A stretch of 55,465 bases of DNA, taken from an uncultured Clostridia bacterium (GTDB taxonomy: Bacteria; Bacillota; Clostridia; Oscillospirales; Ruminococcaceae). The position numbers were made by a program, and so were the translations under genes. Positions 1 to 55,465 of this stretch are shown piece by piece. The stretch spans positions 1 through 55,465 of the forward strand of contig CANQYD010000012.1 of assembly GCA_947627985.1 (NCBI GenBank), given 5' to 3'. The notes beneath the pieces are model-generated. The model was given only the letters and a program-made list of their open reading frames with translations, was not told the DNA's origin and did not search any database. How positions within the stretch are numbered: position 1 is the first letter of the stretch; every line of letters starts with the position of its first letter.

Positions 1-32
1 TTCATCCTGAGCCAGGATCAAACTCTTAATTA
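1..32 (-). rRNA. rrs: 16S ribosomal RNA, 5' end only
   Basis: On the minus strand positions 26 to 7 read AGAGTTTGATCCTGGCTCAG, the universal start of bacterial 16S rRNA. The gene runs leftwards out of the window, so only about 30 bases are present. The exact mature 5' end (about 27-33) cannot be fixed from sequence. Confidence 0.97.
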
Positions 33-226
33 AAGTTGTATCCTAACTGTACTTAAAGTACACTTAAAATCTCAGAAACTTCTGACGCGCTCATTTTTTA
101 TTAAGGAGGTCAGCGCTTCCTCCTTCATTACTTCTCTCAAAGTATTCTCAAGGGTTGTATTTTTCTTCGTTGTTGTTCAATTTTCAAGGTGCTAAGATCG
201 CTCCCCTTTTTGAGGGGTGCCCGACT
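33..226 (-). promoter_or_regulatory. rRNA operon leader with boxA-like motif and processing hairpin
   Basis: This is the transcribed leader between the rRNA promoters and 16S. Positions 190 to 171 on the minus strand read ACCTTGAAAATTGAACAACA, resembling the boxA-type antitermination motif of Firmicute rrn leaders. A hairpin pairs AAGGAGG (103-109) with CCTCCTT (119-125) and may take part in precursor processing. Both roles are inferred from position and similarity. Confidence 0.6.
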
Positions 227-255
227 ATTGTATCACAAATTGTCGGCGTTGTCAA
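227..255 (-). promoter_or_regulatory. rRNA promoter P2
   Basis: On the minus strand TTGACA (255-250) is followed after 17 bases by TACAAT (232-227). It is the 16S-proximal member of a tandem pair, the usual arrangement of rRNA operons. Confidence 0.85.
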
Positions 256-331
256 GACCTTTTTTGAAATTTTTCAAAAAAATTTTTGGCTGCAAAGTGC
301 ATTTACTTTACGCGCGTCTGACAGCTTGTCT

Positions 332-360
332 ACTATAACACTTTTTTGCCCGGTTGTCAA
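332..360 (-). promoter_or_regulatory. rRNA promoter P1
   Basis: On the minus strand TTGACA (360-355) is followed after exactly 17 bases by TATAGT (337-332). It lies about 105 bp upstream of P2. Confidence 0.88.
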
Positions 361-467
361 TAGTTAATCCGAAAAAATTTTAAAAAATCCGAAGTTTTCT
401 CATTTTGCCGGAAAAGCTTCGACAAAATCCCCGGTTTTAAAGGCATTTTGACGAATTTCCGGAGCCC

Positions 468-1607
468 CTAATCTCCGGAATCTTCCGAAAGCTTTAAAAT
501 ATTCCTGTCCTGCGCGAATGTTTCGGCGCTGTAAAGTATCAGAACACGGTCAAAGTCCGCAGGATCAACATAATCCGAAATCTTCATCATATAACGAAGA
601 TCGACAGCAGTCACCTTCGAGAAGTGCCGCGTCAGGAACGGCAGGAGGCAGTTTGCGTAACTATCTTTAATAACGAGGATAGACCCGCCGTCACGATCGC
701 CCGAAATCTCAACGAGAGGCACATTATCCCCCAGAAAGCTGAGATATTTATCCTTTTTTTGAAGATAATCCCGCATAAACATCTCCCTGCCGACCTCCTC
801 GGAACCGTCAGCTAAGACCCGCCGGACCGTGACGTCGCCCGAGCCCGAGAAGTAAAAATCGACGGTGTCGGGAGCCGCATAATCGCTCAGAACTTTGGAA
901 TAGTAGGAGCCCAAAAATCCGTGGCTTGCGTGTTCGACGTTGATTTTGTCGAGCGCGACGGGCTCGTAGCCGTAGCGGTCCATCAGCTCGCAGTAGGCGA
1001 CGTAGGCTCCGCGCGAGGTCCAGTGATGGTCGGTTCGGTAGTAGATATAGTCGTCCCGGGCTCGGTAAAGCGGGTCGAAGAGGTCGATCGACATCACCCC
1101 GGGATCGAGACGGCTGAAGAGCGCCTCGGTCAACTTGCGCTGCTCCGGCTCGGGCGCATAATCGGGAAGGCGGTCGGAATATATCTGCGCCGAAGTGGGC
1201 GCTATCATAACCGTCAGATTATTGCATTTTTGAGAGAATTTGTTGATGGATTCTGCGCTGCGGTTCAGAAGATCGTCGTCGATATCCGGCTGCTCGGCAA
1301 AATATCTGCCGTCGGAAAAGTATACGCCGTTCACAAGATCATGCCCGGAAAGGCGCTCAAGAGCGGTTCTGAGGGTGATCCAGCGCGTGCGGATGGGAAA
1401 GTGCTCCTTGAGGTAGTCCTCGGCGCGCAGGGAGAAATCCCCCGAGAACCACGATGAGGCTGAGAGGGCGGGTCTGGATGCGAGGTAGCGGTTTTCCTCC
1501 TCGGAGAAGTCGGCTTTGGGCGCGACGATAAGCCAGCCGGCGAACATCAGCACGGCGGCAAAGAAGGCGATGGGGGTCAGGAGGGTGAAAAGTTTTTTTG
1601 GGGACAT
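468..1607 (-). CDS. DHHW-family cell-surface protein (AlgJ/AlgX-like partner of MBOAT)
   Basis: This 379-residue protein has an N-terminal membrane anchor (about residues 8-29) and a large extracellular domain. The signature TDHHW (192-196) and a late KDSYANCLLPFL stretch are the conserved Asp, His and Ser regions of the SGNH-like DHHW family. Relatives of AlgJ/AlgX and PatB help transfer acetyl groups to exported polysaccharide after an MBOAT protein moves them across the membrane. The matching MBOAT gene lies upstream in the same direction at 2725-4197, but 1.1 kb of repeats separates them, so co-transcription is uncertain. The substrate polymer is unknown. The start is supported by AAAAGGAGCCGCC just upstream. 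Confidence 0.85.
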   Translation of the reverse strand: MSPKKLFTLLTPIAFFAAVLMFAGWLIVAPKADFSEEENRYLASRPALSASSWFSGDFSLRAEDYLKEHFPIRTRWITLRTALERLSGHDLVNGVYFSDGRYFAEQPDIDDDLLNRSAESINKFSQKCNNLTVMIAPTSAQIYSDRLPDYAPEPEQRKLTEALFSRLDPGVMSIDLFDPLYRARDDYIYYRTDHHWTSRGAYVAYCELMDRYGYEPVALDKINVEHASHGFLGSYYSKVLSDYAAPDTVDFYFSGSGDVTVRRVLADGSEEVGREMFMRDYLQKKDKYLSFLGDNVPLVEISGDRDGGSILVIKDSYANCLLPFLTRHFSKVTAVDLRYMMKISDYVDPADFDRVLILYSAETFAQDRNILKLSEDSGD

Positions 1608-2724
1608 GGCGGCTCCTTTTAGATGGTAGAGTGTTAGAGGGGTAGAAGTTAGAGGTGCGGGGTTTGGGATTTGGTTGATAAAAGACAGGGCGAGTTCAGG
1701 GTCAAGACCTATCAGAGGTCAGAAATCAGATATCGGAAATCAGATTCTGCACAATACTTTCTGAAAGACAAGTCAAGTTTAGGATCAAGCCCTTTTTAAA
1801 GGGCTTGCAGGTTCCAAGGGCGGAGCCCTTGGTCGCGCTCCGCAGAGCGCGAAATCCCTCTACCGCGAGATTATGACCGACAGGGCATAATCTTGCGGTC
1901 TATTGCGTTCAAAGAGGGCGACGAAGTCGCCCGAAGCCGGAGGGGCGTGGGGAACCCCACAGGGGTGCCCCACAGCCGGAGGGGGAATGAAAACAGTCCG
2001 GTGGACTGTTTTCATCGGGGGAACCCTCGCCGGGGGTTCCCCCAACCAAAAACCAGCGACGAAGTCGCCCGGAGCCCCCTCTCCCTTTAGGGAGAGGGGG
2101 TTGGGAGTGAGGGGAAGCCCCTCCCCTCGGGGAGGGGTTGGGGTGGGGAAGCCGGAGGGGTGTGGGGAACCCTGCAAGGGTGCCCCACAGAGCCGAGCGA
2201 AGCGAGGCGAAATAGCAGCGCAGACGGAAAAACTGCTTTGTTATGCATGGCTTGGGAAATAGGGCAAGCCCTGATAACATGCAAGCTTCCTATACCCGCC
2301 GCGCCCTTTTAAAAAGGTGTTGGCTGTACTTTCTCGCCCGCCGCACCTTTTTAAAGGCGTTGGCGAGTGTTGATTTTTCTTTCCCACATGCCGTCCCTCT
2401 TGTAAAAGGTATATCAAATTCCCGCAAAGCGGTAATTTGATATGCTATCTAAAGCCCCCACCCCGTCAAAGCATGCGCAGACTTATAAGGGACTACAGCC
2501 CCTCCCCGAGGAGGGGTCGGACCTTGGTCCGGGGCTGGGCTAAACCGTCGGGGCTTGCAGGAAATCGGGGTGGGTGCAAGGGGCGAAGCCCCCGGCGCCG
2601 AAGGCGCCGGCTGCCGCCGCTCCGCGGCGGCAGCGCCCGCGCTCGCGCGCGGGCGGGCTTCGCCCCTTCCCGCCCTGTTCCCATCAAACTCCCGACAGAA
2701 GCACCAACCCTATATATAAAGGTA
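1608..2724. repeat. Composite hairpin-repeat block 1
   Basis: I see no credible gene here. The stretch is a mosaic of short inverted repeats that recur elsewhere in the window: GACAAGTCAAGTTTAGGATC (from 1770), a GGGCGACGAAGTCGCCC hairpin (1917-1933), an AAACAGTCC/GGACTGTTT hairpin near 1990-2012, a GTGGGG/CCCCAC hairpin near 2161-2187, and a TATCAAATT/AATTTGATA hairpin near 2410-2441. A cloverleaf element follows at 2581-2665. Long reading frames inside are low-complexity Pro/Arg/Ala shadows of these repeats. A plain-text relative of the block occurs at 9776-10185, 23101-23805, 36770-37450 and 54430-54990. Confidence 0.8.
2581..2665. repeat. Cloverleaf palindromic element, copy A
   Basis: The outer pair is GGGCGAAGCCC (2581-2591) with GGGCTTCGCCC (2655-2665). 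Between them sit three hairpins: CCGGCGCC-GAA-GGCGCCGG, CTGCCGCC with GGCGGCAG, and CGCCCGCG with CGCGGGCG. The stem sequences differ from those of the other copies while the layout is the same. Confidence 0.85.
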
Positions 2725-4197
2725 TCAAAAATTAAAATACAAAAACGGATTATACCCGTCATTCACAATATACGCCGTGGACGCGATCAGCAACGTCAGC
2801 ACCGCGACGGGCTCGATGATCTCGAAAACGCTCACCTTAAGCCCCGCCTTTTTCAGCCTCTCCTCGGCGGCGGCTTTGAAATTCTTAGGCGCCTCGGAGG
2901 AGAAATATATGCAGAGCGACAGCGTGACCGAGTATTCGCAGATCGCAAAAAGGCTCCCGTTATCGGCAAAAATCCCGCTTGCGCCGAACATCGCGCCGAG
3001 GTATGATACCGCAGTCGGAATATCCGGAAGATCGAAAAACACCCACCCGAAGATCACCGCCAAAATCGTGTAGAGCCACGGGAAAAACCCCGGCAGCCTC
3101 TCTAAAATCCTCCCCAAGAAGAGCCTTTCGATGATGATGAGCGCGCCGAACCATATCCCCCAAATCAGAAAATTCATGCTTGCGCCGTGCCAAAGACCCG
3201 TTAAGAGCCAGACGATCGCGATGTTTCGGATCATCTTCCCCACCCCCGCTCTTGAGCCTCCGAGCGGGATATAGACATACCCCCTGAACCACTCGCCGAG
3301 GGTCATGTGCCACCGCCGCCAGAATTCGCGGACGCTTTTGGAAATATAAGGCAGATCAAAATTCTCCGGGAAATAGAATCCCAGCATCCTCCCGATGCCG
3401 ATCGCCATGTCGGAATACCCCGAAAAATCGAAGTATATCTGGAATGTGAACGCGATGATCCCGAGCCATGCCGAAAGCGCCGGGAGGGCGGATATGTCAG
3501 CCGACTTCATCTCAAGCCAGAGGCGACCCGCATTATTCGCAAGCAGGACCTTTTTTGCAAGTCCTCTTGCAAATCTCGATACCCCCGCGGACAGGTCGGA
3601 AGCGCTCACATGACGGCTTTTCAGCTCGCTCTCGACGTCCCGGTATTTGACAATGGGTCCCGCGATTATCTGCGGAAAACATGTCACAAACGCCGAAAAA
3701 TCGATGAAACTGCGCTGCACCGAGATGTTCCCGAGGTAGAGATCGACGGTGTAGGACATGCTCTGAAATGTAAAGAACGATATCCCGACCGGAAGCGCGA
3801 TTTTTGCAAGGGAAAAATGCGTGCCGAATAGGCTGTTTGATATCCCGGCATAGATGTTCTGCGGCAGATTCGTGCCGAAAATGCCGTTTACGATCCCGAC
3901 CAAAAAGCCGGTGTATTTGAATATCCCGAGGATACCGAGGTCCAGAATTATCGCGATAATAAATACAGCTTTTCTCTTTTTAGGTATATTTTTGTACTTT
4001 TCGATCATCAGCCCCGCAGAGTAGTTTATGACGCAGCTCAGGATCAGTAAAGCCGTCCAAATCGGTTCGCCGAAGCTGTAAAAGACGAGCCCCGTCAGGA
4101 AGAGCCATGCGTTTTTGAATTTTTTCGGCAGCACAAAATGCCCGAAGAGAGCCGCGGGCAGGAAAAAATATAAAAATGCCACCGAAGAAAATACCAT
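2725..4197 (-). CDS. MBOAT-family membrane O-acyltransferase (AlgI/PatA-like)
   Basis: This 490-residue polytopic membrane protein has many hydrophobic segments along its length. The MBOAT signature FWRRWHMTLGEWFRGYVYIP (292-311, with His297) and the conserved LLTGLWHGAS (331-340, with His337, the expected catalytic histidine) are intact. The family moves acyl groups, usually acetyl, across the membrane onto exported polysaccharides. Length and motifs match AlgI/PatA rather than DltB. The gene starts 40 bp after rnmV, so it may be the last member of the comEC-holA-rnmV transcription unit. The DHHW partner lies downstream at 468-1607. The polysaccharide acted on cannot be told. Confidence 0.92.
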   Translation of the reverse strand: MVFSSVAFLYFFLPAALFGHFVLPKKFKNAWLFLTGLVFYSFGEPIWTALLILSCVINYSAGLMIEKYKNIPKKRKAVFIIAIILDLGILGIFKYTGFLVGIVNGIFGTNLPQNIYAGISNSLFGTHFSLAKIALPVGISFFTFQSMSYTVDLYLGNISVQRSFIDFSAFVTCFPQIIAGPIVKYRDVESELKSRHVSASDLSAGVSRFARGLAKKVLLANNAGRLWLEMKSADISALPALSAWLGIIAFTFQIYFDFSGYSDMAIGIGRMLGFYFPENFDLPYISKSVREFWRRWHMTLGEWFRGYVYIPLGGSRAGVGKMIRNIAIVWLLTGLWHGASMNFLIWGIWFGALIIIERLFLGRILERLPGFFPWLYTILAVIFGWVFFDLPDIPTAVSYLGAMFGASGIFADNGSLFAICEYSVTLSLCIYFSSEAPKNFKAAAEERLKKAGLKVSVFEIIEPVAVLTLLIASTAYIVNDGYNPFLYFNF

Positions 4198-4237
4198 AAA
4201 AAGACCCTTTCAGAAGTCAGAAGTCGGAAATCAGAAA

Positions 4238-4855
4238 TCAGATTTCAGCGGTGCCGCCTTCCGGCGGCGGATTCGGATTATCAGTACCCAAAAGCTTTTT
4301 GTACCCCTCTTTCCCCAAAGAGGCGTTGATGACGTCCAAAAGTCCCGAGACCGAGAGATTTTCGGGAAGCCCGAGGCTTGATAAAATCCTCCGCCGCTTT
4401 TCGGAGCTGTCTTTGCCCCCGAAAAGCCCGTCTTCATATAAATCGGCTCTTGACACTTTTTCCTTCGGGATATCGCTTTTGCCGATCACTCCCGCTCTCT
4501 CAAAAGCCGAAATGATGAGGAAGTCGGATATCCCCTCCACCCCCAATTTTCCCTCAGCCGAAGGCGCGCGCTTACGCGGTTCCTTGCCGAAGACGTCGGG
4601 AATATAGACGTTTCTGACCTCCCCGTTTTTGACAAATCCCTTGATGTACCCCCTGATCTTAAACCCCGCCGAGTCGCTGTCGGTTAAGATCGTTATCCCG
4701 CCGTTTTTTGCGAAATATCTTATCAGCGACCTTTTTTCGGGACTTTTAAAGACCGAGAAGCCGTCGGTTGTGATGATCGGGCAGTCGATGATCCTTGAGA
4801 GCTTGATCTTGTCATATTTTCCCTCAACGACCACGCAGCCGTCGATTTTCAGCAT
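4238..4855 (-). CDS. rnmV: Ribonuclease M5 (5S rRNA maturation)
   Basis: This 205-residue TOPRIM protein matures the 5S rRNA precursor in Firmicutes. The TOPRIM glutamate lies in VVVEGKYDK (8-16) and the acidic pair in TDSDSAG (58-64). The C-terminal half resembles the DUF4093 extension of RNase M5 and ends in a GYKKLLG-like stretch. The gene begins 18 bp after holA, in the same direction. In many Firmicutes rnmV sits beside ksgA, which is absent here. Lys/Glu-rich composition and length fit RNase M5 better than a DnaG-type primase. Confidence 0.9.
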   Translation of the reverse strand: MLKIDGCVVVEGKYDKIKLSRIIDCPIITTDGFSVFKSPEKRSLIRYFAKNGGITILTDSDSAGFKIRGYIKGFVKNGEVRNVYIPDVFGKEPRKRAPSAEGKLGVEGISDFLIISAFERAGVIGKSDIPKEKVSRADLYEDGLFGGKDSSEKRRRILSSLGLPENLSVSGLLDVINASLGKEGYKKLLGTDNPNPPPEGGTAEI

Positions 4856-4873
4856 AAAAATTCCCCCAAAATT

Positions 4874-5920
4874 TCAGGAAAGCATTCTGACGATCGCCTC
4901 TTCAAAGAGCACCCGATCGTCCGTTCTTAGGGATTTTATCCCCGCGTCGCACTCGGAAAGCACCGATATGCACATTCTTAATTTCTCAATAGGTATTCTT
5001 GAACAGTCCCGTAAAGCGTTTTTAGCCGCAAATTCCCTTCCCTTATACTGGAAAGACGAAGTCATCTCTTTTAAACCTCTGCCGCTCATCATCGCAAGTT
5101 TTGCGCGGTACAGATCCATAAAAGAATACGCCACAGCCGTCAGCAGCGCCGGGGTCTCCTTTTGCAGGGAATAGAGACGGTCGAGGGTCTCAAATGCCTG
5201 CTCCCGCCTTCCCTCGCTGATCTGCCGGGCAAGCTTGTATGCGTCGGCGTCGATCTGTCCCGTCACCAGAGCCGAGATGTCGTCAGGCGAAATCTCCGAG
5301 CCGCAGCGGTAAGCCGACAGCTTTGCGATCTCGTTTTTTATCATCATGAGGTCGCTGCCGCACCTCTCTGCAAGCATCCTTGCAGCCTGCTCCGAGATCG
5401 CCGAGCCCTCCTTTTCAACGCTTTTGCAGATGAATCTGATGAGCTCCTCCGGCTTCTTGATCTTGAATTCCGCGACAGCTCCGCCGCATTTTACAATATG
5501 CTCGGCGAAGGATTTATTTTTTTCGGTTAGATTCTTTTTGCCCCCGGTAAGATCGGCAGCCGTGGAATAAAATAACAGCGTGGACGTCTCGGGATCGACC
5601 AGTGAGACGATCTCCTTAAGCTCCGTTATCTGCTTCGGGGTGAGCTTGTCGCAGTCGAGATCATTGACAGCGGTCAGCGTTCTCTCGGCAAAGACGGGAA
5701 GCGCTTCGACGGAGTCGGCGATCGCGGGGATATCAGGCTCGCCCCCCGGGAAAAAGCGGTAATTCAAATCCCTCGCTTCGCTTGGGACTATCTTTCCGGT
5801 CAGCTTTTTTACGAAGCTCTCGAGCGTGGCGACGTCCTTGCCGAAGAGAAAATAGCAGGGCTTTATGCCGGATTTCACGCTTGCGACCAATTCCTGCTCC
5901 GAAAGTATCGAAAGTTCCAT
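4874..5920 (-). CDS. holA: DNA polymerase III subunit delta
   Basis: This is a 348-residue clamp-loader subunit that opens the sliding clamp during replication. The N-terminus contains a typical CYFLFGKDVATLESFVKKL stretch, followed by the AAA-like domains and a helical C-terminus with the AYRCGSEISPDDISALVTG-type region near the middle. I place the start at 5920 because AAAAAGGAGCGGAAA precedes that ATG at good spacing; an in-frame ATG eight codons upstream lies inside the end of comEC. The order comEC then holA is the same as in Bacillus and many Clostridia. Confidence 0.93.
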   Translation of the reverse strand: MELSILSEQELVASVKSGIKPCYFLFGKDVATLESFVKKLTGKIVPSEARDLNYRFFPGGEPDIPAIADSVEALPVFAERTLTAVNDLDCDKLTPKQITELKEIVSLVDPETSTLLFYSTAADLTGGKKNLTEKNKSFAEHIVKCGGAVAEFKIKKPEELIRFICKSVEKEGSAISEQAARMLAERCGSDLMMIKNEIAKLSAYRCGSEISPDDISALVTGQIDADAYKLARQISEGRREQAFETLDRLYSLQKETPALLTAVAYSFMDLYRAKLAMMSGRGLKEMTSSFQYKGREFAAKNALRDCSRIPIEKLRMCISVLSECDAGIKSLRTDDRVLFEEAIVRMLS

Positions 5921-5933
5921 TTTCCGCTCCTTT

Positions 5934-7919
5934 TTAATATGCATACGCCTTCGGCTTGCCGCTCAGGCGAACCGTGAAGGTCCTTCCGTTTCTGAATATT
6001 TTCGGCTCCCCTAAATTTGCAACGCTCACTCCGTTTACCATCGTGACGGCGTTTTCGCATTCGTTTTCGTTCGCGCCGCTTGATATCAAAAGCTCCGTAA
6101 GATCGGTCTTTATGATTATCTCGGTTTCATATGCGGTGATCTCGGCGAAGTCGGTCTTTATGACGGTGCCGGGCTGAAAGGAGCCGGATTTGTTTAAGAC
6201 GATTATATTTTTCGGCGGGACCGGGAGAGTCTCATATCCCGAACCTCCCGACGATGAATTCCCGAGGATAACGGCGCAAATCGGCTCAATCCCCTTTCTC
6301 TCCATGTCGCCTTCGACGCTCCCCGAGGATTGCCCGGAGAAGTCGAAAATCACGCACCTGTTTCCCTTTCTGACAACGGCGGCGCAGATATTTCCGTTGT
6401 TCAGGACGTCGACCGAGGTCGTGCTCCCGTCCCAGATGTTCAGGGCGCTGAGTATCAAAATCATCGCAGCCGCAAATATTCCGGAGGAATAAATCGCCGC
6501 TTTCGGGCTTTTTGTCATGAAATATATTCCTGCCGCAGCCGAGGCAAGAAACACCGCCGGGATCGCCGAGAGGGAAGTCACGACGGGCAAGGTCAATATT
6601 TTTATTGACGATACCGCCGAACAGACTCGCAGTACAAGAGCGTTCAGCGAGCCGGATATCTTTAGGATCAGCAAAAATCTGCATCCGGTGAGGGCATAGA
6701 ACATCTCCAAAGCAAGCGAGACCGACAGAAGCGGCACAGCGGCAAGGTTTGTGAGCGGCGCGGATAACGCCAGCTCATTAAAGTGCAAAAGTATCAGCGG
6801 CATCGTCACGACCGAGGCGGTAAGCGTCAGGGCAAAATTTCTGCCGAGCGCGGTCTTTATCTTAAACAGCTTAATCAATTCAGGCGCTCCGATCGCGACG
6901 GCAAAAGTCCCCGCAAACGAGAGCTGAAATGAGACGTCGCCGACGGAATAGGGCGATAAAAGCGTGATCAAAGCGGCTGTCAGGCAGATGGTGTTTAAGG
7001 GGTTTGTCTTTCGGCGGAATACCGTTCCCATCACCGCCGCGGACATCATGATAGCGGCTCTGACGGCTGAAATCCGAAGCCCGGCAAAGACAACATAGAC
7101 CCCGGCAGCAGATATCACGGCAACGGCGCAGATGAGCCTCGGCACACGTATCTTCCGTAAAATATACCAAATCAGAAGCGCCGCAAGCGAGACATGAAGC
7201 CCCGACACCGAAGCCAAATGCCCGGCACCCGAGCGGTTCAGCGACAGGCTGACGGGGTCGGACATCACCGAACGGTCGCCGGTCAGCATCGCCGCCGCAA
7301 GTTCTCCCCGCCCTCCCGGGAGGTTGATTCGCAGGTTTCGGGAGACTTTTTCGCTGTACCGCCTGATTTTGTCGATGATCCCCGCCCTCCCCGGCTTTGC
7401 GGAAATCTCGCCGACTGCCGTGCCCTTCACGAATACGCCGTCGGTGAGATATTTTTCCTCCTCGCTGAAATATCCCGCGTCGGAGAGCGGATTTATGAGC
7501 GCTTCAAGACGTATCTCGTCGCCCGGCGAAAGCGCTTCGCCGTTTGCATATACAAGAATTTTCCCGGGGATATCACCGATCTTCCCGGATATCAGAATTT
7601 TAGAACGATCCCCTCCCGAGACCTCGCTCACTTTCCCCGAAATCTCAACAGAGCTGCCGCAGAGCCGCGTAATGGGCTTTCTCAGGAATTCCGAATAGGA
7701 AAAAGACAGCAGTAAACCGACCGCGGCACTGATAAAGAACAGCTTGGCGCGGTCCTTAAAATCCATCTCAAATAAAGCCGGAAGAACCATGCCCGCCAGA
7801 CATATCGCGAGCATGATCAAAAGCGCCCGGGAGGAGAAATCCCCGACCGCAAAAATATAAAAAGCCGACGCCGAGCCGGCAAGAAAACCGAGGCATAGGG
7901 GTATTGCGCGACGGGTCAC
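5934..7919 (-). CDS. comEC: ComEC/Rec2-family DNA uptake channel with a reduced C-terminal domain
   Basis: This 661-residue protein has N-terminal membrane helices, an OB-like DUF4131 region (about 90-180) and the polytopic Competence domain, including GHLASVSGLHVSLAAL (about 231-246). ComEC forms the inner-membrane channel for single-stranded DNA uptake. The C-terminal part (about 500-661) sits where other ComEC proteins carry a metallo-beta-lactamase-like domain. Here it is short and lacks any HxHxDH metal motif. The start is GTG at 7919, preceded by GGAGGGAGAGCT. holA begins 13 bp past its end. Confidence 0.9.
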   Translation of the reverse strand: MTRRAIPLCLGFLAGSASAFYIFAVGDFSSRALLIMLAICLAGMVLPALFEMDFKDRAKLFFISAAVGLLLSFSYSEFLRKPITRLCGSSVEISGKVSEVSGGDRSKILISGKIGDIPGKILVYANGEALSPGDEIRLEALINPLSDAGYFSEEEKYLTDGVFVKGTAVGEISAKPGRAGIIDKIRRYSEKVSRNLRINLPGGRGELAAAMLTGDRSVMSDPVSLSLNRSGAGHLASVSGLHVSLAALLIWYILRKIRVPRLICAVAVISAAGVYVVFAGLRISAVRAAIMMSAAVMGTVFRRKTNPLNTICLTAALITLLSPYSVGDVSFQLSFAGTFAVAIGAPELIKLFKIKTALGRNFALTLTASVVTMPLILLHFNELALSAPLTNLAAVPLLSVSLALEMFYALTGCRFLLILKISGSLNALVLRVCSAVSSIKILTLPVVTSLSAIPAVFLASAAAGIYFMTKSPKAAIYSSGIFAAAMILILSALNIWDGSTTSVDVLNNGNICAAVVRKGNRCVIFDFSGQSSGSVEGDMERKGIEPICAVILGNSSSGGSGYETLPVPPKNIIVLNKSGSFQPGTVIKTDFAEITAYETEIIIKTDLTELLISSGANENECENAVTMVNGVSVANLGEPKIFRNGRTFTVRLSGKPKAYAY

Positions 7920-7952
7920 AGCTCTCCCTCCAGTGCAAGATTATACATGGTT

Positions 7953-7981
7953 ATTTTAGCAAATTGCGAGGGGAAAGTCAA
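7953..7981 (-). promoter_or_regulatory. Promoter of the comEC-holA-rnmV unit
   Basis: On the minus strand TTGACT (7981-7976) is followed after 17 bases by TAAAAT (7958-7953), about 35 bp before the GTG start of comEC. Confidence 0.75.
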
Positions 7982-8011
7982 GAGCAGAATGCAGAATTCG
8001 GAAGTCAGAAG

Positions 8012-9072
8012 TGTAGGTTTGTCAATGATATGTTACACTCGCCTCAAAAAAAGTTGAACCTTCTTCCCCGCCGAGGAGCCGTAGGCGACGAGGAGGGGAA
8101 GAAGAGGGCAAAATGATGGCTTTTTATGGCTTTGCCGCTTCACCACATTATTGCAAGATAATCATTTAATACCTCTTCCGGACTTCTGTATTTAAGGCAG
8201 GTTTTCGGTATGCTGTTCGACAGCTTATTGTATCTTTGGAGCTGCTTCCTGCCGTCCTCAAGGCTGTACATTCTCATCTTTGAATAAAACCTCTCACCGT
8301 CCAACCTGTGCTGCCTCTCAACCTTGCCGTTATGCCTTGGGGTTGCTACTCTTATCCGATGGTAAATTATATCCATATCCTCCAAAGCTTTCTCAAACAA
8401 TGTTTTACACTTCGGATCTTTGACAAGCAGCTGAGTCGTCCATTCCGTTCCGTTGTCGGTCTGAACCTCTCTTATCGGAAAAGGAAACGCCGCTATCAAC
8501 TTCATCAAAAAATCCCTTGAGCTGTATGTGCTGTGCTCGTCGTACATCTCACGAAAACAATATCTTCTGACCGGGGTATTCCGCGCGCTGATACGGCTTC
8601 GGAGTGCGTACTGTCGGCTTTGGCTTCGGAATTTCAAGTCCTAACCGCTTTATAGCGTTGAGCATTGTATGATAGCAATATTTATACCCTTTTTCGCGCA
8701 ACCTTTTCCACAGCAGCAGTTTATCACTATAATACGGATAAAGCTTTTGAATCAGAGCATAGTCCTCTTTTGATTGCTCTCTGTAGCATTTCTTGGGCTT
8801 GTGAGACTTCTCCACAAGGCTTTTCAGAGTACCGTTGTAGCGCTTCAGCCATCGGTGCACCGACTGCCGAGAGACTTTGTGCGTATTTGCTGCCCGTGTA
8901 ACACCTCTCTTTTTAGCATATTTTACCACCCGTTGACGGAACCGTGCTTCCTGTGCTATAATGTTCATGCAGTCATCGCTTCTTTCGTTATGTGATTTGC
9001 AGTTATTTCATCATAACATTTTTTGAAGCGTTTGGCTGCTACTTTTTGTAACAGATCTATTTTAACATAACA
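8012..9072 (-). mobile_element. IS481-like insertion sequence, internally deleted (copy 1)
   Basis: This element of about 1,061 bp carries a transposase in minus orientation. Its ends are imperfect inverted repeats that both begin TGT and both carry GTTACA at positions 21-26 (8032-8037, and 9052-9047 on the minus strand). The right boundary is supported by the second copy at the end of the window, which matches from TGTTATGTT onwards and diverges before it. The 23-bp host repeat beginning ATGCAGAATTCGG flanks both sides (7989-8011 and 9077-9099). No clean short target duplication is visible. Confidence 0.8.
8140..8968 (-). pseudogene. IS481-family transposase, disrupted
   Basis: The upstream part (8549-8968) encodes a helix-turn-helix region with VSRQSVHRWLKRY and ends at the linker KPYQRAEYPGQK. 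The downstream part, in another frame (from about 8580 down to 8140), encodes the rest of an rve/DDE integrase core, with the second Asp in VQTDNGTEW and the Glu in TPRHNGKVERQHR. The junction near 8570-8580 joins the linker directly to RYCFREMYDEHS. That removes the segment expected to carry the first catalytic Asp and shifts the frame. I infer a small internal deletion and an inactive enzyme. Confidence 0.85.
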
Positions 9073-9201
9073 AGAAATGCAGAATTCGGAAGTCAGAAGT
9101 CAGAGTCGGGGGGTTGAGGTTTGGAGAGATAAAAATTCTCGCCGAAGGCGACGCCTTGAAAATCCGATATCTGATATCTGACCTCTGACATCTGTTTGGT
9201 C

Positions 9202-9230
9202 TTGACAATTTGGGGGAGATGGTGTATAAT
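9202..9230 (+). promoter_or_regulatory. tRNA-Pro promoter
   Basis: A perfect TTGACA (9202-9207) and a perfect TATAAT (9225-9230) are 17 bases apart, with the tRNA beginning 10 bp downstream. Confidence 0.92.
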
Positions 9231-9240
9231 GGCGATGAAT

Positions 9241-9316
9241 CGGGGTGTAGCGCAGTTGGCAGCGCGCCTGCTTTGGGAGCAGGATGTCGGGGGTTCAAAT
9301 CCCTTCACTCCGACCA
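9241..9316 (+). tRNA. tRNA-Pro (anticodon TGG)
   Basis: The acceptor stem CGGGGTG pairs fully with CACTCCG, followed by A and an encoded CCA. The anticodon loop TTTGGGA between CCTGC and GCAGG gives TGG, and GGTTCAAAT is the T-loop region. All cloverleaf parts are present. Confidence 0.96.
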
Positions 9317-9318
9317 CG

Positions 9319-9354
9319 GCGTCGCAAGCTCCATATCGCTTGCGGCGCTTTTTT
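9319..9354 (+). terminator. Rho-independent terminator after tRNA-Pro
   Basis: GCGTCGCAAGC (9319-9329) pairs with GCTTGCGGCGC (9338-9348) and is followed by six T residues. Confidence 0.88.
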
Positions 9355-10248
9355 CATGCTTTGCATTCAAAATCGCCGCTGCACTCATTCCGCTGCTCCG
9401 CCTCTACCCCACAAAATCCACGGATTTTGTGGGGACCCCGATATTATTAGCGAGCCCTTTTGGCTCGCCGCGATTTTCTTTAAAAGCTATGGAAAATCGC
9501 GGCTTCGCCTTACGGGCTGCCGCTCCTCCTCCCCACAAACGCAAGCGTTTGCGGGGACCCCTTATTACTCTCAAAGCGGGCTGATTTGGCTCACGATGGG
9601 CTGATTTGGCTCACGATGGGCTGATTCGACTCGCGACGGGTTGATTTGTCTCTCAACGACCTGATTTGGCTCTCAGCCACCTGATTTGGCTCTTTTGGAG
9701 CTTATTCGGCTCGGCTTATCGTTTAGTTATAGTCGAGACAAGGCAAAAAGGTTTTGCTCCGCTTTTCCTCAAAAAGCGGGCGGGTTCCAAGGGCGGAGCC
9801 CTTAGTCGCGCTCCGCAGAGCGCGAAATCCCCGCAAGAGGACGCCTTAAGGCGTCCTCTTGCGGTTTTTCGTTCAATAAAGCGCAGGAGGGAGCATAAGC
9901 TGGTTTTGTTGCTGCTCGCACTTCGCAATCGTAAACGATTGATTGCTCGTGCTTGCAGACAAAACCCCGCGTATGCGGATGAAAACAGTCCGGTGGACTG
10001 TTTTCATCGGGGGAACCCTCGCCGGGGGTTCCCCCAACAAAAAACCGGCGACGAAGTCGCCCGGAGCCGAGCGAAGCGAGGCTCAAATGCCCCCTCTCCC
10101 TTCAGGGAGAGGGGGTTGGGGGTGAGGGCAGCCCGGAAAGGGGTTTGGGGAAAACCCCGCAGGGGTTGTCCCCAACAAAAATCCCCCCTCTTCGCATTTT
10201 CCCCAACCGTCTCCCCCTCCCCGCCCGTCATTCTGTTAAAAATCCCTA
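9355..10248. repeat. Repeat region between tRNA-Pro and typA (block 2)
   Basis: There is no credible gene. The region holds hairpins of ATCCACGGAT and GCAAACG/CGTTTGC type (up to about 9560), the 20-bp tandem array at 9581-9716, and then a composite hairpin block from about 9776. That block includes the GGGCGGAGCCC motif, an AGAGGACGCC/GGCGTCCTCT hairpin, the AAACAGTCC/GGACTGTTT hairpin and GGGCGACTTCGTCGCCGG-type pairs. The array and the GGGCGGAGCCC part recur beside tRNA-Leu near 54,800-55,080. Confidence 0.75.
9581..9716 (+). repeat. 20-bp degenerate tandem repeat array
   Basis: There are six full units and one partial unit with an exact 20-bp period: two identical CTGATTTGGCTCACGATGGG units, then increasingly degenerate ones (9621, 9641, 9661, 9681) and a partial unit at 9701-9716. 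The constant core is CTGATTTGGCTC. The shared period contains stops on both strands and shows no coding signal. Confidence 0.9.
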
Positions 10249-10278
10249 TTGACCTTTCACGCGGCTTGGGGTTATAAT
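10249..10278 (+). promoter_or_regulatory. typA promoter
   Basis: TTGACC (10249-10254) and TATAAT (10273-10278) are 18 bases apart, about 37 bp upstream of the start codon. Confidence 0.8.
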
Positions 10279-10314
10279 AATAGTTTGAAATATGAGCTTA
10301 AAAGGAAGGTCAGT

Positions 10315-12135
10315 ATGATTAGAAACGACTTAAGAAACATCGCCATCATCGCTCACGTCGATCACGGCAAGACAACCCTCGTGGACGGAATGCTCCGCCA
10401 GTCCGGCACCTTCCGTCAGAACCAGAATGTTGCGGAAAGGGTCATGGACTCAAACGATATCGAGCGCGAACGCGGGATCACTATCCTTGCAAAAAACACC
10501 TCGGTCATGTATAAAAATGTTAAGATCAATATCGTCGATACCCCCGGGCACGCGGATTTCGGCGGCGAGGTCGAGAGAATTTTAAAGATGGTGGACGGCG
10601 TAATCCTCCTCGTCGACGCCGCCGAAGGACCTATGCCGCAGACAAGATTTGTGTTGCAGCACGCCTTGGAGCTCGGGCACAGGGTCATCATCGTCATCAA
10701 CAAGATCGACAGACCCGACGCGAGGATTTCCGAGGTCATCGACGAGTGCTACGAGCTTCTGATGGACCTCAACGCCTCCGACGATCAGCTCGACAGCCCG
10801 ATCCTCTTCTGCTCGGGTCGCGACGGCACCGCTTCTTTGGACGAGCACTCTGCGGGTACCGACCTCACTCCTTTGTTTGATAAGATTTTGGAATATATCC
10901 CAGCCCCCGAGGGCGAGCCGGATAAACCGCTTCAGATGCTCGTCAGTTCCATCGATTATAACGATTATGTCGGCAGGATCGCGATCGGCAAGATCGAACG
11001 CGGCTCCGTCAAGGTCAATCAGGACGTGACGATCTGCGATTTTCATCACTCAAAAAAAGAGTACCGCGGCAAGGTCGTCACCCTATACCAGATAAACGGT
11101 CTTGAACGCACACCAGCCGAGACCGCGACGGTGGGCGACATCGTCTGCATAAGCGGTATCGAAAACATCACGATCGGCGACACCGTCTGCGATTGTCTGA
11201 CCCCCGAGCCGCTTCCGTTTGTCAAGATCAGCGAGCCGACCGTCGAGATGACGTTTTCCGTCAACGACAGCCCCTTTGCAGGTCGTGAGGGAAAATATGT
11301 CACCTCCCGGCATATCCGCGAAAGACTCTTCAAAGAGCTTCTCAAGGACGTATCCCTGCGCGTTAGCGAGACCGACTCCACCGACAGCTTCAAGGTCGCC
11401 GGAAGGGGTGAAATGCATCTCTCGATACTCATCGAAAACATGAGAAGAGAGGGGTATGAGCTCGGCGTATCCACCCCGAGAGTGCTCTATAAAGAGGTCG
11501 ACGGCAAGCTCTGTGAACCGATCGAAGAGCTTGTTGTAGATGTTCCCGAGGTCTCGCTCGGAGCCGTCATGGAGAAGATGGGCACGAGAAAGGGCGAAAT
11601 GGTCTCGATGACGCCGATGGGTTCGCGCATGAGAGCGGTATTCCATGTCCCGGCAAGAGGCTTGTTCGGGTACCGAAACGAATTCCTGACCGACACCAAG
11701 GGCGAAGGGATCATGAGCTCCGTCTTCCATTCATACGAGCCCTACAAGGGCGATATCCCGAGAAGGACAAGCGGCTCGCTGGTTGCCTTTGAGTCGGGTG
11801 AAGCGGTCACTTACGGGCTTTACAATGCTCAGGAGAGGGGTGCGCTCTTTATCGGCGCCGGCGTGCAGGTCTATGAAGGCATGATCGTCGGGGTATCGCC
11901 GAAGCCGGGAGACCTCGTCGTCAACGTCTGCAAGAAAAAGCACCTGACGAACACCCGCGCGAGCGGTTCTGACGACGCTTTGCGGCTCATTCCGCCGAGG
12001 ATTCTGAGCCTTGAGGACTCGCTTGAATTCATCGCCGACGACGAGCTGGTCGAGATCACGCCGAAGAATATCAGACTGCGCAAAAAGACGCTGTCGAACG
12101 TGCAGCGGGCGAAGGATAACAGTAAGAATAAGTGA
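10315..12135 (+). CDS. typA: Ribosome-associated translational GTPase TypA/BipA
   Basis: This is a 606-residue EF-G-like GTPase that binds the 70S ribosome and assists 50S assembly and stress responses. The G domain shows AHVDHGKTTL (G1, near residue 12), RERGITI (G2), DTPGHADFGGEVERIL (G3) and NKIDRPDAR (G4). Domains resembling EF-G II, III and V and the TypA-specific C-terminus follow, with GLFGYRNEFLTDTKGEG. I choose the ATG at 10315 because GGAAGG lies just upstream and it matches the family N-terminus MIRNDLRNIAIIAHVDHGKT. The gene is transcribed alone, with its own promoter and terminator. Confidence 0.97.
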   Translation: MIRNDLRNIAIIAHVDHGKTTLVDGMLRQSGTFRQNQNVAERVMDSNDIERERGITILAKNTSVMYKNVKINIVDTPGHADFGGEVERILKMVDGVILLVDAAEGPMPQTRFVLQHALELGHRVIIVINKIDRPDARISEVIDECYELLMDLNASDDQLDSPILFCSGRDGTASLDEHSAGTDLTPLFDKILEYIPAPEGEPDKPLQMLVSSIDYNDYVGRIAIGKIERGSVKVNQDVTICDFHHSKKEYRGKVVTLYQINGLERTPAETATVGDIVCISGIENITIGDTVCDCLTPEPLPFVKISEPTVEMTFSVNDSPFAGREGKYVTSRHIRERLFKELLKDVSLRVSETDSTDSFKVAGRGEMHLSILIENMRREGYELGVSTPRVLYKEVDGKLCEPIEELVVDVPEVSLGAVMEKMGTRKGEMVSMTPMGSRMRAVFHVPARGLFGYRNEFLTDTKGEGIMSSVFHSYEPYKGDIPRRTSGSLVAFESGEAVTYGLYNAQERGALFIGAGVQVYEGMIVGVSPKPGDLVVNVCKKKHLTNTRASGSDDALRLIPPRILSLEDSLEFIADDELVEITPKNIRLRKKTLSNVQRAKDNSKNK

Positions 12136-12140
12136 GTGGG

Positions 12141-12174
12141 ACCCGGCATGGGGGTGTGCCGGGGTTTCTTTTTT
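12141..12174 (+). terminator. typA terminator
   Basis: CCCGGCA (12142-12148) pairs with TGCCGGG (12157-12163), followed by a T-rich tract. Confidence 0.85.
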
Positions 12175-12894
12175 GGGATTTTTGCCGCGGGTTTTATGCT
12201 CACTTGAGACTGCAAGGTGGGGGAAACAGGAAAGGAGTATGGGGAAAACCCGGCACGGGTTGTCACCAAAGGTTTGCCGAACGAGGCGAGGCAAAATGGC
12301 AGAGTGGTCTCTGCTTCTATTATAGGCTGGGTTAAGATAGAAGGCTTGGCGCAGGGTTGGGTGATTCTATCGGGGCTTGATAGAGGCGGAGGGTAAAAGA
12401 TAAAAATCTGACCTCTGACTTCTACCATCTGTCCTCTGTGCAGCCGGAGGGTGCACGGGGCGAAGCCCCGCTGCCGCAGGCAGCGCGCCGACGCGAAGCG
12501 TCGGCGGTGCGACTTCGTCGCACGGGCTTCGCCCTGCACCCAGCCCTACCTTTCCCCACAAGCCCCGATAGTTCCGCCAAGCCCCGAGAAGCCCATCCCT
12601 GTTTCTCCGCAAGCCCCGATAGGAGCACCTTTCAAAGTTGCAGCCCGTACTTAGCCCTGTTAATTCCGCCTTTGCTTTTTCTCATTTTCCCCTCTTCCAC
12701 CGTGCCCGATAGAAACGTCTTCCGGCTTTATCTCCAACGATTAAGCCCATTCCTTGCGCTAACCCCCGGCAGAAGCAGATACTCCTCCCTCTTCCATGCG
12801 GATTCTGCACCAGCCAGGAGCGGCATAAATAATGAAAAAAACAAATTCCTTCACCCATTCACTACTCTCAGCCTCAAAAAATCCCCCAAAACGC
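12175..12894. repeat. Repeat region between typA and radC
   Basis: I find no convincing gene. The stretch holds a cloverleaf element (12457-12534) with flanking degenerate copies of CAAGCCCCGATAG (around 12560-12625), a TCTGACCTCTGAC-type short repeat (12407-12420), and unrecognised sequence up to the radC promoter. Confidence 0.7.
12457..12534. repeat. Cloverleaf palindromic element, copy B
   Basis: The outer pair GGGGCGAAGCCCC and GGGCTTCGCCC encloses CGCTGCC-GCA-GGCAGCG, CGCCGACGC-GAA-GCGTCGGCG and GTGCGAC-TTC-GTCGCAC. The hairpins appear in the opposite order to copy C, so this copy is inverted relative to C. Confidence 0.88.
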
Positions 12895-12923
12895 TTGACC
12901 GCAGAGAGCGTGTGTGATATAAT
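12895..12923 (+). promoter_or_regulatory. radC promoter
   Basis: TTGACC (12895-12900) and TATAAT (12918-12923) are 17 bases apart, 64 bp before the chosen start codon. Confidence 0.82.
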
Positions 12924-12987
12924 AATAACATCATCAAATTTCACCAAAATTTTACTTTTAAGGCTGAAATATGCCGCCGGAGGAAAA

Positions 12988-13677
12988 ATGGAACGCGACA
13001 AAAATCTTCACGTCGGGCACCGTCAGCGGCTGCGCCAACAGGTCGACCGCTGCGGTGTGGCGAAGCTGCATCCCCACCAGCTGCTCGAATATTTGCTCTT
13101 TTATCCGATAAAGCGCGTGGACACCAACGAGACCGCGCACCGCCTATTACTGCGTTTTGGCAGCCTCGAGGGAGTGTTTGGCGCGTCGGTCGATGAGCTC
13201 GCCGAGGTCAAGGGGGTCGGGCTTTCGACAGCTGTTTTTATAAAGGATATTATGGCATTATATACAAAATTTGGAGATTTCAAGAGCTCCGGGAAAATCC
13301 GGCTCGACAATCCGCTCTTGATCTCGATATATTTTCTACAAATCCTCCGGAATGAGCCCGACGACCGCCTTTGCGCGGCATATGTGAACCCGGATTTTTC
13401 GATCAGGCGGCTTGAATATCTCGACTGCGGACTGCTGAATTCGGACCTGCAGAAGGTCGCGACCGGGATCGATCTGACGGCGGCGAAGCTGCAAAACGTC
13501 GCGATTTTCCTCGGGCACAAGACGGTCGGGACGGACATCAGCACCGAGCGAATCGTGGCTGCGGACGACCTCAGGAAGTGGTTTTTGAAGCTCGGCACCG
13601 ATTTTCGCGAATTGGTATACTGCCTCGACTGCGGCGTTTCGGTGTCGCTCTCCGATGCGCTGACGGTGCTGGATTAG
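12988..13677 (+). CDS. radC: RadC/JAB-family protein with a degenerate metal site
   Basis: This 229-residue protein has a helical N-terminus with a helix-hairpin-helix-like GVGLSTAVFIKDIMAL stretch (about residues 78-93), as in RadC (UPF0758), followed by a JAB-type fold. In ordinary RadC proteins the JAB active site reads HNHPSG with a later Asp. Here the matching place reads FLGHKTVGTDIST, with only one histidine and no HxH pair. Metalloprotease-like activity is therefore doubtful. RadC itself has no firmly established repair role. The start at 12988 follows GGAGGAAAA, at the usual distance. It stands alone with its own promoter and terminator. Confidence 0.85.
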   Translation: MERDKNLHVGHRQRLRQQVDRCGVAKLHPHQLLEYLLFYPIKRVDTNETAHRLLLRFGSLEGVFGASVDELAEVKGVGLSTAVFIKDIMALYTKFGDFKSSGKIRLDNPLLISIYFLQILRNEPDDRLCAAYVNPDFSIRRLEYLDCGLLNSDLQKVATGIDLTAAKLQNVAIFLGHKTVGTDISTERIVAADDLRKWFLKLGTDFRELVYCLDCGVSVSLSDALTVLD

Positions 13678-13754
13678 TGGCGTGCAGGATAGCGATTTGA
13701 AGGTTTATCCGCGACGCAAGGTCATTTCTGCGATATTTTTTGCTTATAAATGTT

Positions 13755-13793
13755 CCCCCGATTTTCGATAAAATTGGGGGATCGTGCTTTTTT
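13755..13793 (+). terminator. radC terminator
   Basis: CCCCCGATTTT (13755-13765) pairs with AAAATTGGGGG (13770-13780) around a short loop, and a six-T run ends at 13793. Confidence 0.85.
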
Positions 13794-14505
13794 ATGGCTT
13801 TTTTGCTGTATACCGTCCGATCTGCAACGCCCGAAAGCTTGTGCAGGATCAAAGGCGGGAGTGGGGGGAACTTATCTGCGGCTATCGGGGCTTGGGAGAA
13901 GGTGTGGGGGAGTGCAGGGCGAAGCCCGTGCGACGAAGTCGCACCGCCGACGCTTCGCGTCGGCGCGCTGCCTTCGGCAGCGGGGCTTCGCCCCCTGCTC
14001 CCGTTGGTCGCACAGAGGACAGAAGATAGAAGTCAGAGGGCAGATTTTTATCTTTTACCCCCCTGCCCCTGCCAAAGCCCGGTAGTGGTCACCAACCCCG
14101 TCAGCCCAGCCCTCTGTTTCCATCAAGCCCCCTATAGAAACGCCGACCCTGTGCCAAGCCTTCCATCTTGTCCCAATTTATGATTTAAGCAGAGACCACT
14201 CTGCTATTTTGCCTCGCTTCGCTCGGCAAATCCAAGGGGAGAACCCTTTTGGCAAAAGGGTTCTCCCCTATCACCCCTCTCCTAAAATTTAACTGCGACC
14301 TTCTGCCTTTGCTTTTCACTTTTTGGATCACATGTGGGGCACCATTGCATGGTTCCCCACACCTCTCCGGCTTTCCCCCCTCACATCTTTCCATAAATTC
14401 CCACCCCTCCCGTCAATCTGCTCCATCCCCTGCCCTCTCATCCCGAAATTTTCACGCAATTTACAAAAAAATTTAAAAAAATTTCAAATTGTTACTCTTT
14501 TGTAA
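13794..14505. repeat. Repeat region between radC and murA
   Basis: No gene is supported. It holds cloverleaf copy C (13917-13993), an approximately 190-bp tail after it that reappears in inverted orientation before copy J near 52,900-53,020, and a GGGGAGAACCCTTTT/AAAAGGGTTCTCCCC hairpin (14237-14268) shared with 54,479-54,511. A GTGGGG/CCCCAC hairpin lies at 14334-14360. Confidence 0.75.
13917..13993. repeat. Cloverleaf palindromic element, copy C
   Basis: GGGCGAAGCCC (13917-13927) and GGGCTTCGCCC (13983-13993) enclose GTGCGAC-GAA-GTCGCAC, CGCCGACG-CTTCG-CGTCGGCG and CGCTGCC-TTC-GGCAGCG. Confidence 0.9.
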
Positions 14506-14534
14506 TTGCTATTTTGAAAAAGCTGTGGTATAAT
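14506..14534 (+). promoter_or_regulatory. murA operon promoter (probable)
   Basis: TATAAT (14529-14534) is clear. The best -35 at 17 bp is TTGCTA (14506-14511), a partial match. The leader before murA is about 100 bases long; I see no recognised riboswitch in it. Confidence 0.6.
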
Positions 14535-14640
14535 ATATCAGAAAAGTCACGCGGAGGCGGGTTTGGCTTCCATAATGTGGCATAAGCGGTAGATTCTGTG
14601 CCGCACTTAATTAAAATATTAACGACCGGAGATTATATAT

Positions 14641-15924
14641 ATGGAAAAATTTTTGATCAGAGGCGGCATACCCCTTCGCGGTGAGGTCACGATCAGCGGA
14701 GCCAAGAATGCTGCTGTGGCGATCGTTGCCGCAACAATCCTCTCGGACGAGCCCTGCGTTTTGGAAAACGTCCCCGAGATCAGAGATATCAACGTCTGCA
14801 TCAAAATTCTCTACGAGATGGGTGCAAGCATCAAAATAATCGACAAAAATACAGTGCGTGTGGACCCGAGAGGCATCTCCGACCCGGTGGTGCCCTATGA
14901 GCTTGCGCGCGCTTTTCGTGCTTCAAGCTACTTTTTGGGCACTCTCCTCGGCAGATTCCACCGCGCCGACGTCCCCATGCCTGGCGGGTGCGATCTCGGC
15001 GACAGACCGATAGATCAGCATCTGAAGGCTTTCAATATTCTGGGCGCGTCGCATTCTATCGACGGCGGCGTCGTGAGCCTTCGGGCGGAGCAGCTCGTCG
15101 GCAGTCAGATATATTTTGATCTCGTCACCGTCGGAGGTACCATCAACGCCATCTTTGCTGCGGTAAAGGCTGACGGTCTCACGGTCATCGAAAACGCCGC
15201 CAAAGAGCCGCAGATAGTTGATGTTGCTAACTTTTTGAATTCCATGGGCGCGGATATCATGGGCGCCGGGACCGACGTCATCAAGATAAGAGGCGTCAAG
15301 TACCTCAAAGGCGTTACCTACGGCATTATCCCCGACCCGATCGAAGCCGGCACCTACATGGTCGCGGCGGCTGCCACAAAGGGCGACGTACTCATCAAAG
15401 GCGTGATCCCGAAGCATCTCGAATCCATCACGGACAAGCTCAGAAAAGCGGGCGCGTCGGTCGAGGAGTTCGACGAGGCGATCCACGTCCATGCCGAGGG
15501 TCGGCTGATGAAGACGAACATCAAAACTCAGGTCCACCCCGGCTTCCCGACGGATATGCAGCCGCAGTTTTCGACTATGCTCTCCACCGCGGAAGGCGTG
15601 AGCGTCGTCACCGACAACATCTTCACCAACCGTTTCAGATATGTAAACGAGCTGAGACGGCTCGGCGCCAACATCACGTCGGAAAGCTCGACGACGGTCA
15701 TCATCGAAGGCGTTCCCGAGCTGAGCGGAGCGACGGTCAAGGCGACCGACCTTCGAGCCGGCGCGGCGCTGGTTATCGGCGGGCTGATGGCGAACGGCAC
15801 CACGGTGGTCGAGGACATCTTCCACATCGAGAGAGGCTACGAAAACATCGACGACAAGCTGCGGTCCTTAGGAGCCGACATCAGGCGGGTCAACGACTAC
15901 GACTCGGGAAGAATGGCGGTATGA
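14641..15924 (+). CDS. murA: UDP-N-acetylglucosamine 1-carboxyvinyltransferase
   Basis: This 427-residue enzyme starts peptidoglycan precursor synthesis by moving enolpyruvate from PEP to UDP-GlcNAc in the cytoplasm. SGAKNAAV carries the conserved Lys22-Asn23, and MPGGCDLGDRPID carries the catalytic Cys (Cys117) and the substrate-binding Arg. HPGFPTDMQPQF holds the conserved Asp. The cysteine suggests fosfomycin sensitivity, which is an inference. GCDLG with RASSYFLG resembles the second MurA type (MurZ/MurAB) of Firmicutes. GGAG lies nine bases before the ATG. The next reading frame starts inside its stop codon. Confidence 0.96.
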   Translation: MEKFLIRGGIPLRGEVTISGAKNAAVAIVAATILSDEPCVLENVPEIRDINVCIKILYEMGASIKIIDKNTVRVDPRGISDPVVPYELARAFRASSYFLGTLLGRFHRADVPMPGGCDLGDRPIDQHLKAFNILGASHSIDGGVVSLRAEQLVGSQIYFDLVTVGGTINAIFAAVKADGLTVIENAAKEPQIVDVANFLNSMGADIMGAGTDVIKIRGVKYLKGVTYGIIPDPIEAGTYMVAAAATKGDVLIKGVIPKHLESITDKLRKAGASVEEFDEAIHVHAEGRLMKTNIKTQVHPGFPTDMQPQFSTMLSTAEGVSVVTDNIFTNRFRYVNELRRLGANITSESSTTVIIEGVPELSGATVKATDLRAGAALVIGGLMANGTTVVEDIFHIERGYENIDDKLRSLGADIRRVNDYDSGRMAV

Positions 15925-16446
15925 GCGGCTTTGCCGTCTGCGGAATGAACGGCGCGGAAAAATCCGCCGTTGCAAAATCCCTTGCAAATTCCCTTGGGCT
16001 GCGGCTTTTGGATATCGAGGACTACTGCTTTTTTCCTGCCGATCCGCCTTTTTCGGTTCAGCGCACTAAATAGGAGGTCTCCCGCATGCTTCGGCGGGGC
16101 GCTCTCTCGGGCAGCTTTGTTTTCGCGTCGGTCTCCCGACGGCTATGGAACAGACGACCTGATATCGGCGGTTTTCCGGATAGAAGTCCCGGATGAAGTC
16201 CGCATTCCGAGGATTCGCGAGCGCGATTTCCGGCGCTATGGCGAAGGGGTGCTCGAGGGTGGCGATATGCATGATAACTGTGAGAATTTTGTAAAAATGT
16301 GTAAAGCCCGCGATCCGAAAGAGAGAAAATCGCGCGCGAAGCTCTTAGGCGTGCCGTTTATCGAACTCGACGGGGAACAGGAAATATCCAAAAATGTAAA
16401 ATTTAGCAAAGACTATATAAAAATGCACTGCGAGCTGTCCGAATGA
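15921..16446 (+). pseudogene. Broken P-loop (AAA-type) small kinase-like gene
   Basis: The reading starts at an ATG overlapping the murA stop (ATGA) with MSGFAVCGMNGAEKSAVAKS, a P-loop in which the second glycine of GxGKS is Glu. It hits a TAG at 16071-16073. Beyond it the same frame continues to VFASVS near 16140, then the rest of the protein continues in another frame, with VFRIEVPDEVRIPRIRERDF, GEGVLEGGDMHDN and PFIELDG, to 16446. That order (P-loop, VFASV, IRxRDF, GGDM, IELDG) is the plan of a clostridial adenylate-kinase-like ATPase. One stop and one frameshift mark it as a pseudogene. Confidence 0.82.
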
Positions 16447-16474
16447 CAGCTTTTTGTTTGAAAGAAGGAATATT

Positions 16475-17263
16475 TTGGCAAGTATCTACCCACTCTTCTC
16501 CTCCAGCTCCGGCAACGCCTGCTTCATCGGCAGCCGCGAATCGGGGATACTCATCGACGCCGGCGCCAGCTGCAAACGCCTTTGTGAAGCGCTTTCCCGC
16601 TGCGGGATACCTAAAGAAGCGGTCAAAGCGGTGTTCATCACCCACGATCATTCCGACCACATCGGGGCGCTCCGGGTCCTGACAAAAGTGCTCGGCGTGC
16701 CGGTCTATGCGTCAAAAGGAACGCTTACATATCTTGTAAATTCAGACATGATTTCCCCCGGCAGCGAGCAGCATGAGATCGACGCCGGCGGATGCGAAGT
16801 CTGCGGATTTTTTGTCCGGGCGATCCACACCCCTCACGACGCGATGGAGAGCGTTTTCTACAAGACCGTCACCCCCGACGGCAAAACCGTCTGCGTCTGC
16901 ACCGACTTAGGACACGTCACCGAGGCGATAGACCGCGAATTGATCGGCTCCGACGCGGTTCTTTTGGAGTCAAACTACGACGACAACATGCTCCGCTTCG
17001 GACCCTACCCCTACAACCTCAAACGCCGGATCGCGGGCGAGTTCGGGCATCTTTCCAACCGCGACAGCGCGACCGAGATCCGCAGACTCATCGAAAACGG
17101 CACCCGCAGGATAATTTTAGGACATCTCAGCCGCCACAACAACACCCCCGAGATTGCCGAGGGGGAGGTCCTTATGAAGATCGGGGATGATTTTGTGCGG
17201 AACCGCGACTACATCTTAAATGTCGCTCAGGTGGAGACAAACGGCTGGGGGATGAGTTTTTGA
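16475..17263 (+). CDS. walJ: WalJ/YycJ-family metallo-beta-lactamase-fold hydrolase
   Basis: This 262-residue MBL-fold protein carries the metal motif THDHSDH (about residues 49-55), the later His in IHTPHDAMES, a TDLGH stretch and the C-terminal GHLSRHN. N-terminal PLFSSSSGNACFI matches the WalJ family, which has been linked to cell-wall and division regulation in Firmicutes with 5'-3' exonuclease-like activity proposed. The chosen TTG at 16475 has AAGGA six bases upstream; another in-frame TTG lies seven codons earlier. The following rlmH starts inside its stop codon. There is no walRK operon here. Confidence 0.88.
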   Translation: MASIYPLFSSSSGNACFIGSRESGILIDAGASCKRLCEALSRCGIPKEAVKAVFITHDHSDHIGALRVLTKVLGVPVYASKGTLTYLVNSDMISPGSEQHEIDAGGCEVCGFFVRAIHTPHDAMESVFYKTVTPDGKTVCVCTDLGHVTEAIDRELIGSDAVLLESNYDDNMLRFGPYPYNLKRRIAGEFGHLSNRDSATEIRRLIENGTRRIILGHLSRHNNTPEIAEGEVLMKIGDDFVRNRDYILNVAQVETNGWGMSF

Positions 17264-17742
17264 ATATCGGGATTATCTGCGTCGGCAAGCTCAAAGAGGC
17301 GTATTGGCGGGACGCATGTTCGGAATATTTAAAGCGCCTCGGAGCATTCGGAAAAGCCGGTGTAATCGAGCTTTCTGAGGCTCGACTGCCGCAAAATCCG
17401 TCGGAGGCGGAGATAAAAAATGCCCTATCTGCCGAGGCAAAGATGATGGCTCCCTACCTATCCGAGAAAGGGACGCTTCATGTCGCATTGTGCGTGGAGG
17501 ACGGACAGATCACGAGCGAGGAGCTCTCAAAAAAGCTCGAAACAGCAGGCTCCATGGGTCTTAGCCGCGCGAATTTTTACATCGGCAGCTCCTTCGGGCT
17601 GGCAGAAGATGTCAAGCGCGCCTGCGACCTTCGGCTCTCGCTCTCAAAGATGACACTGCCGCATCAGCTCTGCCGGGTTGTGCTGCTTGAGCAAATCTAT
17701 CGCGCGCTGTCGATATCCGCAGGTACCAAATATCACAAATAG
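17260..17742 (+). CDS. rlmH: 23S rRNA pseudouridine-1915 N3-methyltransferase
   Basis: This 160-residue SPOUT methyltransferase modifies pseudouridine 1915 in helix 69 of 23S rRNA on the assembled ribosome. The start NIGIICVGKLKEAYW and the C-terminal knot region with FYIGSSFGL, LSLSKMTLPHQL and LLEQIYRA end in YHK, all typical of RlmH. The TTG start overlaps the walJ stop (TTGA), preceded by GGGGGATGAG, so the two are translationally coupled. The walJ-rlmH proximity resembles other Firmicutes, where yycJ and rlmH lie close together. Confidence 0.96.
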   Translation: MNIGIICVGKLKEAYWRDACSEYLKRLGAFGKAGVIELSEARLPQNPSEAEIKNALSAEAKMMAPYLSEKGTLHVALCVEDGQITSEELSKKLETAGSMGLSRANFYIGSSFGLAEDVKRACDLRLSLSKMTLPHQLCRVVLLEQIYRALSISAGTKYHK

Positions 17743-17751
17743 AGGTAAATT

Positions 17752-18192
17752 ATGTTAAACATCAGGAAGATGGAGGAGCGCGACCGCAAAGACGTCGCCG
17801 AGATGATGAAGATTTTCTACGCCTCCCCGGCTGTCATGACAAACGGCTCGGCTGAAATCTTTGAAAATGACATTACGGAATGTATAAGCGGCTCTCCTTA
17901 TGCCTCCGGGTATATTTTTGAAGAGGATAATATCACCGCCGGGTACGCCATGCTCGCCCACAGCTTCTCGACGGAATTCGGCAAGCGCTGCATTTGGGTG
18001 GAAGATATATACATAAAACCCGAATTCAGGCGGTTCGGGATCGGCAAAGCATTTTTTGATTTTTTGGATCACATCTTCCCCGACTGCGTTTTTCGCCTCG
18101 AGGCGGAGCGGGATAATTCCCCCGCGGTCGGGCTCTACAAAAAATCAGGCTTCCGGGAGCTGAAATATCTCGAAATGATCAAGCTTAAATAA
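17752..18192 (+). CDS. GNAT-family N-acetyltransferase
   Basis: This 146-residue protein shows a typical GNAT plan: IRKMEERDRKDVAEMM at the N-terminus, WVEDIYIKPEFRRFGIGKAF (acetyl-CoA binding motif A with RRFGIG, about residues 82-101), and a C-terminal FRLEAERDNSPAVGLYKKSG strand-helix. It acetylates an unknown substrate. It starts 9 bp after rlmH and so probably belongs to the murA unit. No close functional assignment can be made. Confidence 0.9.
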   Translation: MLNIRKMEERDRKDVAEMMKIFYASPAVMTNGSAEIFENDITECISGSPYASGYIFEEDNITAGYAMLAHSFSTEFGKRCIWVEDIYIKPEFRRFGIGKAFFDFLDHIFPDCVFRLEAERDNSPAVGLYKKSGFRELKYLEMIKLK

Positions 18193-18587
18193 TTAACGGC
18201 AGGGAAAAGCGTCTGCTTTTTGCGTATATAAGCGTACAATTCATATGACAAATAAATGAGAATTTGCATACATCTATTGTACTGTAAACTCTGTCCGTTC
18301 AATACGGTTGTATTGCATTACCTGTCATGTCGGTAAGCCGCTTTTAGATTTCCCTTTTGTGGGGACTCGTGGGCTCCGCCATTGGACACCTCCCGCGGTA
18401 ACACGCGGGGTTTTGCCCAAGAGCACGAGCAATCAATCGTTTACGATTGCGAAGTGCGATTGGAAGCAAAACCAGCTTGTTCACTTGAGGAAAAGCGGGG
18501 TAAAACCTTTTCGCCCTGTCTCTCCCACACCTCATGCAAGCACCCCACCCCGCCTTACCCCCAAAGCTCGTACGGGCTTTCTATCTT
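18193..18587. other. Intergenic region, GNAT to ABC ATPase gene
   Basis: Convergent gap. An AAAAGC-GTCT-GCTTTT hairpin followed by a short T-rich stretch (18206-18224) may end the murA unit. Positions 18415-18487 carry the recurring GAGCAATCA/TGATTGC-type hairpin module with AAAACCAGC seen also near 9,905, 37,100 and 54,860. No gene is supported. Confidence 0.55.
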
Positions 18588-19166
18588 CTACCCTCTACCT
18601 TCTATCTTCCTCACCGCGCACCCCATCTCCCCCGCCTCAGCCTCCGAATGCGTCACCAAAATCACCGTGGCGCGCTCGGCACGGTGCCTGATCTCCCCGA
18701 TCACCTTCGGCAGCGTCGCCTCGTCGATCCCCTTAAACGGCTCGTCCAAGAGCAAAACGTCCGGCTCCACCGCAAGCGCCCTCGCGATCGCCACCCGCCT
18801 CTTCTCGCCTCCCGACAGCTCCCGGACCGGCTTTGCAAGCAGCTCCTTTGCGAGCCCCATCGCCTCCAAAATCTCCTCGGGATCAGCCTCCGCGCCCTTT
18901 TTCAGCACGATTTTTAGATTCCCGAGCGCGCTCATCTCCTCGATCAGCCGGTCCTCCTGAAACACCGCCGCAAGCCTGCCTTCACTCCGAAAAACCTCCC
19001 CCGAATCCGGCTTCTCAAGACCCATGATAAGCTTCAAAACCGTCGTCTTCCCGACCCCGGAATGTCCCATCAGAGCGGTCTTTGAGCCGTCTGGGAACTC
19101 CGCCGAGAAGTCTTTTAAGACCTCCTGCTGCCCGTAATTTTTGCAGATATTTTTCAGCGCGATCAT
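18588..19166 (-). CDS. ABC importer ATP-binding protein (SsuB/TauB-like)
   Basis: This compact 192-residue ATPase has Walker A GHSGVGKTT (about residues 36-44), Q-loop VFQEDRL, signature LSGGEKRRVAIARALA, Walker B VLLLDEPF and switch His in LVTHSE. It would power uptake with the permease and lipoprotein encoded just upstream. It is shorter than most SsuB proteins. The ATG at 19166 overlaps the permease stop (ATGA), giving translational coupling. The substrate is not evident; the family carries sulfonates, taurine, nitrate or thiamine precursors. Confidence 0.92.
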   Translation of the reverse strand: MIALKNICKNYGQQEVLKDFSAEFPDGSKTALMGHSGVGKTTVLKLIMGLEKPDSGEVFRSEGRLAAVFQEDRLIEEMSALGNLKIVLKKGAEADPEEILEAMGLAKELLAKPVRELSGGEKRRVAIARALAVEPDVLLLDEPFKGIDEATLPKVIGEIRHRAERATVILVTHSEAEAGEMGCAVRKIEGRG

Positions 19167-19924
19167 GTCCCGTACCTCCCGATTTTCTTGCCTAAAAGCC
19201 GCAGGATCATCAGGAAAATCTTCTCCGTGATCACGCTCAGGGCGATGATGACCGCCGTCCATGCGATGAGATCCCCGGTCTCGAAATAGAGCTTCGCGCG
19301 GTAGAGTTTTTCACCGATCGACCCGCCGGGAATGCCGATGACCTCGGCTGCCACGCCGCTCTTCCAGCACAGTCCCAACGCCACCGAGCATGCCGACGTT
19401 AGATACGGTAAAATCTGGGGGAAGTAGATAAATATTGCTTTTTTGACATGTCCGACCCCGAATATCTCCGCCATCTCCCGAAGCTCCCGGTCGGCTGATT
19501 CGGCTCCCTTCAAAACATTTAAATAGATTATCGGAAAGACCATCAGGAATGATATGAACATGCTTAAATTGCGGCTTCCGAACCAGATGATCGCCAAGAT
19601 CACAAATGACGCGACCGGCGCCGCTTTTATGACCGAAGTGACGGGCTGCAGGAGTATTTTAACGACAGAAAAGCGGTGGGACAGCGCGGCGAAAAATATC
19701 CCCAAAACAAGCGCCGAGAAGAACCCGGTCATGATCCTTGCCGCCGAAAACGCCGCGGCTTTGTAAAATTCCGGGGCGCCGAGGAGGACTAAAAGCCGCC
19801 TGATCGCCTGAGCCGGCGTGCAGATGATGAGATCGCTCCCGACAGAAACGGCGATAGCCTCCCAGACCAAAATCCAGAAGGCTGCCGCCGCTATTTTAAT
19901 TAACAGACTTTTCTTATCCCGCAT
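19163..19924 (-). CDS. ABC importer permease (SsuC/TauC-like)
   Basis: This 253-residue membrane protein has about six hydrophobic segments and the BPD transporter EAA-type loop REMAEIFGVGHVKKAIFIYF (about residues 156-175), where the ATPase docks. WKSGVAAEVIGIP near residue 200 is typical of the sulfonate/taurine/nitrate permease group. I place the start at 19924 (MRDKKSLLIK), which overlaps the end of the binding-protein gene by 11 bp. Frames extending farther upstream run into that gene's coding sequence and are not needed. Confidence 0.92.
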   Translation of the reverse strand: MRDKKSLLIKIAAAAFWILVWEAIAVSVGSDLIICTPAQAIRRLLVLLGAPEFYKAAAFSAARIMTGFFSALVLGIFFAALSHRFSVVKILLQPVTSVIKAAPVASFVILAIIWFGSRNLSMFISFLMVFPIIYLNVLKGAESADRELREMAEIFGVGHVKKAIFIYFPQILPYLTSACSVALGLCWKSGVAAEVIGIPGGSIGEKLYRAKLYFETGDLIAWTAVIIALSVITEKIFLMILRLLGKKIGRYGT

Positions 19925-21020
19925 TGTAGTAGAAGTCGTCTCCCGGGAGCGAACCGCCGACGGAGGTAGGATCGCTCTCAAAGAGCACATTCAGATACGC
20001 CGAAGCGTTGGTTTTGAGCTGATCGCCCGTCTGGAATACGATGTTGCAGTAGGTAAGAGCCTTTTTGGCGACCCCCTCGGCGACGATGTCATATCCACCG
20101 ACAAGAGCCGCAGCGCCGTCGTTATCGGTGTTTACATACTCGACGGAAGCCGCGTAGTCCTCCATAAACTTTGAGACGGTGTTCGGATTTGCCTCCAAAA
20201 ATTCCTTTCTCACGACGGTGACGCCGGTGACGAGCTGGGTGCCGTCGATCTTGTTCCACTCCTCCGTGAGATCAAATACTATCCTAAGATTCTCATTCTG
20301 GCTCATCGCGACGGTGACATAGGGCTGAGGCAGGACGGCGATAGCGTCGGTACTCTCCGACATTTTAGCCGCGACCTCCGTAGCTTCCGAGAGGTACTCG
20401 ACCGTAACGTCGCTCTCGGGGTCGATTTCGTTTGATTTTAAGATGTAATTCAAGACATACTCCGGCGTGGTGCCTTTTCCGGTGGAATATACTGTCTTGC
20501 CCTTCAGATCGGCTATTTCGGAGTATTCTCCCTCGCCCGCCGCCAAGACGTACAAAACGCCCAATGTATTGATCCCGACAGCGGAAATGCCGCCTTCGGT
20601 CTTGTTATATAAGACGGAAGCTAAGTTGCAGGGGACGTTTGCGGCGTCGATCTCGCCGTTTACAAGTTTGCCGACGATCTCGTCAGCGGTACCGAACATT
20701 TCAACTTCATATTTGATTTCGGTGCTTCCCGCTTCCGAATCGCTCATCAGCTTGACCATGCCCATGGTGGTGGGTCCCTTTAATGAGGCGATTTTGATCG
20801 TATCCGCCTCTGCGGCTGCTTCCGGTTCGGATTCGGGTTCAGATTCGGGTTCAGATTCGGATTCCGGTTCCGCATCGTCCTCGGGCTGTGCTTCTTCGGT
20901 TACCGCGGCGTTATCCTCCGGCTCGGTGACATCGGGAGCCGCCTCGTTTCCGCATGCCGTAAGCATAGACAGCGCCATCATCAGCGCTAAGATGACGGCT
21001 GAAATTCTTTTGATCTTCAT
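19914..21020 (-). CDS. ABC importer substrate-binding lipoprotein
   Basis: This 368-residue lipoprotein has a signal with lipobox LSMLTACG (lipidated Cys23). A low-complexity acidic linker of Glu/Pro/Ser follows (about residues 49-73, encoded by near-perfect 12-bp DNA repeats), then a periplasmic-binding type II domain of the NMT1/ThiY/SsuA kind. Features include a LKGPTTMGMVKL stretch and INTLGVLYVLAAGEG. The linker probably spaces the domain off the membrane. The ATG at 21020 lies 6 bp after GGAGAAGAGC and overlaps the regulator's stop codon. The ligand cannot be read from sequence. Confidence 0.92.
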   Translation of the reverse strand: MKIKRISAVILALMMALSMLTACGNEAAPDVTEPEDNAAVTEEAQPEDDAEPESESEPESEPESEPEAAAEADTIKIASLKGPTTMGMVKLMSDSEAGSTEIKYEVEMFGTADEIVGKLVNGEIDAANVPCNLASVLYNKTEGGISAVGINTLGVLYVLAAGEGEYSEIADLKGKTVYSTGKGTTPEYVLNYILKSNEIDPESDVTVEYLSEATEVAAKMSESTDAIAVLPQPYVTVAMSQNENLRIVFDLTEEWNKIDGTQLVTGVTVVRKEFLEANPNTVSKFMEDYAASVEYVNTDNDGAAALVGGYDIVAEGVAKKALTYCNIVFQTGDQLKTNASAYLNVLFESDPTSVGGSLPGDDFYYNAG

Positions 21021-21661
21021 AAGCTCTTCTCCTTTGAAATTTTTTCCTGCGAAAGGATTATCAAGCCCCCGGAGGATATTATCCTCCCTGAGCTTTCGAG
21101 CGCCGAAAGCGCCCTGAAAAGACTTGAGCGGGATATCCCGAGCTGCCTTGCGAGCTCGTCTTTCGGGACCGTGAGGCGCACTCTGCCGTCCTCTGCCTCG
21201 GTCGTTAAGTAGTAATAGACCCTCTCGACGCAGTCGGAGATGGATATCAGCCTCAGCCTCTCGGCGAGGTAGACCATCTTCTCGTTGCAGAGTTTGACGT
21301 AGCGATACATCAGCCCGCTGTCCTGACCGAGAAGGCGGACAAATTCCTCCTTTGAGAGAAAGAGTATGCGGCTCGAGACCTTTGCCGTCAGCTTCGTCGG
21401 CATTTTCTCGCGGACGAAGATATTGCATATCCCGAACTCCCCGCCTCTTCGCATCACCGATACCGAATTTTTTCCTCCTGCGGCGACTGTAAGACTTCCC
21501 TGTAAGACGACGCCGACGCAATCGGTTCCGTCCTGGGTCTCGCTGACTTCATCGCCCCTCTTAAATGCCTTTACAAAGGCGTTTCTTAATGAATATGGGT
21601 CGGAGCCGGCGAAGAGTTTTGAGTATTGCAGAGCGATCCTTATGCTGTTCAAGTCCACCAT
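21017..21661 (-). CDS. Crp/Fnr-family transcriptional regulator
   Basis: This 214-residue protein has an N-terminal cyclic-nucleotide-binding-like barrel (about 10-120), a dimer helix, and a C-terminal winged helix with KDELARQLGISRSSLFRALS (about 166-185) for DNA recognition. It lacks an obvious iron-sulphur cysteine cluster, having only scattered Cys. It is the first gene of the ABC importer unit; its TGA overlaps the ATG of the lipoprotein gene, so regulator and importer are co-made. A palindrome in its promoter may be its own operator. The effector is unknown. Confidence 0.92.
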   Translation of the reverse strand: MVDLNSIRIALQYSKLFAGSDPYSLRNAFVKAFKRGDEVSETQDGTDCVGVVLQGSLTVAAGGKNSVSVMRRGGEFGICNIFVREKMPTKLTAKVSSRILFLSKEEFVRLLGQDSGLMYRYVKLCNEKMVYLAERLRLISISDCVERVYYYLTTEAEDGRVRLTVPKDELARQLGISRSSLFRALSALESSGRIISSGGLIILSQEKISKEKSL

Positions 21662-21727
21662 AGTATAACCTCTTTTTATTATCTGAGTATGGATAAGATA
21701 AAAACATTTTGTTAATAATCGTCTTAT

Positions 21728-21756
21728 ATGATACTATTTTTTTGACAATTTGTCAA
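21728..21756 (-). promoter_or_regulatory. Promoter of the crp-ABC importer operon, with palindromic operator candidate
   Basis: On the minus strand TTGACA (21756-21751) is followed after 17 bases by TATCAT (21733-21728). The -35 lies inside the palindrome TTGACA-ATT-TGTCAA (21742-21756), similar in style to Fnr half-sites although spaced differently. Binding of the Crp-type product there is an inference. Confidence 0.75.
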
Positions 21757-21764
21757 GCGGGGTA

Positions 21765-21793
21765 TTGAAATTTATTTAATTATGTGCTATATT
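21765..21793 (+). promoter_or_regulatory. Promoter of the M29 aminopeptidase gene
   Basis: TTGAAA (21765-21770) and TATATT (21788-21793) are 17 bases apart. It is divergent from the importer promoter and lies immediately beside the palindrome, so one bound protein could affect both directions. A second TATAAT lies at 21795-21800. Confidence 0.65.
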
Positions 21794-21869
21794 ATATAAT
21801 GAGATAAATCACGAAAATTTTTCGCGTGCCGAAATATCACGAATTTTTTACATATAAGGAGGAATTAAG

Positions 21870-23099
21870 ATGAAAAAATCAACGATCAAAAAGTACGCCC
21901 GCCTGATCGTCAGGGTCGGCGCCAACGTCCAAAAGGGACAGAGCGTCACGGTATCCTGCTCCACCAATCAGGCTGATTTCTGCGCGCTCGTCGTCGACGA
22001 GTGCTACAAAGCGGGCGCGAAGTATGTGACGGTAGACTGGTACAACGACAGGATCACCAAGCTCGACTACAGGAACCAGTCGGTGAGGACGCTCTCGAAG
22101 GTCCTCGAGTGGCAGGAGGCGAAGATGAAGTGGAACGCGGAGGAGCTTCCCTGCCGGATCGCCATCATCTCGGACGATCCCGACGGCATGAAGGGGGTCG
22201 ATCCCGTCAAGGTGCAGAAGGCTCAGGTCGCGCGGGCGAAGGTCATGAAGCCCTATCGCGACGCCATGAACGCGAAGTATCAGTGGACGATCGCGGCTGT
22301 TCCCGGCGAGGCATGGGCGAAGAAGGTATTCCCCGGCTTGAGAAAGTCGCAAGCCGTCGAGAAGCTCTGGCAGGCGATCCTGGAGTCGGTATACGTCACC
22401 GACGACAACGACCCCATCGCGGTCTGGGAGAAGGTCAACGCGGATTTCAAAGAGCGCTGCCGCCATCTCAATGAATACCGCTTCGAGACGCTGCATTACA
22501 CATCCTCAAACGGCACCGATTTCACGGTCTGGCTGATGCCGAGGTCGAACTGGTGCGGCGGGGGAGAATACGATCTCAACGGACATTATTTCAACCCGAA
22601 CATGCCGACGATCGAGGTCTTCACGACGCCGATGAAGGGCAAAGCCGAGGGAAAACTCGTCTCGACGAAGCCGCTTTCCTATCGCGGACAGCTCATCGAG
22701 AACTTCTCGCTGACCTTTAAAGGCGGCAAGGTCGTGAACTGCGAGGCTGAGAAGAATCAGAAGGTCCTCGAGGAGATGATCAAGACCGACGAGGGCGCGT
22801 GCATGATCGGCGAGGTCGCGCTGGTGCCGCAGGACAGCCCGATCTCGAACCAGGGAATTCTCTATTACGAGACGCTGTTCGATGAGAATGCCAGCTGCCA
22901 CGTCGCGCTCGGCGAGGGTTATGTCGACTGCATCGAAGGCTATGAGACTATGACGAAGGAGGAGCTGCATGAGCTCGGCGTCAACGATTCGATGATCCAC
23001 GTCGATTTCATGGTCGGCGCGAAGGACCTGAAGATCGTGGGAAAGACCTTTGACGGGAAAGAGGTTACGATTTTCAGGGACGGTAATTTTGCGATTTAA
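21870..23099 (+). CDS. M29-family aminopeptidase
   Basis: This 409-residue cytoplasmic metallopeptidase resembles AmpS/PepS. Recognisable parts are the N-terminal RVGANVQKGQSVTV stretch and the metal-ligand regions typical of M29: EAWAKKVFP, then NCEAEKNQKVLEE (Glu), IGEVALVP (Glu), LYYETLFDENASCHVALGEGY (Glu, His), and the C-terminal SMIHVDFMVGAKDL (His, Asp). It removes N-terminal residues from peptides. TAAGGAGGAATTAAG precedes the ATG at 21870. It is transcribed alone. Confidence 0.94.
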   Translation: MKKSTIKKYARLIVRVGANVQKGQSVTVSCSTNQADFCALVVDECYKAGAKYVTVDWYNDRITKLDYRNQSVRTLSKVLEWQEAKMKWNAEELPCRIAIISDDPDGMKGVDPVKVQKAQVARAKVMKPYRDAMNAKYQWTIAAVPGEAWAKKVFPGLRKSQAVEKLWQAILESVYVTDDNDPIAVWEKVNADFKERCRHLNEYRFETLHYTSSNGTDFTVWLMPRSNWCGGGEYDLNGHYFNPNMPTIEVFTTPMKGKAEGKLVSTKPLSYRGQLIENFSLTFKGGKVVNCEAEKNQKVLEEMIKTDEGACMIGEVALVPQDSPISNQGILYYETLFDENASCHVALGEGYVDCIEGYETMTKEELHELGVNDSMIHVDFMVGAKDLKIVGKTFDGKEVTIFRDGNFAI

Positions 23100-23100
23100 A

Positions 23101-23816
23101 GGTTTGGGGGAGACAAGTCAAGTTTAGGATCAAGCCCAGATGCGGTCAAAGCGACCGCATCAAGAGGACAGAGGACAGAAGTCGGATTGTCAGAATTTCA
23201 AGGTGTCACCGTTGGTGACAGATTTAATTAGTGAGAATAATGAGGGCTTGCGGGGGTTTCGCGCTCCGCAGAGCGCGAAATCTCCGCAAAAAGGGCAGCG
23301 AAAGCTGTCCTTTTTGCTTTTATACTTCAAAAGAGGGCGACGAAGTCGCCCGGAGCCGAGCGAAGCGAGGCGCAAAAAGCCCCTCCCCGGTGGGGAGGGG
23401 TTGGGGTGGGGAGAGCACGGAGGGGTGTGGGGAACCATGCAATGGTGCCCCACACTTGCCGAGCGCAGCGAGGCAAAACAGCAGTGCAGTCGTAAAAAGC
23501 GCTTTGTGCCACACAGCAAGGGAAATACAGGAGCCCATGATAGTATGAATAGCACTCCCATACCCGCCGCTCCCTTGGTCAAAAGGTATATCAAATTCCC
23601 GCAAGAGCGGAAATTTGATATGCTGTTTCAAGCAGACCCCCACCCCCGTCGAAGTCTGAGCGGACTTATAGCCGAGCGAAGCCCCCTCCCCCTTTTAGGG
23701 GGAGGGGGCTCTGACTTTCGCAAAACCTTTCTCACCGAACTTCGCAATCAAAAACGCAAGATTGCTCGTGTTTGAGAGTTTTTGCCGCAAGTCGGGGGTG
23801 AGGGAAAGAGCTCCTC
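23101..23816. repeat. Repeat region left of the phage head module (block 3)
   Basis: This region begins with the GACAAGTCAAGTTTAGGATC module (23113-23132) and the 109-bp repeat at 23139-23247. An AAAGGACAGC/GCTGTCCTTT-type hairpin (about 23295-23315), a GGGCGACGAAGTCGCCCGG hairpin (about 23336-23353), a GTGGGG/CCCCAC hairpin (about 23427-23453), a TATCAAATTCCCGC/GCGGAAATTTGATA hairpin (23588-23620), and a stretch to 23801 that is repeated at 52694-52863 follow. No gene is supported. Confidence 0.75.
23139..23247 (+). repeat. 109-bp inverted repeat, left copy
   Basis: This copy matches the reverse complement of 30952-31060 at all but 6 of 109 positions by eye. It contains its own inverted repeats: GATGCGGTC/GACCGCATC (23139-23161) and TGTCACC-GTT-GGTGACA (about 23202-23218). 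Its right end is GAGGGC. It lies just downstream of the aminopeptidase gene. Confidence 0.92.
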
Positions 23817-24752
23817 CTAATTCCCATACCCATCATGGCTCACCCTGATCTCCGTCACCACGCCGCAGTCCGGTCTGCCTTCGACCGTAAACCCCGTGAT
23901 ATCCCCGGAAAAGCCCGAACCGGAGATGCTCAGGCGCTCGAGCAGGTCGCACTTGACATACCCCCAGAACCTGAAAGCGTCGACGTTTTCCTCCCTCTCG
24001 GAGTAGTCGATCCTCGCCTTGAGCCCGGCTTCGGGGTCCATGATCCACTCGCGGTCAAAGGGAATCTCCTGCGCCCTGACGATACTCTTTCGCGCCGCGG
24101 TCGAGCTCACCGCCGTATAGCCTTCTCCTTCGCCGTCGATCGGCTTCATCGTGATCTTCGAGATGATCCTCGAAAAATCGCTTGTGAAGCTTCTTGAGAT
24201 CAGCTGATCTTCGGAAATTTCGTGCACCTCGGGGTTTTCCGGCGGGGTGATCCTGATGAGGTTATACCCTGAAAGATAGGGATATTTTCCGCCCGCTCTG
24301 ACGGTGTAGCTGACGATCCCGTCCCAGAGGCTGGTGCCGTTATAATAATTTACATAATTAACCGTTGGGGTATCCGGCTGATATGTTATGCCCGATATCC
24401 TTATCCCCGACGACGACACCAGCGACTCGAGGTTGACGTCGGTAATCAGCCCGTCGGCACACTGATTTGTCATGAGCTGACAGGAATAACTCCTGCTCGA
24501 AACTTTCAGAACAGCCCTCCCGTCCTGATTTTTAATGCTGACCCCGCAGGGCATGCCGTTGTGAACGACGGCGTTGTCGATGTAAAGGATCACCGAGATT
24601 ATCTCCGAATAATTTACATTTTTGGGGCAATACCATTCCCCCGTCACCTCGGTATAGGGAAGCAGCCGATTTTTTGTGAACTTAAAATTCAGGCAGTCGG
24701 TAAGATTCAGAGCGGACCTTGAATATCTCAAAGTCAGGCGGACGTTCGTCAC
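23817..24752 (-). CDS. Phage protein, probable baseplate-hub/tail-hub-like
   Basis: This 311-residue protein is the last gene of the head module. It has no clear signal peptide. The pattern of beta-rich segments (VRLTLRYSRSALNLTDCLNF near the N-terminus, then KVSSRSYSCQLMTNQCADGL and a C-terminal TGFTVEGRPDCGVVTEIRV) reminds me of hub proteins of the XkdQ kind, which join the tail to the needle. That is a weak resemblance, not a motif hit. It overlaps the preceding gene by four bases (ATGA-type). A general minor structural protein is the alternative. Confidence 0.55.
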   Translation of the reverse strand: MTNVRLTLRYSRSALNLTDCLNFKFTKNRLLPYTEVTGEWYCPKNVNYSEIISVILYIDNAVVHNGMPCGVSIKNQDGRAVLKVSSRSYSCQLMTNQCADGLITDVNLESLVSSSGIRISGITYQPDTPTVNYVNYYNGTSLWDGIVSYTVRAGGKYPYLSGYNLIRITPPENPEVHEISEDQLISRSFTSDFSRIISKITMKPIDGEGEGYTAVSSTAARKSIVRAQEIPFDREWIMDPEAGLKARIDYSEREENVDAFRFWGYVKCDLLERLSISGSGFSGDITGFTVEGRPDCGVVTEIRVSHDGYGN

Positions 24753-25495
24753 GTTTCGTTCACCTCGGCATATTCAAGATTTATCTCCGACACCCCGTCT
24801 GCGGTCGTCTTAAGATCAGCCGTGACAAGGGTCATTCCGCTGTAGTCGGCACGGTCGATGATTAAAGACCCAGCCTGCTTGCCGAGCCCGGTTTTAAGTG
24901 CTGCGAACACCTCCGAGCCGCCTAAAGAAAGCTTTCCCTTTATCTTTAAAACTGCCGGTCTTTCGCCGACGATTCTCGTCTTGATGGTGCCGTTGATGAG
25001 AGGGGTCTCGGCGGTCTTTATGCGGTTTATGACCTCGTACTCGGTCATGCAGGGATAGCTTATCCCGTCCACCGAAAAACCTATGCTCTCGGGAGGTCTC
25101 GCGCCGGATTCATATGACGAAAAATGCAGCTCGCAGGAGGATATAAATCCTCCCTGTTCCTTTGAATATTTCGTCGGGAGCCGCCTTATCTCGGTGATCT
25201 TTCCAAGACACATGCTAAGAGCCGGCACGGCTTTTTGATCAAGAAGATTTTCAAGATAACCGGCGCCCGAGGACCTCTTGCCCAAAAGCTCCACAAGATA
25301 TACCGCGTCATATCCGTCCAAAGAGCCTCCCGAGCCGTCGGAAGCCTCGGGTCTTATGCCGTAGGAGCTTACGCCTCCGAAGCAGATGATCTCATTTCTT
25401 CTCTCCGGCAGATTTATCTCGGAATAGAGCTCTTTTATGTCCCCGAAAGCCGTTTTCAACGCCGATATCACCGGCGAAAGCTCGTTTTCAAACAT
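24749..25495 (-). CDS. Phage structural protein of unknown class (possible two-domain tail protein)
   Basis: This 248-residue protein appears to have two parts. The N-terminal half (to about 140) has a small connector/tail-terminator-like flavour (SLDGYDAVYLVELLGKR). The C-terminal half (about 141-248) starts with FSVDGISYPCMTEYEVINRI and ends in a repeated beta pattern as in tail-tube-initiator domains. No family is certain. The ATG at 25495 overlaps the stop of the connector gene (TGATG). It lies between the connector and hub-like genes, consistent with a head-tail joining or tail role. Confidence 0.5.
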   Translation of the reverse strand: MFENELSPVISALKTAFGDIKELYSEINLPERRNEIICFGGVSSYGIRPEASDGSGGSLDGYDAVYLVELLGKRSSGAGYLENLLDQKAVPALSMCLGKITEIRRLPTKYSKEQGGFISSCELHFSSYESGARPPESIGFSVDGISYPCMTEYEVINRIKTAETPLINGTIKTRIVGERPAVLKIKGKLSLGGSEVFAALKTGLGKQAGSLIIDRADYSGMTLVTADLKTTADGVSEINLEYAEVNET

Positions 25496-25872
25496 CACCC
25501 CGCAGCCCCCTCGAAGACAAATCCGACGTCGCCGCAAAGCCCTTCGGGAAGCGCCGCCAAAGCCTGCTTCCAGAGATTTTCGGCGGCGGTCACGCTCCCG
25601 CTCTGATATGTTCTCAAAGAGGCTCCCCCGCTCACCGTGGCGTAGCTGTTTTCGGAAGCTATCCTGAGCGCTGTGTAATCATAAAATGCCTTGCATGCCG
25701 CGGCATATTCGCAGGAAGCGATCTCCTCGCCGACGGGTTCTCTTAAAAATCTCTTCTCGGAAAAAGCCCTCGCGGCTGTTATCAAAGACGAATAACCCTC
25801 GGCTTCGGTCGGGTCGAGATGAGTGAGCTCACAGAATCTTGACTTGATGTTTTCTTCATTCAAAACCGACAT
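25495..25872 (-). CDS. Phage head-tail connector-like protein
   Basis: This 125-residue, mostly helical protein (CEYAAACKAFYDYTALRIA) sits directly after the major capsid gene, where gp6-like connector adaptors are found in HK97-type phages. Position and size support the connector role; no sequence motif proves it. GAAAGGAGAATTTAA precedes the ATG. A strong stem-loop separates it from the capsid gene. The stop overlaps the next start (TGATG). Confidence 0.6.
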   Translation of the reverse strand: MSVLNEENIKSRFCELTHLDPTEAEGYSSLITAARAFSEKRFLREPVGEEIASCEYAAACKAFYDYTALRIASENSYATVSGGASLRTYQSGSVTAAENLWKQALAALPEGLCGDVGFVFEGAAG

Positions 25873-25896
25873 TTAAATTCTCCTTTCTTTAATTTT

Positions 25897-25926
25897 CGGG
25901 TCGCACGGAAATCTCCGTGCGACCCG
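25897..25926 (-). other. Intercistronic stem-loop after the capsid gene
   Basis: CGGGTCGCACGGA (25897-25909) and TCCGTGCGACCCG (25914-25926) form a perfect 13-bp stem with an AATC loop. No T-run follows on the minus strand, so it is more likely a processing or stability element that sets capsid mRNA apart from its neighbours than a full terminator. Confidence 0.75.
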
Positions 25927-25934
25927 CATTATTA

Positions 25935-26909
25935 TCAGGCGGACTTGACGTTCAGTACGGCAGCGGCGCCGGGATAGATCTTTGCAAATCCCACCGACAC
26001 GCTGAAAGCGATGTTGTCAAGCTGATTCGAGATCAGCTTCTCGTTGTCGATGATGATGTCCGAACCGAAGACGGTCTCAAGCGCGCCGGTGCTGTCAACG
26101 CCGATGACGGTATTGTCCTCCATGCCGTTGCACTTCACGAGTTTGACTCCGAAGGGCATGGTGACTACGCCGCTTGCCTCGCCTTCGCAGTCGCTCATCT
26201 CGGGAAGAGACAAGATAGTCGCCATCGTAGCCGGGGAGACGAGCATGGTGCTCATGCTTCCGTCCTTGATACCCGCCCAGAACGCCGCAAGGTCGGAGTA
26301 TGCGATAGCCGCAGAAGCGGTCTCGGAGCTCTCGGCGCCCGTCTTGAGCACCTCGGCTGCGGCGTTGTTGATAAGTCCGGAGACCTTCGCGCCGACGGAC
26401 TTCAAAACGACCGAGAAGAGATCGAGGCGCTGTTTTCTTAAGACCTCATAGGCGGTCTGGATCTGTCTGCCGTACTTGGAGACGGCGACGGCGTCGGACC
26501 CGGTCTTGACGGTGGTGATGGGAAGCGCCTCCCCCTCGGCGGTGGTCTTTGCGGACGGCTCCGCGTCATTGAGGCTGATACCGTAGTATCTCACGCCGTC
26601 GGTGTAGGTCTTGGCGGCTGAGATATAGGGCAGGACGGAAGCCTGATCCATGCCCGCCTTAATGCATCTGCGGACAAATTCCGGGAAGAGGATCGCGGAC
26701 TGAGTCGTCGCGAAGAATTTCTCGACGCGGTCGGAATTTTCGCCGCTGACCCTGATGTCAAACCTCTTGAGCTGGCGCTCGAAGGCGTCCAAGCCCTCGA
26801 GCTCGGTGCCGACGTAGTTGTCGTCGCGGTCGAGTTCGGAAAGAGCCTCGGTGAAGCTCTTGCCGGTGATGTTGTAAAGTCCCTTTTCAAGTGTGATTTC
26901 GTTATACAT
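25935..26909 (-). CDS. Phage major capsid protein (HK97-fold type)
   Basis: This 324-residue protein is in the position of the major capsid gene, after portal and protease. The N-terminal part is helical and charged, as in scaffold-like or delta regions; the sequence then shows an E-loop-like and long P-domain-helix pattern (ARFVRRCIKAG-like PEFVRRCIKAGMD), and the C-terminal third DNTVIGVDSTGALETVFG resembles HK97-like capsids of the phiBT1/BK5-Tp-like kind. AAAGGAAATTTAACT precedes the ATG. It forms the shell around packaged DNA. The assignment rests mainly on context and size plus these features. Confidence 0.82.
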   Translation of the reverse strand: MYNEITLEKGLYNITGKSFTEALSELDRDDNYVGTELEGLDAFERQLKRFDIRVSGENSDRVEKFFATTQSAILFPEFVRRCIKAGMDQASVLPYISAAKTYTDGVRYYGISLNDAEPSAKTTAEGEALPITTVKTGSDAVAVSKYGRQIQTAYEVLRKQRLDLFSVVLKSVGAKVSGLINNAAAEVLKTGAESSETASAAIAYSDLAAFWAGIKDGSMSTMLVSPATMATILSLPEMSDCEGEASGVVTMPFGVKLVKCNGMEDNTVIGVDSTGALETVFGSDIIIDNEKLISNQLDNIAFSVSVGFAKIYPGAAAVLNVKSA

Positions 26910-26952
26910 AGTTAAATTTCCTTTCTTTGATAAAAAATTTTTTGTAGATGAT

Positions 26953-27795
26953 TCAGGCGATCCGAAAGCTCTGATTTTTGAGCTCGCGATCGTCGCCTAT
27001 GCCCTTTTTCAGGGCTGATTCGAGTTCCGATGATTTTTTGGACGGTGTATTTCCCATCGCCTTTTTCATGCGCAAAAGCTCCTCCGCGTCCATCTTCATG
27101 ACGGCTTCTTTGAGCATCGCAACGGGGATACCGTCGCCCTCCAAAAAAGAGAGCCGCAAAATATCCCGCCTCAGCTCTTCGGTGAGCTCTTCCGCGATGC
27201 TTCTGCCGGAGTCATGGCGCTCAAAATCGGCACGGCATTTTTTGGTAACGCCCGCGCCTTTCTGAGCGGGAACGGCAACAAAGCTCCACTCAAAGGCGTC
27301 GGTAGGCTCGTCCAAGATGTGATAGCACTGCCTGCCGTTGTAATACCGACCGAGCTTGTGGGAACACGGTCCCTTCCTCACGTCCCTGCCGCATATCGAG
27401 CAGGTCTGTTTTGAGATGGCGCAGCCGACCGATACTTCCTTTTTGATACCGCCGTCGATCTCTCTGATGAGGTCGGCGTTTGACGATGTCCTGACCATAT
27501 AGGCGTTCGCCTTGAGGCAGGTATAGACCTCTCCGTCTGCGGTTTTGCGTGTAGGATCGGTCACGACCGACGTATCAAAAATCCTCGCGGTCTGATTCTC
27601 TCCTTTGGGATCATGGCTGAAAATCCCTGTCTTTCCGATGTACAGCCCCGCGAGCTTTTTAAGAGCCGAGACGGTGAATTTCTCGCCGTCGCGGTCTATA
27701 TCGTTGTCGCAGAGTATCACCGGAAAGATATAGACCTCCTCCTCGGTCAGTTCCTTTCTTGAGAAGCGGTTGATTTTTTCAAGATTACTCTCCAA
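26953..27795 (-). CDS. Phage prohead maturation protease-like protein with a zinc-knuckle insertion
   Basis: This 280-residue protein sits between portal and capsid, as expected for a prohead protease or scaffold-protease. A segment near residues 30-150 has GIFSHDPKGENQTARIFDTS with a later EVSVGCAIS, resembling the His/Ser regions of such proteases. A CSICGRDVRKGPCSH run (Cys-x2-Cys-x6-Cys-x-His) next to FEWSFVAVPAQKGAG looks like a metal-binding insertion. I choose the TTG at 27795, with AGGAGG nine bases upstream and an 11-bp overlap with the portal gene. Confidence 0.7.
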   Translation of the reverse strand: MESNLEKINRFSRKELTEEEVYIFPVILCDNDIDRDGEKFTVSALKKLAGLYIGKTGIFSHDPKGENQTARIFDTSVVTDPTRKTADGEVYTCLKANAYMVRTSSNADLIREIDGGIKKEVSVGCAISKQTCSICGRDVRKGPCSHKLGRYYNGRQCYHILDEPTDAFEWSFVAVPAQKGAGVTKKCRADFERHDSGRSIAEELTEELRRDILRLSFLEGDGIPVAMLKEAVMKMDAEELLRMKKAMGNTPSKKSSELESALKKGIGDDRELKNQSFRIA

Positions 27796-28945
27796 TGCTT
27801 TTTTCCTCCTTGATGTTTGAAATTTCGATACTCTTCGCCTGAGCGTTCCTAAGTCTTGCAAGGGCAAGCTCCGTCTCGTCCTGAAGATTTATGTTCTCCC
27901 ATTCGATTACTCCTCCCGATGAGCTTCCCAAGAGCCTTAAGTGCGCGCTCACGATCTTTTCAAGAGCCGGGGTCATGAGGCGTCTGTAATACTCAAGCTC
28001 GCTCGTTAAGATATCAGCCTGCTGGCTCGACATTCTCTCGGTCGTCGACCAGTTCAGACCGAGAAGAAAGGGAGGAATGCTGAGTTTGGATATCAGCTGC
28101 TCCAGAATCTGCCGGACCGGCACCTCGGTGTCAAGAATCCGGCAGTCGGCGCCGATGGCTTTTACCGAGACGTCTCCCACGGCTACAAAGTCCTGCACCG
28201 AACCGTTTTTGGAAGCCGCCATGCCCTTGGACCACTGCTCTGCAAGCTGCTTTGCCCGCTCTTTGGCAAAAGCCTTGTCCCCGGAATCGGATGACGGCTT
28301 GTAGGTGACGGCGTACCGCACATTTCCCGCGCGGTCAAAATTTTGCCCGATACAGTCATAAATCCTTAAAAGTATCGCCGACAGCGACGGCAGACCCTTT
28401 AAGACCGATACCCCGCAGGGCTGCTCGGAAGTCGGTCCCAATGCCGTAAACACGAGGTTTTCGGGGTTGTTTATCGGTATCGGCTCGCTTGATCCGATGT
28501 GATAATAATCCCTGCCTCCCGAGGAATTCGGTCTTGGGTCGATCTTTTTCATCGGCGCGACGTACAGCCCCTCCACGCCTCTGCTCTCCTCGCCGTAGAT
28601 GATCTCCCCGAGGGCATGACCGCATGTCAGAAGCGAATCGAGATAGCAGTCGGAAAATGTCTGAAGACCCCATCCCGAAGGACCGACGGGAACGGTCTTT
28701 ACGAACCGATCAAGCTCCTCCTGAAAGTTTTCCTCCAAGGCTATCGCCTTAAAGCCTCCCGTCAGGCGGACTATCTTTGCGATACACGCGTCGATGACCG
28801 GCACCCGCTCTCTTAAGGCGTAGTAAAGCTCCTTCTCGCCCGATCTGCCTTCAAGCGCGAAGAATCCGCCTGATCTGTGCCTGTCCGCGGTATCCACCGG
28901 GCACTCGGGCTTGGGGATTTCCCTGCGGTTTTTAAAAATTGTCAA
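27785..28945 (-). CDS. Phage portal protein (DUF935/Mu gp29-like)
   Basis: This 386-residue protein resembles the portal ring subunit through which DNA enters and leaves the capsid. Features include VIDACIAKIVRLTGGF (near residue 50), GWGLQTFSDCYLDSLLTCGHALGE, and a long helical stem with ISKLSIPPFLLGLNWSTTERMSSQQADILTSELEYYRRLM. The TTG start at 28945 has GGAG nine bases upstream. It begins 21 bp after the large terminase. Phage or phage-derived elements are the only known source. Confidence 0.87.
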   Translation of the reverse strand: MTIFKNRREIPKPECPVDTADRHRSGGFFALEGRSGEKELYYALRERVPVIDACIAKIVRLTGGFKAIALEENFQEELDRFVKTVPVGPSGWGLQTFSDCYLDSLLTCGHALGEIIYGEESRGVEGLYVAPMKKIDPRPNSSGGRDYYHIGSSEPIPINNPENLVFTALGPTSEQPCGVSVLKGLPSLSAILLRIYDCIGQNFDRAGNVRYAVTYKPSSDSGDKAFAKERAKQLAEQWSKGMAASKNGSVQDFVAVGDVSVKAIGADCRILDTEVPVRQILEQLISKLSIPPFLLGLNWSTTERMSSQQADILTSELEYYRRLMTPALEKIVSAHLRLLGSSSGGVIEWENINLQDETELALARLRNAQAKSIEISNIKEEKSIGE

Positions 28946-28966
28946 TAATAAGCTCTCCTTTCATAT

Positions 28967-30217
28967 TCAGTTTCTTTCGACGTTGAGTGCAAAGAGCCCG
29001 TCGAAGTGCTCCGTCAGGACGCCCGATACAAAGTATCTCAGATCGTCCATCGCGTGGTCGTTTTCCTTGATGACCGCGTCTTTGCCGCCTTTGGGGTTCC
29101 AGCGGTAGGTCTCAAATTCCCTGATACAGTCGGCGCATGTATTTGAGATGAATATCTTCCCCGACCTCAATGCGTCGCCGACCCTTCTTATCCCGCTCAG
29201 AACGTCGTTGTCGGCGGGTATCACACGGTATCTGCCATGCCGCCTTATGCACTCGATAAAGCTTGCCGCCGACGGATCGACTATGACCGCCTCGATCTTC
29301 CTGCCTCCGATGAGCCGGGTGAGAGCCTCGTAATGCTCTTCATCGGTCCTCTGGGCGCCCTCTCTTTTTGAGCTGTAGTAGTATTCGTCGATGCGATACC
29401 ATGCCCCGCCCGATTCACCCCAAAGTCCGAAGGAGGACGGGTTGACGGTCCCGTAATCGCAGCTCACATAAAACCTGTCGCAATCCGGCACGAAGTCCAC
29501 GACGTGAACGCTTCGCGAAAACATCGGATACACGCAGCCCGAGAGAGCGGTCCATCTTCCGAGGACGAATCTTTGATAGAAAGCCCCGCTGTAAAGGCTT
29601 TCATAGCGCTTTCTTATCTCCCGCGTGAGGCTCGGGTTGTCCTCCATCGTGAAGTGGAGATAGAGAGCGTTTTTCTCCTCGGCTTTTTTGATCCACTCGG
29701 TGTAAAACCAGTGCGACGGGTTGTCGGGATTGCAGTTGAACCAAAGGCGCGAGCCCGTCAGCGAACACCTTGCGATCGCCTGCTCGACAAACGATCGGGG
29801 CATGAGCGCGACCTCGTCAAGAAGCACTCCTCCGAGGGTCAGCCCTTGGATCAGCGACGCCGAGCTCTCGTCCTTGCCGCCGAAGAGGTAAAAGCGGTTT
29901 TCGCGACCGCGGTATTTTACGGTGAAGTAGTTTTTTGAGATGGGATAGTTCACCGAAAATCCGCACGACCTCAGATACTCGGTCAGGTCGGCGACGATAT
30001 TTCTGCGGACCGACGCGACGGTTTTGCCGCAGATCGCAAAGGACGTGCCTTTAAAGCAGCTCATCGCCCAGAGAATGAATGAGACCGACATCGAGACGGT
30101 TTTACCGCTTCTGACGGCGCCGTCGCAGATGATGGCGCAGCGGTCTTTGGTCTTGCTTTTCATCCACCAGTTGATGACGGTCTTTTGCTTTTCCGAGAAA
30201 TTCTCAAGGCTCAGCAT
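28967..30217 (-). CDS. Phage terminase large subunit (PBSX type)
   Basis: This 416-residue DNA-packaging motor has both expected domains. The ATPase has Walker A GAVRSGKT (residues 34-41), Walker B GGVLLDEVALM and a coupling motif near LWFNCNPDNPSHWFY. The nuclease domain has the acidic CDYGTVNPSSFGLW, VDPSAASF and the late DHAMDDLRYF, all with their aspartates intact. It would cut and pump DNA into the prohead. The ATG at 30217 overlaps the small-subunit stop; a TTG one codon upstream is the alternative. Confidence 0.95.
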   Translation of the reverse strand: MLSLENFSEKQKTVINWWMKSKTKDRCAIICDGAVRSGKTVSMSVSFILWAMSCFKGTSFAICGKTVASVRRNIVADLTEYLRSCGFSVNYPISKNYFTVKYRGRENRFYLFGGKDESSASLIQGLTLGGVLLDEVALMPRSFVEQAIARCSLTGSRLWFNCNPDNPSHWFYTEWIKKAEEKNALYLHFTMEDNPSLTREIRKRYESLYSGAFYQRFVLGRWTALSGCVYPMFSRSVHVVDFVPDCDRFYVSCDYGTVNPSSFGLWGESGGAWYRIDEYYYSSKREGAQRTDEEHYEALTRLIGGRKIEAVIVDPSAASFIECIRRHGRYRVIPADNDVLSGIRRVGDALRSGKIFISNTCADCIREFETYRWNPKGGKDAVIKENDHAMDDLRYFVSGVLTEHFDGLFALNVERN

Positions 30218-30663
30218 CAATCATCACCCGACGAAGCGGAATCCCTAAGAGCCGAGAAAAGCCGATCAGCCGATTCGTTTTCCGAATCGGAACGGGTGAT
30301 CTCAAGGAGCCTTTTTAAGGCTTCGAGGCGGTCAAAAAACTTGATCTCCATGCCTCCGCCCTTGACCCGCTTGATCTCCGAGACGTTGAAGAGATCGAGC
30401 GCGGCGACGTCCTGCGGCTCGTCGTCCGAAAGAAGCTTGAGGGCGTCGTTGATCCTCCCGAAAGCGAGACGACGAAGTCCCGCAAGAGCCTGAACGCTTC
30501 CGAGACTGCCCGCAGAAGCGGTCTTTAAAATCCTCCGAACCTTCTTGCTTTCAAGGAGCTTGAGACCCTCGGCAAGAGCCGAGCCGGGTGGGAATCCCGC
30601 CTTTTTTGCAGCCTCCTCGGGACTGCCGAGAGTGAGGAACAGGCGGGCGAAGTCCTCGCACAT
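30217..30663 (-). CDS. Probable phage terminase small subunit
   Basis: This protein of about 148 residues precedes and overlaps the large subunit, as TerS genes do. The N-terminal region (CEDFARLFLTLGSPEEAAKKAGFP) reads as a helix-turn-helix for recognising DNA, followed by a helical oligomerisation part. The ATG at 30663 is my choice; a longer frame can be read upstream to a TTG at 30789, but that TTG lies in the loop of a hairpin (30774-30803), which makes it an unlikely start. AGGG is the nearest upstream ribosome-binding match. Confidence 0.7.
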   Translation of the reverse strand: MCEDFARLFLTLGSPEEAAKKAGFPPGSALAEGLKLLESKKVRRILKTASAGSLGSVQALAGLRRLAFGRINDALKLLSDDEPQDVAALDLFNVSEIKRVKGGGMEIKFFDRLEALKRLLEITRSDSENESADRLFSALRDSASSGDD

Positions 30664-30864
30664 TTTTGCCCTGTCCGGGCTTTTTTCATCTGCCGTAGCA
30701 AACCTTCCTTTCCGAAAGGGCGAATTTTTCCGGCGCGCTCGAAAATCCCTTTCACTTATACCCCGAAAAAGGCAAAATGTTGTACGCAAACGTACAACAT
30801 TTTTGAAAATTTTTTTAAAAAGGCGCTTGGAGTCCGTTTGTACGGACTTGTTTACTGTAATTTT
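30664..30864 (-). promoter_or_regulatory. Leader of the phage head module with attenuator-like hairpins
   Basis: From the promoter the leader reads on the minus strand through AGTCCG/CGGACT (30831-30848) and the perfect 13-bp inverted repeat AAAATGTTGTACG/CGTACAACATTTT (30774-30803), whose right flank on the minus strand is GCCTTTTT. A stem followed by a T-tract in a leader could end transcription early. The same palindrome could instead be a repressor site. Confidence 0.6.
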
Positions 30865-30894
30865 ATAGTAAATTAGTTAAAACAGGGATGTCAA
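30865..30894 (-). promoter_or_regulatory. Candidate promoter of the phage head module
   Basis: On the minus strand TTGACA (30894-30889) is followed after 18 bases by TACTAT (30870-30865), a four-of-six match to the -10. It lies about 200 bp before the terminase start. A second short inverted repeat, TTTACT/AGTAAA (30851-30872), overlaps it. Confidence 0.55.
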
Positions 30895-30951
30895 AAATTC
30901 CGATTTCTGTCCTGCCCCATTTCTTAATTTTCCCACGGGAGTGTACAAATC

Positions 30952-31060
30952 GCCCTCATTATCCTCACTAATTAAATCTGTCACCAACGGTGACACCTTG
31001 AAATTCTGACAGTCCGACTTCTGTCCTCTGTCCTCTTGACATGGTCGCTTCGACCGCATC
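30952..31060 (-). repeat. 109-bp inverted repeat, right copy
   Basis: This copy has the same length and, in reverse complement, the same sequence as 23139-23247 apart from 6 mismatches. The TGTCACC/GGTGACA hairpin is preserved. Three of the mismatches fall in the GATGCGGTC/GACCGCATC arm, spoiling that hairpin here. It ends 16 bp before the aminotransferase promoter. Confidence 0.92.
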
Positions 31061-31076
31061 TTTCCCCAACTCACCC

Positions 31077-31110
31077 TTGACAAATCCGCTCTTTTGTATA
31101 ATAATATAAT
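31077..31110 (+). promoter_or_regulatory. Promoter region of the aminotransferase-trmO operon
   Basis: A perfect TTGACA (31077-31082) is followed by overlapping TATAAT boxes at 31097-31102 and 31105-31110 (14 and 22 bp spacing), neither ideal. A promoter here is likely; the exact -10 is uncertain. Confidence 0.55.
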
Positions 31111-31184
31111 GCAGCAGCATAATGGGCGGAGCAGCATTTATCCTCCCGATTATCCTTAAAATTTACAGAAATGGGGTAAATTTC

Positions 31185-32369
31185 ATGAACTACAACATAT
31201 CCGAAAAATTCAAAAGCCTGAAACCGTCCGCGATTCGCGAAATTTTCAAAAGCCTCGGCACCCCCGGCGCGATATCCTTCGCCGCCGGCAACCCCAACCC
31301 CGACAGCTTCCCGGTACGGGAAATGCGCGAAATCGCCGACGAAATTTTTGATAAAGACGCCTCCGCAGCCCTTCAGTACGGCATTACCGAGGGCTATACC
31401 CCCCTGCGCGAGCTCATCAAAGCCCGCCTGAAACGCGTCTACAACATCGGCGCCCCCGACGACGAGCTGATCATCGTCACCGGCGGTCAGCAGGGAATCG
31501 AGCTCACCTGCAAGGTCATGTGCAACGAGGGTGATGTCGTGCTCTGCGAAAACCCGTCATTCATCGGCGCCCTCAACGCCTTCCGCTCGCTCGGGGCAAA
31601 GCTGGTCGGCGTGCCTCTTAACGATGACGGTATCGACGTAGATAAGCTCGAAAATGCCCTTAAATCCAATCCCAAAGCCAAATTTTTATACACGATCCCG
31701 ACCTTCCAGAACCCCGCGGGAATCACGACTACCTTCGAGATCCGCAAGAAAGTTCTCGATCTCGCGAAGAAGTATGGTATCCTGATTTTGGAAGATAATC
31801 CCTACGGCGACCTGCGCTTCAAGGGCGACGACGTGCCGACCTACAAGAGCCTCGACACTGACGGTCGCGTTATGTACTGCGGCAGCTTCTCGAAGGTGCT
31901 CTCTGCGGGAATGCGGATCGGCTTCCTCTGCGGAAACAAGGAGCTGATCCAGAAAATCGTCGTTGCGAAGCAGGTCGAGGACGTCCACACAAACCTCATG
32001 TTCCAGATGATCTGCGCAAAATATATCGAAAAATACGACCTCGACAAGCATATCCTCGAAATCCGCGACATGTACCGCCACAAGGCTGAGCTGATGATCT
32101 CGGCGCTCGAGGAGAACATGCCGAAGACGGTCAGCTTCACCCGACCCGAAGGCGGAATTTTCCTCTGGTGCAGCCTTCCCGAGGGCGCGAGCCTCGACCA
32201 ATTCATCAAAAAAGCGGGCGAGAAGAACGTCTTCGTCGTCCCCGGAACGGCTTTTGCAGCCGATCCCGACGAGCCCTGCCGCTCGTTCCGGCTGAACTAC
32301 TCCATGCCCTCCGACGAGGAAATAGTTAAGGGTATTAAGATTCTTGCGGATATCTGCCGCGAGCTCTGA
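31185..32369 (+). CDS. PLP-dependent class I/II aminotransferase (LysN/2-aminoadipate-type)
   Basis: This 394-residue fold-type I enzyme moves amino groups using pyridoxal phosphate. The PLP lysine lies in GSFSKVLSAGMRIGF (about 237-251). TGGQQGIEL, NPSFIGAL, IPTFQNPAGITT and EDNPYGDLRF are the usual phosphate, aromatic-stack and Asp/Tyr cofactor regions. The sequence type is that of 2-aminoadipate and aromatic/branched-chain aminotransferases, without the MocR DNA-binding domain. The ATG at 31185 is selected as the family start (MNYNISEKFKSL). It leads a unit that continues with trmO four bases later. Confidence 0.94.
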   Translation: MNYNISEKFKSLKPSAIREIFKSLGTPGAISFAAGNPNPDSFPVREMREIADEIFDKDASAALQYGITEGYTPLRELIKARLKRVYNIGAPDDELIIVTGGQQGIELTCKVMCNEGDVVLCENPSFIGALNAFRSLGAKLVGVPLNDDGIDVDKLENALKSNPKAKFLYTIPTFQNPAGITTTFEIRKKVLDLAKKYGILILEDNPYGDLRFKGDDVPTYKSLDTDGRVMYCGSFSKVLSAGMRIGFLCGNKELIQKIVVAKQVEDVHTNLMFQMICAKYIEKYDLDKHILEIRDMYRHKAELMISALEENMPKTVSFTRPEGGIFLWCSLPEGASLDQFIKKAGEKNVFVVPGTAFAADPDEPCRSFRLNYSMPSDEEIVKGIKILADICREL

Positions 32370-32373
32370 TCAG

Positions 32374-33057
32374 ATGGAGCTCAAAGTCATCGCAAGGATC
32401 GAGAACGGATTTTCCCAAAAATTCGGGATTCCCCGGCAGAGCGGTCTCTCAAGTATTCCCGGGAAGATCGTCTTCGAGCCCGCGTTTCGCAGTCATGAGG
32501 CGATAAGGGGGATAACCGGTTTTTCCCATCTTTGGCTGATTTGGGGTTTCTCGGAGGGTTTTGCGAGCGGCGGCAAGCCTGACTTTTCCCCGACCGTTCG
32601 CCCACCCCGTCTCGGCGGCAACATGCGGGTCGGCGTTTTTGCATCGCGTTCTCCCAACCGTCCGAACCCCATCGGTCTCAGCGCCGTAAAGCTTGTCGGC
32701 GTCGAGAAAACCGACCGCGGCGACGTGCTTTTGATCGAGGGGGCAGACCTGATGAACGGCACGCCGATCTATGACATCAAGCCCTATCTGAGTTTTGCGG
32801 ACGCCCTTCCCAACGCGGTTTGCGGGTTTGCCGACGATTATTCGGACTACCGCCTCGGCGTGGATATCCCGGAAAATATCGCCCAAAATATCCAAAAAAA
32901 CGACCTTGCAGCGCTTCGGGATATCCTCAAAAATGACCCCCGACCCTCCTACCAAAACGACCCCGAGCGCGAATATTTCTTTGACTACGGCGGACTCTGC
33001 GTGGGATTTCGGGTGGAAAACGGCGTCGCAAAAGTCACAAGCATTGAAAGGAAATGA
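32374..33057 (+). CDS. trmO: tRNA (adenine-N6)-methyltransferase TrmO
   Basis: This 227-residue protein of the TsaA/UPF0066 family methylates N6 of the threonylcarbamoyl-adenosine next to the anticodon of some threonine tRNAs, using S-adenosylmethionine. The signature VGVFASRSPNRPNPIGLSAV (about 88-107) is complete, and a DIKPYL stretch follows. ATGA overlap couples it to the vanZ-like gene downstream. The start at 32374 lies 4 bp past the aminotransferase stop. Confidence 0.93.
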   Translation: MELKVIARIENGFSQKFGIPRQSGLSSIPGKIVFEPAFRSHEAIRGITGFSHLWLIWGFSEGFASGGKPDFSPTVRPPRLGGNMRVGVFASRSPNRPNPIGLSAVKLVGVEKTDRGDVLLIEGADLMNGTPIYDIKPYLSFADALPNAVCGFADDYSDYRLGVDIPENIAQNIQKNDLAALRDILKNDPRPSYQNDPEREYFFDYGGLCVGFRVENGVAKVTSIERK

Positions 33058-33518
33058 GCTTTTTGAATAAAAAACGGCACCTAATTTTGTCTATTTCGCT
33101 GATTGTTGTGACCGTCGCGTTCATCTGGATCAACTCGGCACTCCCCGGGAGCCAGTCAGGCGAGCTGAGCGGTCGCGTCCGGGAGCTGATGGCGAGGGTC
33201 TTCGAGCTCATCAGAATGCCCGAAGCCGCCGCAAATTTCCTCCTCGAGCACGTCCGAAAGGTCGCCCACGTCACCGAATACGCCGTCATCGGCTTCGAGT
33301 GGGGGTTCCTGTGGTTTGGCTTGCGAAGGGGCTTACAGGGCTTCTGGAACGCGTTTTCCGGGGTGCTTGCGGTCGCCGTCTGCGACGAGACGATCCAGCT
33401 TCTGGCACTCTCGCGGGGTCCGCAGATCACCGACGTGCTGCTCGACACCGCAAGCGGGCTGACTGCTATACTATTCGTATATTTTATTGGAATTGTTATC
33501 AGATGTATAAAAGAATAG
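33054..33518 (+). CDS. VanZ-family membrane protein
   Basis: This 154-residue membrane protein has about four hydrophobic segments. RKVAHVTEYAVIGF (near 68-81), SGVLAVAVCDETIQLLALSRGPQITDVLLDTASGL fits the VanZ pattern, including the conserved H, DE and D positions. VanZ-like proteins have been tied to teicoplanin resistance and envelope processes but most have no known role. The start overlaps the trmO stop. Confidence 0.9.
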   Translation: MSFLNKKRHLILSISLIVVTVAFIWINSALPGSQSGELSGRVRELMARVFELIRMPEAAANFLLEHVRKVAHVTEYAVIGFEWGFLWFGLRRGLQGFWNAFSGVLAVAVCDETIQLLALSRGPQITDVLLDTASGLTAILFVYFIGIVIRCIKE

Positions 33519-33536
33519 GCGAAAAAGGAGCCTAAA

Positions 33537-33965
33537 ATGTCAGAAATAAGGCAATTTGTAACAAAATGTCTTGAACACCAACCTGTGAGATATCTCATCT
33601 CGTCCTGCGTCGCGTTTGCGGTGGACTATGCGGCGCTGATGCTGCTAAACGCCCTATTTAAAGGCTTTTTTGGGCTTTCGATGGAGATAGCCGCTGCGAT
33701 CTCGTTTGCGATGAGCTCGCAGGTAAACTTTTGGATAAACCGCCGCTGGGTCTTTAAATCGACAAAATCGGTTCTGCCCGAACTCGGCGGGTACTATTCC
33801 CTTGCATTGTGCAGCTTTGCTATAAAGACGTATGTTATACTTGAAATTTTAGTCAGATTGCTGAAAATTCCGCTTGCGATCTCCAAACCGATCTCGGAGG
33901 CGGTGATGTTTTTGGTGAACTACTTCGTCCAAAAAATTGTGATTTTCAACAAAAGAAAGAAGTAA
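33537..33965 (+). CDS. GtrA-family membrane protein
   Basis: This 142-residue protein has four predicted membrane helices and the family start FVTKCLEHQPVRYLISSCVAFAVDYA, followed by SFAMSSQVNFWINRRWVF, a typical GtrA stretch, and a C-terminal NYFVQKIVIF. Members help flip glycosyl-lipid donors across the membrane. It begins 18 bp after the vanZ-like gene in the same unit. Confidence 0.92.
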   Translation: MSEIRQFVTKCLEHQPVRYLISSCVAFAVDYAALMLLNALFKGFFGLSMEIAAAISFAMSSQVNFWINRRWVFKSTKSVLPELGGYYSLALCSFAIKTYVILEILVRLLKIPLAISKPISEAVMFLVNYFVQKIVIFNKRKK

Positions 33966-33991
33966 ATTTTGTAGATTATGCAGGTGATCCC

Positions 33992-34948
33992 ATGCCGGAT
34001 TTTTATGCCCCGAAATTTTTCGACAGATTTCGATGTAAAGCGTCGCAGTGTGAAAACCCCTGCTGCGCAGTCGGGTGGGAGATTCCCATCGACGGCGGCA
34101 GCTATGCCTTTTACCTCGACAAAGCGCCGGAAATTGCCGAAAATACGCGGTTTGACGGCGACGGCGACCGAATTTTCCGGCTCCGGGACGACGGCACCTG
34201 CGTTTATTTCAACTCCGCTCACCTCTGCGACCTGATGATAAGAACGGGTCGGCAGTGTGAAATATGCACAAAATACCCGAGATTTTTTGATGAATATGAC
34301 GGTTTTACCGAAGCCGGGATATCCGTCTCCTGTCCGACTGCCGCGGGGATTGTTCTCTCTGCAGAGCCCGAAGATTATGCAGATATTGGAAAACGTCCGA
34401 CGGATGATCCCTTCCTCGGAACGCTTCTGAAAGCCCGGGAAAATGCGATGGCAAATGCTTTTGCGGGCGATCCCGACGAAGCCGCGGACAAGACCGTCGG
34501 GTATGCGCTTGGAGTTCAGAGGCTTATCGATTACGGCGAAATCGAGCGGCTTGATGAGGTAAAATTCGAGGCGGCGCGCATGATCGGGGCTGAGGAGCTC
34601 GATTGGGCTCGGGGGCTGATCTATGAAAAGTCGGAGATTCTGAGCGAGCGCTGGAAGGAACTGATGAGTCCGCAAATGCCGATGGCAAAGGCGTTTGAGT
34701 GCGATTTAAAGCAGAAAAGAGGGTACCTCGCGTATTTTATCTACCGATATTTTCTGAAGGCGATCAACGACGACGACCTCATCACCCGAGCGGTTTTTAT
34801 CCGCGTGATGTACGGGTTGGCGGATAATCTTCCCCAAAAATATTCGCATAATGTACAAATTATTTCCCGAGAAATTGAACATGACGACGAAAATATTTCC
34901 CTTATAATGGAAAATCTCCTTGAAAAATTCGGACTTGACGACATCTGA
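33992..34948 (+). CDS. FliB-like (flagellin lysine-N-methylase-type) cysteine-rich protein
   Basis: This 318-residue protein begins MPDFYAPKFFDRFRCKASQC, then CENPCCAVGW and LCDLMIRTGRQCEICTKYPR, the cysteine clusters of FliB and YkgJ-type proteins, which likely bind a metal centre. FliB methylates flagellin lysines in Salmonella. No flagellar gene is present in this window, so the target here may be different. It starts 26 bp after gtrA and ends the unit. The C-terminal half is helical and not otherwise recognised. Confidence 0.82.
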   Translation: MPDFYAPKFFDRFRCKASQCENPCCAVGWEIPIDGGSYAFYLDKAPEIAENTRFDGDGDRIFRLRDDGTCVYFNSAHLCDLMIRTGRQCEICTKYPRFFDEYDGFTEAGISVSCPTAAGIVLSAEPEDYADIGKRPTDDPFLGTLLKARENAMANAFAGDPDEAADKTVGYALGVQRLIDYGEIERLDEVKFEAARMIGAEELDWARGLIYEKSEILSERWKELMSPQMPMAKAFECDLKQKRGYLAYFIYRYFLKAINDDDLITRAVFIRVMYGLADNLPQKYSHNVQIISREIEHDDENISLIMENLLEKFGLDDI

Positions 34949-35019
34949 AAAGCCCGCAGATTATATAATCAGTATAAGCAAATACTATATATAATGCAAA
35001 AAGAAAGGACAACCACTCT

Positions 35020-36756
35020 ATGTACGCAGAAACCAAAGCCCCTTGGCTTAACAACTACGGCGATGTGCCGAAAACGCTTGACTACTTTAAAGGAACAATG
35101 TGGGAAATGGTGGAAGAAGCCGCCGACTCGCGTCCCGACCATGTCGCCTACGACTTCATGGGAAAATCTACCACCTACAGCAAGTTCAAAGCCGACGTCC
35201 ACAACTGCGCCAAAGCCCTGCGCGCTATCGGCGTCAAGCCGGGCGACCGCGTGACGGTCTGCATGCCGAATTGCCCGCAGGCGGTCGTGATGTTCTACGC
35301 GATCAACCTGATGGGCGGCGTCTCGAACATGGTCCACCCGCTGTCGAGCGAGAACGAGATCGCGTTTTACCTGAACGTCTCAAAGAGCGTCTGCGCGCTG
35401 ACTTTGGACCAATTTTTCCCTAAATTTCAGGCGATAAGGAAAAATGTTCCTACGCTCAAAAGCCTCGTGATTGCCGCCGTGAAGGACGAGCTCAAGCCGC
35501 TTTTAAAGATCGGCTACAGCCTCACCGAGGGCAAAAAGCTGCCGAAATTGCCGGGCGAGGAGGTCGGGAATTATCTCACCTGGAAGCATTTTATGGCGAT
35601 GGGTAAGGCGTACGGCGGAAAATATATCTGCCACAAAGACCGCGACGAAGCCGCCGTGATCCTATACAGCGGCGGCACGACCGGCACCACCAAGGGAATT
35701 TTGCTCTCAAATCTCAACCTCAACGCCCTCTCGGCTCAGGTCATCGCCGCCAACCCGATCTACGACAAGGACGACAAGATTCTGTCGGTGATGCCGCTCT
35801 TCCACGGGTTCGGTTTGGGCGTATCTATCCACACATTCCTCTCAAACTGCGGAAGATGCGTGCTTGTGCCGAGGTTTACGCCGAAGACGTACGCCCACGA
35901 TATCCTCAAAACGCGCTGCAACTTCATCGCCGGCGTACCCACCCTCTACGAGGCGCTTTTGCGCCAGCCGGAGATGAAGGACGCCGACCTGAGCTGCTTA
36001 AAAGGCGTATTTTCGGGCGGAGATACCCTCTCAGCCGAACTTAAGAAGCGCTTTGACAAGTTTCTTGCGGACCACGGCGCGAAGGTCACGGTTCGCGAGG
36101 GATATGGAACTACCGAGTGCGTTACCGCGTCCTGTCTGACGCCTCTTCATCTTTATAAAGAGGGCTCCATAGGTCAGCCGTTTGCGGATACGTTTTATAA
36201 AATAGTTGATGTGGGGACGAATATTGAGGTACCCTACGGGACCGAGGGGGAGATATGCATCTCCGGTCCGACGGTCATGCTCGGCTATCTCGACAACCCC
36301 GAGGAGACGCACAACACCCTCAGAATCCACGGCGACGGCAGGACATGGCTCCACACCGGCGACCTCGGCGTGATGGACGAGGACGGGTTTATCTACTTCC
36401 GCCAGAGGATCAAGAGGATGATCATCACCTCGGGCTACAACGTCTATCCGTCGCAGCTTGAGAACGTCTTGGAGGGATTTGAGGCGGTGCAGCTTGCGTG
36501 TGTGATCGGCGTTCCGGATCCCTACAAAATCCAGAAAATAAAGGCTTTCGTGACGCTCAAGGAAGGCTATCAGCCGACCGAGGAGACGAAGGCGAAGCTG
36601 CTTGAATATTGCAGGAAAAATATCGCGAAGTATGCGATGCCCTACGACATCGAGTTCCGCGACAGCCTCCCGACGACGCTGGTGGGCAAGGTGGCGTACC
36701 GGGTGCTCGAGGAGGAAGAGGAGGGGAAGAGGAAGGAGGCAGAGGCGAAGGTTTGA
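35020..36756 (+). CDS. AMP-dependent acyl-CoA synthetase/ligase (class I adenylate-forming)
   Basis: This 578-residue ANL enzyme activates a carboxylic acid to an acyl-AMP and then usually to a CoA thioester. The phosphate loop LYSGGTTGTTKGI (about 212-224), the EGYGTTE box, the LHTGDLGVMDEDGFIYFRQR core with catalytic Asp and Arg, and the late VGKVAYRVL with the adenylation lysine are all intact. AAGAAAGGACAACC precedes the ATG. The acid substrate (fatty or other) is not determined. TATAAT boxes at 34964-34969 and 34990-34995 may hold its promoter, without a well-placed -35. Confidence 0.95.
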   Translation: MYAETKAPWLNNYGDVPKTLDYFKGTMWEMVEEAADSRPDHVAYDFMGKSTTYSKFKADVHNCAKALRAIGVKPGDRVTVCMPNCPQAVVMFYAINLMGGVSNMVHPLSSENEIAFYLNVSKSVCALTLDQFFPKFQAIRKNVPTLKSLVIAAVKDELKPLLKIGYSLTEGKKLPKLPGEEVGNYLTWKHFMAMGKAYGGKYICHKDRDEAAVILYSGGTTGTTKGILLSNLNLNALSAQVIAANPIYDKDDKILSVMPLFHGFGLGVSIHTFLSNCGRCVLVPRFTPKTYAHDILKTRCNFIAGVPTLYEALLRQPEMKDADLSCLKGVFSGGDTLSAELKKRFDKFLADHGAKVTVREGYGTTECVTASCLTPLHLYKEGSIGQPFADTFYKIVDVGTNIEVPYGTEGEICISGPTVMLGYLDNPEETHNTLRIHGDGRTWLHTGDLGVMDEDGFIYFRQRIKRMIITSGYNVYPSQLENVLEGFEAVQLACVIGVPDPYKIQKIKAFVTLKEGYQPTEETKAKLLEYCRKNIAKYAMPYDIEFRDSLPTTLVGKVAYRVLEEEEEGKRKEAEAKV

Positions 36757-37514
36757 GGGTTCAAAAGGGAAGAACCCTTCTCCTGAATTTTTACCTTTAC
36801 ACTCAGCCCCCTCCCCCTTTTAGGGGGAAGGGGTTCTACTTGACTATAAGTCTGCGCAAAAGTAATACGGGGGTGGGGGTCTGCTTTAAACAGCATATCA
36901 AATTTCCGCTTGCGGGAATTTGATATACCTTTTACCAAGGGCGCGGCGGGTTGGGGTACTATCCATATTATCATGGGCTCCTGTATTTCCCTTGTTATGA
37001 GCTACAAAGCACTTTTTACGACTGCGCTGCTGTTTTGCCGAGCTGCGCTCGGCATTGTGGGGCACCATTGCACGGTTCCCGCAGACGCGGGGTTTTGTCC
37101 AAGAGCACGAGCAATCATGCGTTTTTGATTGCGAAGTGCAATTGGCTACAAAACCAGCTTCTGCTGCCCCTTTCCGGCTTTCCCCTCACCCCCAACCCCC
37201 TCCCCCTAAAGGGGAAGGGGGGCATGAGCCTCGCTTCGCTCGGCTCTGTGGGGCACCATTGCATGGTTCCCCACACCCCTCCGGCTTCGGGCGACTTCGT
37301 CGCCCTCTTTGAAGGCAATTAAAAGCAAAAAGGACAGCTTTAGCTGTCCTTTTTGCGGGGATTTCGCCCGTTGCTACGGGCGACGAGGGGCGCTGCCCCT
37401 CGACCCTGCAGCCTTGAAAGGCTAGCGAACTTTTTGACTTGTCTTTTAGATGGTAAAGTGCTGAATCTGACCTCTGACCTCTGTCCTCTGACCTCTGTCC
37501 TCTGACCTCCGATC
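36757..37514. repeat. Repeat block between the acyl-CoA ligase and SGNH genes (block 4)
   Basis: Convergent gap with no gene. It holds in inverted order the modules of block 1: AAATTTCCGC/GCGGGAATTT (36900-36921), the GTGGGG/CCCCAC pairs near 37055 and 37248-37274, GGGCGACTTCGTCGCC (37289-37304), the AAAGGACAGC-TTTA-GCTGTCCTTT hairpin (37329-37352) and a GACTTGTC terminus near 37437. The GAGCAATCA/TGATTGC module lies near 37107-37135, and TCTGACCTCTGTCC short repeats finish it (37468-37510). Confidence 0.75.
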
Positions 37515-38744
37515 CTAATCCGTATACGCCACCGCCAGCACCTGCAAATCGCTCTTCTCGCTTCCCTCTTTGGCGTGGAATTCCAACCGGTACTTCCCCT
37601 TATTGAAGCTCCTGTGCAGCGTACCGACATACGGGCAGCTCCAGCCGCCTTGCTCGTGCTCGTTGAAGGTCTTGGTATCGACCTTCTCGCCGTCAAAGTA
37701 CACCTCGCAGACGAGCTCCGAGAAGCTGTCCTCACCCTTCGACGGATATATCACATACGCGCACTTGCCCTCAAACTCAAACACCAGCGGGTCGTTGTCC
37801 TCCGAGTAGTGCTTCGTCCAGCCGTTTTCATAGTGGAATCCGGTGCTGCCCTTTCTCCACGAGCCCATGTCGATAGGTTCCGCGTCCTTCTCAAGCATGT
37901 GCGCGTTGAAATAAAACTCCGGGAACATCGTCTCCGCGGGAAGCTCCGAATCATTTTCCGGCGTCTCGGCGCGGTTGACTTCGTCATAGAAATATGCGAT
38001 AAAGTCCGCAACTATCGCGTTTCCCTCGGCGTGAGGGTGGGTGTAGTCGTTTGAAAATTCCTCCCACTTCATCGCGCCCTCATCCAAAAGATATGTGATA
38101 CCGTCGGCGTAGCTTATCATCGGAAGATTATAGTTGGCGCCGATCTCTTTTTTCCAGTCCTGAGATGTCCAGCCCTCCTGCATTCTTGCAAACAGGAGCA
38201 CCACCGCGGGCTTAGTCTCATAATCCCAGGCGTCGCGGATCATCGACTCAAAAGCCGCCTTCATGTCCTCTTCGCCGCCGTCGTTGACCGCAAATTCGAT
38301 GAAAATGATGTCGGGATTGTTTGCAAGGACGTCCTTCTCAAACCGGAGCGAACCGAGAGTTGAGGGCGTGCCGGATATCCCTTCGTTAAAGTAGTGAACA
38401 TTTTCGCCCTTGCCCTTGCCGAAAGTATCTTTAAAATAGTTAAACGATCTGTTGGCGTAGCAGGTGTCGAGGTGATCGCCCTCGGTGATGGAGCCGCCGA
38501 TGTAGACGATGTTGACGTCCTCGCCCTTTTCAGCCTTTTCGATGGCTTTTTTCAGGCGATATGTGTTGCCTAATGAAGTCAGCGATTTGAGTTTGGCGTT
38601 GTTCATGTACTCCTCCCACGACGACGGTCGGTCGATCCACTCAAGCCCGTCCTTCACCTGCGCCGCCACCGTCCCGCAGGAAGTCAGCAGTCCCATAGAT
38701 AAAGTCGCGGTCAGAATATAAATAAAAATCTTTCTTAAATTCAT
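37515..38744 (-). CDS. SGNH/GDSL-family lipoprotein hydrolase
   Basis: This 409-residue secreted lipoprotein carries a lipobox MGLLTSCG near residue 20. The SGNH blocks are clear: IVYIGGSITEGDH (Ser nucleophile, about 79-91), FNEGISGTPS (Gly), EFAVNDGG (Asn) and DYTHPHAEGNAIV (catalytic Asp and His). It probably de-esterifies a sugar ester on the outside of the cell; the substrate is unknown. A C-terminal beta-rich domain of about 150 residues may bind carbohydrate. The ATG at 38744 has AAAGGAGAAAAT before it. It is a neighbour of a sugar-import ATPase gene. Confidence 0.92.
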   Translation of the reverse strand: MNLRKIFIYILTATLSMGLLTSCGTVAAQVKDGLEWIDRPSSWEEYMNNAKLKSLTSLGNTYRLKKAIEKAEKGEDVNIVYIGGSITEGDHLDTCYANRSFNYFKDTFGKGKGENVHYFNEGISGTPSTLGSLRFEKDVLANNPDIIFIEFAVNDGGEEDMKAAFESMIRDAWDYETKPAVVLLFARMQEGWTSQDWKKEIGANYNLPMISYADGITYLLDEGAMKWEEFSNDYTHPHAEGNAIVADFIAYFYDEVNRAETPENDSELPAETMFPEFYFNAHMLEKDAEPIDMGSWRKGSTGFHYENGWTKHYSEDNDPLVFEFEGKCAYVIYPSKGEDSFSELVCEVYFDGEKVDTKTFNEHEQGGWSCPYVGTLHRSFNKGKYRLEFHAKEGSEKSDLQVLAVAYTD

Positions 38745-38775
38745 ATTTTCTCCTTTCGCGTTCCAAAAATTCCCT

Positions 38776-38816
38776 ATACCACAACGAGCCCACATATAGT
38801 GGACCCGTTGCGGTAT
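38776..38816 (-). terminator. Long stem-loop after the msmX-like gene
   Basis: ATACCACAACGAGCCCAC (38776-38793) pairs, with G-U and a few mismatches, with GTGGACCCGTTGCGGTAT (38799-38816). On the minus strand GGGAATTTTTGG follows, a weak T-tract, consistent with a terminator downstream of the ATPase gene. Confidence 0.75.
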
Positions 38817-38848
38817 GTAGAGAGCTTAAAAATGAAGATTTACAAAAA

Positions 38849-39991
38849 TTAGTTGATGATGACCTTCTCGGTCTCCTTGTCGAAGAGGTGGATTCTGTTC
38901 GCGTCAAGAGCGCAGGTGATGACGTCCTGAGGTCTTGCGGTGGAACGGTTGGAGACGCGGGCTGTGAGGTTGATGCCCTCGCAGTTGAGGTAGAGATAGG
39001 TCTCGGCGCCCATCATTTCGGCGACGTTGACGGTTGCCTCGATGATACCGGTCTTGGCGGCGGAGATGAACATCTCCTCATCGTGAATGCACTCGGGTCT
39101 GACGCCGGTGATGATCTCCTTGCCGACGTAAGGAGCAAGCGCTTCCTCGTTGACCTTGGACTCGGGAATTTCGATGTAGAACTTGCGTCCTCTTCTCTCC
39201 TTGGTGTCCTCGGAACCGAACTCGATGTTGTACTTGCCGTCGATCTTGACGAGCTTAGAGTCGATGAAGTTCATCTGAGGAGAGCCGATGAATCCCGCTA
39301 CGAAGAGGTTGCAGGGGTAGCTGTAGAGAGTCTGAGGAGTATCGACCTGCTGAATGAAGCCGTCCTTCATGACGACGATTCTGTCAGCCATGGTCATAGC
39401 CTCGGTCTGGTCGTGGGTAACGTAGATAAAGGTGGTGCCGAGCTTCTTATGGAGGAGCGCGATCTCGGTTCTCATCTGAGCACGAAGCTTAGCGTCGAGG
39501 TTGGAAAGAGGCTCGTCAAGAAGGAAGACCTGCGGCTCGCGGACGAGGGCGCGTCCTAATGCGACACGCTGTCTCTGACCGCCGGAGAGAGCCTTCGGCT
39601 TTCTGTCCAAAAGGTGGGAGATATCGAGGATTCTTGCTGCTTCCTCGACCTTTCTTGCGATCTGATCCTTAGGGGTTTTTCTGAGCTTAAGACCGAACGC
39701 CATGTTCTCGAAGACGGTCATATGCGGATAGAGAGCGTAGTTCTGGAAAACCATCGCGATATCTCTGTCCTTCGGGGCGATGTCGTTTACAAGGCGGTTG
39801 CCGATGTAAAGCTCGCCGTCGGTGATCTCTTCAAGACCTGCGATCATGCGCAGCGTGGTGGACTTGCCGCATCCGGAAGGACCTACGAAGATGATAAACT
39901 CCTTGTCCTTGACCTCGAGGCAGAAGTCGGAAACCGCGACTACGCCGCCGGCATACTTTTTGTAGATGTGCTTGAGTGATAAGCTTGCCAT
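38849..39991 (-). CDS. msmX: Sugar ABC importer ATPase (MsmX/UgpC type)
   Basis: This 380-residue CUT1-family ATPase has Walker [11 protein letters not shown] (38-47), Q-loop [11 protein letters not shown], signature [16 protein letters not shown], Walker [15 protein letters not shown] and [10 protein letters not shown], then the C-terminal TOBE-like regulatory domain with ITGVRPECI. MsmX-type ATPases power several separate sugar importers. No permease lies beside it, as is usual for such shared subunits. A promoter and a stem-loop bracket it as a single-gene unit. Confidence 0.95.
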
Positions 39992-40097
39992 TTAATTGGC
40001 CTCCCTTTCGAGAAATATTTTCAGGCTCTCGCAGTGCACTTCACTAAAGCGCGCTCCGCGCCCTGTCATACTAATACAGAATTAGTTACTCTTATAT

Positions 40098-40126
40098 TAT
40101 AGTCAAAAAGTGCTCTTTGCACAAGT
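40098..40126 (-). promoter_or_regulatory. msmX promoter
   Basis: On the minus strand TTGTGC (40126-40121) is followed after 17 bases by TATAAT (40103-40098). A GTGC/GCAC inverted repeat lies between them (40112-40124). Confidence 0.7.
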
Positions 40127-40195
40127 GTTTTTTTTAACAAAGTTATTTGCCGGGCTTTATTTAATTTGACGGAAAAAGATGGTTAAGTTCATTTT

Positions 40196-40900
40196 TCAAC
40201 ATGATTTCAGCAAATTTTCCTCATCTTTTGTGAGCTCCCGGCAGTCTCCCTCTTCAAGGTTGGGGTCGAGATGAATCCCCGCGATCTCGAGGCGTTTTAA
40301 GTAGATAACTTCGTTGCCGGTCGCCTGAAACATTCTCTTGATCTGATGGTATTTTCCCTCTTTTATGTACAAAAAGCACTCTTTTTCGCTGATTATCTCG
40401 ATTTTTGCGGGCAGAAGCTTATCCCCCGAAATTTCCATTCCCGACTCAAAGAGAGGTTGGACTTCGTCCGGGATATTATCCCGAAGGCGGACGAAATATT
40501 TTTTTGCGACGTGATTTTTCGGGGAGAGAATGCGGTGGGCGAGGGCGCCGTCGTCGGTGATTAAAACGAAGCCTACGGTGTCCTTATCGAGTCTTCCCGC
40601 CGGGAAAAGACCCGCTCTGCGAAGCTTAGGCGGGAGGAGGTCCGTTACAGCCTCCGAAAGCCCGTCCCGGGTCGCGCATACAACTCCGGCGGGCTTGTTG
40701 AGCATGATATAGAGATATTTTTTGTAGCCGAGTTTTTTGCCAGAGACGGTGATCTCATCGCGCTCGGGGTCGGCTTTTTCATCAGCCGAGCGGACCGGTC
40801 TGCCGTTCAGCTTTACCTCGCCTCGGCGGATCAGGTCTTTTACGTCCCTGCGTGAAAGATCGGGGGACTGCGAGGCTATGAGCTTGTCTATACGTTCCAA
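40196..40900 (-). CDS. RsuA/RluB-family rRNA pseudouridine synthase
   Basis: This 234-residue protein has an N-terminal S4 RNA-binding domain (ERIDKLIASQSPDLSRRDVK, then RGEVKLNG) and the RsuA-type catalytic core with GRLDKDTVGFVLIT (catalytic Asp about residue 105), plus IKEGKYHQIKRMF. It converts a specific uridine to pseudouridine in ribosomal RNA. The TTG at 40900 is the start because AAAAAGGAGGATCACC sits directly upstream. Upstream frames run into palindromic repeats. It is not clear whether it acts on 16S or 23S rRNA. Confidence 0.92.
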   Translation of the reverse strand: MERIDKLIASQSPDLSRRDVKDLIRRGEVKLNGRPVRSADEKADPERDEITVSGKKLGYKKYLYIMLNKPAGVVCATRDGLSEAVTDLLPPKLRRAGLFPAGRLDKDTVGFVLITDDGALAHRILSPKNHVAKKYFVRLRDNIPDEVQPLFESGMEISGDKLLPAKIEIISEKECFLYIKEGKYHQIKRMFQATGNEVIYLKRLEIAGIHLDPNLEEGDCRELTKDEENLLKSC

Positions 40901-40936
40901 GGTGATCCTCCTTTTTACTTCTGCGGGAAGGGGGAG

Positions 40937-41033
40937 GGGCGCAGCCCGTTCGCTCGGCGAAGCCGAGCGAACAAGCCGCCGACTTCGTCGGCGGCGGCAC
41001 CCGGCGGCTTCGCCGCCGGGGTGGGCTGCGCCC
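40937..41033. repeat. Cloverleaf palindromic element, copy D
   Basis: The outer pair is GGGCGCAGCCC with GGGCTGCGCCC. It encloses GTTCGCTCGGC-GAA-GCCGAGCGAAC, GCCGCCGAC-TTC-GTCGGCGGC and CCCGGCGGC-TTC-GCCGCCGGG. Confidence 0.88.
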
Positions 41034-41207
41034 ACAGCACCCCTACTCCCTCGCAACCCCCTGCATAAACCCGCCCAGCTCGGTGCTGAGCCTATCCTTA
41101 CCAGCCAAGCCCGATAGGCGCTCATAAGGTTGGGCAAAAAGTTCGGGCTTGCAGGACGGGTACCCGGGTGCAGAGTGCCCGATTTTCATAATCTGCGGAA
41201 GGTGGGA

Positions 41208-41301
41208 GGGCGCAGCCCGTTCGCTCGGCTCCGCCGAGCGAACAAGCCGCCGACTTCGTCGGCGGCTCCCCGGCGGCTTCGCCGCCGGGTGGGCTGCGCC
41301 C
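41208..41301. repeat. Cloverleaf palindromic element, copy E
   Basis: This is a close sibling of D; the first hairpin is GTTCGCTCGGC-TCC-GCCGAGCGAAC, so the loop has changed to TCC while the stem is unchanged. Confidence 0.88.
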
Positions 41302-41312
41302 ACATCACCCCC

Positions 41313-41765
41313 CTACTCCCTCGCAACGCCCTGCATAAACCCGCCGAGCTCGGTGCAGCTTATGTCGGCGCCCACAAGGCACCCGTCGCAGACGAGCAGG
41401 TTGGCGACCATGTTGTCCGGGTGCTCCTCATAGTTTAAAATCCTGAACGAGTAGACCGTCGCAGGCTCGCCGCGGAATTTATCGAGGTCGAACCCCTGCT
41501 GCTTCTGAAGGTCGTTGTACTTGGTGTAGACCTCGTTCCACTCCTCGGGAATGGTCACGTCGCGGATATTTATCGCCTGATCCGACGTCTCCCAGCCTAA
41601 ATTCCGGAGGAATTCGATCATCTCAGCCTCGCTGCTTAATTTCACCGCTTTCCTGCCGATGAGCCGATTCAGCCCGTAAACCGCGGCGAAAATAATCGCG
41701 GCGACTATAAGCACCGTTACCAGCGCCCTCAGTACATTCTTTATTTTTACAGTCTTTACAAACAT
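41313..41765 (-). CDS. DUF4830-domain membrane-anchored protein
   Basis: This 150-residue protein begins with a single N-terminal membrane helix (about residues 12-33). An extracellular domain with FLRNLGWE, then RDVTIPEEWNEVYTKYNDLQ and KQQGFDLDKFRGEPAT, matches DUF4830. The C-terminus ISCTELGGFMQG is also typical. The role of DUF4830 is unknown; members occur in Clostridia envelopes. The 3' end is partly duplicated downstream with a cloverleaf repeat. Its start lies 70 bp after the exporter genes, in the same direction. Confidence 0.85.
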   Translation of the reverse strand: MFVKTVKIKNVLRALVTVLIVAAIIFAAVYGLNRLIGRKAVKLSSEAEMIEFLRNLGWETSDQAINIRDVTIPEEWNEVYTKYNDLQKQQGFDLDKFRGEPATVYSFRILNYEEHPDNMVANLLVCDGCLVGADISCTELGGFMQGVARE

Positions 41766-41835
41766 ATGCTCCTACCCCTTTTATTTTTTTCGGTAGTCAA
41801 GTATATGCTTGTTTTTTATATGTTAGACCCGAGCT

Positions 41836-43557
41836 TTAAGAGAATTGGCTGTTGTAAAGTTCGGCATAGAATCCGCCTTTTTCCATCAGTTCCGAATGCG
41901 TCCCCTGCTCGACGACGTTTCCGTCCCTCATCACCAAAATCATATCGGCTGACATTATCGTTGAAAGACGGTGCGCCACGATAAAGCTGGTCTTTCCGGT
42001 CATCAGCTTCTCAAAAGCCCTCTGGACCCGCAGTTCGGTCTTTGTATCGATATTTGACGTCGCCTCGTCTAAGATCAGCATAGGCGGGGCTGAGAGCATC
42101 ACCCTTGTGATGCATAGGAGCTGCCTCTGCCCGGCTGAGAGATTTCCCCCGTCCTCGCCAACCGGCGTATCGTATCCCTGCGGAAGCCTTTTTATGAAGC
42201 TGTGGGCATGGGTCGCCTTGGAGGCGGCGACGATCTCCTCCTCCGTGGCGTCGGGCTTACCCATGATGATGTTGTCCCTTATCGTCCCCGAGCGAAGCCA
42301 TGTGTCCTGCAAGACCATGCCGTAGCCCTGTCTTAAGGAATGCCTTGTGATATTTCTGATATCCTCGCCCTCGACCGAAATTTTCCCGGAATCCACGTCG
42401 TAAAAGCGCATGAGAAGGTTTATAAGCGTCGTCTTGCCGCAGCCCGTCGGTCCCACAATAGCGACCCTCTTCCCCGGCTCGACTTTAAGATTAAAATTCT
42501 TTATCAGCGGTCTTTTCGGGTCATAGGAAAACGCGACGTTTTCAACAGCCACATTCCCCTTGATGTCCTTAAGCTCCGGCAGATTTTCATCGGAAACCTC
42601 CGGCTCCTGATCGATAAGCTCAAATATCCTCTGCGCGCAGACGAGCGCGTTTTGCAGTTCCGTTATGACCCCGGAAATCTCGTTAAATGGCTTTGTAAAC
42701 TGGTTTGCATATGCTAAGATCGCCGACAGCCCGCCGACCGTCATTCCCCCCGAGATGACCGTCATCGCGCCGACAAGGCAGACAGCCGCATAAACGACGG
42801 CGTTCACAAATCTCGTGGTCGGGTTGACGAGGGAGGAATAGAAAATCGCCCGGCGAGATGTCTTCTCAAGTTCCCTATTGATTTTGTCAAATCTTTCCTC
42901 CGAGCGCCCGCGATATCCGTATGCCGCGACGACCCTCGCGCCTCCCGTCATCTCGTCGATAAGAGCTGTCTGTTCGCCTCTGATGACCGACTGTTTTTGG
43001 AAGAGCGAATGCGTATTTTTCGCGACAAATCTCGCGACAAAGACCGACAGCGGGGTGAGCAAAGCCGCAACAAGAGCAACTTTTAGGCTGATAGAGAGCA
43101 TGAACCCGAAGGTCACGATGATGGTCGCGATACCGGTGAATACCTGTGAAAAACCCATCAGAAGCCCGTCCGCAAAGGTATCGACGTCGGAGATGACCCG
43201 GCTCAGCAGGTCGCCGTAAGCGTTGGAGTCGATATATTTCAGAGGCAGGTGCTCAAGCTTCTCAAAAGCCCTCTCCCGCACGCGTCTGACGGTCTCGAAG
43301 GTGATGCGGTTGTTGATGATACCCATCGCCCACTGCAAAATCGCGCAGATTACGACCACGATCCCCGCTCTTGTCAGGAATTCAAGGATCGGTCCGAAGC
43401 TGACCCCGGAATCCAAAATATTGTCAATCGCGCTTCCGAAGAGTATCGGGACATAGAGCGACAGGCAGATGCTCGCGGCGGCTAAGAGAACCGACATCAT
43501 CAGCGCAGTCCTGCTCTTTCCCAAAAATCCCAGCAATTTTTTTACGGTATTTTTCAT
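41836..43557 (-). CDS. ABC exporter half-transporter, subunit 2 (ATP-binding/permease)
   Basis: This 573-residue protein has six N-terminal membrane helices (to about residue 310) and a C-terminal nucleotide-binding domain with Walker A GPTGCGKTTL, Q-loop MVLQDTWL, signature LSAGQRQLLCITRVML, Walker B MLILDEATSNID and H-loop AHRLSTI. It pairs with the protein from the overlapping gene upstream to form a heterodimeric multidrug or lipid exporter (BmrCD/LmrCD-like). Its Walker B glutamate is intact, so it carries catalytic competence. The substrate is unknown. Confidence 0.94.
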   Translation of the reverse strand: MKNTVKKLLGFLGKSRTALMMSVLLAAASICLSLYVPILFGSAIDNILDSGVSFGPILEFLTRAGIVVVICAILQWAMGIINNRITFETVRRVRERAFEKLEHLPLKYIDSNAYGDLLSRVISDVDTFADGLLMGFSQVFTGIATIIVTFGFMLSISLKVALVAALLTPLSVFVARFVAKNTHSLFQKQSVIRGEQTALIDEMTGGARVVAAYGYRGRSEERFDKINRELEKTSRRAIFYSSLVNPTTRFVNAVVYAAVCLVGAMTVISGGMTVGGLSAILAYANQFTKPFNEISGVITELQNALVCAQRIFELIDQEPEVSDENLPELKDIKGNVAVENVAFSYDPKRPLIKNFNLKVEPGKRVAIVGPTGCGKTTLINLLMRFYDVDSGKISVEGEDIRNITRHSLRQGYGMVLQDTWLRSGTIRDNIIMGKPDATEEEIVAASKATHAHSFIKRLPQGYDTPVGEDGGNLSAGQRQLLCITRVMLSAPPMLILDEATSNIDTKTELRVQRAFEKLMTGKTSFIVAHRLSTIMSADMILVMRDGNVVEQGTHSELMEKGGFYAELYNSQFS

Positions 43558-45290
43558 GCCCCGGCGCCCCCTTCCGAAGCCTTGATCTGGCTCTCGTAAA
43601 TCTCCCGGTACTCGGCACAGGTCGCAAGAAGTTCGTCATGAGTGCCGATGCCTTCGGGCTTGCCGTCTTCAAGCACGATCACCCGGTCGCAGTGCATTAC
43701 CGTCGAGACCCTCTGTGAGACGACGATGACGGTCGGCTGATAGTCAAGCCCCGATATCGCCGAGCGTAAGAGGGCGTCGGTCTTGTAGTCGAGAGCCGAG
43801 GAAGAGTCGTCTAAAATCAGGATTTTCGGCTTTCTGACGAGCGCCCTCGCGATGCAGAGCCGCTGCGCCTGACCTCCCGAGAGGTTCGACTGACCCTGCT
43901 CGATGACATGATCCAGCCCGCCGTCAAATTTCTCGACAAATTCCCATGCCTGAGCCGCTTTGAGCGCCGAGATGATGTCCTCATCGGAGGCGTTTTCACA
44001 GCCGAAGAGCATGTTTTCCCTGACAGTGCCTCTGAAAAGGCGGTTCTTTTGGAGGACAAACCCGAAGACCGAGCGCAGGTAATCTATATCATAATTTTTT
44101 ACATTTTCACCGAATATTTTCACCTCTCCCGACGTCGCATCATAGAACCGAGGTAAGAGGCTCACAAGGCTTGTCTTGCCGCAGCCCGTCGGACCTATCA
44201 CGCCGACGGTTTCGCCGGGTTTTAGGGAAAATGTGACATTTTCCACCGAATCGGCAGCCGCTCCCGAGTATTTCAGGGAGGCGTTTATATACTCTACGGA
44301 ATATTCAGAATTATTATTACAATTTGTAATGCTGCCGTTAGCCATTTCGGGGGTGACGTTGAGGACGTCCGCGATCCTCTTGGCACATGCCGCAGTCTTG
44401 GGGACGGAGATGATCAGGTTGGCAAGCTTTATCAGCTCCACCAAAATCTGGGACATATAATTGTAAAGTGCGATGACAAGACCCTGCGTAAGAGCCCCGG
44501 CTTCGACCCTGAGCGCGCCTTGCCATATCAGGAAAATTATAGCAAGATTTACGATGACAAAGGTCAGCGGATTCATCGCCGCCGAAATCCTGCCGACATG
44601 CTTCTGCTCGGCGCAAAGTGCGTTGTTTTCGGTCTCAAACCGCAGCTGCTCCTCCGGCTCCTTGCAAAAGGCTCGTATGACCCGCGCACCCGTGAGATTC
44701 TCCTTCGTGATCAAAAGAACGCGCTCTAAACGCCTCTGAACGCCGGTGTAGAGCGGTATGCAAAAGAGGGTGATCCCGACGACTACGACGCTTAGGATCG
44801 GTATCGTCAGGACGAAGATCAGCGCCGCTTTTACGTCGATGGTGAACGCCATTATCATCGCGCCGAAGACGATGATGGGGGAACGCATCATCAGCCTAAG
44901 CATCATGTTGAGCCCCGACTGAACGGTGTTTACGTCGCTGGTCAGGCGGGTAATGAGAGCCGATGTCCCGAGATTGTCGAGCTCCGAAAATCCCAGACTG
45001 CCGATGTGCGAAAAGAGCGCCGAGCGAAGATTTGTGCAGAATCCGACGGCTCCCTTCGCTGCGAAATACTGAGCCGCCAGCGTCGAGCAAAGACCCGTCG
45101 CGCCGAGGAGTATCAGCACTCCGCACATTTTATATATATAGGCTCGGTCCCCCGAGGGTATGCCGTTGTCGATGATCGCAGCCACCACGAACGGCACCAA
45201 GAGCTCGAAGCATGCTTCCAAAATCTTGAAAAACGGAGCCGTGAAAGCCTCCAAGGTGTAGCCTTTGAAGTATTTGAGAAGGGTTTTCAT
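43554..45290 (-). CDS. ABC exporter half-transporter, subunit 1 (ATP-binding/permease)
   Basis: This 578-residue half-transporter has a membrane domain and an NBD with Walker A GPTGCGKTSL, Q-loop FVLQKNRLF, signature LSGGQAQRLCIARALV and a Walker B that reads ILILDDSSSALD. The catalytic Glu of the usual LDEATS is replaced by Asp, which marks this as the degenerate-site partner of a heterodimer; the H-loop region reads SQRVSTV, with Gln where His is expected. The partner gene (41836-43557) overlaps its end by four bases. GGAGGCTCT precedes the ATG. Confidence 0.94.
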   Translation of the reverse strand: MKTLLKYFKGYTLEAFTAPFFKILEACFELLVPFVVAAIIDNGIPSGDRAYIYKMCGVLILLGATGLCSTLAAQYFAAKGAVGFCTNLRSALFSHIGSLGFSELDNLGTSALITRLTSDVNTVQSGLNMMLRLMMRSPIIVFGAMIMAFTIDVKAALIFVLTIPILSVVVVGITLFCIPLYTGVQRRLERVLLITKENLTGARVIRAFCKEPEEQLRFETENNALCAEQKHVGRISAAMNPLTFVIVNLAIIFLIWQGALRVEAGALTQGLVIALYNYMSQILVELIKLANLIISVPKTAACAKRIADVLNVTPEMANGSITNCNNNSEYSVEYINASLKYSGAAADSVENVTFSLKPGETVGVIGPTGCGKTSLVSLLPRFYDATSGEVKIFGENVKNYDIDYLRSVFGFVLQKNRLFRGTVRENMLFGCENASDEDIISALKAAQAWEFVEKFDGGLDHVIEQGQSNLSGGQAQRLCIARALVRKPKILILDDSSSALDYKTDALLRSAISGLDYQPTVIVVSQRVSTVMHCDRVIVLEDGKPEGIGTHDELLATCAEYREIYESQIKASEGGAGA

Positions 45291-45434
45291 AGAGCCTCCT
45301 GAATCGGGATTTTAAAAAAGCCGCGTAAGCGGCGCGAAGAGAAAACGGAGGTGAGAGGGCAGAGGGGGTTGGGTGCGGGAGGAGGGTTGGGCAGGGTGCA
45401 GCCTTTGAGGACCGGGTGCTGAAGGAGGGGTTGG

Positions 45435-45529
45435 GGGCGAAGCCCGGGACCGCGCGCAGGCGCGCGGTCCCCTCGCCTCCGCGAAGCGGAGGCGGCTCGG
45501 CTCAGCTCCGCTGAGCCGGGGCTTCGCCC
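45435..45529. repeat. Cloverleaf palindromic element, copy F
   Basis: GGGCGAAGCCC and GGGCTTCGCCC enclose GGGACCGCGCG with CGCGCGGTCCC, CGCCTCCGC-GAA-GCGGAGGCG and CGGCTCAGC-TCC-GCTGAGCCG. Confidence 0.88.
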
Positions 45530-45653
45530 TGTGCCCCCCTTTTACACTCTACGGAAATAGGAGGAGGCGCATCTGCTCCTGATTGGGGTAAAGTGCAGTA
45601 GGCGGGTTGGGCGGGGTGCCGCCTTTGAGAACCGGGTGCTGGAAGAGGGTTGG

Positions 45654-45751
45654 GGGCGAAGCCCGGGACCGCGCGCGCAGGCGCGCGGTCCCCCCCGCCT
45701 CCGCGAAGCGGAGGCGGCTCGGCTCAGCTCCGATGAGCCGGGGCTTCGCCC
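45654..45751. repeat. Cloverleaf palindromic element, copy G
   Basis: Nearly identical to F, with a slightly longer first hairpin (GGGACCGCGCGCG) and one changed base in the third (GATGAGCCG instead of GCTGAGCCG), which leaves a mismatch. Confidence 0.87.
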
Positions 45752-45763
45752 CGTGCCTCCCTT

Positions 45764-47431
45764 TTACTCTACGGAAATAATGTAGTAGTAGACCGGCTGC
45801 TCCCCTCTTACAAGGGTGATGTCCATGCGCGAGCCGAATTTTTCCTCCACACGCTCTCTCAGGGCTTCGGCGTCGCTGTCGGCGACGTCCTCGCCCACGA
45901 TTATCGTGATGAACTCGCTGTCGCCGTCCACCATTCTCTTGATGAGCCTGTATGCGGCTTTATTCATGTCGATATCCACAAAGCTGAGCTTGCCGTTGTC
46001 AAGGGCTAAGATTTCGCCGTTCTTGATCTGCTGACCGTCGAACTCAGAATCCCTCGCGGCAAAGGTGATCTGACCCGTCTTGACCCTCTCAAAAGCTTGG
46101 GTCATGTCGGACCTCATGGTATTGAAGTCGGCTTCGGGATCATATGCCAAAAGCGCAGAGAGACCCTGCGGCACCGTTCTCGTCTGCAAGACGCAGACCT
46201 TTCTGTCCGCAAGCTTGACCGCCTGCTCGGCTGCCATGATGATGTTCTTATTGTTCGGCAGCACAAATACCGTCTCCGCGGGGGTCGCCTGAATCGCGGC
46301 TAATATGTCCTGCGTGGAGGGATTCATGGTCTGTCCGCCTTTGACGATGCAGTCGGCTCCCGCGTCTTTGAACATAGCCTCAATGCCGGAACCTGCCGCG
46401 ACAGCCACAAATCCGTAGGGCTTCTCCGGCGGCACCGATACATAAGCCTTGTTGGAGCTCGATACCGTCACCTTATCCGGCTTCTTCTTGGCTTCGTGCT
46501 GCATTCTCATATTCTCGATCTTAGGGAGATTTATCTGCCCGTATTCAAGACCCTTCTCGATCGCAAGACCCGGGTTGTTGGTGTGGACGTGGACCTTGAT
46601 GATCTCCCCGTCCTCGACGACTACAACGCAGTCTCCGATGCTCTCAAGATATGCCCTGAGCGTCAGACTGTCTCCGCAGCCCTCGTCTTTGTGTATGATG
46701 TACTCGGTGCAGTATGTAAAGGTGATCTCTCCCTCGAATTTCCCGACGGCAGATGCATATGTCTCGATGGTGACGGGCTCTGCGGGTTTTGCCTCGGGTT
46801 CTTTGTATTCATATATCTCTCCGCCCGAAAAGACCTGCTCCATCGCCCTCATGTACATGCAAAAGCCCTTGCCGCCCGCGTCCACGACTCCCGCTTTTTT
46901 AAGAGTGGGAAGCAGCTCCGGGGTGGTCTCGAGAGCTTTTTCAGCCTCTTTGCATATCTCTCCCCAGAACGCGTTTATATCATCAGCCTCGGGTGCAAGC
47001 TCCTTCGCCTTTTCGGCGGCAAGTCTTGATACCGTCAGTATCGTTCCCTCCGTCGGCTTCATGACAGCCTTGTAAGCCCTCTCTACGCCAAGTTCCATAG
47101 CCCTCGCAAGATCGACAGCAGTCGCCTCTTTCATGTCCTTAAAAGCCTTGTCATAGCCCTTGAAGAGGATAGAAGTGATAACTCCCGAGTTGCCTCTTGC
47201 GCCTCTTAAAAGCGCTCCGCTCATCGTCTTTGCGACTTCAGACACGGTGCAGCTGTCAGGCATGAGCAGGAGCTCCGCTCTTGCGCTTCCTAAAGTCATC
47301 GACATGTTGGTTCCGGTGTCGCCGTCGGGGACCGGGAATACGTTTAAGGCGTCGATTTCCTTTCTGTTTGCGGCGATGCAGTTAGCCGCGCTTATAAATG
47401 CGTCCCTAAGGACCTTTCCGCTTATCGTCAT
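45764..47431 (-). CDS. fakA: FakA/YloV-type fatty acid kinase (DAK2 domain)
   Basis: This 555-residue protein carries a DAK2 ATP-binding domain with the metal and phosphate motif NVFPVPDGDTGTNMS (about residues 29-43) and GARGNSGVI, then a FakA central domain (with VHVHTNNPG) and a C-terminal domain. With a DegV/FakB partner it phosphorylates exogenous or recycled fatty acids. No fakB lies here. YloU is encoded 12 bp upstream, the usual Firmicute order. A cloverleaf repeat has duplicated its last codons downstream. Confidence 0.94.
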   Translation of the reverse strand: MTISGKVLRDAFISAANCIAANRKEIDALNVFPVPDGDTGTNMSMTLGSARAELLLMPDSCTVSEVAKTMSGALLRGARGNSGVITSILFKGYDKAFKDMKEATAVDLARAMELGVERAYKAVMKPTEGTILTVSRLAAEKAKELAPEADDINAFWGEICKEAEKALETTPELLPTLKKAGVVDAGGKGFCMYMRAMEQVFSGGEIYEYKEPEAKPAEPVTIETYASAVGKFEGEITFTYCTEYIIHKDEGCGDSLTLRAYLESIGDCVVVVEDGEIIKVHVHTNNPGLAIEKGLEYGQINLPKIENMRMQHEAKKKPDKVTVSSSNKAYVSVPPEKPYGFVAVAAGSGIEAMFKDAGADCIVKGGQTMNPSTQDILAAIQATPAETVFVLPNNKNIIMAAEQAVKLADRKVCVLQTRTVPQGLSALLAYDPEADFNTMRSDMTQAFERVKTGQITFAARDSEFDGQQIKNGEILALDNGKLSFVDIDMNKAAYRLIKRMVDGDSEFITIIVGEDVADSDAEALRERVEEKFGSRMDITLVRGEQPVYYYIISVE

Positions 47432-47443
47432 TTAGGCACCTCC

Positions 47444-47803
47444 TCAACCGTTTTCCATTCCGTCTACAAAGACGTTTACCTGCTCGGCGGCAAGTCCCGT
47501 CTCCTGCTCCACCGTGAACCTGACCTTGTTTACAATGCTGTCGGTAATAGCGGCGACGTTAATGCCGTACATGACCGTCAGATGAAGATCGACAGTGAGC
47601 TTGCCGCTCTCCTTTTCCGCCCGGACCTTGACGCCGTTGTCGATGGCGTCGGATTTTAAGACCTTCGTCCGAAGCCCCTGAGAAGCTCCCGCCGGGTTCA
47701 TCTTCACGACCCCGAAGCAGCCCGTGACGGTGTGCCCTATTAAATTGGAAAGATATCCCTCGGAAAGAGTTATCGCTCCAAGATGAGTGTTTATCCTTAT
47801 CAC
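47444..47803 (-). CDS. Asp23/Gls24-family protein YloU
   Basis: This 119-residue protein begins MIRINTHLGAITLSEGYLSN and has the family core VTGCFGVVKM...VDLHLTVMYGINVAAI...NKVRFTVEQETGL. Members are envelope-stress-associated and often precede fakA. I choose the GTG at 47803, eight bases after AGAGG; a TTG two codons upstream is possible but too close to that site. It is 12 bp before fakA. Confidence 0.9.
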   Translation of the reverse strand: MIRINTHLGAITLSEGYLSNLIGHTVTGCFGVVKMNPAGASQGLRTKVLKSDAIDNGVKVRAEKESGKLTVDLHLTVMYGINVAAITDSIVNKVRFTVEQETGLAAEQVNVFVDGMENG

Positions 47804-47844
47804 TTGCAAAACCTCTTTTCAGCTTTGATAACATTATCTTTAAT

Positions 47845-47873
47845 ACTATACCACATCTGCCGAAAGATTGCAA
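47845..47873 (-). promoter_or_regulatory. yloU-fakA promoter
   Basis: On the minus strand TTGCAA (47873-47868) is followed after 17 bases by TATAGT (47850-47845), about 42 bp before the GTG start. Confidence 0.75.
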
Positions 47874-47892
47874 GACCCAAATTGTTGATTTG

Positions 47893-48993
47893 TCAATATT
47901 TTTGCAGCCCGATCTCTACAGAAAATGCCGTTTTTTGAATAATTGCGGAAAAATCGCCGCCCAAATCCTCCGCAAAATCCGGTTCATATTTATAGATCAT
48001 CTTCCCGATCTCAAACAAATCCCCGTTTACGATATGTTTTGCCCCATCTTCGCAAAGCCTCAGAATTTCGCGCTCGGCTGATTTTCTGACCTCATCTTCA
48101 TCTGCGCCTCCCGGAAGCGAGCCGACCGAATATTTTCCTGTAATGTAAACATTTATAAAAGGCGCGCCGTCGATTATCCTGATTTTTCTCGATATTTTGA
48201 TATGATCAGCCGAGACGGTAACGCTCTCATCGCCCATAGGAACCGTCACCGTAAGAGCCTTCGTCCTGCCTTTTAAGAGGCTGATACCCATCGTAGAATC
48301 TGTATCTATCTCTGCCCCGGCTCCATCTGGACCTACAAGGCGGGAGGAAAAAATCCCGATATTCGTGTCGGTAAGGGTGTAGCCGTCGCCGAAATCGTCT
48401 CCCGGGTCGAGGGTCAGAACCGGCACCGCCAAGGTCTCGCCGTCGCCGTCTATCGCGTTTGAAAGCTCGATGATGCGGGAGCTCAGGGCTCGACCGTCCT
48501 CGACAGCCTCCTCGACCACCCCGCGCAGTAAAATAGCCGTCGCGGCTCCCTGATGAAGCTTGAAGCCGAGCGTCTTTGCAGCCGAACCCTTGCAGAAAAC
48601 GACGTTCACGCCGAGGTAGACGTCCGAGCGCTTAAAATAATCCAAAAATGCCGAAAAATCGGTATCCGCGAGTGCTTCACCGATGACTATGAGCTCGGCG
48701 TCGCCCAAAAAAATCTCCTTGCCGGTCTGAAGGCGAAGGCTCTCCTCCGTCTCCTTGAGATTGCCGCCGTATGCCGTCAGCGTGACGACGGTGGATTCGT
48801 CGGCGTCGACCGGCGCACCCTCCGGCGCCTTGCCGCTGAAAATCTGATAGGAAGCCTTTATGCCGCCGTCCGCTTTGTCGATTCCGATCGCGTGCACAAC
48901 AAGGCGGTTCTGCACTTCACCGCTTCCGCGGCAGGAGGTCAGGGCGATCATCATCACCATAGAGAATATCATCATAAAAACCCGCTTCAACAT
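47893..48993 (-). CDS. gerKC: Spore germination protein GerC-type lipoprotein
   Basis: This 366-residue Ger(x)C-family lipoprotein has the lipobox MIALTSCRGSGEVQNR (Cys about 21) and the family stretches VHAIGIDK, then EIFLGDAELIVIGEALA. It is the outer-leaflet C subunit of a nutrient germinant receptor in spores. It overlaps gerB by seven bases. Its promoter, if any, would be forespore-specific and I could not identify a sigma-G site. Confidence 0.93.
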   Translation of the reverse strand: MLKRVFMMIFSMVMMIALTSCRGSGEVQNRLVVHAIGIDKADGGIKASYQIFSGKAPEGAPVDADESTVVTLTAYGGNLKETEESLRLQTGKEIFLGDAELIVIGEALADTDFSAFLDYFKRSDVYLGVNVVFCKGSAAKTLGFKLHQGAATAILLRGVVEEAVEDGRALSSRIIELSNAIDGDGETLAVPVLTLDPGDDFGDGYTLTDTNIGIFSSRLVGPDGAGAEIDTDSTMGISLLKGRTKALTVTVPMGDESVTVSADHIKISRKIRIIDGAPFINVYITGKYSVGSLPGGADEDEVRKSAEREILRLCEDGAKHIVNGDLFEIGKMIYKYEPDFAEDLGGDFSAIIQKTAFSVEIGLQKY

Positions 48994-50036
48994 GCATTCT
49001 CCCTCCCGATATGTTTTTTAACCGATTTAATTATCAGCGCCGTGAGAGGCAGGAGGAAGCCGAAGATCAGGACCCCGGAGAGTTTGAATATCAAAAACCA
49101 CGTCTCGTTATAGCGAAGCCCGCGGCGGTACTCATAAACCGCGACGACCGCCGCCAAAGCCGCAAAGAAGAGGGCTCCCGAGGTCCGCTTTTCGGTCGGC
49201 TTAGAGCAGATGAAGATGTATACCGCCGTCACTATCGCACAGTTGAGCGCCCAGATCAGCATGTTTATCGCGTCAAAGCGCTGAATGAAGTTGCTCTTGG
49301 CATATGCTCCGAGCGCGTAGATGGGGTACCCCAATACCCCGACATAACGCCACAGAACGAGGGTGATGAGCATGAGCAAAGCCCCTATTATCGCGGTTTT
49401 GGAGGCGAGAAAGCCGTAAAACGACTTTCCCCAGCCCTTTTGAAGATGCTCCCCCAAGATCACGAGCATCGGTATCTGCCACGACGACGACACCGCGCCC
49501 AAGACATAATCCCGAAGCTCCGGAAGGTCGCCCGCCCTCATCGGGCGAAGGTTGAGCCAGTTGAATTCGCCTTCGCTGACGGCGATCATGATCGCGAAAA
49601 ACGCCGCAAAGAGCCAAAATACAACGCTTCCGGCTCTCGCCATGCCCTCTATCCCCGGTATCGCGCAAAAGCATGCCGCCGCGAAGAGTAAAATTATAGC
49701 GACGTATGGGGGCACGCTGTCCGGGAATTCGGTCGTCAGAAATTCCGCAAAGAGCGCGACGGTCCCGCCGGCGATTATCGCAAAATAGGCGGAACATGCG
49801 TATCCGAGCGGCTTTTTGAGTGATCCAAGCTCTGAAAATGCGCTGCTGCCGCCGGACTGGTAATATATGACGGAAGGGAAGGCTATGACCGCTTCGATTG
49901 CGGTCGCGGCAATCAGACCGAGCATTATCGGGGTGCCGGAGGTGAAGCCGTCGAAGCGGTAGATCATGGTGTGCATGAGGCGCGCAAGGAGCATGAGAAA
50001 CAGAAGCTGGGTGGGGGAAATTTTGGGTGATTTCAT
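48987..50036 (-). CDS. gerKB: Spore germination protein GerB-type (AAPF) membrane subunit
   Basis: This 349-residue, ten-helix-type membrane protein of the amino acid permease-like germinant-receptor B family starts MKSPKISPTQLLFLMLLARLM. Family-typical parts are SVIYYQSGG near residue 60, then SGVLGYPIYALGAYAKSNFIQRFD-like VLGYPIYALGAYAKS. It would bind the germinant. GAAAGGACCCGCCC precedes the ATG at 50036. The gap to gerA upstream (710 bp) is filled with repeats, so it may lie outside gerA's transcript. Confidence 0.93.
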   Translation of the reverse strand: MKSPKISPTQLLFLMLLARLMHTMIYRFDGFTSGTPIMLGLIAATAIEAVIAFPSVIYYQSGGSSAFSELGSLKKPLGYACSAYFAIIAGGTVALFAEFLTTEFPDSVPPYVAIILLFAAACFCAIPGIEGMARAGSVVFWLFAAFFAIMIAVSEGEFNWLNLRPMRAGDLPELRDYVLGAVSSSWQIPMLVILGEHLQKGWGKSFYGFLASKTAIIGALLMLITLVLWRYVGVLGYPIYALGAYAKSNFIQRFDAINMLIWALNCAIVTAVYIFICSKPTEKRTSGALFFAALAAVVAVYEYRRGLRYNETWFLIFKLSGVLIFGFLLPLTALIIKSVKKHIGRENAC

Positions 50037-50080
50037 GGGCGGGTCCTTTCGGGGGATTGGTGTATGTAGGGGGGACCGCA

Positions 50081-50155
50081 GGGCGAAGCCCGTGCGACGA
50101 AGTCGCACCGCCGACCGCAGTCGGCGTGTCGCGCACGCGCGACAGGGCTTCGCCC
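50081..50155. repeat. Cloverleaf palindromic element, copy H
   Basis: GGGCGAAGCCC and GGGCTTCGCCC enclose GTGCGAC-GAA-GTCGCAC, CGCCGAC-CGCA-GTCGGCG and TGTCGCGC-AC-GCGCGACA. Confidence 0.88.
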
Positions 50156-50422
50156 GTACCCTCAGCCCCGCAGAAGGTAAAAGTAGGGGCACCAGCCCTG
50201 CCGGCTCCGATTCTGCACAGACTTCTTTCAGGAGCGGGGGGGGAGAGACATGCTCAAAGCCTGCCTCTACCACTCGGTACGAATAGAAGTACATAAGTGT
50301 AAGCCATGACCTTGCGCCCGCCTTCATGCGGTACAAAGTGAAAAGACGGGGCTGGGAGCGTAGGCTGCAGAATCCGACCTCTGTCTTCTGATCTCCGACC
50401 TCTGCGCGAGAGGGGGACCGCA

Positions 50423-50497
50423 GGGCGAAGCCCGTGCGACGAAGTCGCACCGCCGACCGCGGTCGGCGTGTCGCGCACGCGCGACAGGGCTTCGCCC
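50423..50497. repeat. Cloverleaf palindromic element, copy I
   Basis: As copy H, with the second hairpin CGCCGACCGCGGTCGGCG, where an A in the loop of H has become G so that the inner bases now pair. Confidence 0.88.
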
Positions 50498-50745
50498 GTA
50501 CCCTCTGCCCCGCAGAAGGTAAAAGCAGGGGAACCCAGCCCCGCCGCCTCCGATTCTGCACAGACTTTTCTTAGGAGCAGGGGGGGAAGACATACTCCAA
50601 GCCTTCCTTTCCCCACGCGGCACGGTTAGGAGCACAATAGTAAAAGCCACGACCTTGCACCCGCCTTCCCACATCACAAAACAAAAATTCGTAGCAGATA
50701 CCCCCAATCCCCAACCTCTGACATCTGAATTCTGACTGCTGTCCT

Positions 50746-52200
50746 CTAATCGGCTCCGTTCAGCTCCTCCACCGTCCCGACGTCCTCCGCCGACTCGCGC
50801 GCCTTGAAGACCGCGTCCCTCATCGCCCTGAGCGTAAAAGGCGTCAGCGGCGCGGTGTAGGGCACGGCGCAGCTGTCCGTAGCGCAGGCGGAAACAAGCG
50901 TCACGGCAGAGGTCAGCGCGATCCCGAAAAAGCCGAAATATCCGCCCATGACGATGCTTAAAAGTCTCAGGATCGTCAGCTGCGGATTCAGTCCGGGGAT
51001 CACAAAGGCGCTCGTGGCGGTGATACCGATGATGATGAGAAGTGGCGCCGAGATCAATCCGCTCGTCACCGCGGCGTCGCCGATCACAAGACCCCCGACG
51101 ATCGAAACAGCCCCGCCTATCGCTCTCGGCAGCCTGATGCCCGCCTCCCGAAGTATCTCAAACATCACCGTCACGATCAGCATCTCGGCGACCAAGGGGT
51201 AGGGGGTCCGCTCTTCGGAAGCGATGAGATTCAGAAGCAGCGATCGGGAGAGCACCTCCGGGTGAAAGACCGCGGCGGCGACATAGAGCCCCGGCAGAAG
51301 CGAGCTGATGAAGAATGCCGAAAACCTGATGAAGCGCTGATATGTCGCGAAATACGAGACCTCGGCGTAGTCGTCGACAGCCTGAAAATTCTCGATAAAG
51401 AGCGCCGGCGCGATCACGGCAAACGGTACCCCGTCGATCAGGACCGCGATCCTGCCCTCATTGACTTTTGCACAGAGGACGTCAGGTCGCTCGGTCGTCG
51501 AAGCGCGTGAGAAAAACGATCTCTTTCCCCCGCTGACGTAGGGGATTATGCTCCCGCTCGTGAGGATCAGCTCCTCTTTAATCCTCTCAAGACCCTCTTT
51601 GGTCCGGGTGATGAGCTTTTTCGGCGTCTTCCCGTCGATATAGACAAGGCAGAGCTCGATATTTGATAATTTACCCGCGCGGATCAGTTCAAATCTCAGG
51701 CGGGGATTTCTTATCCTCCGTCTGATTATCGACATCGACGTGCGGATATTGTCATTAAGTGCCTCCCGCGTCCCTTTTATGTTCGGCTCGGTGTTCGGCT
51801 CTTCGACGGATCGGGATTTGTAGCCCTGAGCGGAGAACGCCATACCCCTCGGGTAACCGTGAATAAAGATCACCGCGAACCCCGAGCAAAGCCGCTCGAC
51901 CGCTTCATCAAGAAGATTTATCACCGCCGATTCCGTCGAGATCAACGACTTTTCAGCCAAAAATTTGAAGACGTCCTCGGGCTGGGCGCAAATTTTTTTG
52001 AAGTCCATCAGCGGCTGGAAAAGCATTTTTGAGAGATCGGCTGAGCTGACCATGCCTTCGAGGGTAAGCAGCGCGCATTTTATGCCCGAAACCTCGGTCC
52101 GCACGACGTTTAGATCCGCCGACCCGCCGAAGATTTTTCTGACCCCGGCGACTGCCTGCTCGAGGCGCACAGGGACCGGGATTTGACGATGTAAAGCCAT
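50746..52200 (-). CDS. gerKA: Spore germination protein GerA-type membrane subunit
   Basis: This 484-residue protein of the GerA family has an N-terminal soluble region (to about 260) with the family stretches FKKICAQPEDVFKFLAEKSL and KGTREALNDNIRTSMSIIRRRI, then VNEGRIAVLIDGVPFAVIAPALF, and about five membrane helices at the C-terminus. It is the A subunit of a germinant receptor in the inner spore membrane. GAGGTGG lies before the ATG. It is the upstream member, with B and C downstream after a repeat-filled gap. Confidence 0.95.
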   Translation of the reverse strand: MALHRQIPVPVRLEQAVAGVRKIFGGSADLNVVRTEVSGIKCALLTLEGMVSSADLSKMLFQPLMDFKKICAQPEDVFKFLAEKSLISTESAVINLLDEAVERLCSGFAVIFIHGYPRGMAFSAQGYKSRSVEEPNTEPNIKGTREALNDNIRTSMSIIRRRIRNPRLRFELIRAGKLSNIELCLVYIDGKTPKKLITRTKEGLERIKEELILTSGSIIPYVSGGKRSFFSRASTTERPDVLCAKVNEGRIAVLIDGVPFAVIAPALFIENFQAVDDYAEVSYFATYQRFIRFSAFFISSLLPGLYVAAAVFHPEVLSRSLLLNLIASEERTPYPLVAEMLIVTVMFEILREAGIRLPRAIGGAVSIVGGLVIGDAAVTSGLISAPLLIIIGITATSAFVIPGLNPQLTILRLLSIVMGGYFGFFGIALTSAVTLVSACATDSCAVPYTAPLTPFTLRAMRDAVFKARESAEDVGTVEELNGAD

Positions 52201-53298
52201 TTTTCCACCTCTTTTGGGATATTTTGCCCGGGTTACGGGGAATTATGCGGAGGAGGGGTGACTTTTGGGTGGGGTGGGGAAGGATTTTGGTGATAAATTT
52301 GGGTGGGGAGGGGTAAATTGGGAGGTGATGAGTGGGTGGAATTTAGAGGCGGTTTTGCAATTTAGTGCGGAAAAGCTTAGCTTTATGTCTGATAGGGTTT
52401 TAATTAAATGTAATTGGGCTGCTTTGGCGGATAGGCTTTTTGCTTTCCGGACTGCTTAGACTTTGGGAAAATGTACTTTTGCAATTTAGCATGCAAAACT
52501 TTGATTTCCTGCCTGCCACAAGCCTTGGGTTAAAGGTGTTGGTGATGTTTTGAATTTAATTTCCGGACCCGCCGGTTCCTTTGGAAAAAGGTATATAAAC
52601 TATACGATTAAAAGGAAGCCTGCCATACCCGACCCTTGTCTAAAAGGTATTCGTTCATTTTCCTCCGGAAAAAGAACTCATGCTATTTGAAGCAGACCCC
52701 CACCCCCGGCTTACTTTTGCGCAGACTTGCAGTTAAGAGACCCCCCCTCCCCCTGAAAGGGGGAGGGGGGCTGACTTGCACAAAAACCTGCTCATCGCAC
52801 TTCGCTATCAAAAACGTGAGATTGCCCGCACTCTGAGAGTTTTTGCCGCAAGTCGGGGGTGGGGTAGGACAAAGTTAGCAGGGAGTATGCTGCTTCTATC
52901 ATAGGTTGTGATTAGATGGAAGGCTTGGCACAGGGTCGGCGTTTCTATCGGGGCTTGAAGGAAGCGGAGGGCTGGGCTGACGGGGTTTGGTGCCTCTACC
53001 GGACTTTGGCAAGGGCAGGGGGGCTCGGGGCGAAGCCCCGCTGCCGCAGGCAGCGCGCCGACGCTTCGCGTCGGCGGTGCGACTTCGTCGCACGGGCTTC
53101 GCCCTTCCCTCCCCTCCTCTTCCGCAAACTCCTTCCAAGCCCGCACACCCCAAGGTCTGCACCAAGCCCGCCTCCTGCACTCACCCCTTACAGAGGCACA
53201 TCAGCATAAGCCACACCCGCGCTGCCTTCATGCACCGCGAAGTGAAACCCAGCAGCAGATAACCTCAAATCACAGTCGCGGACCTCTATCCCAATCCC
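52201..53298. repeat. Repeat region between spo0A and gerA
   Basis: No gene is supported. It holds a G-rich stretch (52240-52325), an unrecognised AT-richer part (to about 52690), a segment (52694-52863) shared with 23632-23801, and cloverleaf J (53027-53104). The region 52890-53020 is similar, inverted, to the tail after cloverleaf C near 14010-14180. Confidence 0.7.
53027..53104. repeat. Cloverleaf palindromic element, copy J
   Basis: The element begins GGGGCGAAGCCCC and ends GGGCTTCGCCC, enclosing CGCTGCC-GCA-GGCAGCG, CGCCGACG-CTTCG-CGTCGGCG and GTGCGAC-TTC-GTCGCAC. Its inner sequence matches B almost exactly. Confidence 0.9.
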
Positions 53299-54075
53299 CT
53301 AAATCTTCACCGTCTCCTTATACCTCAGCTTGATCCTGTCCGCGATCAGCGCGATAAACTCAGAGTTAGTCGGCTTGCCCTTGCCGGTGTTGACCGTGAA
53401 CCCGAAGTATGAATTCAGCGTCTCAACGTCGCCGCGGTCCCAAGCAATCTCTATGGCATGGCGGATCGCTCTCTCAACCCTCGACGGCGTGGTCTGAAAC
53501 TCCTCGGCGACCGTCGGGTAGAGTAGCTTTGTCACGCATTCGAGCATCTCGGAATCCTGAGTGCAGTGCAAAATCGCGCTTCTTAAATAGTGATACCCCT
53601 TGATGTGCGCCGGGACGCCCAATTGGTGGATCATCTCGGTGACTACGACCTCGAGGCTGAGTTCCTTTTGGGGAGACGGGGCAGGCAGCATGTCCTCCAA
53701 AATATCGTACCCCAAAAGCTCATTGATGCGGTCTCCAAGCATCTTCGGATCGAAGGGTCTGATGAGATAGTAGGACGCGCCCGCCGACATCGCCTGCCTG
53801 TGCGCGAAGGCGCTGTCGCAGGGAGACGTCACGATAAACGCCGGTTTTTTCGGCAGTCTCGAGACCTTTTTCATCAGCTCGATCGCGTCGAGATTTGGCA
53901 TTGTGAGGTCGATGATGGCGACGTCGGGGCTTTCGTCCTTGACGGCGTCGAACAGAACGAGACCGTCCTTGGGTCGGGTGATGCAGAAAAATCCCATTCC
54001 TCTGAGCACGTCGGCTGTTGCGACGCCGAATTCGCGGGAGTCGTCGCCGATCAAAACTTTGATTTTCTTTGACAT
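53299..54075 (-). CDS. spo0A: Sporulation master regulator Spo0A
   Basis: This 258-residue response regulator has an N-terminal receiver with Asp11/Asp12 and the phosphorylated Asp56 (AIIDLTMP), and Thr83, but the usually conserved Lys of the KPF motif is Arg106 (YYLIRPFDP). The C-terminal DNA-binding domain is intact and typical, with VTEMIHQLGVPAHIKGYHYL and RVERAIRHAIEIAWDRG. Phosphorylated Spo0A switches cells into sporulation. I choose the ATG at 54075, with GGAGGATAATT upstream. It stands alone; a repeat region follows it. Confidence 0.97.
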   Translation of the reverse strand: MSKKIKVLIGDDSREFGVATADVLRGMGFFCITRPKDGLVLFDAVKDESPDVAIIDLTMPNLDAIELMKKVSRLPKKPAFIVTSPCDSAFAHRQAMSAGASYYLIRPFDPKMLGDRINELLGYDILEDMLPAPSPQKELSLEVVVTEMIHQLGVPAHIKGYHYLRSAILHCTQDSEMLECVTKLLYPTVAEEFQTTPSRVERAIRHAIEIAWDRGDVETLNSYFGFTVNTGKGKPTNSEFIALIADRIKLRYKETVKI

Positions 54076-54133
54076 AATTATCCTCCATTCTTTTTTTCGG
54101 GGAAAACATTCCAATATTTTCCTCTTTGCAGAT

Positions 54134-54162
54134 ATATTACCAGATTTTAGCAAGAAAATCAA
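54134..54162 (-). promoter_or_regulatory. spo0A promoter (vegetative)
   Basis: On the minus strand TTGATT (54162-54157) is followed after 17 bases by TAATAT (54139-54134), about 58 bp upstream of the ATG. I could not see a clear Spo0A box or sigma-H promoter. Confidence 0.65.
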
Positions 54163-55195
54163 CCCCTATTTTGCAATTTCGGGGAAATAGCCAAAAAGAG
54201 AGTAGCTTTTTGGCTGATTTTTTTAGACGCTCTTTCGCTTCACCACAATACCCCTAAACACCCTTAAAACCGACGTTTCATGCTTCATCATTTTTCCGCG
54301 TGTTTTTCCATTATCGGCTATTTCCCGAGAATCGGGCACTTTCGGGGAGCTGCTCCGACCTTGGCTTCGGCAAGAACTCCGGGCGCGGTCTTTCACTGGG
54401 GATCGGCATAAATCGGGGGCTGGGAGTTATTTCATGGGGCGGGTGCTGTGTTTTGCCTCGCTTCGCTCGGCAAATCCGAGGGGAGAACCCTTTTATAAAA
54501 AGGGTTCTCCCCTTAAACCCCTCTCCCAAAATTACCCTCACCCCCAACCCCCTCTCCCAAGGGAGAGGGGGCATTCGAGCCTCGCTTCGCTCGGCTCTGT
54601 GGGGCACCCCTGCGGGGTTCCCGCAGATGCGGGGTTTTGTCTGCGAAACAACCGAGGCAGTATTTGTTGCCGAGGGCAGTTGAGCAGGAACAAAACCAGC
54701 TTCTGCTGACACCCCTCCGGCTTCGGGCGACTTCGTCGCCCTCTTTAAAGGCAATTAAAAGCAAAAAAGACAGCTCTCGCTGTCCTTTTTGCGGGGATTT
54801 CGCGCTCTGCGGAGCGCGACCAAGGGCTCCGCCTTACATGCGGGGTTTTGTCTGCAAGCACGAGCAATCACGCATTTTTGATTGCGAAGTGCGAGCAGGA
54901 ACAAAACCGGCATGTAACGGAACCACGCAAGCCCTTTAAAAAGGGCTTGATCCTAAACTTGACTTGTCTCGACTATTACCAAAATAAAAAATCGAGCCGA
55001 ATCAGCTACTTAAAAGCCGAATCAGCTTTCTGAGAGAGAAATTCAGGGTTCCCCGCAAACGCTTGCGTTTGTGGGGAAAAGCCGGAGCTTGCTCCGGCGT
55101 TGTGCTATCAGAAGCGTTATTTCTTGCTGTTCGCTCTCGCTCGCCATATAGGCTCGGCTCGCGGAGCTCGCAGAGAAATAATCGCATCTGCGGCA
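54163..55195. repeat. Repeat block between spo0A and tRNA-Leu (block 6)
   Basis: No gene is supported. It holds the GGGGAGAACCCTTTT/AAAAGGGTTCTCCCC hairpin (54479-54511), GAGCCTCGCTTCGCTCGG (54579-54596), GGGCGACTTCGTCGCCC (54726-54742), an AAAGACAGCTCTCGCTGTCCTTT hairpin (54768-54790), the GAGCAATCA/TGATTGC module (54861-54884), the GATCCTAAACTTGACTTGTC terminus (54949-54968), two CTGATTCGGCT units in reverse orientation (54995-55025), and a CCCCGCAAACGC/GCGTTTGTGGGG hairpin (55051-55077). Confidence 0.75.
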
Positions 55196-55229
55196 CCAAA
55201 TAAAAAATCCGCTTTCGCGGATTTTTTAT
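55196..55229 (-). terminator. Terminator after tRNA-Leu
   Basis: AAAAAATCCGC (55202-55212) and GCGGATTTTTT (55217-55227) form a stem with a TTTC loop. On the minus strand it lies directly after the tRNA and ends in a T run. Confidence 0.88.
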
Positions 55230-55230
55230 T

Positions 55231-55317
55231 TGGTGCCGGAAGCGGGGGTCGAACCCGCACGGTATCTCTACCACCGGATTTTGAGTCCGGCACGTCTGCC
55301 AATTCCATCATTCCGGC
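55231..55317 (-). tRNA. tRNA-Leu (anticodon CAA)
   Basis: On the minus strand the acceptor GCCGGAA pairs with TTCCGGC, followed by A and an encoded CCA. The anticodon loop CTCAAAA between CCGGA and TCCGG gives CAA. A long variable arm, as in class II tRNAs, lies between the anticodon stem and the T arm with GGTTCGACCC. Confidence 0.96.
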
Positions 55318-55332
55318 TTACTCAGCCTGTTT

Positions 55333-55361
55333 ATTATACCAGAAATCCCCCTCCGTGTCAA
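55333..55361 (-). promoter_or_regulatory. tRNA-Leu promoter
   Basis: On the minus strand TTGACA (55361-55356) is followed after 17 bases by TATAAT (55338-55333). Both hexamers are perfect. Confidence 0.92.
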
Positions 55362-55390
55362 GAGGCAACCCGCATTATTTTCCGAATCTT

Positions 55391-55465
55391 TGTTATGTTA
55401 AAATAGATCTGTTACAAAAAGTAGCAGCCACACGCTTCAAAAAATGTTATGATGAAATAACTGCA
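55391..55465 (+). mobile_element. IS481-like insertion sequence, 5' end only (copy 2)
   Basis: This stretch matches the reverse complement of 9072 down to 8998 with one mismatch (A to C near 55432). It is the beginning of a second copy running rightwards out of the window. The shared sequence begins at TGTTATGTT, which supports that as the true IS end. It lies 30 bp upstream of the tRNA-Leu promoter, in the opposite direction. Confidence 0.9.

Follow-up and report, generated by a model that had tools for sequence, protein, structure and literature searches.

A compact phage head module in a Ruminococcaceae bacterium, probably domesticated and making GTA-like particles

Several phage-derived particle systems resemble the locus described here. 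Alphaproteobacterial gene transfer agents (GTAs) have siphovirus-like tails. PBSX particles hold random host DNA, and PBSX has lysis genes, a regulator and a full contractile tail with which it kills. Capsid-forming PICIs possess head genes and a terminase without a tail, carry an integrase, a primase and regulators, and are mobile. In the part of the source used here, GTAs are defined by an origin from tailed phages, vertical transmission, particles that contain no more than part of their own genome and production in a small subpopulation of cells (PMC9662315). The N-terminal part of the small terminase (TerS) is its DNA-binding part, and the TerS of RcGTA is described, in the relevant portion of the source, as without a helix-turn-helix or obvious N-terminal DNA-binding domain (PMC6854486). 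A 2026 paper reported GTA-like packaging in Ruminococcaceae, Oscillospiraceae and Christensenellaceae, and its available portion names a candidate gene cluster for Faecalibacterium only (FpGTA) (PMC12946183). According to the same portion, FpGTA I (CP030777, 2536737-2546346) consists of ten ORFs in 10.5 kb, a second locus holds baseplate, fibre, holin and endolysin genes, and the particles are about 40 nm without an identifiable tail; a PBSX-like role is raised for FpGTA, with PBSX called tailocin-like (PMC12946183).

The window, that is the whole stretch of 55,465 nucleotides that was analysed, comes from a gut bacterium and contains a cassette of eight genes with host genes on either side (Table 1). 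The first-pass annotation had described eight open head-module genes with intact ATPase and nuclease residues in the large terminase (TerL); all eight frames were found there, open and on the minus strand, and the residues are indeed intact. The intergenic gaps from TerS to g8 are -4, 21, -83, 43, 62, -43 and -4 nt, with the TerS start taken as the ATG at 30663 and several gene starts uncertain. Family scans of the eight genes gave zero matches to integrase, repressor, sheath, tape measure, holin or lysin, in line with the earlier claim, and none to replication or excision genes. At 13 other loci of the genus, the seven genes past TerS are open across at least 85% of their length in the window. 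The core gene order is kept in 63 of 69 complete loci; the major capsid protein (MCP) gene precedes g4 in the other six.

Table 1. Features of the cassette and its surroundings in the window
Feature	Position	Strand	Basis or remark
Whole cassette	23817-30663	minus	TerS, TerL, portal, g4, MCP, g6, g7, g8
TerS, small terminase, 148 aa	30217..30663	-	Pfam Terminase_2
TerL, large terminase (ATPase and nuclease)	28967..30220	-	Terminase_6N, TIGR01547
Portal protein	27785..28945	-	phrog_30703
g4, likely prohead protease, scaffold-like C-terminus	26953..27867	-	function suggested by motif and place
Major capsid protein (MCP)	25935..26909	-	phrog_3922, Phage_capsid_4
g6, head-tail adaptor-like connector	25495..25872	-	profile match to Anaerotruncus-type gene
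g7, fusion of two small connector or tail-completion genes	24749..25537	-	profile matches of both halves
g8, baseplate-hub family protein, Mu gp44 type	23817..24752	-	profile matches to Anaerotruncus-type hubs
H2 dyad AAAATGTTGTACG-TTTG-CGTACAACATTTT	30774..30803	-	upstream of terS
H1 hairpin, AGTCCGTACAAACGGACT core	30830..30849	-	26 nt before H2
Promoter-like site TTGACA-18-TACTAT	30865..30894	-	consensus match only
Genome-wide dispersed repeat, left copy	23138..23247	+	outside the cassette proper
Genome-wide dispersed repeat, right copy	30952..31061	-	inverted, 95% complementary to left copy

TerS matched Terminase_2 (1.4e-8 to 3e-8) over profile positions 7-130 of 141 and, since the match begins at position 7, its N-terminal part is kept. 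The TerS frame is open up to 30789, and the TTG start of some relatives is TTT in the window. When nine TerS relatives were scanned, the match began at position 6 in L073 and L132, at 51 in L121 and at 47 in L127, and five had no match; in L140 the frame is open, yet without ATG, GTG or TTG at the expected start. TerL matched Terminase_6N (1.8e-13) and the NCBIfam PBSX-family TerL TIGR01547 (1.4e-56). At the positions which we take to be its Walker A, Walker B and nuclease Asp motifs, the residues are invariant in all relatives ungapped there (86-89 rows), while one Asp near the catalytic positions is Glu in 5 of 89 rows. The portal protein matched phrog_30703 at 1.2e-135 and has 48 invariant columns across 39 aligned sequences. 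For g4 there was a match to phrog_16951 (4.1e-96; no function given) and a weak one to the head maturation protease phrog_18299 (0.011). His85 and Ser146 are retained in 91 of 92 g4 rows, and its motif and place make it likely to be a prohead protease with a scaffold-like C-terminus. The MCP matched phrog_3922 (7.7e-72) and Phage_capsid_4 (8.5e-11).

In the family scans g6, g7 and g8 gave nothing above the family cut-off, and their folds were assigned by profile comparison only. By this approach g6 corresponds to the Anaerotruncus-type gene at the same position (prob 98.5, E 3.6e-15), a gene that itself reached only 0.012 against the head-tail adaptor phrog_541. The N-half of g7 matched a separate 140-aa gene (prob 97.7) and its C-half a separate 118-aa gene (prob 98.2); g7 is thus a fusion, and its two component genes stand apart in Ruminococcus. 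Other identities for the C-half were without support, as a tail-tube domain (no profile match to tube genes) or as the pre-hub gene F18, and family scans of 15 C-half homologues gave nothing convincing. A tail terminator in the N-half was also rejected, the indirect comparison (A5 vs A9) giving prob 90.9 and the direct one only 0.7. The g8 genus profile matched Anaerotruncus-type hubs (prob 98.6, E 1.2e-15), one of which, L091, matched the baseplate hub phrog_177 (3.4e-16) and Gp44-like_2nd (0.0011); weak PDB matches of g8 were 3d37 (E 0.028) and 1wru (E 0.49). As judged from these profiles, g8 is a baseplate hub of the Mu gp44 type. The module had been described as having no tail genes together with two tail or hub-like genes; no sheath or tape measure matched among the eight, and of the two genes one is a baseplate hub and the other a two-gene fusion.

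Compared by description, FpGTA is like the cassette in its related hosts and in its compact operon of TerS, TerL, portal, scaffold and MCP; as far as the available text goes, it is also without replication genes or an identifiable tail and is called podovirus-like (PMC12946183). The cassette order portal-gene-MCP agrees with the FpGTA accession order RCH50851, RCH50849, accession order alone being compared. The cassette differs in having eight genes, with no second locus found when its genome (G000) was searched for Baseplate_J and GH25, and in keeping the TerS N-terminus, whereas the TerS of FpGTA is described in that text as without an obvious DNA-binding domain (PMC12946183). The kept N-terminus departs from the GTA type of TerS and was counted against a GTA-like reading, as was the lack of any lysis or receptor-binding locus found, the GH25 lysozyme query giving nothing in G000. 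In favour of that reading, TerL, portal, phage MCP and hub point to an origin from tailed phages, and one rpoB branch, a recurring locus and a single copy point to vertical transmission. RcGTA and other alphaproteobacterial GTAs likewise have a vertically inherited head cluster (PMC9662315), although in different hosts. PBSX of Bacillus subtilis shares with the cassette the TerL family, the head gene order and domestication; unlike PBSX, the cassette has a hub only, with no contractile tail among its eight genes and no Baseplate_J match in G000.

The portal gene was found in 15 of 31 same-genus genomes, in one copy each and without stops; because the other 16 lack it, the cassette is not essential. 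Sampling of the family gave matches in 126 of 297 genomes, none with a stop and each single except for two partial ones in G037, and sampling of the order gave 70 of 394, one match having a stop (G513). No genome in either sample had two full portal copies. In the class-wide sample all eight genomes with matches (of 391) fell within the order. One branch of the rpoB tree (100/99) parts 13 carriers from 15 non-carriers, and the cassette tree mostly follows rpoB, with conflicts for G024 and G005, which indicates vertical inheritance. Over 14 pairs, dN/dS was 0.009-0.161 for TerL, 0.013-0.155 for the portal and 0-0.206 for the MCP. These values, well below 1, show purifying selection and agree with the earlier suggestion of selection rather than decay; neither frequent pseudogenes nor dN/dS near 1 was seen among close relatives. 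An M29 control for dN/dS was set aside, the wrong frame having been taken in 2 of 3 pairs. Integrase and tail genes nearby, or a full prophage at this place in relatives, had been named as contrary evidence; no integrase or tail genes appeared among the genes scanned beside the cassette, and its short form is also that of the genus relatives. Retention in genomes of 0.7-0.9 Mb was discarded as evidence, the four fetched genomes holding only the portal in 20 kb.

Nine of the ten flanking genes scanned match host families, among them an ABC transporter, a Crp-like regulator, an aminotransferase, TrmO and an AMP-binding enzyme, and one matches none. The same host neighbours appear at 10 of 14 assessable loci, and the non-carrier G003 retains an empty site. 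The proposed locus between the M29 aminopeptidase and the aminotransferase held in part: most loci keep M29 or its ABC-operon block, but the aminotransferase is not conserved, lying on another contig in 13 of the other 14 carriers and having no match in G017. Vertical inheritance, the recurrence of the locus, the empty site, low dN/dS and invariant catalytic residues support a selected and domesticated cassette, without the appearance of a prophage in decay. The cassette is passed down like ordinary genes and is therefore probably a tamed virus particle, not a dying virus.

Among 115 portal rows (108 distinct), sheath or baseplate-J genes are kept in 25 and absent in 61, and none of the 52 members of the window's portal clade has them. 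Long relatives, for example in Anaerotruncus, carry sheath, tube-like, hub and wedge genes; the contractile tail of these homologous clusters is absent from the cassette. Within the genus, Baseplate_J occurs in 4 of 31 genomes, three of them carriers. Five of 15 carriers and all 16 non-carriers gave matches to a GH25 lysozyme query (E up to 1e-20).

Upstream of terS, a dyad of the GTTG-N12-CAAC type occurs in 43 of 78 regions compared to 9 of 1560 shuffles. The exact H2 is present in 10 of 15 carriers and 0 of 16 non-carriers, a difference confounded by phylogeny, and H2 is a probable operator or leader hairpin, judging from sequence. H1 is present in most rows of the genus alignment. Promoter-like sites in the region (5 found vs 4.0 expected) are weak alone, and no known RNA family reached its gathering score for the terS leader. 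Kissing loops between H1 and H2 were rejected, the complementarity not being kept, by eye, in L133, L140 and L142.

We consider it likely that the eight genes are a phage head module which was domesticated, descends with the host chromosome and has lost its tail. Its product is most likely a small GTA-like particle, perhaps with a role in moving DNA. Particle formation, packaging, DNA content, lysis and delivery would, as predicted from the genes, run as follows. The conserved signal upstream of terS would control the operon and, around the portal, the MCP and the g4 protease/scaffold would assemble. TerS and TerL would pump DNA into the head, most likely host chromosomal DNA because no replication or excision gene was found. 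The portal would be closed by g6 and the fused g7, with the hub g8 as a minimal tail tip, and lysis and receptor-binding functions might be supplied from elsewhere in the genome.

A domesticated capsid whose role is not DNA transfer, with a head that is made and filled without delivering genes, is in our view unlikely; such roles include PBSX-like killing of competitors, altruistic lysis and DNA storage. This reading would fit the absence of receptor-binding and lysis genes among the eight, the hub as the sole recognised tail part kept, the lack of a g8 match in some short relatives, the PBSX-family TerL and the PBSX-like role raised for FpGTA in the portion of the paper at hand (PMC12946183). 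However, the contractile tail by which PBSX kills has no Baseplate_J counterpart in G000, and DNA packaging evidently matters because the TerL nuclease and ATPase residues stay invariant. The first-pass annotation had offered a domesticated capsid, a GTA-like particle or a satellite; the former two are favoured, while a satellite is unlikely, given a distribution that tracks the host tree and the lack of any integrase match. Such a PICI-like element, borrowing the tail of a helper phage, would account for the head-only content; like capsid-forming PICIs, the cassette has head genes and a terminase without a tail. H1-H2 copies also stand ahead of scanned DUF3987 and HTH_17 genes in G027 and, by clustering, ahead of their homologues in G018, where members of an integrase-holding cluster lie nearby. 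Against this, no integrase, primase, regulators or att-site mobility were found in the cassette and no integrase or primase in the ten flanking genes, no long direct repeats flank it, no genome has two full portal copies, and its presence marks one host-tree branch with host flanks common to several species. We regard a satellite as very improbable.

We regard as highly improbable a living phage lineage whose tail is very short, which integrates within the order and has its other genes elsewhere. It would explain the portal relatives at 33 IMG/VR loci and in 'Bacteriophage sp.' records, but 27 of the 33 IMG/VR contigs are shorter than 10 kb and the family is restricted to one order in the class-wide sample. 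Among 50,697 phage records the portal had six matches, of which five were unannotated faecal records and one was a named phage (30%). Three of the faecal records were fetched, and two of them hold bacterial chromosomal genes: MT835508 has secY, adk, the genes of ribosomal proteins S5 and L6 and others, and MT835769 has recG. No accession match was found to show that the Mexican 'Bacteriophage sp.' records derive from purified particles. A prophage remnant still open by chance would agree with phage-type genes lacking replication, lysis and most tail functions; the portal without stops in 126 family genomes and with one in 70 order-wide, the low dN/dS, the invariant catalytic residues and the deep vertical inheritance make it extremely improbable.

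Beyond the genus, we tentatively propose an ancient, order-wide domesticated lineage in Oscillospirales-type bacteria, which may have begun as a head with a short contractile tail and sits among housekeeping genes, in Anaerotruncus colihominis between a DegV gene and rpsT. Several independent losses of the tail may have left head-plus-hub cassettes that a conserved terS control element governs. Our results suggest repeated loss of tail genes, with head, packaging motor and control signal kept under strong selection, and this bears on the purpose of such particles. If true, the lineage would be a new viriform family and the missing genetic basis of the GTA-like packaging reported, for example, in Ruminococcus callidus. 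Candidate clusters are now at hand in many genera, for example in R. bicirculans 80/3 (locus L051) and R. albus 8 (locus L073), which opens the way to deletion and particle tests.

The dispersed repeat flanking the cassette has 42 matches in the genome and is not cassette-specific. H1-H2 as the promoter of a GTA regulon was rejected, the GH25 gene being commoner in non-carriers and 8 of 14 extra-copy regions having, by eye, no co-directed adjoining gene. In G026, an H1-H2 copy stands ahead of a lysis-like cassette of 89-aa, 103-aa and GH25 genes.

The cassette is best read as a phage head module that has been domesticated and has lost its tail, a conclusion that we consider well supported. The identities of TerS, TerL, the portal and the major capsid protein (MCP) were read directly from database matches. 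Gene g4 belongs to the family phrog_16951, for which no function is recorded. Its His and Ser, which we take to be a motif of the protease kind, were kept in 91 of 92 aligned rows, and given these residues and its place between the portal and MCP genes, g4 may be a prohead protease carrying a scaffold tail. In the Anaerotruncus-type clusters, g6 matched the gene at the head-tail adaptor position and g8 matched the baseplate hub; the one hub scanned, from Anaerotruncus colihominis (L091), matched phrog_177 and, weakly, Gp44-like_2nd. When a wide g8 profile was run against the PDB, three matches were obtained, two of which (weak) were phage hub or tail proteins; a genus-only profile gave no such match. 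Gene g7 joins in one frame what are two separate genes in Ruminococcus.

Positions of the cassette and of associated elements in the window
Feature	Position	Strand	Remark
Eight-gene cassette	23817-30663	minus	genes consecutive
terS leader motifs	30703-30757		GAAAGG, CCTTTC, GAAAGGA near ribosome-binding site
H2	30774-30803		GTTG-N12-CAAC type
H1	30830-30849		
110-bp repeat	23138-23247 and 30952-31061		inverted pair flanking cassette; 42 genome matches

The eight genes were found together and in the same order at 13 genus loci (window and partial locus L139 excluded). The seven genes after TerS were open there over 85-100% of the length of their counterparts in the window. The TerS frame reached 61-95% of its long counterpart there, leader included. 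In L140, TerS had no usual start codon where the start was expected. The Walker A, Walker B and nuclease Asp residues of TerL were invariant across every ungapped row, and an Asp adjoining the catalytic positions was replaced by Glu in 5 of 89 rows. The dN/dS values (Nei-Gojobori, 14 pairs) were 0.009-0.161 for TerL, 0.013-0.155 for the portal, 0-0.206 for MCP, 0.081-0.265 for g4, 0.089-0.365 for g6, 0.109-0.233 for g8 and 0.144-0.540 for g7, single values being rough because dS exceeded 1 in many pairs and several values were missing or uncomputable. The g7 maximum came from a pair of 23% identity that is probably not the same gene. For a host control gene, dN/dS was 0.034, from one pair alone.

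The portal was present in 15 of 31 genus genomes, as a single stop-free copy in each, and in 126 of 297 sampled family genomes (62 of 126 genera), again with no stop in any match. Order-wide, 70 of 394 genomes and 41 of 168 genera had it, and a single TAG stop (G513) was seen among the 70 matches. In a class-wide sample it was found in 8 of 391 genomes, all 8 within the window's order. A scan of GTDB species genomes gave 111 relatives. The best 80 of these carried the NCBI labels Ruminococcus (17), Anaerotruncus (4), Merdimmobilis, Marasmitruncus, Faecousia and others, a genus label being absent in 49. All five core genes were present at 69 of the 80 loci, in the order TerS-TerL-portal-g4-MCP at 63 and with MCP ahead of g4 at 6; no other order occurred. 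At the remaining 11 at least one core match was missing; several of these were short or end-cut contigs, and L108 and L115 were portal-only. These two belong with L369-L372 to a small-genome clade (fetched members 0.7-0.9 Mb) in which the portal was intact and no terminase or capsid match was found in the approximately 20 kb covered; in L110, of the same clade, terminase genes lay nearby on the opposite strand.

The portal matched 6 of 50,697 phage records, all below 60% identity: a Microcystis phage (30%) and five unannotated 'Bacteriophage sp.' from human faeces, three of which were examined. Chromosomal genes were present in two of them: secY, adk, ribosomal S5 and L6, MCRA and fucosidase in MT835508, and recG in MT835769. 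Both are therefore bacterial chromosome with a related cassette. The single protein scanned in MT835952 gave no match. TerL matched 1084 phage records, nearly all below 60% identity, as expected of a phage-derived gene. Inheritance was followed on an rpoB tree. It covered 28 of the 31 genus genomes, no model match having been obtained in G002, G018 and G028, and one branch (support 100/99) parted 13 carriers from 15 non-carriers, a split equalled in 0 of 500 label shuffles. The cassette tree (TerL, portal, g4 and MCP; 14 carriers, partial G028 left out) repeated the rpoB pair of the window's genome and G022 within a group with G021, and also G017+G023 and G025+G027+G029. G024 and G005 were placed differently on the two trees, so some exchange or long-branch error is possible.

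Members of one host block, consisting of a 585-aa gene (presumably arginyl-tRNA synthetase), an ABC transporter operon, a Crp-like regulator and the M29 aminopeptidase gene, neighboured the cassette at 10 of 14 assessable genus loci, L139 being too short to assess. They were not found near L132, L134, L136 or L138. In the non-carrier G003, the putative synthetase and the ABC-Crp-M29 block lay 2 kb apart without a cassette between them, an arrangement matching carriers G005 and G024. The ABC block stood beside M29 in 4 of 9 non-carriers examined (G001, G003, G004, G030) out of 16. The block has another arrangement in the window, where M29 adjoins g8. The aminotransferase named as a neighbour in the first-pass annotation was on a separate contig in 13 of the other 14 carriers, and no match to it was found in G017.

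Downstream of the same head genes, L091 carries a short sheath, a tube-like gene, small genes, the hub, a GP46 wedge protein, Baseplate_J and two more genes, with no long tape measure among the small tail-region genes. This cluster is bounded by a DegV gene upstream and ribosomal protein S20 after it. Five upstream families were common to L085, L086, L087, L091 and L098 (Anaerotruncus, Merdimmobilis, Marasmitruncus), and an S20-family gene was present at all of these except L086. We classed loci as long when sheath or Baseplate_J was found and as short when a search over 6 kb or more downstream of MCP gave neither. The 115 portal rows, some being one genome fetched twice, comprised 25 long, 61 short, 6 portal-only and 23 unclassified; the 108 distinct sequences comprised 23, 58, 4 and 23, respectively. 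L376, classed short, had a tube-like match. On the portal tree (short search, simple model) the labels required 8 changes compared to 27.7 in shuffles, and the window's clade of 52 rows held 40 short, 12 unclassified and 0 long. The short form thus appears to have arisen more than once, and we infer loss as the direction because the long form has the fuller phage-like gene set. No hub match was obtained with the genus-trained g8 profile in L111, L113, L114, L118 and the short cassettes among L119-L129, where reduction may be further advanced.

The nearest published system, likened by description, is the Faecalibacterium GTA-like element FpGTA (PMC12946183). It comprises a head operon of ten genes and a further locus encoding baseplate, fibre, holin and endolysin; its particles measure about 40 nm, lack an identifiable tail and contain 8.4-8.9 kb of host DNA. 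GTA-like packaging is reported there for Ruminococcus callidus (4.6 kb), CAG-115, Onthomonas and Christensenellaceae as well, and the text consulted names a candidate operon for Faecalibacterium only. Among the open-literature matches listed, no other paper dealt with such an element in these hosts. The window's TerS keeps the N-terminal Terminase_2 region, whereas GTA-type TerS, as described in PMC6854486, does not, and the cassette is therefore called GTA-like and not filed as a GTA. Production of DNA-filled particles is likely, and gene transfer by these putative particles is plausible.

The GTTG-N12-CAAC dyad occurred in 43 of 78 terS-upstream regions (65 order and 13 genus loci, without L050, whose genome is that of L141) vs 9 of 1560 two-base-block shuffles. 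Its spacing was 12 in 39 of the 43, and its arm bases varied in paired fashion; in L143 the match differed from the aligned H2. With a profile from 26 genus copies, 31 of 66 order loci were found to have the element; one of them, L050, shares its genome with a training row. Every match lay on the terS strand, and these loci gave no further one. A promoter-like site is located just upstream of the element in the window, and the predicted fold of the terS leader there is better than that of shuffles (z -3.7). The element may be an operator or an RNA leader. The leader motifs, present in most genus-alignment rows, could form two alternative pairings resembling a translation switch.

Further exact copies of the element were found elsewhere in five carriers (G018, G019, G021, G026, G027), most in G026, and sometimes adjoined tRNA or tmRNA genes or likely integrative-element genes. 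The extra H1-H2 copies (L329-L342, chiefly G026) were intergenic, some beside tRNA-Arg, tRNA-Val or tmRNA. In G027 a copy preceded a DUF3987 gene and an HTH_17 gene, and in G018 homologues of both were preceded by one. In G026 (L337:5201-6482) an H1-H2 copy was followed by genes for a one-TM protein of 89 aa, a three-TM protein of 103 aa and a GH25 lysozyme, a set resembling a holin-endolysin cassette; the GH25 gene was commoner in non-carriers than in carriers.
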